Shown here: in pieces, positions 1 through 35,005 of the stretch | How the letters are laid out: every line of letters starts with the position of its first letter | Numbering within the stretch: position 1 is the first letter of the stretch | Assembly (NCBI GenBank): GCA_937858715.1 | Contig: CALLZY010000099.1 | Location: 1 to 35,005, forward strand | Reading direction: 5' to 3' | Length of the DNA: 35,005 nucleotides | DNA from: an uncultured Chitinophagaceae bacterium | GTDB taxonomy: Bacteria; Bacteroidota; Bacteroidia; Chitinophagales; Chitinophagaceae | Position numbers and translations under genes: made by a program | The notes under the pieces: generated by a model | Database searches by the model: none | The model's input: only the letters and a program-made list of their open reading frames with translations | Told to the model about the DNA's origin: nothing

Positions 1-63
1 GCAAAGATAAATTTTTCGGAGGGGATATACATCAATAAGGTAAACCAGCAGGTTTATACTATT

Positions 64-158
64 GGAACACGGATTGTACAGAATCTACGGATGAATACGG
101 ATGATTTTCTGCTTCGCAGAAAATGACAGAAACCACATCTGTGGAAATCAGCGAAACC
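64..158. repeat. Intergenic ACGGAT-type imperfect palindrome
   Basis: Three copies of ACGGAT (69-74, 87-92, 97-102) lead into a perfect 9-bp hairpin (104-112 with 116-124, loop TTC). The right arm contains a second small hairpin, CCACA/TGTGG (133-144), and the degenerate inverse motif ATCTGTGGAAATC. The left half is loosely the reverse complement of the right half. Dispersed intergenic repeats built from ACACGGAT/ATCTGTG words are familiar to me from Bacteroidota genomes; that this is one is inference. It encodes nothing evident and lies directly upstream of the molybdoenzyme genes. Confidence 0.5.
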
Positions 159-226
159 GGCCATTGGTATAATTATTTTTTTCTGATGAGATGCTTGTGA
201 TAAATTTAGCAAGCAAATAATTACAC

Positions 227-832
227 ATGGACCAAAACAAAGACTGCAGCGGCCGCAGGGATTTTATTAAGAAAACAACGGCCCTGACTGCGTTAAGTAT
301 CGTACCGGCATCCTTGCTGAAAGCCGGAGAAAAAAATGAGGCCATTGCCACATTTATTGAGAAAGCCCCGCTGAAACTGGAAATTAACGGCAAGCCTTAC
401 AGCCTTACTGTTGACCCGAGGATGAGCCTCCTGGATATGCTGCGGGAACAGGTGGGACTTACTGGCACGAAGAAAGGATGCGACCAGGGACATTGCGGCT
501 CCTGCATTGTGCATGTAGATGGCAAACGGGTAAACTCCTGTCTTACATTAGCTACCGAAAACAACGGAGCTAAAATAACCACTATTGAAGGGCTGGCTGA
601 TGGCGATAACCTGCACCCGATGCAGGAAGCATTTATCAGGCATGATGCTTTTCAGTGCGGTTATTGTACGCCGGGGCAGATCATGTCGGCTGTGGCCTGT
701 GTAAAAGAAGGGAAAGCCAACAGCCCGGAGGAAATAAAAGAATATATGGGAAGCAATATCTGCCGTTGCGGTGCTTATCCCAACATAGTGGAAGCGATAC
801 TGGATGTAAAGAAAAGCGGGGCGAAAGTGTAG
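227..832 (+). CDS. Tat-exported (2Fe-2S)-binding subunit of xanthine-oxidase-family enzyme (PaoA/YagT-like)
   Basis: This is the electron-transfer subunit of a molybdenum hydroxylase. The N-terminus carries a twin-arginine motif (GRRDFIKK, residues 9-16) followed by a hydrophobic segment, so the complex probably folds in the cytoplasm and is exported to the periplasm. A plant-ferredoxin-type domain binds one [2Fe-2S] cluster through C85, C90, C93 and C105. A C-terminal four-helix domain binds the second through C144, C147 (CGYC) and C179, C181 (CRC). At 201 aa it matches the PaoA type with its Tat leader. The molybdopterin subunit follows 112 bp downstream. E. coli PaoABC has an FAD subunit between the two, and none is present here. 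A weak -7-like TAAATTTA lies at 201-208. The substrate is unknown; aldehydes or N-heterocycles are typical of the family. Confidence 0.93.
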   Translation: MDQNKDCSGRRDFIKKTTALTALSIVPASLLKAGEKNEAIATFIEKAPLKLEINGKPYSLTVDPRMSLLDMLREQVGLTGTKKGCDQGHCGSCIVHVDGKRVNSCLTLATENNGAKITTIEGLADGDNLHPMQEAFIRHDAFQCGYCTPGQIMSAVACVKEGKANSPEEIKEYMGSNICRCGAYPNIVEAILDVKKSGAKV

Positions 833-853
833 ATGCAAAAAAATGATGCACAA

Positions 854-883
854 CGAGCAGAACGATGAAGTGTGCGACGCAAC
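854..883 (+). repeat. 30-bp repeat element, copy 1
   Basis: This stretch matches 30243-30272 at 27 of 30 positions without gaps, in the same orientation. The last 18 bases are identical (TGAAGTGTGCGACGCAAC, 866-883 and 30255-30272). Here it sits in the 112-bp gap between the two molybdoenzyme subunit genes and would be on their shared transcript. No gene is evident in it; the only reading frame through it is about 17 codons (843-896). Two copies in 35 kb in unrelated contexts point to a genome-wide family. Confidence 0.7.
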
Positions 884-944
884 CAGGATGCCATGAAAAA
901 CTGCAGCTGGCTAAATAAAAAGAAAAACATTTCAAACAGCGATA

Positions 945-3170
945 ATGGACAACAATATAAAATCACCTGCCATTCAATTTGCCGATGATGACCGTGTGGA
1001 CGGTATTGCAAAAGTTACAGGCCGTGCCAAATACACAGCCGACCAGAGACCAGATAACATGGTGTATGGAGTGTTTGTAACCAGTACCATTGCGAAAGGT
1101 GCCATTAAAAATATGGTACTGCACAAGGCAAAGGATGCACCGGGTGTGATAGAGATTATACACTACCTGAACTGCCCGGAAGTTCCGGGGCATACTCCTT
1201 ATAAAAAAGATCCGGCCAAGAAGGGATATGAATGGAGGGGGCTGAAGATTTTCCAGAACAACTTAGTGCATCATTTTGGTCAGCCCATTGCGCTGGTGGT
1301 TGCTGATACCTGGGAACGGGCATTGCATGCCTCATCACTGGTGAAGGCGGAGTACATTACTGAAGCGTTTGAAACAGACTTTGACAAACTGCGTAAGGAT
1401 GAAAGCAAGCTGAAACCGATGGGCACTTATAAACGGGGTGAGGAAAATGCGTATAAGAAAGCTGATTTTTATGTGGAGGCAGAATATGATATTCCGATTG
1501 AAACACATAACCCGATTGAAATGCATGCCACCATTGCTGTGTGGGAAGGAGACAATAAACTGACGGTGTATGATAAATCGCAGGGGCCAAAGGGAACACA
1601 ATCGGAACTGGCCAGGAACTTTGGATTAGAAGAAAAAAATGTAAGGGTTATTACAGAATATGTGGGCGGTGCTTTTGGCAGCGGTTTGCGCAGCTGGCCG
1701 CATGTGCCTGCTGCCTGTATTGCAGCTAAGATGGTGAAGCGTCCTGTGAAAGTGGTGCTGAACCGGAGACAGATGTTCAGTATGGTGGGCTACCGTCCGC
1801 AATCGTGGCAGTGGATTGGTATTGGTGCCAATAAAGACGGCAAACTGGCGGGCATTACCCATCATGCCATCAGCAATTCATCAAGGCTTGAGGATTTCAG
1901 GGAAGGCATCGTGAATGCTTCGCAATACCTGTATGAGTGCCCGAATGTGAACACATCGTATAAAATTCTTCCGCTTGATATTAATACACCCACCTGGATG
2001 CGGGGACCCGGCGAAGCCAGCGGTGCTTTTGCATTAGAATGTGCATTAGATGAACTGGCTTATAAAATGAATATGGACCCGGTGGAGTTGCGCATCCGGA
2101 ATTATGCCACTGTTCACCCGGTAAGAAAACTGCCCTGGTCGAGCAAGTACCTGAAGGAATGTTATGAAACGGGTATAGAAAAAGTGGGCTGGAAAAACAG
2201 GCCTGCTGTTCCCGGCAGTTTGAAAGAAAATGGAATGCTGGTGGGTTATGGCATGGGCGGCGGTGTGTTTGGCGCAGGCCGTGGTAATGCTGCAGTAAAA
2301 GCCATTCTTTCTCAAGACGGTAAGTTAGTACTGCAAAGTGCTGTAAGCGATATGGGGCCGGGCACTGCCACCACGATGACCAAGATTGCTGCAGAAACCA
2401 TGCAGATGCCGCAACAGAAAATTACGTTCATGCTGGGCGATACAGATTTTCCTCCGGGGCCCACGCAGGGCGGCTCCACCACCACTTCCACACTGGGCGG
2501 CGGCGTAAGCCTTGTATGTGAAGAACTGAAAAAGCATTTGAAGGAACTGGCCATTGCCCATGCTGACAGTTTTAAGAATATGAAAGCCGATGAGCTTGAT
2601 GTGAAGAATGAAAAGGTAGTTGCAAAGGCTGATGCAGCTGTAACAATCTCCTTAACAGAGTTACTGCAAAAAGCAGGCAAGCAGCAGTTGGAGATTGTAA
2701 AAGAATCCGGCGGGCCGGCTGAAGCCTCGAAATATGCGATGAACTCTTTCAGTGCACACTTTGTAAAAGTGCTGGTGAACCCGCAGACCGGTGAAATTAA
2801 ATTCGGTAAGGTGGTGGTGACCGGTGACGGTGGCCGCATTGTAAGTGAGAAAACTGCCCGCAGCCAGATGCTGGGCGGCGCTGTGATGGGCATTGGCATG
2901 GCACTAACAGAAGAAGCACTGATAGACCATAAGACAGGCAACTACCTGAACAATAACCTGGGCGATTACCATGTGCCGCTGCATACTGATGTGCCGGAAA
3001 TTGAATCGTGGTTTCCCAATAAGCCAGACTTTATTATCAACCCGATGGGCTCAAAAGGCATTGGAGAGATTTCACTGATTGGTTTTGCCTCGGCAGTAGC
3101 CAACGCTGTGTATAATGCAACAGGGAAAAGAATAAGGAGATTGCCGATTAAGCCGGAGATAGTGGTGTGA
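945..3170 (+). CDS. Xanthine dehydrogenase family molybdopterin-binding subunit (PaoC-like)
   Basis: This is the large catalytic subunit that binds the molybdenum cofactor and hydroxylates aldehyde or heteroaromatic substrates. At 741 aa it has the usual length for separate Mo subunits. The N-terminal part (about residues 10-125) matches the aldehyde oxidase/xanthine dehydrogenase a/b hammerhead domain. The cofactor domains carry the family motifs GGAFGSG, WMRGPGEASG, a Ser/Thr-rich QGGSTTTSTLGGG loop, and near the C-terminus GSKGIGE, whose Glu is the catalytic base in this family. It has no signal peptide, as expected for a subunit exported by hitch-hiking on the Tat-tagged partner at 227-832. 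Only 10 bp separate its stop from the convergent gene, and no terminator is visible. No FAD subunit follows. Confidence 0.93.
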   Translation: MDNNIKSPAIQFADDDRVDGIAKVTGRAKYTADQRPDNMVYGVFVTSTIAKGAIKNMVLHKAKDAPGVIEIIHYLNCPEVPGHTPYKKDPAKKGYEWRGLKIFQNNLVHHFGQPIALVVADTWERALHASSLVKAEYITEAFETDFDKLRKDESKLKPMGTYKRGEENAYKKADFYVEAEYDIPIETHNPIEMHATIAVWEGDNKLTVYDKSQGPKGTQSELARNFGLEEKNVRVITEYVGGAFGSGLRSWPHVPAACIAAKMVKRPVKVVLNRRQMFSMVGYRPQSWQWIGIGANKDGKLAGITHHAISNSSRLEDFREGIVNASQYLYECPNVNTSYKILPLDINTPTWMRGPGEASGAFALECALDELAYKMNMDPVELRIRNYATVHPVRKLPWSSKYLKECYETGIEKVGWKNRPAVPGSLKENGMLVGYGMGGGVFGAGRGNAAVKAILSQDGKLVLQSAVSDMGPGTATTMTKIAAETMQMPQQKITFMLGDTDFPPGPTQGGSTTTSTLGGGVSLVCEELKKHLKELAIAHADSFKNMKADELDVKNEKVVAKADAAVTISLTELLQKAGKQQLEIVKESGGPAEASKYAMNSFSAHFVKVLVNPQTGEIKFGKVVVTGDGGRIVSEKTARSQMLGGAVMGIGMALTEEALIDHKTGNYLNNNLGDYHVPLHTDVPEIESWFPNKPDFIINPMGSKGIGEISLIGFASAVANAVYNATGKRIRRLPIKPEIVV

Positions 3171-3180
3171 GGGGGAAGAC

Positions 3181-3801
3181 CTATTCCTTTCTGAAAATTT
3201 TTTTGCAATAGTTTGGCTCGACAATAGGCAGGGAATAGTACATTATTTCATAGGCTATTGTCCTGAAGCCATCTTCTTCATTTATCCTTTCGAGAATGGG
3301 GCCAGGCAGGTTTGTCATCATGTAAGGGCCGTACCCTCCTTTCAACTCGGTTGTGAACCAAATAGTTTGCTTCTTTTTCCTGATTTCGCCGGTTGCCTTT
3401 GTACACTCTAACCCCATTATCACTTTTTTCTCACCGGTTATCGTCCATGTTCCGGTGTCATTTACTCTTTCAATTAACCGCCATTGCTTTGGCTTGTCAT
3501 ACAGGCCTTCCTGAAAAAGGTTAGCGTTATTCTTACGATTGAAAAAATCCCATTTTGCCCACCATCCACTACCCAGAGGAACCGGCATCTTTACTTTGGA
3601 TTTTGAATTTTCACCTGTATAAGTACAATAAGCAAACGTATCCTGCACAAAAAGTTTAAAAGGACGAAATGGCCGCTGGGGTTCCAGGCTGTCATCAGCA
3701 TAAAAAGAACTCCGGTATGTAATTGTATAATTGTTCTGGGCAGCAAGAACAAATCCCTGAAACAGAAATACAACTATCATTAAAGTCCTTATGCACTTCA
3801 T
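3181..3801 (-). CDS. GLPGLI-family-like secreted protein
   Basis: This 206-aa protein has an N-terminal signal peptide ending near residue 21 (VLAAQ). The body has the pattern of the Bacteroidota GLPGLI family: a segment reading W-x-I-x-G-E-K-K-V-I-M-G-L-E-C-x-K-A near residues 119-136, then IWFTTEL, then the signature-like LPGPIL at 165-170 where the family name motif GLPGLI would stand. The family is probably periplasmic or surface-exposed and its function is unknown. The start overlaps the stop of the phosphoglucosamine mutase gene by 4 bp (ATGA), so the two are probably co-translated. The degenerate motif makes this a divergent member; family assignment is good, function is unknown. Confidence 0.82.
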   Translation of the reverse strand: MKCIRTLMIVVFLFQGFVLAAQNNYTITYRSSFYADDSLEPQRPFRPFKLFVQDTFAYCTYTGENSKSKVKMPVPLGSGWWAKWDFFNRKNNANLFQEGLYDKPKQWRLIERVNDTGTWTITGEKKVIMGLECTKATGEIRKKKQTIWFTTELKGGYGPYMMTNLPGPILERINEEDGFRTIAYEIMYYSLPIVEPNYCKKIFRKE

Positions 3802-5180
3802 ACACTAAACTCCTTTATATCCCGCATTATCTGCATGGCGATATTATTGGCCTTGGTTTCAAAGTCACTTTCGGCATAGATGCGGATGATAGGCTCGGTG
3901 TTGGAAGTACGCAAGTGCACCCAGTCGCTGTCGAACTCAATCTTCAACCCGTCTTCGGTATTGATGGGGTTCTTTTCGTATTTCTTTTTAATCTTTTCAA
4001 AGATGGCTTTTACATCAATACCCTTCTCCAGTTCAATCTTGTTTTTTGAAATGATGTAATCAGGATAAGTGCCACGGAGTGCAGAGATGCTTTTGCCAGT
4101 TGCGGCCAAGTGGCTTAAGAACAGACCAATGCCAATCAGCGCATCACGGCCATAATGAAAATCGGGAACAATAATGCCGCCATTGCCCTCACCTCCTATC
4201 ACAGCATTGACATCCTTCATTTTCTTCACCACATTCACTTCGCCAACGGCAGAAGGGAAATACTGCCCGCCATGTTTCAGTGTTACTTCCTTCAGCGAAC
4301 GGGTGCTGCTCATATTACTTACCGTGTTTCCCGGTTTTTTGCCTAATATATAATCAGCGACAGCCACCAAAGTGTATTCTTCGCCAAACAGGGTTCCGTC
4401 TTCGTTTACAAAACAAAGCCTGTCCACATCTGGGTCAACGGCAATGCCAAGGTCTGCTTTTTGTTTCACCACTTCGCTGCACAGTTCTGCGAGGTGTTCT
4501 GGTAAGGGCTCAGGGTTATGGGCAAACTTTCCGGTTACTTCAGCATTCAGCACAATAACATTATCAACACCCAATGCGTTCAATAATGCCGGAACAAAAA
4601 CAGCACCGGTTGAATTGATGGCATCCACCACCACTTTGTACTTTCTTTTTTTGATGGCATTAATATCCACCAGCGGATAACTTAATATCGCATCAATATG
4701 TTTCTGCAAATAGGTTTCATCGGTTGTGACAGTTCCCAGTTTATCAACGGAAGCAAACGAGAACTCCTCCTTGGCTGCCAGTTCCAGCACTTTGGCACCA
4801 ATTTCAGCAGATATAAACTCGCCTTCGTTGTTCAGCAGTTTGAGTGCATTCCATTCTTTGGGGTTATGGCTTGCAGTAAGGATGATGCCGCCATCCGCTT
4901 TTTCCATGGTAACAGCCACTTCCACAGTAGGTGTGGTGGAGGCACCCAGGTCAACCACATCAATACCCAGGGCCACTAACGTATTTACAACTAAGCTTTG
5001 CACCATCGGGCCGCTGATGCGCCCATCCCGCCCAATAACAATTTTTACCTTTGATTTGCCATCGGCAATAATTGTTCCGTAAGCAGCAGTGAATTTCACA
5101 ATATCCACAGGAGTAAGATTATCACCGGGTTTACCGCCAATCGTACCACGAATTCCAGAAATACTTTTTATTAATGACAC
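3798..5180 (-). CDS. glmM: Phosphoglucosamine mutase (alpha-D-phosphohexomutase superfamily)
   Basis: It interconverts glucosamine-6-phosphate and glucosamine-1-phosphate on the route to UDP-GlcNAc and peptidoglycan/LPS. All four superfamily landmarks are present in 460 aa: phosphoserine loop TASHNP with S104, Mg-binding DPDVDR (249-254), sugar-binding GEGNGG (330-335) and the C-terminal phosphate loop RTSNTEP (424-430). The closely related phosphomannomutase/phosphoglucomutase (ManB type) is the main alternative, and only the superfamily is certain from motifs. The start is GTG at 5178-5180. A TATTTTTG box lies at 5203-5210, and a 7-bp hairpin CAGTTCA/TGAACTG (5180-5186 with 5196-5202) lies between them. 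The GLPGLI-like gene overlaps its 3' end. Confidence 0.88.
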   Translation of the reverse strand: MSLIKSISGIRGTIGGKPGDNLTPVDIVKFTAAYGTIIADGKSKVKIVIGRDGRISGPMVQSLVVNTLVALGIDVVDLGASTTPTVEVAVTMEKADGGIILTASHNPKEWNALKLLNNEGEFISAEIGAKVLELAAKEEFSFASVDKLGTVTTDETYLQKHIDAILSYPLVDINAIKKRKYKVVVDAINSTGAVFVPALLNALGVDNVIVLNAEVTGKFAHNPEPLPEHLAELCSEVVKQKADLGIAVDPDVDRLCFVNEDGTLFGEEYTLVAVADYILGKKPGNTVSNMSSTRSLKEVTLKHGGQYFPSAVGEVNVVKKMKDVNAVIGGEGNGGIIVPDFHYGRDALIGIGLFLSHLAATGKSISALRGTYPDYIISKNKIELEKGIDVKAIFEKIKKKYEKNPINTEDGLKIEFDSDWVHLRTSNTEPIIRIYAESDFETKANNIAMQIMRDIKEFSV

Positions 5181-5202
5181 AGTTCAGATTTTTTTTGAAC
5201 TG

Positions 5203-5210
5203 CAAAAATA
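5203..5210 (-). promoter_or_regulatory. -7 box TATTTTTG upstream of glmM
   Basis: Read on the minus strand this is TATTTTTG, an exact match to the Bacteroidota -7 consensus TAnnTTTG. It ends 22 bp before the GTG start of the phosphoglucosamine mutase gene. I see no convincing -33 TTTG at the normal spacing. Confidence 0.5.
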
Positions 5211-5263
5211 CAACAGGATTCTTTTTATCGCCTCCTTTGTTGTTCACACAAACTGACAGGCTT

Positions 5264-5271
5264 TATCTTTG
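5264..5271 (+). promoter_or_regulatory. -7 box TATCTTTG upstream of methyltransferase
   Basis: TATCTTTG is an exact TAnnTTTG match, with a possible -33 TTG at 5240-5242 (21-bp spacer). The ATG at 5276 follows only 4 bp after the box, so the predicted transcription start falls at about the start codon and the mRNA may be leaderless. This placement also argues against the upstream in-frame ATG at 5174. Confidence 0.55.
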
Positions 5272-5275
5272 CTTC

Positions 5276-6013
5276 ATGGTATTACAATCATGGTATAATG
5301 ACTGGTTTGGTTCACCTTTCTATCACAAACTCTATTTCGACAGAAATGATGAAGAAGCTTCTGCATTCATTCACAAGCTTATCCAGCACCTTCAGCCTGA
5401 ACCGGGCAGCAGGATGCTTGATGTGGCCTGCGGCAAAGGACGGCACAGCAAAACACTGGCTTCACATGGTTTTTCAGTAACCGGTATTGATATTTCTACC
5501 AACTGCATAGAAAATGCGAAAGGTTTTGAAAATGAAAACCTTGATTTCTATGTACATGATATGAGGCTTCCTTTTTGGGGCAACTATTTCGATTATGCTT
5601 TTAACTTTTTTACCAGTTTTGGTTACTTCAAAACCAGAAGGGAACATGATAATGCCATACGAACCATTGCCAGCAGCCTGAAAGCCGGTGGCACATTTGT
5701 TATTGACTACCTGAATGTGCATTACGTGGAAGACCGGCTGGTACATAACGAGGTAAAAGAAATATCAGGTACCACCTACACGATACACCGCTGGGATGAC
5801 GAAACCCATTTTTATAAAAAGATAATTGTCACCGATGCTGCGCTGAACAAACCAATTGAGTACACTGAAAGAGTGGCGAAGTTTTCTTACAGCGATTTTA
5901 CCGATATGCTCAGTTACCATGGCTTGCAAGTGCAGGAGGTCTTTGGCGACTATCAGTTAACCCCCTATCACATAAGGAATACGCCACGGCTGATACTGAT
6001 TGCCAGAAAGTAA
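5276..6013 (+). CDS. Class I SAM-dependent methyltransferase
   Basis: This 245-aa Rossmann-fold methyltransferase has motif I LDVACGKGRHS (48-58) and the acidic residue ending strand 2 in GIDIS (D72). A region around YVHDMRLPF and the post-motif segment LKAGGTFVIDYLNVHY are typical of the Methyltransf_25/11 type. The start at 5276 was preferred to an in-frame ATG at 5174, because the extra 34 residues would run through the promoter and glmM leader and look non-coding. Conserved sequence begins at once with SWYNDWF, a common N-terminus of small Bacteroidota methyltransferases. Substrate is unknown. It is divergent from glmM and convergent with the phosphotransferase pair. Confidence 0.85.
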   Translation: MVLQSWYNDWFGSPFYHKLYFDRNDEEASAFIHKLIQHLQPEPGSRMLDVACGKGRHSKTLASHGFSVTGIDISTNCIENAKGFENENLDFYVHDMRLPFWGNYFDYAFNFFTSFGYFKTRREHDNAIRTIASSLKAGGTFVIDYLNVHYVEDRLVHNEVKEISGTTYTIHRWDDETHFYKKIIVTDAALNKPIEYTERVAKFSYSDFTDMLSYHGLQVQEVFGDYQLTPYHIRNTPRLILIARK

Positions 6014-6028
6014 TTGGTATAACCGGAG

Positions 6029-8008
6029 TTATTCTTTGTCGTTCTTCATCAGCATATATTTTGCTGTTTCGTAGAAGGCTGAAGTAAATACTGAAAGTTT
6101 TTTCAATACAGAATCCTGATGAGCCTGTGGAAGCAGCGCAGCATCAGCATGCATCGGGTTCACTTGTTCTTCATTTGAGTAGAGATTCCTTGTAAACAAG
6201 AAATCATCGGTTACCATACCAATCAAATCGGATGTATTGGTAATAAATGCAAAACTGTTCTTCTTTGAAGGATCGAGCAGGTCACGGCCCAGTGTTGTAT
6301 TTACATACGACTGGTGCAGCATACCGGCAACGGTGGGCATAATGTCGATTTGTGAAACCACTTCGTTGCGGCGTTGTGGTGTTAGTAAATAAGGAGCATA
6401 GAAAAGTAAGGGAACATGTTCGTCAGTAAGCCTGTGGGATGTCCATACCGGCGGGTAAATATTGTCAGCGTTGCCAGCCAGACCATGATCGCCTACAAAA
6501 ACGAAAATGGTGTTCTGGAAGTATTTCTCTTTTCGGGCTGCTTCAATAAACTGCTGAAAGCAATAATCTGAATAGCGAAAACAGTTGTACTCATCCAGCG
6601 ATTCAAAACCGTATTTCTTAATATCTTCATCCGGCACAGTTTTTCTTACAAAATCCGTATCTGTCACAGGTATTGTTTTATTGTATGGCCTGTGGTTGCC
6701 TGATGTCTGGATGTAAGCGAAGAAAGGTTTGTCTTTCGACTTGAATACATCGTTGGCTTCCAAGAACAATTCCTTATCGCTGATGCCCCATACGTTAACC
6801 TCGGGTATGCCTTTACGCTGGCCGGTGTGCATCTGCAGGTTATTGATATTATTCAGTACTCCTTCAAAATTTCCGAACTCGGGATCACCACCCAGGAAGT
6901 AATGTTTTTCGTATTCGGTAAGGTTATCAATAATGGTGTGCTGTTTTACTGCATCGGGGTTGCGACTTGAGAACTTAAACAGTTGTGCATCCGGAATACC
7001 TGAAATAATGGCAAATAATGCACGGGCCGTTGAAAAGTGCGGCGCAAAACAGCGATCGAAGAATATGCCGTTTTTACAAAGTGAATCAAAATAAGGGGTT
7101 GCATTCAGCGGATTGCCGCTCATCGAACTTTTGTACATACTGAACGATTCGCATTGCACCAGCACAATATTAGGTTTGCTTTCTAATGAGCTGCTTCGGG
7201 GCCCGACTTCTCTTCTGTAAGAAAAACTGTTTTTATCAGGCAACTGCAACCATTCAGCAACAATTGGAAATGCTTCTCTGGCTTTTGCTTCATTAAAATC
7301 AGGTTTCCGCAAACGTAAGGTTGCAAAAAAATTCTGCATAGGATTAATGGCCAGATATGATTTAAAACTGTTTCCAAGACGGAAACTGTCATTTCGTTTT
7401 AACGAATGGTGGGTGACACTCCCCCAGATAAAAAAACCAAGAACCAAAGCAGCAATAATAAAATACTTTCTTTTGTACGGGATTCCTTTCCCATCAGTCT
7501 GATGCACCACCTGCCAGTGGCTGCGGTGATACATCAACCGGAAAAAAAGAACGGCGACTATCAAACCCAGTATCATCCACACCATCGGATATGTCTGAAA
7601 CATCATTTTCAGCGACACTTTCGGGTCTTCCACAAAATTCATTGCCCCCGCATCCAACGGCGTCCTGTTATAAGAAAAACTGCCGAAGCCTGCTGCAAAA
7701 AAGAAGAAAATAATAAATGTAATGATGGCAAGATACCATGTCCACCATTTCTTATTCCTGTTCGAAAAGAAGGGTGACAGCCGGGGAATATGACTAACCA
7801 GAATGACAGGTGATAATATTAGAGCAATCCATCTTGCATCGTAGCGAAGTCCCAGAAAAAAAGAAGGCATTACATCCCAAAGAGACAAACCTTTTGGCCG
7901 GAAAGCAATGAAGGTGGCCAGTCTGAATAATGTAAATATGAGCAGGAAGATGATAAAGAGATTTATCACCCATAATATTGTTTTTGGAATTTTAAGCTTC
8001 AAAAACAT
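6029..8008 (-). CDS. LTA synthase family membrane phosphotransferase/sulfatase-fold protein, paralogue 1
   Basis: This 659-aa integral membrane protein has about five N-terminal transmembrane segments (residues 10-35, 58-75, 90-112, 140-160, 183-200). They are followed by a large extracytoplasmic alkaline-phosphatase-superfamily domain. Landmarks equivalent to LtaS metal and nucleophile residues are visible: E287 in QCESFS, T328 in FSTARA, H439 in SGNHRPY, and D507-H508 in GDHG. The sulfatase CxPxR formylglycine motif is absent, so it is a Thr-nucleophile phosphotransferase/hydrolase and not a sulfatase. Gram-negatives make no lipoteichoic acid, so the likely role is adding or removing phospho-head-groups on periplasmic glycans or lipids; this is inference. 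It lies 76 bp downstream of its paralogue and was probably formed by tandem duplication. Confidence 0.88.
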   Translation of the reverse strand: MFLKLKIPKTILWVINLFIIFLLIFTLFRLATFIAFRPKGLSLWDVMPSFFLGLRYDARWIALILSPVILVSHIPRLSPFFSNRNKKWWTWYLAIITFIIFFFFAAGFGSFSYNRTPLDAGAMNFVEDPKVSLKMMFQTYPMVWMILGLIVAVLFFRLMYHRSHWQVVHQTDGKGIPYKRKYFIIAALVLGFFIWGSVTHHSLKRNDSFRLGNSFKSYLAINPMQNFFATLRLRKPDFNEAKAREAFPIVAEWLQLPDKNSFSYRREVGPRSSSLESKPNIVLVQCESFSMYKSSMSGNPLNATPYFDSLCKNGIFFDRCFAPHFSTARALFAIISGIPDAQLFKFSSRNPDAVKQHTIIDNLTEYEKHYFLGGDPEFGNFEGVLNNINNLQMHTGQRKGIPEVNVWGISDKELFLEANDVFKSKDKPFFAYIQTSGNHRPYNKTIPVTDTDFVRKTVPDEDIKKYGFESLDEYNCFRYSDYCFQQFIEAARKEKYFQNTIFVFVGDHGLAGNADNIYPPVWTSHRLTDEHVPLLFYAPYLLTPQRRNEVVSQIDIMPTVAGMLHQSYVNTTLGRDLLDPSKKNSFAFITNTSDLIGMVTDDFLFTRNLYSNEEQVNPMHADAALLPQAHQDSVLKKLSVFTSAFYETAKYMLMKNDKE

Positions 8009-8084
8009 CTGCTTTATAAATTGATTCTTCGTTTAATGGTTTACAAAGGGATAAAGTTAACTGCGTTTCAGCAATTTTTAGTTA

Positions 8085-10094
8085 TCAGTCCGTAACCACT
8101 TTCTTTTTATTATTGAATAAAAGATAACGGGAGGCTTCAAAGTAACCCATTGTCAGGTTCCTGATTTCATTCAATATTGCCGGTTCGGGTTCACCAGCCA
8201 CTAACGGAATGTTGTTGAGCAACGGAAAAACGGCTTCCGTTTTGGAACGCAGGTTATATTGATAATAGTATTTTGAAGTCACCAATCCTATCAGACTCTG
8301 GTCGGGGTCTAACACAAATGTATGGTCGCCTGCAATGCTGCTGTCGGCAGAAAATGAGGCAGAAAAGACATTTCGGCCAAGGGTTGTGTTTTTAACAGGC
8401 ATATTTGCCAGCGAAGCGATGGAAGGCATTATATCCACCTGGGAAACTTTTCTTTCCTCCACTTTTGGTTGCAGCATAGACGGAGCATAAAACAACAGTG
8501 GCACATGCTGTGTAGTAAGTCCCTGATCAGTCCATACCTTAGGGAACATGTTACTGGCATTGCCACGTATGCCATGGTCGCCAACAAACACAAAAATGGT
8601 ATTATTAAAATAGTTCTCTCTGGCGGCAGCCTCCATAAATACTTTGTATGTATAATCCATGTAAGTGTAAGCATTCAGTTCCTCGTTTGACCAGAAACCA
8701 TTTTTCTCTAATGAATCTTTTGAAAAGGATTTTAACTGCAGTTGTTTTCTGTCCTCTTCGGGAATGGTATATGGCCGGTGGTTATCTGCTGTTTGAATAA
8801 CGGCAAAGAAAGGTTTGGTTTGCAGCTTCAAGACTTTATTTGCCTCAAGAAAAAGGTTTTTATCACTGATACCCCACACATCAATTTTGGGCGAACTATA
8901 ATCTTCCTGCTCGTACATATGCAGGCCCTGAATGTTATTGGTCAGCACTCCCCGGATATTTGCCCAACTGGCACTGCCACCCAGAAAATAGAACTTCTCA
9001 TACCCTTTAATATCATTCATAATGGTGTGCTGGTCAACCAGGCTTGGATTGCGGCTGGCAGTTTTTAACTCCGTCACATCCGGAATGCCCGTTACAATGG
9101 CCCACACTCCCCTTGCCGTTCCATAGGCCGGAGAAAAACAGTTTTTGAAAAACACTCCTTTTTTACACAGTTCGTTAAAATAAGGTGTGGTGTTGAGCGG
9201 ATTGCCCCACATGGAGCTTTTGTATGCACTGAAGCTTTCGCATATCACCAGTACGATGTTTGGTTGACTGGCATTTGCAGAATCAGCCATTTGTATCGTT
9301 CGGGTAAAGTTCAATGAGTTTGAATCAGGTCTTTCTATACCCAGCTTAGCGGCCAGTAAGGAATAATACTGCCTTGTTTTTGCTGCATCAAAACCGGCAC
9401 TACGGAACTTTAAACTGCTGAAGAAACTCTGGAAAGGGTTCAATGCAAGGCTTGCCTTATAATCGCTGTTCATCCGGTAGGCATCACTCCAGCGCAAAGG
9501 GAACTGTCCCACCCTGCCGAAAATGGCAACAGCGAAAAGCAGGAAGCAAAGTACCGAAGAAACAATCCTGTTCGCTCTGCCGGATTTATCAGGCGGCCTG
9601 TTACTTAGTTTATAAATAAACCTTGTTGTATAAAAAATTAAGACAAAGCATATCACCCATCCCAGCAAAATTTTTATTACCGGGTAGCTCTGCCATACCA
9701 TCGAAAGAGAAATCCCTGCATCTGCTGCATAGCTCAATATGCTTGCATTCAGCCGCTGGCGCAGGTAGGCAAAATGAGCAAAATCGAATGTATAGATAAT
9801 AATCAGCAAGAATCCAAACAGACGGGAAGCCACCAATAATATCTTTTTTTGTAACCTTCCGGTGAAATTCCGGTATAATCCGAACAAACCGGGCAGGAGC
9901 AATAAAAGCAGAAAGATGCAAACTATCCTGGCATCAAACCGGAACCCCATCCAGAAAGCACGGCTGAGACCGGCTTCTCCTGCCTGGCTGAACACCTGGT
10001 GAAAAATCATCCTGAACAGTGACATCAGCAGTAAAAAGAAAATGCCTGTCAGCAACATCCAGCGAACAAACCTTGACTGTACAATACGCTTCAT
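8085..10094 (-). CDS. LTA synthase family membrane phosphotransferase/sulfatase-fold protein, paralogue 2
   Basis: This 669-aa protein has the same architecture as its downstream neighbour: N-terminal transmembrane helices (about 12-30, 57-75, 88-108, 140-160, 178-193), then the catalytic domain. Matching landmarks are E286 in ICESFS, nucleophile T326 in YGTARG, H439 in ADNHRPY and D506-H507 in GDHGIRGN. The two share long near-identical stretches such as NPLNxTPYF, VWGISDKxLFLEAN and HVPLLFYAP. They are clear paralogues but diverge in the membrane region and in the C-terminal tail. The PAP2 phosphatase at 10177 starts divergently 82 bp away, so the three may share a lipid or head-group theme. 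Substrate is unknown. Confidence 0.88.
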   Translation of the reverse strand: MKRIVQSRFVRWMLLTGIFFLLLMSLFRMIFHQVFSQAGEAGLSRAFWMGFRFDARIVCIFLLLLLLPGLFGLYRNFTGRLQKKILLVASRLFGFLLIIIYTFDFAHFAYLRQRLNASILSYAADAGISLSMVWQSYPVIKILLGWVICFVLIFYTTRFIYKLSNRPPDKSGRANRIVSSVLCFLLFAVAIFGRVGQFPLRWSDAYRMNSDYKASLALNPFQSFFSSLKFRSAGFDAAKTRQYYSLLAAKLGIERPDSNSLNFTRTIQMADSANASQPNIVLVICESFSAYKSSMWGNPLNTTPYFNELCKKGVFFKNCFSPAYGTARGVWAIVTGIPDVTELKTASRNPSLVDQHTIMNDIKGYEKFYFLGGSASWANIRGVLTNNIQGLHMYEQEDYSSPKIDVWGISDKNLFLEANKVLKLQTKPFFAVIQTADNHRPYTIPEEDRKQLQLKSFSKDSLEKNGFWSNEELNAYTYMDYTYKVFMEAAARENYFNNTIFVFVGDHGIRGNASNMFPKVWTDQGLTTQHVPLLFYAPSMLQPKVEERKVSQVDIMPSIASLANMPVKNTTLGRNVFSASFSADSSIAGDHTFVLDPDQSLIGLVTSKYYYQYNLRSKTEAVFPLLNNIPLVAGEPEPAILNEIRNLTMGYFEASRYLLFNNKKKVVTD

Positions 10095-10176
10095 AATCCG
10101 GTCATTTCAAAGCAGCTAAAGTATTACTTTCGCCAAAGATTTTTACTTTACAGATTGTAAACTTCTGAAAAAAATC

Positions 10177-10767
10177 ATGCAAAGCATTTTAGACTGGGAC
10201 AGGCAACTCTTTTTCGCAATAAATCATGGCAGTGCAAATGATTTCTTCGATGTTATTCTGCCCTGGGCAAGAACAGCCAATACATGGCTGCCACTGTACC
10301 TTTTTTTAATTGCTTTTGCAACAATCAATTACGGGAAAAAAGGCTGGTGGTGGGTACTAGCTGCGGGTGTTACCGTTGCTCTTACCAATTACATCAGCAG
10401 CGACATCATCAAAGAAAATATCTTTAGGCTTCGTCCTTGCCGTGATGTTTCCATTGCCCACCAGGTGCGGTTTATTGTGGAGTATTGCCCTCAAAGTTCA
10501 AGTTTCACATCTTCTCATGCCGCCAATCATTTTGGCATGGCAGCGTTTATCTTTTTTACTGGCAAGAAGATGTTTAGGTGGCTTTGGCTTTTCTTTCTTT
10601 GGGCTTTTGTCATAATATATGCGCAGGTTTATGTAGGTGTTCACTACCCGGTTGATGTACTTGCAGGCTCAGTAATCGGATTTCTAACAGGCTATTTCAC
10701 AGCATCCATCTTCAATAAGCGGATAGGATTTCATATCTTCGATAATCAACCAACTTCGGTTTCCTGA
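10177..10767 (+). CDS. PAP2-family membrane phosphatase
   Basis: This 196-aa integral membrane phosphatase of the PAP2/haloperoxidase superfamily is likely to dephosphorylate undecaprenyl pyrophosphate, phosphatidate or a similar lipid phosphate. The three signature motifs are present: K79-x6-R86-P87; SSHA with H114 in place of the usual SGH; and H156-x3-D160 in YVGVHYPVD. The third motif normally begins Ser-Arg, but here the pair is A149-Q150, so the phosphate-binding Arg is missing or supplied from elsewhere. About six transmembrane segments are visible. The stop overlaps the next start by one base (TGATG at 10765-10769), indicating translational coupling with the CNNM-type gene. Confidence 0.88.
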   Translation: MQSILDWDRQLFFAINHGSANDFFDVILPWARTANTWLPLYLFLIAFATINYGKKGWWWVLAAGVTVALTNYISSDIIKENIFRLRPCRDVSIAHQVRFIVEYCPQSSSFTSSHAANHFGMAAFIFFTGKKMFRWLWLFFLWAFVIIYAQVYVGVHYPVDVLAGSVIGFLTGYFTASIFNKRIGFHIFDNQPTSVS

Positions 10768-12065
10768 TGGACATATTTATTCTGGGTTTTCTGATTTTAC
10801 TTAACGGTCTTTTTTCCATGTCAGAAATTGCACTTGTTTCTGCCCGTAAAGCCAGGCTGGAGCACCTGTCTGAAAAAGGCGACAAAAGAGCAAAACTGGC
10901 TTTGGAACTGTCCAATCATCCTGAACTTTTCCTTTCCTCGGTTCAAATTGGCATTACACTTATTTCCATCATAACGGGTGTTTATTCTGGCGAACGTTTC
11001 AGTAAAGACCTGCAACCTGTATTTGATAATATCAGTGCATTGCAGCCCTATGCCGAAACGATCTCCACCACACTCATCATTATTGTCGTCACTTTTCTTT
11101 CTATCATTTTTGGAGAACTGATTCCTAAAAGAATTGGTCTGCTTCGTTCTGAGAGAATTGCAAAAGCTGTGGCGGGGCCGATGCGCTTCTTCTCAAGGCT
11201 CTTTCATCCCTTTGTATGGTTACTGAATAAAACAAGTAATTTATTTTTCCGGGTTTTTAATATCAAACGCTCCAGCGATGATGCTGTAACAGAGGAAGAA
11301 ATTAAAACCTTAATAACAGAAGGCGCCGAAGCAGGAACCATTGACGAAGCCGAACAGGAAATCATTGAAAGGGTATTTCATCTTGGCGACAGAAATATCA
11401 CTTCGCTAATGACACACCGCAGCGACATTATCTGGTTTGGCGTTGATGAAACCGAAGAGAAGATAAAGGAAAAAATTTTGCAGGAGCCCCATTCCTCCTA
11501 TCCTATCTGCGATGGTTCGGTTGACCATATCAAAGGCGTTGTCTCAATTAAAGATTTATACGTAAGTCCGGACAATACTCTGTTTAAAAACATCATGCAG
11601 CCTGCACTTTTCATACCGGAAAATAACTCTCCTTACCAGGTGCTTGAAAAATTCAAACAGTCCAAAATTCATTCTGCCTTTATTGTGGATGAATATGGAA
11701 GCATTTTGGGCCTGCTTACCTTAAATGATATTCTCGAAGGTATTGTCGGCGATATGCCACAGCCCGATGTGCTTGATTATGAGATAAGAAAAAGAGATGA
11801 CGGCACCTACCTTGTTGACGGGCAGATACCATTCTATAATTTCCTCAGCCATTTTGAAAAAACAGATTGGATGAACGAAGACGAGCATGATTTTGACACC
11901 GTTGCCGGTTTTGTACTGCATGAACTGGAACGTATTCCCCGGGCTGGAGACAAATTAGAATGGAAAGATTTTAAGATTGAAGTGCTGGATATGGACGGCC
12001 ACCGGATAGATAAACTGCTTGTTACACTCAGTGACGAACTTAAAGAGGAGATGGAAGACGAATAA
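10767..12065 (+). CDS. CNNM/CorC-type transporter-associated protein (hemolysin family, DUF21-CBS-CorC)
   Basis: This 432-aa protein has the standard order for the family. An N-terminal DUF21/CNNM membrane domain (about residues 1-175, with FGELIPKRIG at its inner part) is followed by a CBS pair (about 205-325, including YPICDGSVDHIKGVVSIKDL and SAFIVDEYGSILGLLTLNDILEGIVGD regions) and a C-terminal CorC_HlyC domain (about 340-425, with DFDTVAGFVLHELERIPRAGD). Members are implicated in Mg2+/Co2+ efflux or its control; the name hemolysin is historical. It is translationally coupled to the PAP2 gene. Confidence 0.92.
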   Translation: MDIFILGFLILLNGLFSMSEIALVSARKARLEHLSEKGDKRAKLALELSNHPELFLSSVQIGITLISIITGVYSGERFSKDLQPVFDNISALQPYAETISTTLIIIVVTFLSIIFGELIPKRIGLLRSERIAKAVAGPMRFFSRLFHPFVWLLNKTSNLFFRVFNIKRSSDDAVTEEEIKTLITEGAEAGTIDEAEQEIIERVFHLGDRNITSLMTHRSDIIWFGVDETEEKIKEKILQEPHSSYPICDGSVDHIKGVVSIKDLYVSPDNTLFKNIMQPALFIPENNSPYQVLEKFKQSKIHSAFIVDEYGSILGLLTLNDILEGIVGDMPQPDVLDYEIRKRDDGTYLVDGQIPFYNFLSHFEKTDWMNEDEHDFDTVAGFVLHELERIPRAGDKLEWKDFKIEVLDMDGHRIDKLLVTLSDELKEEMEDE

Positions 12066-12162
12066 GAGTTTCGGGTTTTTGATTTAAGAGTTATGGGTTT
12101 GGATTCATTGTTAAAATAAGTCCAATTGGTTTTTCTTAAAAAACTCTGCTCATTATTCACCA

Positions 12163-12684
12163 TCAGAACTCAACTTTCAGTTCCTTATCAGGATAATTAA
12201 GCCGGTTACTTTTTCTTTCTCCGTTAACTTTTACATGAAAGATATTCACCTGGTCATCAAACATATCATATAAGACAGTTGATGATATCTCAATTTTCTT
12301 CACTGCAGCAATGTTTTCCGCTTCTATGTAACCATATACAGCCTCTTTTTCATGTTCATACCCCAGGTAAGACAAATGAACAGGTTTCCCGTCTGCTTTT
12401 ACACTCAAATGACTTAACAGATATTTCTTAACCAAAGAATCCATCGCAGCCCTGTTAGCAGGGTTAACCAAATCCACTTTCGTCTTATAGTTTTTGGCCA
12501 GAATTGTTTCAAAATCGTCTGTAAACAGTTTGCAACTTACCTGAAGAGATTTATCCTGTGAACTATGCTCAATCTCTGTCACACTTACATGAAAAGGATG
12601 AACAGCAGTCAATACAGGAGTTTTACCCGGAAGCAAAGCCGAAAAGCCCAGCAACAACAGCCATTTATTTATTAATATCACCAT
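12163..12684 (-). CDS. DUF6702 family secreted protein
   Basis: This 173-aa protein has a signal peptide (hydrophobic residues about 8-26) followed by the DUF6702 opening, HPFHVSVTEIEH, then KLFTDDFE and a C-terminal FDDQVNIFHVKVNGE segment. The fold is probably a periplasmic beta-sandwich; no enzymatic motif is visible. In Bacteroidota this family is commonly found beside HupE/UreJ-like proteins and M1 peptidases, as here, where it is divergent from both. That recurring linkage suggests a shared function at the envelope. It is convergent with the CNNM gene; the 97 bp between them (12066-12162) contain no clear terminator. Confidence 0.85.
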   Translation of the reverse strand: MVILINKWLLLLGFSALLPGKTPVLTAVHPFHVSVTEIEHSSQDKSLQVSCKLFTDDFETILAKNYKTKVDLVNPANRAAMDSLVKKYLLSHLSVKADGKPVHLSYLGYEHEKEAVYGYIEAENIAAVKKIEISSTVLYDMFDDQVNIFHVKVNGERKSNRLNYPDKELKVEF

Positions 12685-12806
12685 TAAAACAATATATTTT
12701 ACAGTTACAAAAGTCTGGATTAATTTGGCAAATCAGCAGACCGTCATAAAGATATTTCTCACAATGTTGCCTGCTGCAAAAACTGACGAATTTTAATTAC
12801 TAAAAG

Positions 12807-13388
12807 ATGCAGGAGTTCAATTTCTATTTTGGTTTAGGCTGGGAACATATTATCAGCAAAGATGCGCTGGACCACCAGTTGTTTATTGCAGCATTAGTGG
12901 CTATTTACCTTTTCGGCAACTGGAAACAGGTGCTTATCCTGGTTACCGCTTTTACAATCGGCCACTCATTAACACTTGCCTTAAGTGTGCTGGATATTTT
13001 CAGGCTTAACAGCAACCTGGTAGAATTCCTGATTCCCTGTACAATCGTTATCACAGCAGCAAGCAACCTTTTTATCAAGGATTTTTCGCTTAAGTCTATA
13101 AGAATAAACTACCTGCTGGCATTAGTTTTCGGATTGATTCACGGAATGGGTTTTGCCAATTCCATCCGGTTTATGATGGCAGATGACCAGAACCTTGTGT
13201 GGAGCCTGCTTGGGTTTAACGTGGGGCTTGAAGCGGGACAAATAGTAGTTGTTCTCATTTTATTAATTCTGGCGCATATTGTTATTGAATGGATGAAGGT
13301 AAAGCGTAAAGATTGGGTTCTCGTTTTATCAGCAGGTGTGTTCAGTTTCTCCCTATACATGGCAATCACAAGAGTTTCATCATTATAA
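12807..13388 (+). CDS. HupE/UreJ-family membrane protein
   Basis: This 193-aa protein has about six transmembrane segments. It carries the histidine-bearing hallmarks of the HupE/UreJ metal-transporter family: H23 in DHQLFIAAL, H53 in FTIGHSLTLAL, H112 in GLIHGMGFA, and FNVGLEAGQ (137-145). Known relatives are proposed nickel or cobalt permeases associated with hydrogenase or urease, neither of which is nearby. In this context it probably works with the divergent DUF6702 protein or the M1 peptidase 16 bp downstream. A metal-uptake or metal-sensing role is inference. Confidence 0.88.
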   Translation: MQEFNFYFGLGWEHIISKDALDHQLFIAALVAIYLFGNWKQVLILVTAFTIGHSLTLALSVLDIFRLNSNLVEFLIPCTIVITAASNLFIKDFSLKSIRINYLLALVFGLIHGMGFANSIRFMMADDQNLVWSLLGFNVGLEAGQIVVVLILLILAHIVIEWMKVKRKDWVLVLSAGVFSFSLYMAITRVSSL

Positions 13389-13404
13389 AAAAACCAACAG
13401 AAAT

Positions 13405-15825
13405 ATGAATAAGCTTATTGGAAGTTTCCTTTTCTCCTGTTTTGTTTTGAGCAATGTATTGGCACAAAACACCCAAAACAATCCGGGAAGCAATCACGGA
13501 AACAAATTTGAGCAAATGGGCAATATCCTTGCCTCACCGAATGAATACCGGACTGCCAGTGGTGCACCAGGTCCAAAATACTGGCAGCAAAAATGCGACT
13601 ATGACATTAAGTGTGAACTGGATGAAAAAAATCAGAAACTGACGGGAAGCGAAACAGTAACATATTTCAATAACTCTCCAAACACACTTACTTACCTGTG
13701 GCTTCAGTTAGACGAAAACCAACACAGCAATCTTAATAATGCAAACTACCAGCGCAGCAACCCGATGAGCAGGCAGACAAATCCGGCACAATTAGATGAT
13801 GTACTGAATGCTGGCGAAAATAATGGCTATGGATTCAATATTCTTTCGCTTACAGATGTTGCAGGCAAGAAATTAGGTTATACCATTAATAAAACAATGA
13901 TGCGGGTTGAATTACCTGTTCCGCTAAAACCCGGACAACGGTTTTCCTTCAAACTCGACTGGAATTTTAATATGGTGAACAGGATGCGTAGAGGTGGCCG
14001 CGGCGGCTATGAGTTTTTCCCGGAAGATGGCAATTACATCTTCACGGTTACCCAATGGTATCCCAGGCTTTGTGTATATAGTGACTTTAAAGGCTGGCAG
14101 CATGCACAGTTTACCGGCACCGGTGAATTTGCACTGACATTCGGCACTTTTAAAGTGCAAATGACAGTACCCGCCGACCATGTGGTGATGGCAACCGGCG
14201 AATGTCAAAACTATGCTTCGGTATTGAGCCCGGCTCAAATGGCGAGATGGACAAAGGCACAAACTGCAGCAGAACCAGTTGAAGTGGTAACATTAGACGA
14301 AGCAAAGACTGCAGAGAAAAATGGCCCTGCACTGATTGCATCAGCAACTCCAAAAAAGAAGACATGGATATTTAAAGCAGAGAATACAAGAGATTTTGCC
14401 TGGGGCTCTTCCCGCAAGTTTATATGGGATGCAAAAGCCACAAAAGTGGAAGGAAAGAATGTGATGTGCATGAGTGCTTACCCAAAAGAATCGTATGGCT
14501 TATGGAGAAAGTATTCAACCAAAGTGGTAGAGCATACTATTCAGACCTATTCCAAATTTACCATTCCTTATCCCTATCCTGTTGCACAGAGTATTGAAGC
14601 ATCAAGCGGAATGGAATACCCAATGATTTGTTTCAACTATGGCCGCACAGAAAAAGACGGCACTTACAGCGAAGGAACCAAAAACGGAATGATTGGCGTT
14701 ATCACCCATGAAGTAGGCCATAACTTCTTCCCCATGATTATCAACAGTGACGAACGCCAATGGGCCTGGATGGACGAAGGTTTTAACACATTTGTAGAAT
14801 ACCTTGCTGAAGAACTATGGGACAATAAGTTTCCAAGCCGGAAAGGATCTGCTGCTTCCATTGTTGATTATATGAAGCTGCCTAAAGACCAGCTTGAACC
14901 TATAATGACAAACAGTGAGAATATTATCAACTATGGCAACAATGCGTATTCCAAACCAGCATCTGCCCTTAATATTCTCAGAGAGACTGTTCTTGGCCGT
15001 CAGCAATTTGATTATGCCTTCAGGGAGTATGCCCGCCGCTGGGCATTTAAACACCCAGAGCCTTCTGACTTTTTCCGCACAATGGAAGATGCTACCGGCG
15101 AAGACCTCGATTGGTTCTGGAGAGGCTGGTTTTACAGTACTGATGCCTGCGATATATCGTTGGATACGGTAAAAAGAGCTATTCCAGACCTGGAAGCAAA
15201 ACCAACCGAAACACAAGAGATGACAGTAAAACGCAGTGTTGAGAAGCCTGCACAAATTTTATACGACGACATCAGCAAGCAAAGAAACCGTGAAGATGAA
15301 ACTATTGTTTTCAGAACTGACGCAGACACCACACTCCGTGATTTTTACTGGCGTTATGCCCGGGGTATCGAACCATATGATACAGCAAAATATGAAGTAA
15401 CGATTCCGGGAAGAAAAACTGAGGGGCTTACTGCCGAAGAAAAAGAGAAATACAAAGACATGAACATGTATGAACTCACCTTCAGTAATAAAGGTGGGCT
15501 TGTAATGCCGATTATTATTGAGTGGACTTACAAGGATGGCAGTAAAGAGATTGAAAAAATCCCTGCACAGGTGTGGCGGCATAATGAAAATAAAGTTGTA
15601 AAGACTTTCATCAAAAGCAAAGAAGTAACATCTGTAAGGCTTGACCCCAACAGGGAAACAGCAGATATAAACGAAAGCAACAACTCCTGGAATGTAAAAG
15701 AAGAGCCTTCAAAATTCAGCATTTTTAAAGAAAACATGGGCCGGAGCAGAAGAGGTGGCGGTGGAATACCCGGAGGCGCCGGAGTAAACCCCATGCAAAA
15801 AGCCCAGGAGAAAAAGGGATTTTAA
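13405..15825 (+). CDS. M1 family metallopeptidase (secreted)
   Basis: This 806-aa zinc aminopeptidase-like protein has a signal peptide (MNKLIGSFLFSCFVLSNVLAQ, cleaved after about residue 20). The start at 13405 was chosen over an in-frame ATG at 13336 because the latter would bury the signal peptide and overlap the HupE gene. The zinc site is HEVGH (435-439) with the third ligand E458 exactly 18 residues on, in WMDEGFNTF. The exopeptidase-type motif is GMEYP (402-406) in place of GAMEN. The C-terminal third is beta-rich, ending in a Gly/Arg-rich low-complexity stretch (about residues 775-790). It probably degrades peptides in the periplasm. A good terminator follows at 15858-15886. Confidence 0.93.
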   Translation: MNKLIGSFLFSCFVLSNVLAQNTQNNPGSNHGNKFEQMGNILASPNEYRTASGAPGPKYWQQKCDYDIKCELDEKNQKLTGSETVTYFNNSPNTLTYLWLQLDENQHSNLNNANYQRSNPMSRQTNPAQLDDVLNAGENNGYGFNILSLTDVAGKKLGYTINKTMMRVELPVPLKPGQRFSFKLDWNFNMVNRMRRGGRGGYEFFPEDGNYIFTVTQWYPRLCVYSDFKGWQHAQFTGTGEFALTFGTFKVQMTVPADHVVMATGECQNYASVLSPAQMARWTKAQTAAEPVEVVTLDEAKTAEKNGPALIASATPKKKTWIFKAENTRDFAWGSSRKFIWDAKATKVEGKNVMCMSAYPKESYGLWRKYSTKVVEHTIQTYSKFTIPYPYPVAQSIEASSGMEYPMICFNYGRTEKDGTYSEGTKNGMIGVITHEVGHNFFPMIINSDERQWAWMDEGFNTFVEYLAEELWDNKFPSRKGSAASIVDYMKLPKDQLEPIMTNSENIINYGNNAYSKPASALNILRETVLGRQQFDYAFREYARRWAFKHPEPSDFFRTMEDATGEDLDWFWRGWFYSTDACDISLDTVKRAIPDLEAKPTETQEMTVKRSVEKPAQILYDDISKQRNREDETIVFRTDADTTLRDFYWRYARGIEPYDTAKYEVTIPGRKTEGLTAEEKEKYKDMNMYELTFSNKGGLVMPIIIEWTYKDGSKEIEKIPAQVWRHNENKVVKTFIKSKEVTSVRLDPNRETADINESNNSWNVKEEPSKFSIFKENMGRSRRGGGGIPGGAGVNPMQKAQEKKGF

Positions 15826-15857
15826 TGATTTCGATTCTCTGATATGTTTAATGGTAC

Positions 15858-15886
15858 AGCGGGCAGTTTTACTGTCCGCTTTTTTT
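15858..15886 (+). terminator. Intrinsic terminator after M1 peptidase gene
   Basis: The 9-bp stem AGCGGGCAG/CTGTCCGCT (one G-T pair) with a 5-nt loop is followed at once by seven T residues. It lies between the peptidase stop and the esterase start and overlaps an apparent upstream in-frame ATG (15844) of the esterase frame, showing that ATG is not the real start. Confidence 0.8.
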
Positions 15887-15893
15887 ATCTTTA
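15886..15893 (+). promoter_or_regulatory. Candidate -7 box TATCTTTA for esterase
   Basis: TATCTTTA matches TAnnTTTG at all but the last base and begins inside the T-tract of the preceding terminator. The ATG lies 5 bp downstream, the same close spacing as at the methyltransferase gene, so the mRNA may be nearly leaderless. Confidence 0.3.
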
Positions 15894-15897
15894 TTGT

Positions 15898-16713
15898 ATG
15901 AGAAAGACAGTAGTTTCTTTAGTATTCCTGCTTGCATTAAAAACAACTTATGCCGCATCCGTAGATACAGTGAGTATTTTCAGCAACGCCATGAAAAAGA
16001 GTAATAAGTGTGTTGTGATAAAACCTGGTGGTTACAAGAAAGAAAAGGATGGCTTCCCCGTTGTTTATTTACTGCACGGCTATGGAGGCGATTATGCCAA
16101 CTGGGTGAAACGGGTACCAGAGTTAATGCAACATGCAGATGAATTAAGGCTGATAATTGTATGCCCGGACGGGAGCAAAGGAAGCTGGTATATTGACAGT
16201 CCGGTTGACAGCAGTATGAGATTTGAAACTTATGTTGGTAAAGAAATCCCAGAATACATTGATGCAAATTATAAAACCATCAAAGACAGAAAAGCAAGGG
16301 CAATAACCGGCCTTAGTATGGGCGGCCATGGCGGATTGTTTCTTGGCTTTCGCCATGCAGAAACATTTGGTGCCTGTGGCAGCATGAGCGGCGGAGTGGA
16401 TATCAGGCTCTATACCAAAAACTGGGATTTGCAAAAGATCATCGGCGATACTGCCACCCATGCCGCTGACTGGAATAATCTGACTGTTACTAATGTAATA
16501 GAAAACAAACTGGTACAGCCGCTTGCCATAATGATTGATTGCGGAACAGATGATTTCTTTTATGCAGTGAACAGGGCTTTACATGAAAAAATGCTAACAC
16601 GCAAGATTGCCCATGACTACATTGAAAGACCAGGAAAACATGACTGGAACTATTGGAGAAATGCGGTCAAATATCAATTGCTTTTCTTTAAAGAGTATTT
16701 TAATTCAAAATAA
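15898..16713 (+). CDS. Secreted alpha/beta-hydrolase esterase (esterase D / PF00756 type)
   Basis: This 271-aa protein has a signal peptide (residues 1-19, ending TTYAA). It carries an oxyanion-region LLHGYGGDY (58-66), the nucleophile elbow GLSMGGHGG with S140, an acid in CGTDDF (D218 or D219) and the catalytic H248 in GKHDWNYW. This is the pattern of the putative esterase family that includes S-formylglutathione hydrolase, antigen 85 and feruloyl/acetyl-xylan esterases. A secreted member in Bacteroidota most plausibly removes acyl groups from polysaccharides, but the substrate is not readable. It is separated from the peptidase by a terminator and so is probably transcribed on its own. Confidence 0.87.
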   Translation: MRKTVVSLVFLLALKTTYAASVDTVSIFSNAMKKSNKCVVIKPGGYKKEKDGFPVVYLLHGYGGDYANWVKRVPELMQHADELRLIIVCPDGSKGSWYIDSPVDSSMRFETYVGKEIPEYIDANYKTIKDRKARAITGLSMGGHGGLFLGFRHAETFGACGSMSGGVDIRLYTKNWDLQKIIGDTATHAADWNNLTVTNVIENKLVQPLAIMIDCGTDDFFYAVNRALHEKMLTRKIAHDYIERPGKHDWNYWRNAVKYQLLFFKEYFNSK

Positions 16714-16714
16714 A

Positions 16715-16734
16715 AAGGAGCCCGAAAGCTCCTT
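16715..16734 (-). terminator. Intrinsic terminator for peroxiredoxin gene
   Basis: The stem AAGGAGC/GCTCCTT (7 bp, 6-nt loop) is followed on the minus strand by a T-rich run (TTTTTA), so it terminates transcription from the peroxiredoxin gene. On the plus strand it lies 1 bp after the esterase stop but lacks a T-tract. Confidence 0.75.
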
Positions 16735-16756
16735 CTGATATTCACAGTCTATTCTG

Positions 16757-17458
16757 TTAACCTAAATCCAGTTCTTCTTTTGGCAATGGTTTCATGCAGA
16801 AGAACCAGTCTTTACAATAAACATTCTCGTCTTTTCCATCCATTCTCTCTTTGGCAACGCCACAACTATTAGCAGGCGGAACGATTACATCCTCTCCCGG
16901 TCTCCAGTCAGCAGGTAATGCCACCGCATGTTTGTCAGCAGTCTGTAAGCCAATGATAACCCTTTTCAGTTCATCAAAGTTGCGACCAAGCGAAAGCGGA
17001 TAATAAATCATAGCCCTGATGATACCTTTGGGGTCAATAAAGAACACAGCCCTTACCGCTTTGGTACTGCTCTCGTTTGGCTGAATCATACCATACTTTG
17101 CAGCCACATCCATTGTAATGTCCTCAATAAGGGGAAACTTAACCTCGACATTCTTCATGTCCCTGAACTCAATTTTCTCCTTAATGGTACGAAGCCATGC
17201 GATATGACTGTATAATCCATCAACACTCAATCCTACCAGTTGTGTATTCAGTTTTGCAAATTCATCTTCCATCTTTGCAAACGTCATAAACTCGGAAGTA
17301 CAAACCGGGGTAAAGTCTGCCGGGTGGCTAAACAGGACTACCCACTTACCACTATAATCTGCCGGAAACTTAATATTGCCTTGTGTGGTTACCGCTTCAA
17401 AATAAGGAGCAGGGTCGCCAATGCGGGGCATGCTTACTGTTGTTCTTTCATCTGTCAT
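16757..17458 (-). CDS. Peroxiredoxin (AhpC/TSA, Prx6-type)
   Basis: This 233-aa thiol peroxidase reduces H2O2 and organic hydroperoxides. The peroxidatic site is PADFTPVCTSE with C53. The conserved Arg region (KAVRAVFFIDP) and the long C-terminal dimerisation domain place it in the Prx6/archaeal-like subfamily. It carries extra cysteines C199, C215 and C221 (YCKDWFFC), so resolving through a C-terminal Cys is possible. The start is set at 17458 (MTDERTTVSMPRIGD), since the preceding in-frame 15 codons from 17503 lack family similarity. It is on the same strand as the DUF6544 gene, 118 bp downstream of it, and probably has its own promoter. Confidence 0.92.
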   Translation of the reverse strand: MTDERTTVSMPRIGDPAPYFEAVTTQGNIKFPADYSGKWVVLFSHPADFTPVCTSEFMTFAKMEDEFAKLNTQLVGLSVDGLYSHIAWLRTIKEKIEFRDMKNVEVKFPLIEDITMDVAAKYGMIQPNESSTKAVRAVFFIDPKGIIRAMIYYPLSLGRNFDELKRVIIGLQTADKHAVALPADWRPGEDVIVPPANSCGVAKERMDGKDENVYCKDWFFCMKPLPKEELDLG

Positions 17459-17576
17459 GGTTATAATATTTTTGGATAAATAAATGTGATTAGTATGCTG
17501 CAAAGTAAGTGCTGATAAATACCGGTTCCTATGACTAATGTCACAATATCTTTCCTATCGTAATAAGAACCGCAAT

Positions 17577-18677
17577 TTATTTTGTTCCGGGATTATAAGT
17601 CACATCCACAGTCTCAAACTCGCCATAACAGAAATCTCCATCCGGGTAAGTGTAAACTGTTTTTGCAAAAGCCGGAAGCCTGTATCCGTTTATTTCTCTG
17701 TAATTGCTGAGCGGAGTTGACCATCTTAAGCGTTTCATGGTCCCATCGCCCATGTCAGCATACCTGTCATCTGATGTGAAATTAACCAACTCTCCTTTGT
17801 CATTAAACTGTAACCATGCCACCACAGTAATGCCATTATTTGTAAAAACAACTTTTGCTTTCCCTGAATCTGCTTGCTCCCATTTTATACGATTATCAAT
17901 TAATGTGGCTGGTGCCATGCAACACATGTCATTAAGCAGTGTAACCGTTTCTGCAGTATCCATTTGCGGGCCGTCCTGGTATTGCACCCTGAATAAAGAA
18001 AAAAGCCTGATATCCATACTGGCATCGCCACTATTATAACGGTGATAACCGGCAACAGGCAGTGCTTTCATTGTTGCCCTCATGAAGAAAAACCATTTCG
18101 CCGACTTGACAAAATTGTGTTGCTCCGAGGTAAACGACATCCATCCTGATTTTTCATCTTTGCGGATGCGGCCTTTAAACTCCACCCTGAAATTTTCAAT
18201 CTTAGGTTTATTCAGCGAACCTGTATAACGGAGATACTGTTGTACCACCGGAGGAAGTGAAAAAATATCACTCTCAGTAAGTAAAGAAGAGGTTACTGTA
18301 TTTTCATGAAACCCTTGTCTTACGTCTTTCAAATACTTCTCATGAAAACTCCAGGCGGCTGCGCCGGTAACAACCACAATCAGCACAATAATATTGGCTG
18401 CAGTACCTGCCTTTGCATCAGACCAATTTGCAATAATGAGATACTGCGAAAGAGCAATACCAAATACAGCAATTAACCACCAATGCCAGCTATTAAAGAA
18501 AAAGTAAAAAGCAGCAGCAACAAGCAATGATGCAGAAAGCAACCACATTACTCCATTAGTTTTTGAAATAGATGCCGTTAACTGATGAACCGTGGCAAGA
18601 TTAAAGGCTTTTGTAAAACCTATCAGATGAATAAGCCCATGAACAACCAGAAGCAAAAGAAAGAAAACCCTAAACAT
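17577..18677 (-). CDS. DUF6544 family membrane protein
   Basis: This 366-aa protein has four or five N-terminal transmembrane helices (about residues 3-22, 41-60, 62-85, 92-110) and a soluble C-terminal domain (about 130-366). The latter contains LPPVVQQYLRYTG, FTSEQHNF and WSTPLSNYREINGYRLP segments typical of DUF6544. In that family the soluble domain is thought to resemble lipoprotein-carrier folds; function is unknown. No catalytic motif is visible. It is divergent from the CotH gene, with 166 bp between the chosen starts. Confidence 0.8.
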   Translation of the reverse strand: MFRVFFLLLLVVHGLIHLIGFTKAFNLATVHQLTASISKTNGVMWLLSASLLVAAAFYFFFNSWHWWLIAVFGIALSQYLIIANWSDAKAGTAANIIVLIVVVTGAAAWSFHEKYLKDVRQGFHENTVTSSLLTESDIFSLPPVVQQYLRYTGSLNKPKIENFRVEFKGRIRKDEKSGWMSFTSEQHNFVKSAKWFFFMRATMKALPVAGYHRYNSGDASMDIRLFSLFRVQYQDGPQMDTAETVTLLNDMCCMAPATLIDNRIKWEQADSGKAKVVFTNNGITVVAWLQFNDKGELVNFTSDDRYADMGDGTMKRLRWSTPLSNYREINGYRLPAFAKTVYTYPDGDFCYGEFETVDVTYNPGTK

Positions 18678-18843
18678 AGAAAAGAATTTAACAACAAGGT
18701 TACTCAGCTAAACAGCAGAATAAAATGATTGTGAACCAGTACAAGATTGACATTACTCATAACCGGCCGGAATTTTTTTCTGTTAACACAATATGAAACC
18801 TCAGTTCCGTATTTGCCTTACCTTTAGACTCTCAATTCAGTTT

Positions 18844-20283
18844 ATGAGCAGTAAGTACCCGGTAAGATGGAGTTGCCTCATCAGAAACATTTTTATCCTC
18901 CTTTCTTTTATCCTTATCACTATATCCTGCAGAAGAAATAATTCTCTGCCTGTAAACCCAAATCCGCCTGCGGATACATCACTTCAGCTATTTCAACTGG
19001 CAGACCTGCCCCAGATGTACTTAGAAATTTCAGCGCAGCAATGGGATTCACTTCTCGTACATTTTGACCAAAATCCGATGAATGAAGAATATATTGTATC
19101 AGAATACAGGTTTGTCCTTGGCGGAAAGAATATACCGCTTGACAGCATTGGTATCCGCATAAGGGGCAATACAAGCCGTCGGAGGCCTGAAGGAAGCACC
19201 GGTCAGTTGCATAGCACTCAAAATCCTGACTGGCACCATGCTCATTTTACACTCAATTTCTCCAAATACAGAAAAAGCCAGCGGTTTAACAGCCTTGAAA
19301 AAATAAACCTGAAATGGTTTAAGGATGACGCCAACTATGTAAGAGAAATTTACTGTTACGACCTGTTTAAAAGATATGGCGTTTGGACAGCACCCAAAGC
19401 ATCGTATTGCCGGCTGATGATTCATGTTAAAGGCGATCCGCAACCTGCCTACTTTGGTATTTATAGCATGATTGAGAGTGTTGACGAAGACTATCTTACT
19501 GCAAGAAAAGACAAATGGGGCATAGATACCGGATACTTGTGGAAAGGCGGATGGGCCGGCAGCCTAAATGCCAACATGGTGCAGACATCAAGCATAGGTG
19601 TGGAAGATGTAAAACTGAACCCGGCTCTCTCTAAATACTATGCATACGATTTAAAAACTAAAAAGAAAGAACTCAGCACTGCAAAAACACAACTCATCAC
19701 TTTTATCCAGGAACTGAATAGCAAAACAGGAACAGAATTTGAAACCTGGATTGCTCAAAAGATGGATGTGCCCTTGTTCTTAAAAACATATGCAGTAAAT
19801 GTGATGGTGGGCATGTGGGATGACTACTGGGCAAATGGAAACAATTATTATTTCTATTTTGACAAAAGTGGGAAAGCCTGGTTTATTCCGTATGACTACG
19901 ACAATACTTTAGGCACCTCCTACTTTTTTAACGCTGGCACACAGGATATGCTGCGATGGGGAAATATGGCAGAACGGCCATTAATAACCAAAATCCTTCA
20001 AATAGACAGTTACAAGAACCTTTACAAATCATATTTAAAAGAGCTAGCGGATGACAGCAAATCGTTTTTCGGCTATACGGCAAGCCTGCAACGCATCAAC
20101 CAATGGCAGCAGCTCATCGGGAACTATATAAGTAACGATACCGGAGAAGACATGGTTATTGAAGACAAGCCTGCGCCGTGGGGCAATGCTCCCTTTTACA
20201 GACTCAAAAGCGGAAACGATCTTGGAGGCACCAGCGGAATTGCTAACTTCTTTACAACCAAGGCGAAACAAATAACCTGGTAG
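18844..20283 (+). CDS. CotH kinase family lipoprotein
   Basis: This 479-aa protein (496 aa if the in-frame ATG at 18793 is used) has a basic N-region, a hydrophobic stretch and a lipobox ending TISC, so it is a predicted lipoprotein. The shorter start gives a normal signal peptide, but 18793 is not excluded. The CotH fold is recognisable: IRIRGNTSRR, FKRYGVWTAPKASYCRL, FGIYSMIESVDEDYL, and the late motif WFIPYDYDNTLG, with the Asp residues expected to bind metal/ATP. Characterised homologues are secreted atypical kinases of spore coat proteins; Bacteroidota members are surface or periplasmic and of unknown target. It is followed after 126 bp by the repeat-helix protein. Confidence 0.87.
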   Translation: MSSKYPVRWSCLIRNIFILLSFILITISCRRNNSLPVNPNPPADTSLQLFQLADLPQMYLEISAQQWDSLLVHFDQNPMNEEYIVSEYRFVLGGKNIPLDSIGIRIRGNTSRRRPEGSTGQLHSTQNPDWHHAHFTLNFSKYRKSQRFNSLEKINLKWFKDDANYVREIYCYDLFKRYGVWTAPKASYCRLMIHVKGDPQPAYFGIYSMIESVDEDYLTARKDKWGIDTGYLWKGGWAGSLNANMVQTSSIGVEDVKLNPALSKYYAYDLKTKKKELSTAKTQLITFIQELNSKTGTEFETWIAQKMDVPLFLKTYAVNVMVGMWDDYWANGNNYYFYFDKSGKAWFIPYDYDNTLGTSYFFNAGTQDMLRWGNMAERPLITKILQIDSYKNLYKSYLKELADDSKSFFGYTASLQRINQWQQLIGNYISNDTGEDMVIEDKPAPWGNAPFYRLKSGNDLGGTSGIANFFTTKAKQITW

Positions 20284-20350
20284 TAAAGCCTCCCTAACCC
20301 AGCCGGTGAAATTGTTAAAATTTTGCTATCCTGACAAAGTATTGTAACAA

Positions 20351-20378
20351 AATACGAAATTCATCGTATTAAATACGA
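20351..20378. promoter_or_regulatory. Operator-like cluster of AATACGA heptamers
   Basis: AATACGA (20351-20357), its exact reverse complement TCGTATT (20364-20370) and AATACGA again (20372-20378) lie within 28 bp, 32-59 bp upstream of the start at 20410. The spacing of a 7-bp inverted repeat with a 6-bp gap suits a dimeric DNA-binding protein. It could also form a small mRNA hairpin. The regulator is not identified. Confidence 0.4.
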
Positions 20379-20409
20379 AATACAAATTCTATAACACAAA
20401 ATTAAGATT

Positions 20410-21195
20410 ATGAAATTCAAAACCAGCTTTGCCGGAGTTGCAGCTACAGTTGTTGCCATTGCCGGATTATCATTTATGCTTATCTCATGGGATTACTCGC
20501 CGGACAAATACCAGTTTGCGGGAAACCAGCAGAAAAATGACACAATTCCACCTCCGAAGATCAAAATTGAAAATCCGGATGTAAACATTGATCTGGAGAT
20601 AAAGAATGCCATGCAAGAAGTGGAGAAAGCCCTGAAAGAGTTTGATGCTTCGAAAATTCAGGCAGAAATCAGCAAAGCATTGAAAGAAGCAGATATGGAA
20701 AAAATAAAGGCAGAACTAGATGCTTCACTGGCTAAAATTGACGGAGAAAAGATAAAGGCAGAAATTGAAAAAGCATTAAAAGATATAGACTTTGAAAAGA
20801 TAAAAGCAGAACTAAAAGAAAGCCTCGAAAAAGTGGACATGGAAAAGATAAAAAGAGACCTTGACATGGAGAAGCTAAAAGAAGAACTAAAAGGGCTTAA
20901 AAAAGAACTTGAAAAACTGGGGCCGGAAATAAAAGAGTCGCTGCAGAAAGCCAAAGTTGAGTTGGAGAAAGCAGGTGAAGAACTAAAAGCATTCAAAGAT
21001 TTTATTGATGGACTTGAACAAGACGGACTTATCAGTAAAAAAGATGGTTATTCCATAGTTCATAAGGACGGAGATTTGATTATCAACGATGTTAAGCAGC
21101 CAAAAACAGTCTACAAAAAATATCGCACCTACCTGGATAAACACAAATCGTTTGAGATAAACAATAAGAAAAAAGCCGAAATACAAGCCGATTAG
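20410..21195 (+). CDS. Membrane-anchored helical protein of tandem 16-residue repeats
   Basis: This 261-aa protein has one N-terminal hydrophobic segment (about 8-26: signal anchor or signal peptide), then a Pro-rich linker. Next is a highly charged helical region with five tandem 16-residue repeats (65-80, 81-96, 97-112, 113-128, 129-144). The consensus is EKIKAEIxKALKDIDx, and the pattern decays into more coiled-coil to about residue 200. A small C-terminal module (about 205-250) reads KDGYSIVHKDGDLIINDVKQ and then VYKKYRTYL. Modules like this are, from memory, found as C-terminal extensions of Bacteroidota M56/BlaR1-like and anti-sigma-associated proteins. I do not recognise the whole gene; a structural or envelope-sensing role is a guess. 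The terminator at 21227 shows it ends its transcription unit. Confidence 0.75.
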   Translation: MKFKTSFAGVAATVVAIAGLSFMLISWDYSPDKYQFAGNQQKNDTIPPPKIKIENPDVNIDLEIKNAMQEVEKALKEFDASKIQAEISKALKEADMEKIKAELDASLAKIDGEKIKAEIEKALKDIDFEKIKAELKESLEKVDMEKIKRDLDMEKLKEELKGLKKELEKLGPEIKESLQKAKVELEKAGEELKAFKDFIDGLEQDGLISKKDGYSIVHKDGDLIINDVKQPKTVYKKYRTYLDKHKSFEINNKKKAEIQAD

Positions 21196-21226
21196 CTAAG
21201 AGAGATAAACAATGCAAAGAATCACT

Positions 21227-21254
21227 CAGCCCCGCTCAGGGGCTGTTGTGTTTT
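21227..21254 (+). terminator. Intrinsic terminator after repeat-helix gene
   Basis: The stem CAGCCCC/GGGGCTG (7 bp, loop GCTCA, 21227-21245) is followed by the T-rich TTGTGTTTT. It lies 32 bp after the stop codon. Confidence 0.78.
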
Positions 21255-21281
21255 ATCAGGATGATTGTTTGAAGTGATTGG

Positions 21282-21289
21282 TATATTTG
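21282..21289 (+). promoter_or_regulatory. -7 box TATATTTG upstream of heparinase-like gene
   Basis: This is an exact TAnnTTTG match, 63 bp upstream of the chosen ATG at 21353 and just after the preceding terminator. An in-frame ATG at 21278 would place the box inside the coding region, supporting the later start. No clear -33 element is seen. Confidence 0.45.
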
Positions 21290-21352
21290 CTGTTGTCTTG
21301 TCGATATATCAGAAATAGCAATACCGATTCTTCATTTGTTCAATCTTTAACA

Positions 21353-23272
21353 ATGAACCGCCTGATTATCTTTCTTGCTTTGTTGCTTTCAGCAGGAATA
21401 GCCAAAGCTTACGAACCCCGAAATTTTCTCCAAAAAAAAGCCAGTCTGCAACAGGTAAAAACAATGCTGGTGTCAAAATCAGAATGGATTAAATACCCTG
21501 CCTATACTAACCGTGAAGGATGGGACAAGATTACAGGATCGCTTAAAGAGAAAATAATTGAAGGCGGAGAATCCTGCCTTACCTACACATGGAAAGTAGT
21601 GACAGCCTCCGATTACCTGGAATACGAACGCAGCGGCAGCCGCACTGCGATGGAAAACCCTTTTGGCTCGAATAACAAAGCGATGAGCTATCTTGTGTTT
21701 GCTGAATTAGCAGAAGGAAAAGGCCGGTTCATTAACCAGAAAGTAAATGGTGTATGGTATTCATGTGATATGTCATCATGGGTATTATCGGCACATCTTC
21801 CGGCACAAAAATCAGGACGGACACTGCCAGATTTTAATGAACAGATTATTGATCTCACTTCTGCCGAACTGGGATCTTTTTACTCATGGATATATTATTT
21901 TTTCCATGATGAGTTTGACAAAATAAACCCTGTCATATCTGCGAGACTGAAATTAACAATACAACAGCGCATTTTACAACCATATATCGAACGCAGTGAT
22001 TACTGGTGGCAGGCATTAAGCAAGCCCGGTGTGCTCGTAAATAACTGGAATCCCTGGTGCAATTTCAATGTGCTTACCTGCTACCTTTTGATGGAAGACG
22101 ACATCGACAAATTATCCACCGCTGTATATAAAACCATGCAGAGTGTTGATGAGTTTATTAATTATGTAAAGGAAGATGGGGCCTGTGAAGAAGGTCCATC
22201 ATACTGGGGGCATGCAGCAGGAAAACTATATGACTATTTGCAAATGCTTAGTAATGCAACCAATGGCAAGATCAGCCTGTTTGATGAACCTATGATAAAG
22301 GATATGGGTGAGTATATTTCGAGAAGCTATGTCGGCAACGACTGGGTAGTAAATTTTGCAGATGCCTCTGCGAAGGCAAGCGGTAATGCAGGCATCATTT
22401 TCCGCTATGGGAAAGCTGTAAAAAGCGACGAAATGAAACAGTTTGCGGCTTACCTCGTTAAGAAAACAAAAGGAAAGAACGAATTTTCTGACACCAGAGA
22501 TTTTTTCAGAACAATCGAAAATATTATTACTTACGACGAACTGAATAATACCATCCCTTCACTCACATCTCACCCTTATACATGGTATCCGAAAACAGAA
22601 TTCTGTTATATGCAGAACAGGCAAGGCTTCTTTATTGCTGCCAAAGCCGGTTTTAACAACGAAAGTCATAACCATAACGATGTGGGAACTTTCTCACTGT
22701 ACGCAGATACTATTCCATTTTTCATAGACGCTGGCGTTGGCACTTATACCCGGCAAACTTTTAGCAGTGAACGATACACCATCTGGACTATGCAGAGCAA
22801 TTACCACAACCTGCCGGTGATAAACGGGGAGTCGCAGCAGTTTGGCGCTGAATACAAGGCCAGGGATGTAAAGTTTGACCCAAATAAAAAACTGTTCAGC
22901 ATGGATATAGCCGGGGCATATACCGATACATCTGCTGCGCAAAGCTGGATTCGCAGTTATACATTGAAAGAAGATGCCCTCATAATTGATGATGTATTCA
23001 TGCTAAAGAATATGAGGACAAATAATGTCATTAACTTTCTTACCTGGGCGGAACCAGATATTTCAAAGAATGGCGTTGTGCTGCTTCAAAAGAGCGGAAC
23101 TATACTACAGCTAAAATATGATGCCGGCATTTTTGCTATAAAAAAAGAAACAATCCCGCAAACGGATAAAAGACTTACTGCCGTATGGGGTGATAATCTG
23201 TACCGCTTTTCGCTGATTGCGAAAAAGAAACAACTAAAAGGAACGTATCAGTTTGTTATCAAAAAAGGATAA
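21353..23272 (+). CDS. Heparinase II/III-like polysaccharide lyase (secreted)
   Basis: This 639-aa protein has a clean signal peptide (MNRLIIFLALLLSAGIAKA). Residues about 30-400 look like the alpha/alpha-toroid alginate-lyase-type domain (WNPWCNFNVL, GACEEGPSYWGHAAGKLYDYL). From about residue 420 the beta-sandwich heparinase II/III domain (PF07940 type) begins, with ESHNHNDVGTFSLY (437-450), whose His residues are catalytic or structural in this family. Family members cleave uronic-acid-containing polysaccharides (heparin/heparan, alginate) by beta-elimination; the specificity here is not readable. The sugar-acid catabolic operon at 28001-35005 would be a sensible downstream partner, but that is inference. 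Confidence 0.88.
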   Translation: MNRLIIFLALLLSAGIAKAYEPRNFLQKKASLQQVKTMLVSKSEWIKYPAYTNREGWDKITGSLKEKIIEGGESCLTYTWKVVTASDYLEYERSGSRTAMENPFGSNNKAMSYLVFAELAEGKGRFINQKVNGVWYSCDMSSWVLSAHLPAQKSGRTLPDFNEQIIDLTSAELGSFYSWIYYFFHDEFDKINPVISARLKLTIQQRILQPYIERSDYWWQALSKPGVLVNNWNPWCNFNVLTCYLLMEDDIDKLSTAVYKTMQSVDEFINYVKEDGACEEGPSYWGHAAGKLYDYLQMLSNATNGKISLFDEPMIKDMGEYISRSYVGNDWVVNFADASAKASGNAGIIFRYGKAVKSDEMKQFAAYLVKKTKGKNEFSDTRDFFRTIENIITYDELNNTIPSLTSHPYTWYPKTEFCYMQNRQGFFIAAKAGFNNESHNHNDVGTFSLYADTIPFFIDAGVGTYTRQTFSSERYTIWTMQSNYHNLPVINGESQQFGAEYKARDVKFDPNKKLFSMDIAGAYTDTSAAQSWIRSYTLKEDALIIDDVFMLKNMRTNNVINFLTWAEPDISKNGVVLLQKSGTILQLKYDAGIFAIKKETIPQTDKRLTAVWGDNLYRFSLIAKKKQLKGTYQFVIKKG

Positions 23273-23298
23273 CCAGCAAATTAAAGATACTGGTTATC
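23268..23298. terminator. Hairpin spanning two convergent stop codons
   Basis: A perfect 9-bp inverted repeat GATAACCAG/CTGGTTATC (23268-23276, 23290-23298) overlaps the stop of the heparinase-like gene; the stop of the opposite gene lies in its loop. On the minus strand it is followed by six T residues (23261-23266), so it acts best as terminator for the minus gene and is compatible with two-way termination. Confidence 0.65.
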
Positions 23299-24054
23299 TA
23301 CCAGCCATTTTGCTATTCTTTTAATAGTAAACTGGTTCTTGTCAATACTTGCATCAGCAATCAGAATTTTTTCCTGCTGTGGAATTGGCACTGTTCTTTT
23401 TAAATTATCCTTTGCAGTAAACAGCTCCATATTCTGTGCATTATTGCCACCGGCAAAAGATACTTTAGCAATAATAACACCTGATGGCAATGTGAATTCG
23501 TAATGGTCAAGGCCATTGCCGGAACCGGTTGGTTTAAAGTTGCCGATTATTTTACTGTTCTGCTCGATAGTTTTATCTTCTTTCAGGCTTACAGGCCATG
23601 CTTTGTTTCTGGATACAAGAGTATAATCAACCGCAATACGTGGGCTGGCACCATTGGTTGCAATAAACTGTTTTACCTTGCTTTCGTCCACCTTGTCATT
23701 CACCAGTATGCCACTGCCGCCAACAAGCTTTGCAAAAGATTTCTCCTGGCTAAGTGAGGAGACTTTAAATATCCCCACCTGGTTAGCAGTCAAAAAAGTA
23801 AACCTGTAAAACAGGTACGAGTTATCATTTTTGTCCGCTTCGAACTCGGTAGCTGGTACAGCTGTAATAATTTTCTCACCAGAAATTGAAAACACATCGA
23901 AAAGCTTAGTAAGCCCAAAATTCTGCTTGGTCACTTCCACTTTTGCATAATCCTTTCCATCCACCAGTATCATACCTTTTTTATACTCTACATCCTGGGC
24001 CAGGGTAACAGAAGCTAAAAAACATATGCTTAGCAAAGTTGTCAATTTCCTCAT
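23281..24054 (-). CDS. Secreted protein of unknown function
   Basis: This 257-aa protein has a signal peptide (MRKLTTLLSICFLASVTLAQ). I do not recognise a family. The mature part starts VEYKKGMILVDGKDYAKVE and looks beta-rich. It contains the surface-like segment VGGSGILVNDKVDESKVKQFI and a Gly/Asn-rich FAGGNNAQN region. It has no membrane segment after the signal, no cysteine in the mature region, and no catalytic motif I can name. It is the last gene of a minus-strand run that includes the 62-aa protein and the RlmK-like methyltransferase, and shares a terminator hairpin with the heparinase-like gene. Confidence 0.8.
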   Translation of the reverse strand: MRKLTTLLSICFLASVTLAQDVEYKKGMILVDGKDYAKVEVTKQNFGLTKLFDVFSISGEKIITAVPATEFEADKNDNSYLFYRFTFLTANQVGIFKVSSLSQEKSFAKLVGGSGILVNDKVDESKVKQFIATNGASPRIAVDYTLVSRNKAWPVSLKEDKTIEQNSKIIGNFKPTGSGNGLDHYEFTLPSGVIIAKVSFAGGNNAQNMELFTAKDNLKRTVPIPQQEKILIADASIDKNQFTIKRIAKWLVDNQYL

Positions 24055-24169
24055 AAAAAATATTTAGGGTTCAAGATAAGAAGAAAGACAATGAGAAAAG
24101 CTGTTTCCTCAGAAGAAAGTAATAACTGCTTCGATAACCCTTCAACTGCCAAAGCAACAACCCGATATT

Positions 24170-24358
24170 CTATAAGCCTGCGGGTATCTTAATTTTCCGT
24201 TTTATCATTTCTTCCTTGAGCTTTTCCGGCAGACCGGGCCGGCAATTACAGTTTTTCTGGTGTTCGATATGCCAGTCAATACGTTGCTGAAGTGTGGGGT
24301 TTTTAGGCATCCGGTTATTCTTATGCCAGTCTGCATTCAGGCGGGGTTTTGTTTGCAT
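24170..24358 (-). CDS. Small His/Cys-containing protein
   Basis: This 62-aa basic protein is too short for a named domain. It contains the compact element WHIEHQKNCNCRPG (29-42), giving H30, H33, C37 and C39, possible metal ligands. The RMPKNPTLQQRIDWH stretch before it is strongly coding-like and, from memory, resembles short conserved Bacteroidota proteins. The frame also opens at a TTG (24376), but the ATG at 24358 is preferred, since a near -7 box (GATATTTG) overlaps that region. It lies between the RlmK-like gene and the secreted protein, with gaps of 83 and 115 bp. Function is unknown. Confidence 0.65.
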   Translation of the reverse strand: MQTKPRLNADWHKNNRMPKNPTLQQRIDWHIEHQKNCNCRPGLPEKLKEEMIKRKIKIPAGL

Positions 24359-24441
24359 AACCAGTTTTAAAGACAAATATCTATTTCCAGGGCAAGGCTA
24401 TGCAATGATTTTTATCAGCACAGCAGATGAAAGAAGTTCAC

Positions 24442-25389
24442 CTACTTCTGTATCCGGTAGCACCATCTGAACAGTTTATCCTCAAAATCAAATGGAGTAG
24501 TGACTTTTGTAATATCCTGTATAGATGCCGCATGTATTGATGGAGCATCCAACTGAAACCTTCTGAAGTTAGTACTGAAATACAAAACTCCTCCCGTTCT
24601 CAATGTACGCAGGCAATCGTTGATAAGTTCAGCATGGTCCCGCTGTATGTCCAGAATATCATCCATACGCTTACTATTGCTGAAAGTAGGAGGATCCATT
24701 ACAACTATGTCAAAGTAGCCGGCCTCTGCAGTTTTCAGGAATTGCTTTACATCAGCATGTATAAACCGATATCTGTTATCATCAGTAAAACCGTTTTGCT
24801 CTATATTACGCTGTGCCCAATGCAGGTAGGTCTTTGACAAATCCACAGTTACCACTTCTTCGGCTCCACCTGCCGCAGCATATACCGAGAATGAACCGGT
24901 ATAGGCAAACAGGTTCAGTATCTTTTTTCCGCTGCTCTGCTCTTTTACCATTTGTCGTGTTAGGCGATGATCAAGGAAAAGGCCGGTGTCCAGGTAATCG
25001 CCAAGGTTAACCAGGAACTTAAGGCCATTTTCTTCCACCACAAACTCTTTCTGTTTTGCATCCAGTTTCTGGTATTGGCCCAGCCGCCCGGGCTTGCGTT
25101 GCCGCAGCTTCAGGAAAATATTGTCCTTCTCCGCCTGCATCACTTCTGCAACTACAGCAAGGGTTTCCTCCATCCAGACGTCATGCTCCTGTTCTGTCAT
25201 GCCATGACGGCGCTTGTATTCGGCCACATATATCTTATCACCATACAATTCAATACACAGAGGGAATTCCGGCAGGTCATGGTCGTACATCCGCCAGCAA
25301 GTGATTTGCTGCCTGCGGGCCTGTTTGCCAAGATGCCGAAATACTTTTTGCAACCTGTTGCGTAGCATTATGAATTTCTCTTCGTTCAT
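24442..25389 (-). CDS. Class I SAM-dependent rRNA methyltransferase, RlmK-like
   Basis: This 315-aa protein corresponds to the C-terminal half of E. coli RlmKL (YcbY), which makes m7G2069 in 23S rRNA. The characteristic order is present: NRLQKVFRHLGKQARR at the N-terminus, CWRMYDHDLPEFP, GQYQKLD, NLGDYLDTGLFLDHR (128-142), SAM motif LFAYTGSFS (160-168), VDLSKTY, and the catalytic-loop DPPTFSNSKRM (232-242). The N-terminal THUMP/RlmL half is absent; if present at all, RlmL is encoded elsewhere. It is divergent from the exonuclease/GIY-YIG gene with a 68-bp shared upstream region. Confidence 0.87.
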   Translation of the reverse strand: MNEEKFIMLRNRLQKVFRHLGKQARRQQITCWRMYDHDLPEFPLCIELYGDKIYVAEYKRRHGMTEQEHDVWMEETLAVVAEVMQAEKDNIFLKLRQRKPGRLGQYQKLDAKQKEFVVEENGLKFLVNLGDYLDTGLFLDHRLTRQMVKEQSSGKKILNLFAYTGSFSVYAAAGGAEEVVTVDLSKTYLHWAQRNIEQNGFTDDNRYRFIHADVKQFLKTAEAGYFDIVVMDPPTFSNSKRMDDILDIQRDHAELINDCLRTLRTGGVLYFSTNFRRFQLDAPSIHAASIQDITKVTTPFDFEDKLFRWCYRIQK

Positions 25390-25403
25390 ACTTCTAAAAC
25401 TTT

Positions 25404-25416
25404 TGCGAAATTCGCA
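25404..25416. promoter_or_regulatory. TGCGAAATTCGCA palindrome in divergent promoter
   Basis: This 13-base perfect palindrome has 6-bp arms around a central base. It lies in the 68-bp region between divergent genes, 14-26 bp upstream of the RlmK-like start. It sits where the -33 element of the plus-strand promoter (box at 25440) should be. An operator role is inference. Confidence 0.3.
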
Positions 25417-25439
25417 TTTCGTTCCGACAGTTATAAGGA

Positions 25440-25447
25440 TAACTTTG
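25440..25447 (+). promoter_or_regulatory. -7 box TAACTTTG upstream of exonuclease/GIY-YIG gene
   Basis: This is an exact TAnnTTTG match ending 10 bp before the ATG at 25458, predicting a leader of only a few nucleotides. Confidence 0.5.
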
Positions 25448-25457
25448 CAAATATTTT

Positions 25458-26828
25458 ATGTACGCAGTAGTTGATATAGAAACCACCGGAGCATATGCCG
25501 CCGCCAACGGCATCACCGAAATATCGGTGTATGTCTTTGACGGGCAAAAAATAATTGAGCAATTTGAAACACTGGTCAATCCCGGACAGCCTATTCCATA
25601 CTACATTCAAAGCATGACTGGCATCACCGATAAAATGGTGGCCACTGCTCCCCGTTTCGAAGAAGTGGCTGAAAAAGTATTTTCACTGCTGCATGACAAA
25701 ATATTTGTTGCTCATAACGTAAGCTTCGACTATTCTTTTGTAAAAAGCCACCTGAAGCAATCGGGTTTTGAACTGAACACCAAAAAACTTTGCACGGTGC
25801 GGATGGGCCGCAAAATTTTTCCCGGACTTCCTTCTTACAGCCTGGGTAATCTTTGCCGGTCTCTCGGCATTACAATCTACGACCGTCACCGGGCAGGTGG
25901 TGATGCAGAAGCTACTGTAAAAGTGCTGCAGCAACTGATAGAGAATGACAATGATGACCATATCCAGAAAAGTTTGCAACGTAATTCAAAAGATGCAATC
26001 TTGCCACCTAATGTTCCCAAAGAACATTTTGAGCAACTCCCTTACACACCCGGTGTATATTACTTCCATAATGCAAAAGGCAAGGTTGTTTATGTAGGCA
26101 AAGCAACTAATATCCGTTACCGTGTAAACAGTCACTTCAGCAATAATTCTGAGAGCAGGCAAAAGCAGAACTTTATGCAGCATGTGTACAGCATCAGTTA
26201 TCAAAGCTGCGCCACTGAACTGATGGCCTGCATACTGGAATCAGCCGAAATAAAGAAAAGATGGCCGGTGTTTAACTCATCCCAAAAAAGGTGGGAAGAC
26301 ACTTACGGCATTTATATGTATGAAGACCAGAAAGGCTATTTAAGGCTTGCCATTGATAAAAACAGAAAACGGCTGAATCCGGTTTATACTTTTCATTATT
26401 TAGTTGATGGTCATGCCATCCTCAGAAAATTGATAAGGGACTACAACCTTTGCCCGAAACTTTGTTTTCTTCAAAAAGACCCCGGCAGTTGTGAAGGGAT
26501 TGAGGATGGCTATTGCAAGGGAGCCTGTGAACAAGCGGAGTCAACAGCAGCATATAACGAAAGAGTAATCAATGCCGCTACTTCACTGCGGCGACAGCCG
26601 ACATTTGCCATTATTGATGCTGGACTAAACGGAGACGACAACTCCTGGATACTGGTGGAAAAAGGGAATTTTTATGGTATGGGGTACATCCCCGCAAGTG
26701 AAGGGGCAAAAGATATTCTGAAACTCAAAGAATATCTTACCCAATACAGGGAAAACAGCTTCATAAGAAACCTGGTGCATGGATATGCAGCGAGGTTCCC
26801 CCAAAAAATTATCCATCTTGGTATATAG
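25458..26828 (+). CDS. DEDDh exonuclease / GIY-YIG nuclease fusion with UvrC-like Cys cluster
   Basis: This 456-aa two-nuclease protein has an N-terminal DnaQ-like 3'-5' exonuclease (about 1-165) with D6 and E8 (VDIETT), D91 (NVSFDY), and H144 and D149 (RHRAGGD). A GIY-YIG domain follows (about 190-280) with GVYYF, VVYVGKATNIRYRV including R220, and the LESAEIKKRWPVFN region. The C-terminal part has cysteines 332, 336, 345, 353 and 357; the last three are spaced 8 and 4, like the cluster-binding cysteines of UvrC. Relatives annotated as DNA polymerase III epsilon/UvrC-like fusions occur in several phyla, including mycobacteria. A DNA repair role is likely. UvrC's HhH and RNase H endonuclease domains are absent. 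Confidence 0.9.
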   Translation: MYAVVDIETTGAYAAANGITEISVYVFDGQKIIEQFETLVNPGQPIPYYIQSMTGITDKMVATAPRFEEVAEKVFSLLHDKIFVAHNVSFDYSFVKSHLKQSGFELNTKKLCTVRMGRKIFPGLPSYSLGNLCRSLGITIYDRHRAGGDAEATVKVLQQLIENDNDDHIQKSLQRNSKDAILPPNVPKEHFEQLPYTPGVYYFHNAKGKVVYVGKATNIRYRVNSHFSNNSESRQKQNFMQHVYSISYQSCATELMACILESAEIKKRWPVFNSSQKRWEDTYGIYMYEDQKGYLRLAIDKNRKRLNPVYTFHYLVDGHAILRKLIRDYNLCPKLCFLQKDPGSCEGIEDGYCKGACEQAESTAAYNERVINAATSLRRQPTFAIIDAGLNGDDNSWILVEKGNFYGMGYIPASEGAKDILKLKEYLTQYRENSFIRNLVHGYAARFPQKIIHLGI

Positions 26829-26881
26829 AATCTATTTCTGTTAATTCTGATAAGCAGGCCCGATTTCTCCCTTGTATCCTT

Positions 26882-26889
26882 TATTTTTG
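26882..26889 (+). promoter_or_regulatory. -7 box TATTTTTG upstream of FKBP gene
   Basis: This is an exact TAnnTTTG match 24 bp before the ATG at 26914, in the 85-bp gap after the nuclease gene. No -33 TTTG is evident at the usual distance. Confidence 0.45.
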
Positions 26890-26913
26890 ACGACTTAACA
26901 ACATATATACAAA

Positions 26914-27939
26914 ATGAAGAAACTGATTATCTGTTCTGTCATTACTGCATTATCTGTATCTGCCTTTGCCCAACCAGGCACAAAACCTGCTTACAAACCG
27001 GCCACTAAAACGCCGGTACCTGCTATAAAAACAGTCCCACAAGTACAGCTTAAAAACATCAGCGACTCTATCGGCTATGTTTTTGGTGTCAATATTGGAA
27101 ATTTTTACAAACAGGCAGGGATTAAGAAGATAAACACTGCAATTATCTCGAAAGCCATTAAAGATTTTTGGGGCGACAGTGCCAGGATAATGAGCCCTGC
27201 CGATGCCGACAATTTCCTTAATTCAGCTATTTCCCGCATTAAAGCAGCTGAAACAAAAAGGAAACAGGTACTGCAGATACAGAACAAAATCATTACTGAC
27301 GCAAAGAATCCGGCTTTTGCTTTGAAAGGAGCGAACGATACCATGAGTTATGCCATCGGAATCAGTATTGCCAATTTCTTCAAACAATTTGGTATTAAAG
27401 ACATAAATACCAATACTGCAGAATATGCCATCAGCGATATTCTGATAAAAAAGAAACAACTGATAAGCGATGAAAATGCCAATGCGCTGATGAACGCATA
27501 TATATCTAAACTACAAGCAGAGAAATCAGAAAAGGTTATCCAGGAAGGAGAAGCTTACCTGGCTCTTAACAAAACAAGACCGGAAGTAAAAGTTACAGAA
27601 AGCGGTTTACAATACGAGATTTTAAAAGACACAACAGGACCCAAACCCGCACCCACCGACACAGTTACAGTTCATTATATGGGTACTTTCATAAACGGAA
27701 GCAGTTTCGATAATTCTTATTCAAGAGGCGCACCAACTTCTTTCCCGCTGAACGGTGTAATAAAAGGATGGACCGAAGGCTTGCAACTGATGAGCCCCGG
27801 GTCGAAATTCAAGTTCTTTATTCCTTATACCCTGGCCTACGGACCTACAGATTTTATGTCAATACCAGGTGGTTCCATGCTGATATTTGAAGTTGAATTG
27901 CTTGAAATAAAGAAAGCTGAGGTTAAGAAAACGGAGTAG
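26914..27939 (+). CDS. FKBP-type peptidyl-prolyl isomerase with duplicated FKBP_N domain
   Basis: This 341-aa secreted foldase catalyses cis-trans isomerisation of prolyl bonds in envelope proteins. It has a signal peptide (1-19), a Pro/Lys/Thr-rich linker (21-45) and two related FKBP_N-type dimerisation domains. Those begin DSIGYVFGVNIGNFYKQAGI (51-70) and DTMSYAIGISIANFFKQFGI (142-161), each ending near a NAxISxL helix. The C-terminal FKBP domain (about 225-335) shows VHYMGTFINGSSFDNSY (253-269), VIKGWTEGLQLM (282-293) and IPGGSMLIFEVELL. Mip-like proteins normally have one FKBP_N domain; two indicate internal duplication. A strong bidirectional hairpin terminates it. Confidence 0.92.
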   Translation: MKKLIICSVITALSVSAFAQPGTKPAYKPATKTPVPAIKTVPQVQLKNISDSIGYVFGVNIGNFYKQAGIKKINTAIISKAIKDFWGDSARIMSPADADNFLNSAISRIKAAETKRKQVLQIQNKIITDAKNPAFALKGANDTMSYAIGISIANFFKQFGIKDINTNTAEYAISDILIKKKQLISDENANALMNAYISKLQAEKSEKVIQEGEAYLALNKTRPEVKVTESGLQYEILKDTTGPKPAPTDTVTVHYMGTFINGSSFDNSYSRGAPTSFPLNGVIKGWTEGLQLMSPGSKFKFFIPYTLAYGPTDFMSIPGGSMLIFEVELLEIKKAEVKKTE

Positions 27940-27958
27940 CTATAGCAAAAGCTTAGTA

Positions 27959-27991
27959 AAAGAGGCGGCAGATATACACTGCCGCCTCTTT
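27959..27991. terminator. Bidirectional terminator, 13-bp stem
   Basis: The perfect 13-bp stem AAAGAGGCGGCAG/CTGCCGCCTCTTT with a 7-nt loop lies between convergent stops (27939 and 28001). The A/T ends of the stem supply T-runs for both strands (short on plus, TTTT on minus). It closes both the FKBP gene and the large minus-strand operon. Confidence 0.85.
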
Positions 27992-28000
27992 AATTTCAGA

Positions 28001-30304
28001 TTATTGAAATACCTCTTTCAGGTAAGCCGTATTCGCCCCATAATTATATTTTGTGTCAGAAGGCTTTTTAGCATCCCTGCTGCGTTCAATAACCAGCCAG
28101 CCGGTGTAGCCTATATCATCCAAACATTTTTTTATCTTATACATATCAATTTGAGGGTCGTTTTGCAGCCATACACTGTCTTTATTGCTAGCATGTATCA
28201 TGGCAATTCTTTCTTTGCCCAAAATTTTCAATTCGCTGATTAAATCCCTGCCTTCTTTTAAGGGGTTGCTGAAGTTGAAGTAAATCTTTATAGCTGGCGA
28301 ACCTATTTCTTTCAACAACTGCACTTCTTCTTTTGCAGATAAAGCCGTTTCAATACCGATAACCACCCTTGCTTCCTGTGCCATTTGGCCGGCTACTTTT
28401 AATCTTGCCACAACAGAATCCCTCTCTGATGGTGTCTTCTTTAAATCGCACTGCACACCCAATGGCAGGAAAGCTGTCTTCACGTTCATTAATTGCATCG
28501 TTTTAATACAATCTTCAATACTGCGTTTGTATTCTTCTCTGCCGCAAAAAGACTGTGCATAATAACCCGTCATGGCAAGAGAAAATATCTCCACTTTATT
28601 CTCCTTGGCTGTTCTTAAAAACTGGTTACGGACAGAGTCTATCAGCAGCACATTGTCGAAAGTGGGACGATTGCCCAAGCCACCCATATCCACTTCCACA
28701 CCATCAGCTTTTAGTTGTGCAGTTAATGTGATTGCTCCCAGTTTCTGCCTCTTCAACAACATTAAATCAATCAGGCCAATTTTGTAGCGTTGATTTGCCC
28801 TCGCTTTTTCTACTTCGTCGTAATACAGTTTCCGGATATTATCAAAACCTTTTACTGCATTCACAGGAAGATTCTCTCCTTTATTTCCAAAAACATAAAA
28901 GGCGTTTTCTGGTTCGACAGTAATGGCAGTATCAACAATATTGCCGTCAGCAGTTTGAATAGCCTTTAAATTCAGCTTAAGGTGCTTTGCAAAAAACTCA
29001 TACACCGCTTTGCGTTTACTGAAGCCAAAATCATGTTTCTCACTGGGCAGATGCACATTAATAAGATTATCACTCTTTCCATACCAGCCGTAAATTTTCT
29101 GCAAGTACAGTAAATCATGCTCAGGCATCCGGTCTGTCCAGTCGCCGCCATCACTCACCACCAATTGTGGTTGCGGTGCGGCCATGGCAGCAATTTCCAG
29201 GTTATCAGTACGGCCCATGCAGCCGTGTACATCTTGTCCGCTTTCGCAGGGGCAACCACCGTAGAAATAGGAAGAAAGATTTACTACAGGTGCTGACACT
29301 TTTATTCTTTTATCTAACGCAGCCATAAACACTGTGTGTGTACCACCGCCACTGCCGCCAACTATAGCCACACGGCTGGTGTCCGCATCTTTTTGTGCAA
29401 GCAGATAATCCAGTATACGTATGCTGGCTAATGTTTGCAATGTCATTGCAAGGCTTTGGCGGTGATCTTCAAAGTTTACCTGCAACAAAGATTCGCCATA
29501 AGCAAACATGTCGTAATTAAACAGCATTCCCCCCATTTTTGCAATAGCTGCTGATGTGTACTGGCAATCGGCACGGTAGCGGTGCTTCTCCCAATGCCCT
29601 TGTGGATGCAGCACCACTGGAATTTTACCTTTGAATTTTTCAGGTTTGTATAAAGAACCATTAACCCATACCCCAGGCAGGATTTCGATTGCTATGTTCT
29701 CGATGGTATAACCATTTTGTTTTCTGAAGTTAGCCCTGACAGGCTGTGAATTTGGCCTTGCGGGCAAATGTGTTAGCTGTAATGCCTCCAGCAGGCAGGG
29801 TTTTAAATCTGCTTTACGTTTCTCCCATTCCTGCACAGTCTTGTATTGTGAGGCAATGCGGTCGAGTTCAGCCCAACCATCTTCAGCACTCCAGCGGTAG
29901 TACTCATAATTACTCAGCTTATATACTTTATCCTTCTCCTTTTTAACTTTCATTTCCAGCGGCTTCAGGATATTATCCAGAGTAACTTCAACATCAGTCC
30001 GGTACTTCCAGTCGGCATAGGTCACCTTTTTATTGGCAACCATGCTGTCAACGTACTTTATCTGTACTCCAAATTTTTTTTGAATGTCGTTGAGAACTTC
30101 TTTGAGGGGTTTGGCGAATTGATTTTCGGTGTTGAGTTGTGCATTGAGCCACAAAGGCGCAAAACCAAGGAGAAACAGGTAGGATTTCACGCAGCGAACG
30201 CTGCGGTTTCGCTGCGACCGCTGCGAGGGAATAGCTGAATAGCGAACAGAACCCTGAAGTGTGCGACGCAACAATGATGATAGTAGTAATGCAGATGACT
30301 TCAT
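28001..30304 (-). CDS. Three-domain protein: STN + serine alpha/beta hydrolase + TIM-barrel epimerase-like
   Basis: This is 767 aa from the start at 30304, 11 bp after the symporter stop; earlier in-frame ATGs lie inside or at the end of the symporter gene. After a signal region, residues 57-132 resemble the STN domain of FecR/TonB-associated proteins (PLKEVLNDIQKKFGVQIKY, VTLDNILKPL, YKLSNYE). Residues about 140-450 are an alpha/beta hydrolase of acetyl-xylan-esterase type: HPQGHW (233-238), elbow GGSGGG with S318, and H424 in SEKHDFGF. Residues about 505-767 look like a xylose-isomerase-like TIM barrel, with E652 (GIETAL) and E740 (VIERSRD) as likely metal ligands. An inserted repeat encodes residues about 11-38; GTG at 30190 is an alternative start giving a normal signal peptide. 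As last gene of the operon it may release and isomerise the substrate. Confidence 0.85.
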   Translation of the reverse strand: MKSSALLLSSLLRRTLQGSVRYSAIPSQRSQRNRSVRCVKSYLFLLGFAPLWLNAQLNTENQFAKPLKEVLNDIQKKFGVQIKYVDSMVANKKVTYADWKYRTDVEVTLDNILKPLEMKVKKEKDKVYKLSNYEYYRWSAEDGWAELDRIASQYKTVQEWEKRKADLKPCLLEALQLTHLPARPNSQPVRANFRKQNGYTIENIAIEILPGVWVNGSLYKPEKFKGKIPVVLHPQGHWEKHRYRADCQYTSAAIAKMGGMLFNYDMFAYGESLLQVNFEDHRQSLAMTLQTLASIRILDYLLAQKDADTSRVAIVGGSGGGTHTVFMAALDKRIKVSAPVVNLSSYFYGGCPCESGQDVHGCMGRTDNLEIAAMAAPQPQLVVSDGGDWTDRMPEHDLLYLQKIYGWYGKSDNLINVHLPSEKHDFGFSKRKAVYEFFAKHLKLNLKAIQTADGNIVDTAITVEPENAFYVFGNKGENLPVNAVKGFDNIRKLYYDEVEKARANQRYKIGLIDLMLLKRQKLGAITLTAQLKADGVEVDMGGLGNRPTFDNVLLIDSVRNQFLRTAKENKVEIFSLAMTGYYAQSFCGREEYKRSIEDCIKTMQLMNVKTAFLPLGVQCDLKKTPSERDSVVARLKVAGQMAQEARVVIGIETALSAKEEVQLLKEIGSPAIKIYFNFSNPLKEGRDLISELKILGKERIAMIHASNKDSVWLQNDPQIDMYKIKKCLDDIGYTGWLVIERSRDAKKPSDTKYNYGANTAYLKEVFQ
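30190..30272 (+). repeat. 30-bp repeat element, copy 2, with CGCTGCG cluster
   Basis: 30243-30272 matches 854-883 at 27 of 30 positions. Adjacent to it (30190-30225) are a perfect hairpin CGCAGCG-AA-CGCTGCG (30190-30205) and two further CGCTGCG copies (30210-30216, 30219-30225). The whole block is read in frame, on the minus strand, by the three-domain protein and codes for an Arg/Ser-rich stretch unlike a signal peptide. The GC-rich sequence contrasts with its surroundings. An element inserted into the 5' end of a gene is the likeliest explanation. Confidence 0.65.
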
Positions 30305-30314
30305 AAAAAAATAT

Positions 30315-31868
30315 TTACTGCTCATTTTCATTATTTCGATTTTGCTTCCAACTGCTGTACAGCAGATTTTTCTCCAACACTGGCTTCGGAAAAAATAAAC
30401 TGGCAGCATAGCCCACTACAATTACAACAATATGGCTATAAACACCGAGCATAAGTTTATGGTGTGTAAAGTTAAAATTACCTAAATCCAGCAGCAATTT
30501 GGGATTTTTAATCCCAACAGGAGTGCTGGTAAGGAAAGCCCAGGCAGTAAATAATATGCAGGTAATGATGCCGATGTTTACACCCTGCCTGTTGGCTCTT
30601 GCACTAAAAAGACCTAATAAAAAAATACCTACTATACCTCCGGAGAAAATGGCATAGATGGTGAAGATAATACCGAGCACACCTTCATTACCTGTAACAA
30701 GATATAAAGCACCGATAGCAATTGAGATGAGGCCAGATAATACAACAAAAAGCTTGCTGGTTTTTAAGTACTGCCCGTCACTTTTATTGGGGCGTAATTT
30801 TTTATAATAATCCTGAATACCGACAGCAGCCAGCGAGTTCAAATCTGCACTAAGGCTGCAAATGGCAGCACTTATAAGAGCTGCAACAATAAAACCAATA
30901 ACGCCAGTGGGCAACTGAGTCATAATAAAATGCGGAAAAACAGCAGAGGCATTTGTACCTTCCGGCAAAGGATTTTGTTTATAGAAGACAAAAAGGGCTG
31001 TTCCGATAAACATGAAAATCGTCCAGATAGGAACGGTTAATGAAATGCCCAGAAAGGATGCTTTGATAGCAGCCTTATCAGTTTTAGCAGTAAGGTATCT
31101 TTGAACAACTGTCTGATCTGTCCCGTACTTCTGAACAGCATAAAAAGCACCGTTGATAATCATGACAATTAAGGTGAGCTGAGTAAAGTTAATATCATAC
31201 GGGCCAAAACCGGCACGGTTATTCTCTGTTGCCACTTTTATTGCTTCAGGCACACCACCTTTAATAGAAAACAACAATACACCTAAACAAATAATGCCAC
31301 TGGCAAAGAGCATGAATCCCTGGAATACATCAAGCCAGATGACAGCCTGCATTCCTCCCTTCAGGTTAACAATAACCAAAACGATACCTACAACAGCCAG
31401 GATAATAAATGGATTAATCGTTGTCATTTCGCTGATGGCAACAGCTATAAGGAAAAGAACCGTTCCCATGCCGGCAAACTGGCGGATAATGAAAGATGAC
31501 GAGCTGTAATACCTTGCAAAACCACCGAATCTTTTCTCAAAGTATTCATAGGTACTTAACCCGATTACTTTACGGAACAAAGGAACAATGAACCAAATAG
31601 TTCCCAATAGTACAACCGGCACCATTAAGCCCTGTACCAGCAAAATCCAATTGCTGGTATAACCTTGTGAAGGATAACCAAGAAAAGTAACACTGCTGAT
31701 AAGAGTGGACAATAAGGATAAGCCCAGTGCCCAAGCAGGAAAGTTTCCTTTAGAAAGAAAATAGTTCTCGGTTGTTTTTTGCCTGTTGGCAAACCGGAAA
31801 CCAAGCCAAAGGGTGATACCTAAAACTATCAGTATGATAGCGTAGTCTATAAAGTGCAAATGGTTCAT
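30315..31868 (-). CDS. Sodium:solute symporter (SSS family)
   Basis: This 517-aa integral membrane transporter has about 13-14 hydrophobic segments. SSS features include the N-terminal FANRQKTTENYFLSKGNFP loop and WALGLSLLSTLISSVTFLGYP, where the Na+-site Ser/Thr residues lie. Others are YEYFEKRFG, GGMQAVIWLDVFQG and the ISAAICSLSADLNSLAAVGIQDYY region. Bacteroidota SSS members clustered with sugar-catabolic genes usually import sugars, sugar acids or sialic acid with Na+. In this operon it probably imports the substrate of the kinase/PdxA2/aldolase set. A hairpin repeat lies in the 65-bp gap before it; its stop is 11 bp from the start of the three-domain gene. Confidence 0.93.
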   Translation of the reverse strand: MNHLHFIDYAIILIVLGITLWLGFRFANRQKTTENYFLSKGNFPAWALGLSLLSTLISSVTFLGYPSQGYTSNWILLVQGLMVPVVLLGTIWFIVPLFRKVIGLSTYEYFEKRFGGFARYYSSSSFIIRQFAGMGTVLFLIAVAISEMTTINPFIILAVVGIVLVIVNLKGGMQAVIWLDVFQGFMLFASGIICLGVLLFSIKGGVPEAIKVATENNRAGFGPYDINFTQLTLIVMIINGAFYAVQKYGTDQTVVQRYLTAKTDKAAIKASFLGISLTVPIWTIFMFIGTALFVFYKQNPLPEGTNASAVFPHFIMTQLPTGVIGFIVAALISAAICSLSADLNSLAAVGIQDYYKKLRPNKSDGQYLKTSKLFVVLSGLISIAIGALYLVTGNEGVLGIIFTIYAIFSGGIVGIFLLGLFSARANRQGVNIGIITCILFTAWAFLTSTPVGIKNPKLLLDLGNFNFTHHKLMLGVYSHIVVIVVGYAASLFFPKPVLEKNLLYSSWKQNRNNENEQ

Positions 31869-31888
31869 GCAATCGTGGCCTCCCCAAA

Positions 31889-31905
31889 CCCCTCCGAAGG
31901 AGGGG
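31889..31905. repeat. CCCCTCC-GAA-GGAGGGG hairpin repeat
   Basis: A perfect 7-bp inverted repeat with a GAA loop sits in the wider context CCTCCCCAAACC before it and CTTTAGACCCTGAC after it. Dispersed intergenic elements of the type CCCCAACCCCTCC-GAA-GGAGGGG-CTT are familiar to me from Chitinophagaceae and relatives; membership is inference. It lies inside the operon between kinase and symporter and lacks a T-tract, so it is not a standard terminator. Confidence 0.6.
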
Positions 31906-31933
31906 CTTTAGACCCTGACAACTCAGGATTCTT

Positions 31934-33025
31934 TTAAATTGTGAATAATCGTTTTATTTCTTCTGGTAATTGATAACTACCCGGCTTTACCGTTATAAAT
32001 AAATTGCCGACCTTCATTCTTACTACCCCCCTGCTTAGTTCATTTACCGGAATTATTTTTTTAATATCCAATTCTTCCAGTACTGCTGCGGCAGTTGAGC
32101 CACCCTCAATAAAAATTTCCTGCACTCCTGTTTCTTCAATCACCGCCCTGGCTGCTATTGCCATTTTTTTTCGCAACTCCTGCGCTGTTTTATCTGTTTC
32201 ATCTACAGCAATAACCAACCTGCGTTTTGTCTCGATAATAGCTGCTGCCTGTTTGAGCCAGCTGTTATCCGCTTCATCGGTTAAGTACAAGACACATTGT
32301 TCCTGCTGGTATAACTGCCTGATAAATTTTCTTCGTTCTTCAATTGCTGTTCCGCAGATATACAGGTGTGGCCCTGGTATTTCAAAAGCTGGCAGGTTTG
32401 CAGCCTTGAATCTTTTTTCCAGCAAAGCAGTAAAGAAATCACCAGCTCCGGCCAGCAACCAGGAGCTATCAAGTTTGCCAGCCCATGTGTCAACATCTGC
32501 TTTAACCAATGCCTCGCCAACCACAATTCCATTTTCGGGTAATTCAGATGCTGGGGCCACTACTTTCACCTCATCATTCAGTATTTCTTTTACAACAGAA
32601 CTACTGACAGGAAACTCAGGATCATTGGCAAAAGACGTTTCGTTGATTTTAACACCGTTCACAAAGTACTCCCCATGAACAACTGTTCTGCCCAACGATG
32701 GATTTGCTGGCAAAACAAAGGCCTTATTTAGCCCCATTTCCTGCATCTGCACTTTCAGTTCATCAACCACATAACCCCTCAGCACTGAATCAATCTTCTT
32801 GAAAACCAGCGAAGGATTCTTCGTTAATAATTGCTTTGAAATATCTGCAATCCTCCGGACAGCTTCTCCCCTCTTTATAGAGCGGCTATCAACAGAAATT
32901 ATCATTACATCAGCGCTGCAATCGTTTACATCTCCGACTAACAACTCTGCACTTAGCCCATATCGCAATGAAATACCGGCTAGCTCAGCAGCACCTGTGA
33001 AGTCATCAGCTATAACAATAATCAT
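31934..33025 (-). CDS. Four-carbon acid sugar kinase family protein (DUF1537)
   Basis: This 363-aa ATP-dependent kinase is of the DenK/DtnK/OtnK type, which phosphorylates erythronate, threonate or related sugar acids at C4. The N-terminal domain opens with the hallmark DDFTGA (7-12) and contains FKKIDSVLRG (75-84), the substrate-binding signature. The C-terminal nucleotide-binding domain has FIEGGSTAAAVL and ends with GVVRMKVGNLFITVKPGSY. It is somewhat shorter than the usual 400+ aa. The start overlaps the PdxA2-like stop by 4 bp, the classic pairing in which PdxA2 oxidises the phosphorylated acid. D-threonate/erythronate-type substrates are known; which applies here is unknown. Confidence 0.92.
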   Translation of the reverse strand: MIIVIADDFTGAAELAGISLRYGLSAELLVGDVNDCSADVMIISVDSRSIKRGEAVRRIADISKQLLTKNPSLVFKKIDSVLRGYVVDELKVQMQEMGLNKAFVLPANPSLGRTVVHGEYFVNGVKINETSFANDPEFPVSSSVVKEILNDEVKVVAPASELPENGIVVGEALVKADVDTWAGKLDSSWLLAGAGDFFTALLEKRFKAANLPAFEIPGPHLYICGTAIEERRKFIRQLYQQEQCVLYLTDEADNSWLKQAAAIIETKRRLVIAVDETDKTAQELRKKMAIAARAVIEETGVQEIFIEGGSTAAAVLEELDIKKIIPVNELSRGVVRMKVGNLFITVKPGSYQLPEEIKRLFTI

Positions 33026-34053
33026 CTCGTATGCTTTGCAAGTTGAACAGCACTTTCTATTGCGAGCAACATAGCATCGGGACTGGCTATTCCCTTGCCG
33101 GCTATCTCGAAAGCTGTACCATGATCAACTGATGTCCGAATGATTGGGAGTCCCAATGTTATATTCACACCTTTCACACTATCCATCTGCTGCTTTTCAG
33201 CATTCCACTTAAAACCGGCAAGTTTAAAAGGGATATGTCCCTGGTCATGATACATTGCCACCACACCACCATAAGCACCCTGTGCTGCTTTAGCAAACAT
33301 TGTGTCAGGCGGCACAGGGCCTTCCACATCATAACCCAGCCGCTTTGCTTCTTCAATTGCAGGGGCAATTTCTTCAATATCTTCTATTCCAAACAAGCCA
33401 TTATCCCCAGAATGAGGATTCAGTCCGGCAACGCCAATTTTCAAATTTGTTTTACCGAGGCGCTTCAGCCCGTCTATTATCAATTCTATCACCTGAATAA
33501 TTCTATCTTTCTTCACCAAATCGCAGGCCTGCCGCAGCGACACATGTGTACTCACATGAATCACATTGATATTATCCTCTACCAGCAACATGGCGTACTT
33601 CTTTGTGCCGGTGTAATGTGCATATATTTCAGTGTGCCCTGCAAAATGATGACCAGCCTCGTTGATTGATTTTTTATTGATCGGACCGGTTACAGTTGCA
33701 TCAACCTCTTTCGCTATGGCGAGTTCTATAGCCTTCTTTACGGCCTGAAAGCTGGCCTCACCACACATGGCATCAATTTTTCCAAATTCAAGCTTACTAA
33801 CATCTAGGATGTTCAAATCAAAAACATCAATAGTCCCCATCTCAAATTTTGCATCCGCTATTTTATTTACTGCGTTCACATTCGCAGGCAACTGTAGTTT
33901 GGCAATAATTTGTTCAAATACTTTGGTATCTCCCACCAGCAGCGGTTTACATATTTCATAAACCTCCGGCCGCAATAATGCTTTTACTGCAATCTCCGGG
34001 CCAATGCTGGCCGGGTCACCCATGGTAATTGCCAATATAGGTCTGTTAGTCAT
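33022..34053 (-). CDS. PdxA/PdxA2-like 4-hydroxythreonine-4-phosphate dehydrogenase family
   Basis: This 343-aa NAD-dependent decarboxylating dehydrogenase has family motifs ITMGDPASIGPEI (9-21), GPINKKSINEAGHHFAGHTE with the metal-binding His, STHVSLRQA, GLNPHSGDNG, MYHDQGHIPFK and the C-terminal GLPIIRTSVDHGTAFEIAGKG. In vitamin B6 synthesis PdxA acts on 4-phosphohydroxythreonine. Next to a DUF1537 kinase the PdxA2 role, oxidation and decarboxylation of 4-phospho-threonate/erythronate to dihydroxyacetone phosphate, is more likely. It lies 8 bp downstream of the aldolase gene and overlaps the kinase by 4 bp. Confidence 0.92.
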   Translation of the reverse strand: MTNRPILAITMGDPASIGPEIAVKALLRPEVYEICKPLLVGDTKVFEQIIAKLQLPANVNAVNKIADAKFEMGTIDVFDLNILDVSKLEFGKIDAMCGEASFQAVKKAIELAIAKEVDATVTGPINKKSINEAGHHFAGHTEIYAHYTGTKKYAMLLVEDNINVIHVSTHVSLRQACDLVKKDRIIQVIELIIDGLKRLGKTNLKIGVAGLNPHSGDNGLFGIEDIEEIAPAIEEAKRLGYDVEGPVPPDTMFAKAAQGAYGGVVAMYHDQGHIPFKLAGFKWNAEKQQMDSVKGVNITLGLPIIRTSVDHGTAFEIAGKGIASPDAMLLAIESAVQLAKHTR

Positions 34054-34061
34054 ATTTCAAT

Positions 34062-34913
34062 TCATTTATCATTATAAGGCGGCATTACGTATTCCTCACA
34101 AATCCCTTTGGCTTGCATCAGCAATTTTAACGCATGCAAACTTTCTCCCAATGTACGGTTAGCCTGGTATAAAGCACCGTAATCGTCACTAAGCTTTTGC
34201 AAAGCATACAACCTTTCCTTGTCGCCTGATTTAAAGGCAGCAACCATATCCTCATAGATTTCAGGATTGATATTTCCCGTACTCGGCACTAATCCATCAG
34301 CCCCATTTAATAATGCTTCGGCACTTTTAGCTGCCCAGCCAAGGATGTAATGAAAGTTCTCCCGGTTGCGCCACAACTGCAATGCCTGTAACATTCTTTC
34401 TTCACTGCGTTCACTGTCTTTTAATCCCACAATATTTTTATGCTGGCTCAGTTCATCAATAACAGACAGAGGAATACTCATGTGAGTTGTAGCCGGGATA
34501 TTGTAGATGAACAACGGTAATGAAATATTATCTGCCAGGCTGATGAAATAGTTCAGCATTTGCTTTTCTGTCAAAGCATAATAAGATGGCAGTGTTGCAA
34601 CCACCACATCTACCTTATGAGCAGAACAGAATGCGGCAAACTCAATGCTCTCTGCCATGACATTACTGCCAATACCAGCATACAGCAGTGTTTCCTTTTT
34701 TTTATTTTGCTCTGCTGCCAGTACATAATCCCTTTTTACTTGTAATGGCAACGATGCAGCCTCACCTGTAGTGCCTAAAATAAATGGTGAAACATTGTGA
34801 GTGTAAAACAAAGTAAAGAGCTTAGCAACCGCCGCTTCATCAATTTGCAGGTTATCTGTAAGCGGTGTTACAGCAGGAACAATCACACCTGTATATTTTT
34901 TTTCCTTAATCAT
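34062..34913 (-). CDS. DHDPS/N-acetylneuraminate-lyase family aldolase (not DapA)
   Basis: This 283-aa class I aldolase has the pyruvate-binding GTTGE (47-51), Y137 in YNIPATT and Schiff-base K165 in GLKDSE. The DapA arginine that binds aspartate semialdehyde, which follows the Tyr motif (YNVPSRT in E. coli), is replaced by Thr here. Lysine synthesis is therefore unlikely, and a 2-keto-3-deoxy-sugar-acid or related aldolase/dehydratase is favoured. Its start codon directly follows the stop of the upstream dehydrogenase with no gap (TAG-ATG), so the two are co-translated. It is part of the kinase/PdxA2/symporter operon. Confidence 0.9.
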   Translation of the reverse strand: MIKEKKYTGVIVPAVTPLTDNLQIDEAAVAKLFTLFYTHNVSPFILGTTGEAASLPLQVKRDYVLAAEQNKKKETLLYAGIGSNVMAESIEFAAFCSAHKVDVVVATLPSYYALTEKQMLNYFISLADNISLPLFIYNIPATTHMSIPLSVIDELSQHKNIVGLKDSERSEERMLQALQLWRNRENFHYILGWAAKSAEALLNGADGLVPSTGNINPEIYEDMVAAFKSGDKERLYALQKLSDDYGALYQANRTLGESLHALKLLMQAKGICEEYVMPPYNDK

Positions 34914-35005
34914 CTAGTATGCTGCTTTATAAATTTCAATCGCATCAGACTCTGTAATCTCCCTCGGATTGTTTTTTAATAGTCGCTGTATCTTCAGTGT
35001 ATCCA
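34914..35005 (-). CDS. Iron-containing alcohol dehydrogenase, C-terminal fragment
   Basis: Only the last 30 codons are in the window; the gene continues beyond the right edge. The translated tail ends LLKNNPREITESDAIEIYKAAY before TAG at 34914-34916. The N-N-P-R-x-x-T-x-x-D-x-x-x-I-Y-x-A-A-Y pattern is the usual C-terminus of group III iron-type alcohol dehydrogenases (1,3-propanediol, lactaldehyde or maleylacetate reductase type). It is the most upstream visible gene of the sugar-acid operon, and could reduce an aldehyde released by the aldolase. Confidence 0.72.
   Translation of the reverse strand, partial: DTLKIQRLLKNNPREITESDAIEIYKAAY

Follow-up and report, generated by a model that had tools for sequence, protein, structure and literature searches.

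The closest described counterparts of the operon studied here belong to four kinds of systems. Catabolism of D-threonate and D-erythronate reportedly proceeds through a DUF1537 kinase and PdxA2 to DHAP (described by Zhang et al. in 2016). The last two enzyme families and the proposed end product of our operon are alike, although it adds an aldolase and an iron alcohol dehydrogenase (Fe-ADH) upstream, its kinase is shorter, and the equivalog cut-offs are not reached. In non-phosphorylative KDG/KDGal aldolase pathways (YagE family), a 2-keto-3-deoxy acid aldolase of the DHDPS superfamily is followed by conversion of the aldehyde. The same succession is proposed for the operon, whose predicted substrate is, however, a seven-carbon diacid, with a four-carbon acid product that would then be phosphorylated. 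Rhamnogalacturonan-II (RG-II) degradation by B. thetaiotaomicron reportedly involves BT1020 (GH142/GH143) and the methylesterase BT1017 (Ndeh et al., 2017). A BT1017-like esterase is encoded in our operon, and the genomes concerned also encode a BT1020-like propeller, frequently in the same cluster. Excerpts of two accounts of that system concern sugar release from the polymer (PMC7939467, PMC6811678), to which the operon adds a predicted intracellular route. L-threonate pathways, as given in an excerpt of PMC12540250, employ either LtnD, OtnI, 3-OtnK and 3-OtnC, or LtnD, 2-OtnK and 2-OtnC. They share a DUF1537-type kinase and the DHAP end product with the operon, in which, by contrast, the proposed last step belongs to PdxA2. 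An L-threonate pathway was rejected because none of the LtnD, OtnI or OtnC families occurs among the five complete operon genes; a plain threonate/erythronate cluster was also considered and dropped.

Operon at the end of the contig

The window, i.e. the whole stretch of DNA that was analysed (35,005 nucleotides), is an entire contig and ends at the contig end. The operon comprises the following features:

34914..35005 (stop-bearing frame 34914-35003), minus strand: C-terminal 29 codons and stop of an Fe-ADH gene, an open frame cut by the contig end
34062..34913, minus strand: type I aldolase of the DHDPS/NAL superfamily (PF00701)
33022..34053, minus strand: PdxA2-like dehydrogenase (PF04166)
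31934..33025, minus strand: short DUF1537 (four-carbon acid sugar) kinase (PF07005 and PF17042)
30315..31868, minus strand: Na+:solute symporter, SSS (PF00474; TIGR00813 above cut-off)
28001..30409 (mechanical ORF), minus strand: fusion of a BT1017-like methylesterase and a PF01261 TIM barrel (6goc match; PF01261)

The operon is real. Of the six genes announced by the sequence-only reading, five are complete ORFs of the families named, while the sixth, Fe-ADH, is a fragment. The gaps of 0 to 65 bp and the 4-bp overlap were confirmed: 0 bp separate the Fe-ADH stop from the aldolase gene, 8 bp the aldolase from the PdxA2-like gene and 65 bp the kinase from the symporter, and the overlap is between the PdxA2-like and kinase genes. 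The mechanical ORF of the hydrolase overlaps the symporter by 95 bp, and the size of this junction hangs on the hydrolase start codon, which probably lies downstream of 30409; a start at Met 30304 would leave 10 bp.

The name Fe-ADH is right for the fragment because, over 28 aligned residues, it shares 71% identity with the C-terminal end of the full-length Fe-ADH of Lacibacter cauensis, found at the same operon position. The rest of the gene was sought in the assembly of the window's genome and not found, a match on contig C272 being a different protein (30% identical). The Lacibacter enzyme matches the 4-hydroxybutyrate dehydrogenase model at 219 bits, sixth-ranked and below cut-off; the substrate of 4-hydroxybutyrate dehydrogenase is the 2,3-dideoxy analogue of a four-carbon aldehyde-acid for which we propose Fe-ADH as the predicted reductase, a direction that we infer.

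The aldolase carries the hallmarks of DHDPS/NAL-type class I aldolases, i.e. a G-T-T-G-E motif (residues 47-51), Y137, presumably the Tyr of the YN motif, and K165, which we take to be the Schiff-base Lys; all are invariant in 22/22 aligned relatives. Its AlphaFold2 model (mean pLDDT 93.8) shows alternating strands and helices. As the sequence-only reading had noticed, the DapA Arg appears to be missing: the position that we take to be that of R138, the carboxylate-binding Arg, is occupied by Thr (T142) in all 22 relatives. These features bear on the view that the operon serves ordinary use of four-carbon acid sugars and that its aldolase is the lysine-pathway enzyme, encoded by a neighbouring dapA paralogue. 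The best-matching models are indeed dapA, and among solved sequences the nearest is 4xky, whose deposited name is dihydrodipicolinate synthase, followed by the KDGal aldolase YagE. Nevertheless, the dapA equivalog score is 127.6 bits against a cut-off of 206, the invariant Thr replaces the Arg, and other DHDPS-family genes lie on contigs C13 and C173 of the window's genome, making this view exceedingly improbable. A role in lysine synthesis was rejected on account of the same score and the same additional genes.

Both domains of the kinase score above cut-off (PF07005, 125.4 bits; PF17042, 33.1 bits). Its best NCBIfam model is D-threonate kinase, matched at 128.9 bits against a cut-off of 450 and only over the N-terminal part (residues 2-155); the protein has 363 residues and the model a length of 422. 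Motifs ADDxTGAAE, EGG and KPGSY are invariant in 20 sequences. The best solved relatives of the PdxA2-like protein are 2hi1 (PdxA2), 4jqp and 6e85 (“D-threonate 4-phosphate dehydrogenase”). It passes the general pdxA model TIGR00557 (344.7 bits vs. 290) and stays below the cut-off of the D-threonate-4-phosphate dehydrogenase equivalog NF002891 (331/583 bits). A role in vitamin B6 synthesis was rejected in view of a second PdxA-like gene, 33% identical, on contig C218 of the window's genome. A plasmid search with PdxA2 yielded relatives that all have < 60% identity.

The hydrolase consists of a methylesterase part (residues about 94-534), which matches 6goc at E 1.4e-120 and is related to the BT1017-type pectin methylesterases, presumably family CE19, and of a PF01261 barrel (residues 562-786, E 2.9e-18) that stands in place of the C-terminal DUF3826 of BT1017. 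Residues S353, D423 and H459, counted by hand with a constant chain-numbering offset of 6, align with the BT1017 catalytic triad at positions taken from an excerpt of PMC7939467, according to which the central module of BT1017 alone is active. The protein had been called an esterase/epimerase fusion; the esterase can now be specified as a BT1017-like RG-II methylesterase, whereas the epimerase half amounts to an 18.8-bit match to the ribulose-5-phosphate epimerase model, with a cut-off of 200. The fusion protein is probably secreted.

Conservation of the gene set

Neighbourhoods were compared in 27 loci chosen by a kinase or a PdxA2 match. The aldolase, PdxA2, kinase and symporter genes occur together in 24 of them, and full-length Fe-ADH homologues adjoin this module in 22; gene order is common to 18 of these 22 five-gene loci. 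Every PdxA2 locus on a long enough contig (24) has the aldolase, kinase and symporter. The gene set is conserved far beyond chance. The outcome that the sequence-only reading had named as refuting it, namely that the aldolase and the dehydrogenase form a separate unit or that homologous clusters hold only the known threonate set, did not occur, because in most of the loci examined both genes are part of the unit. No Fe-ADH gene was found within the stretches examined of locus L050. Locus L003, a 3.5-kb contig limited to the end of PdxA2, the kinase, the symporter and the start of the esterase, was left out of the 24 and is counted among 14 module-bearing loci considered below. In several loci, the module has beside it another DHDPS-family gene (Ald2) and another symporter gene, and in some also a FAH-like gene.

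Co-occurrence bears on the possibility that two substrates are handled, the aldolase and Fe-ADH acting on a KDG-like 2-keto-3-deoxy acid, and the kinase and PdxA2 on free threonate or erythronate. The kinase and PdxA2 alone reportedly suffice for the known D-threonate/erythronate route, only 4xky is a closer solved relative of the aldolase than YagE, and in two loci (L016, L018) the kinase stands without the other module genes. Against this division are the constant company of aldolase, kinase and symporter and their prevailing single order, the joint absence of genes from GH143-bearing genomes that lack PdxA2 (see below), and the link to GH143 itself, which two unrelated acids would leave unexplained. 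We consider handling of two substrates improbable.

Association with GH143 and RG-II-type genes

In the order sample (n = 348), 28 genomes altogether have GH143, counted there as a BT1020-type propeller above 300 bits: 12 of 12 genomes with a close PdxA2 and 16 of 336 without (Fisher p 5.6e-15), or, counted by genus, 9/9 and 7/142 (p 1.3e-10). Leaving out the window's genome, PdxA2 and GH143 are 14-27 kb apart in 9 of 11 order genomes and unlinked in two (G489, G110). In the named set, the module is seen at the locus of 14 genomes (only partly in L003); 12 of the 14 have GH143, and in 11 of these 12 it is on the module's contig, 4-41 kb off; this set and the order sample overlap by at least one locus (L008 and G473, same coordinates), so that their counts are not to be added. 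Two MAGs of 1.7 and 2.4 Mb (L011, L012) have the module and no GH143. Class background is 11/295 genomes, 10 of them above the cut-off. All PF24067 matches at E <= 0.001 amount to 11/295 (class) and 32/348 (order); those < 30 bits were kept out of the GH143 counts (G203 in the class; G521, G549, G600, G617 and the second match in G595 in the order), of which G600 (34.9) and G595 (32.4) were marked over the cut-off when taken with their neighbours. One class genome without a GH143 match (G066) has a PdxA of 38% identity (E 1e-61), not counted as PdxA2.

A propeller protein of Larkinella matches 5mqr over residues 24-613 (E 3e-234). We take 5mqr to be BT1020, the founder of GH143, which fits the Pfam name of PF24067, “BT_1020-like”. 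The site in the five-bladed propeller of GH143 cleaves Dha, according to an excerpt of PMC6811678.

GH143 occurs without PdxA2 in 24 genomes (16/28 in the order and 8/10 in the class sample), and a kinase search revealed none in 23 of them and one partial 26-bit match. An aldolase profile matched at E <= 1e-30 in six of the same 24 genomes, the best at 131 bits, compared with 500-518 bits in two control genomes whose own sequences are part of the alignment; no close aldolase was thus detected by this search. It follows that module genes come and go together. In addition, GH143 neighbourhoods of module-less loci L036-L044 have no aldolase or kinase of the module type, and L040 has an Ald2-like gene (40%). 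Many genomes thus have GH143 and no module, so release of Dha does not depend on the module.

In the window's genome, GH143 is on contig C208 (PF24067, 385 bits), together with a PF13204 apiosidase-like protein, GH78 and GH2. The apiosidase-like gene, with an FGGY kinase and a split transketolase on the RG-II-type contig, would suit breakdown of apiose, another RG-II sugar, or of apionate via a DUF1537 3-oxo-isoapionate kinase and the PF01261 enzyme, as apionate routes include DUF1537 and TIM-barrel proteins. However, these routes are not known to need PdxA2 or a pyruvate aldolase. Furthermore, the FGGY kinase and split transketolase could handle apiose alone, and the PF01261 barrel here shares one polypeptide with an esterase that is probably secreted; in L014 it has an ORF of its own, whose N-terminus resembles a signal. 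Apiose or apionate as the substrate is very doubtful.

Genomically, the module is tied to RG-II overall, and the neighbourhood leaves room for another RG-II acid, chiefly Kdo. This acid would be cleaved to pyruvate and D-arabinose, with Fe-ADH reducing the pentose, and the kinase and PdxA2 acting on a by-product or a second acid. Several Chitinophagaceae loci have, next to the module, a gene for a GH78 rhamnosidase with a fused sialidase-like BNR_2 domain, a protein that might be suited to side chain C (Rha-Kdo). On the other hand, the five-carbon aldose derived from Kdo leaves the kinase and PdxA2 without a substrate, and the module-adjacent Ald2 and second symporter are free for another acid. 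Kdo or another RG-II acid is in our opinion unlikely.

Predicted route from Dha to DHAP

Dha, a sugar acid with seven carbons, is a rare constituent of pectin; in plants it occurs only in RG-II (excerpt of PMC12168206). The sequence-only reading had left the sugar acid unnamed; the association with RG-II genes, above all GH143, combined with carbon and stereochemical bookkeeping, points to Dha. In this bookkeeping, cleavage and reduction of Dha give D-threonate; applied to Kdo and KDG, it gives D-arabinose and D-glyceraldehyde, respectively, both as known. The operon probably carries out the final, cytoplasmic part of the breakdown of RG-II side chain D. We lean towards a dedicated Dha pathway in which the aldolase, a tetruronate-reducing Fe-ADH and a D-threonate kinase/PdxA2 pair are predicted to yield pyruvate, DHAP and CO2.

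Outside the cytoplasm, a GH142/GH143 pair would first take L-arabinofuranose off the pectin backbone and after it Dha, and the BT1017-like methylesterase would de-esterify this backbone. The symporter, which accompanies the module in 24/27 loci and also in the cut locus L003, is proposed as the importer of the acid, with Dha as its presumed cargo. The proposed Dha aldolase would use a Schiff base at Lys165 to cut between C3 and C4, giving pyruvate and 2,3-dihydroxy-4-oxobutanoate, and Fe-ADH would reduce the latter to D-threonate. The DUF1537 protein, proposed as a D-threonate 4-kinase, would form D-threonate 4-phosphate, and the PdxA2-like enzyme, proposed as an oxidative decarboxylase, would convert this to DHAP and CO2. 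The PF01261 barrel takes no part in this scheme. Of the two options considered in the sequence-only reading, the results support the one that starts with cleavage of a longer acid and goes on to phosphorylation and oxidation of the product, because retro-aldol cleavage of Dha and reduction give D-threonate, the substrate of the named kinase/PdxA2 relatives, and because the aldolase and Fe-ADH are in the unit.

No description of Dha catabolism was found among the literature matches listed, a weak absence as most subscription journals and all preprints are outside the coverage; within the same coverage, D-threonate had no match together with rhamnogalacturonan. If the Dha route is true, Dha from RG-II would supply D-threonate in nature, a four-carbon acid that bacteria maintain kinases for. 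The route would also provide functions for a conserved aldolase of the DHDPS family, an Fe-ADH, a subfamily of DUF1537 and a symporter, now named generically or misleadingly by their best family models. The proposed route specifies each intermediate with its stereochemistry, and its four enzymes are open to a coupled assay.

Operon structure and conservation as a unit

The window (C99:1-35005) is one contig of 282 in a 4.42-Mb assembly. Five complete genes are located at 28001-34913, and their families agree with those named in the sequence-only reading:

28001-30409, minus strand, hydrolase fused to a TIM barrel (start codon position uncertain)
30315-31868, minus strand, Na+ symporter (SSS)
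31934-33025, minus strand, DUF1537 kinase
33022-34053, minus strand, PdxA2-like dehydrogenase
34062-34913, minus strand, DHDPS-family aldolase

The tight packing claimed there was also observed, with a 4-bp PdxA/kinase overlap and intergenic gaps of 0, 8 and 65 bp. Of the Fe-ADH, likewise counted as an operon gene, only the final 29 codons are present, in an open frame continuing past the contig end; its assignment is supported by 71% identity over 28 residues to the complete Fe-ADH that occupies this position of the locus in Lacibacter cauensis. A search of the assembly did not recover the rest of the gene.

Sixteen named loci came from a kinase scan of the species-genome collection, a search limited to close relatives, and 10 further loci were taken from genomes with close PdxA2. 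With the window added, 27 loci were compared: 24 contain all four of aldolase, PdxA2, kinase and symporter, and 22 have Fe-ADH too. The contig of L003 ends before the aldolase, while L016 and L018 contain the kinase alone (29% and 33% identical, respectively). No Fe-ADH was detected within the stretches examined of L050, and the window has just the fragment. Of the 22 five-gene loci, 18 run Fe-ADH, aldolase, PdxA2, kinase, symporter; in the remaining four (L011, L012, L013, L017) the succession is aldolase, symporter, Fe-ADH, PdxA2, kinase. Given this joint occurrence and the shared orders, aldolase and dehydrogenase do not form a separate unit, the case raised earlier against a six-family neighbourhood. 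In genome G595 (L051:7184-8385), two ORFs resembling insertion-sequence transposases lie between PdxA2 and kinase.

Proposed pathway for Dha

Dha, an acid of pectin rhamnogalacturonan-II (RG-II), is a 2-keto-3-deoxy C7 diacid. Its pyruvate-type retro-aldol cleavage would leave C4-C7 as 2,3-dihydroxy-4-oxobutanoate, whose aldehyde would be reduced to a C4 aldonate. Fischer bookkeeping leads from the D-lyxo sugar to D-threonate; it likewise leads from Kdo to D-arabinose and from KDG to D-glyceraldehyde, in agreement with known products. The best NCBIfam model of the kinase is D-threonate kinase, matched in the N-terminal part, and D-threonate 4-phosphate dehydrogenase is among the best solved relatives of the PdxA2-like protein. 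The equivalog cut-offs of the D-threonate enzymes are reached by neither protein, which speaks against the assignment. Bookkeeping and these relatives together give every core enzyme a step, and the end products would be DHAP, CO2 and pyruvate. In contrast to the D-threonate kinase/PdxA2 route, the operon puts an aldolase and a reductase ahead of that pair. Dha is proposed as the substrate from carbon count and stereochemistry, and the reactions as well as the substrate are predicted.

Among solved structures, the top relative found for the aldolase is a protein deposited under the name dihydrodipicolinate synthase, which counts against the proposal. The catalytic residues of the superfamily, K165, Y137 and G47-E51, are invariant in 22 of 22 relatives, and the absence of the DapA Arg noted in the sequence-only reading is borne out by a Thr at its position. 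The predicted structure is confident. Speculatively, the nearly invariant R169, R173 and R184 might bind the distal carboxylate.

The operon hydrolase is BT1017-like (6goc, E 1.4e-120); in the mechanical ORF, S353, D423 and H459 align with the BT1017 triad (hand count, constant numbering offset of 6). BT1017, a pectin methylesterase, is described as essential to the metabolism of RG-II (PMC7939467). The PF01261 barrel joined to this esterase (28001-30409) has no step in the proposed pathway, which counts against the scheme. In L014:14084-14977 the barrel forms an ORF of its own, whose N-terminus is signal-like, and in L013:16292-18280 and L017:16272-18260 it is fused to BNR_2. It is apparently an exported sugar-isomerase-like domain.

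The enzyme families are known, while their combination and substrate appear to be new. Among the matches listed in open-access full text, no paper on Dha catabolism was recognized by title or abstract start, and passages of a hexuronate review list Dha only as an RG-II sugar.

Association with GH143

In Larkinella rosea, a protein adjoining the module matches residues 24-613 of 5mqr (E 3e-234), as well as PF24067 ("BT_1020-like, N-terminal beta propeller", Pfam). 5mqr is BT1020, the founder of GH143. This family was created for a B. thetaiotaomicron enzyme with two sites: the first takes L-arabinofuranose off chain D of RG-II, after which the second, in a five-bladed propeller, releases Dha (PMC6811678).

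In the order sample (348 genomes), close PdxA2 (E <= 1e-70) was found in 12 genomes, all 12 with strong GH143 (>300 bits). Strong GH143 occurs in 28 genomes, and any match at E <= 0.001 in 32. The resulting table (both/PdxA2 only/GH143 only/neither) is 12/0/16/320 by genomes (Fisher p 5.6e-15) and 9/0/7/135 by genus (p 1.3e-10), the latter count removing relatedness only in part. The two genes are 14 to 27 kb apart in 9 of 11 order genomes (window's genome excluded), and 1.9 Mb and 0.65 Mb apart in G489 and G110. In the class sample (295 genomes), GH143 was found in 11, 10 of them above the cut-off; both genomes with PdxA2 at >=79% identity have it, and a third, with a 38%-identical PdxA, is without it. 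GH143 is present in 14 of 16 named-locus genomes and in 12 of the 14 bearing the module (L003 in part), lying on the module's contig, 4 to 41 kb off, in 11 of these 12; the L003 contig is too short to tell. L011 and L012, MAGs with sizes of 1.7 and 2.4 Mb, carry the module, and GH143 was not found in them.

GH143 also occurs independently of the module, as strong GH143 without PdxA2 was detected in 16 of 28 order and 8 of 10 class genomes. The kinase has no match at E <= 1e-5 in 23 of these 24 and a 26-bit partial match in one. The aldolase profile at E <= 1e-30 matches six of the 24, with at best 131 bits, compared to 500 and 518 bits for two controls that are alignment members. Such genomes may not use Dha, or may use a different route. 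Their GH143 regions (L036-L044) contain RG-II-type genes. The neighbourhood by itself points to RG-II, not specifically to Dha.

In L038:9394-12723 and L042:9264-12575, a single ORF of ~1100 aa combines the GH143 propeller with a six-hairpin domain of PF22422 type, resembling the 5mqr chain (1108 residues); elsewhere (e.g. L010, L015) the two form adjacent ORFs. By this arrangement, the six-hairpin domain is probably GH142.

Contig C208 and neighbouring RG-II-type genes

GH143 of the window's own genome (G000) sits on contig C208, together with:

PF13204 apiosidase-like gene
GH78-BNR_2 fusion
GH2
PF22422 six-hairpin gene
FGGY kinase
split transketolase

This RG-II-type cluster (L034 = G000:C208:1-20000; L048) also includes GH43-like and DUF6298 genes. 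At the low end of C208 lies a truncated FAH-like gene, then a symporter. In L004, L053 and L054, comparable symporter and FAH-like genes are followed by a second DHDPS-family gene (Ald2) and then by the module's Fe-ADH and aldolase; we infer that C208 adjoins the window over an assembly gap containing most of the Fe-ADH. The second set beside the module comprises:

L004:3360-6793, SSS symporter, Ald2, FAH-like
L008:4234-6849, SSS symporter, Ald2
L053:4903-8343, SSS symporter, Ald2, FAH-like
L054:4888-8303, SSS symporter, Ald2, FAH-like

This set possibly serves Kdo or another RG-II acid. GH78 rhamnosidase fused to sialidase-like BNR_2 (L034:2231-6205, L054:1066-4860, L055:2317-6108) would suit side chain C of RG-II, which carries Rha-Kdo. 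The FGGY kinase, which is glycerol-kinase-like, and the split transketolase (L034:10560-13932, L045:12128-19899) stand in the RG-II-type cluster; in G110 they are close to the Fe-ADH/aldolase module, along with an ABC transporter of ribose type. The pair could represent an apiose (apulose) pathway. Two more DUF1537 kinases (G000:C2:3502-4218 and G000:C18:3511-4227; 446- and 448-aa open frames), at near-identical contig positions, are possibly near-duplicates (assembly contamination 3.8%).
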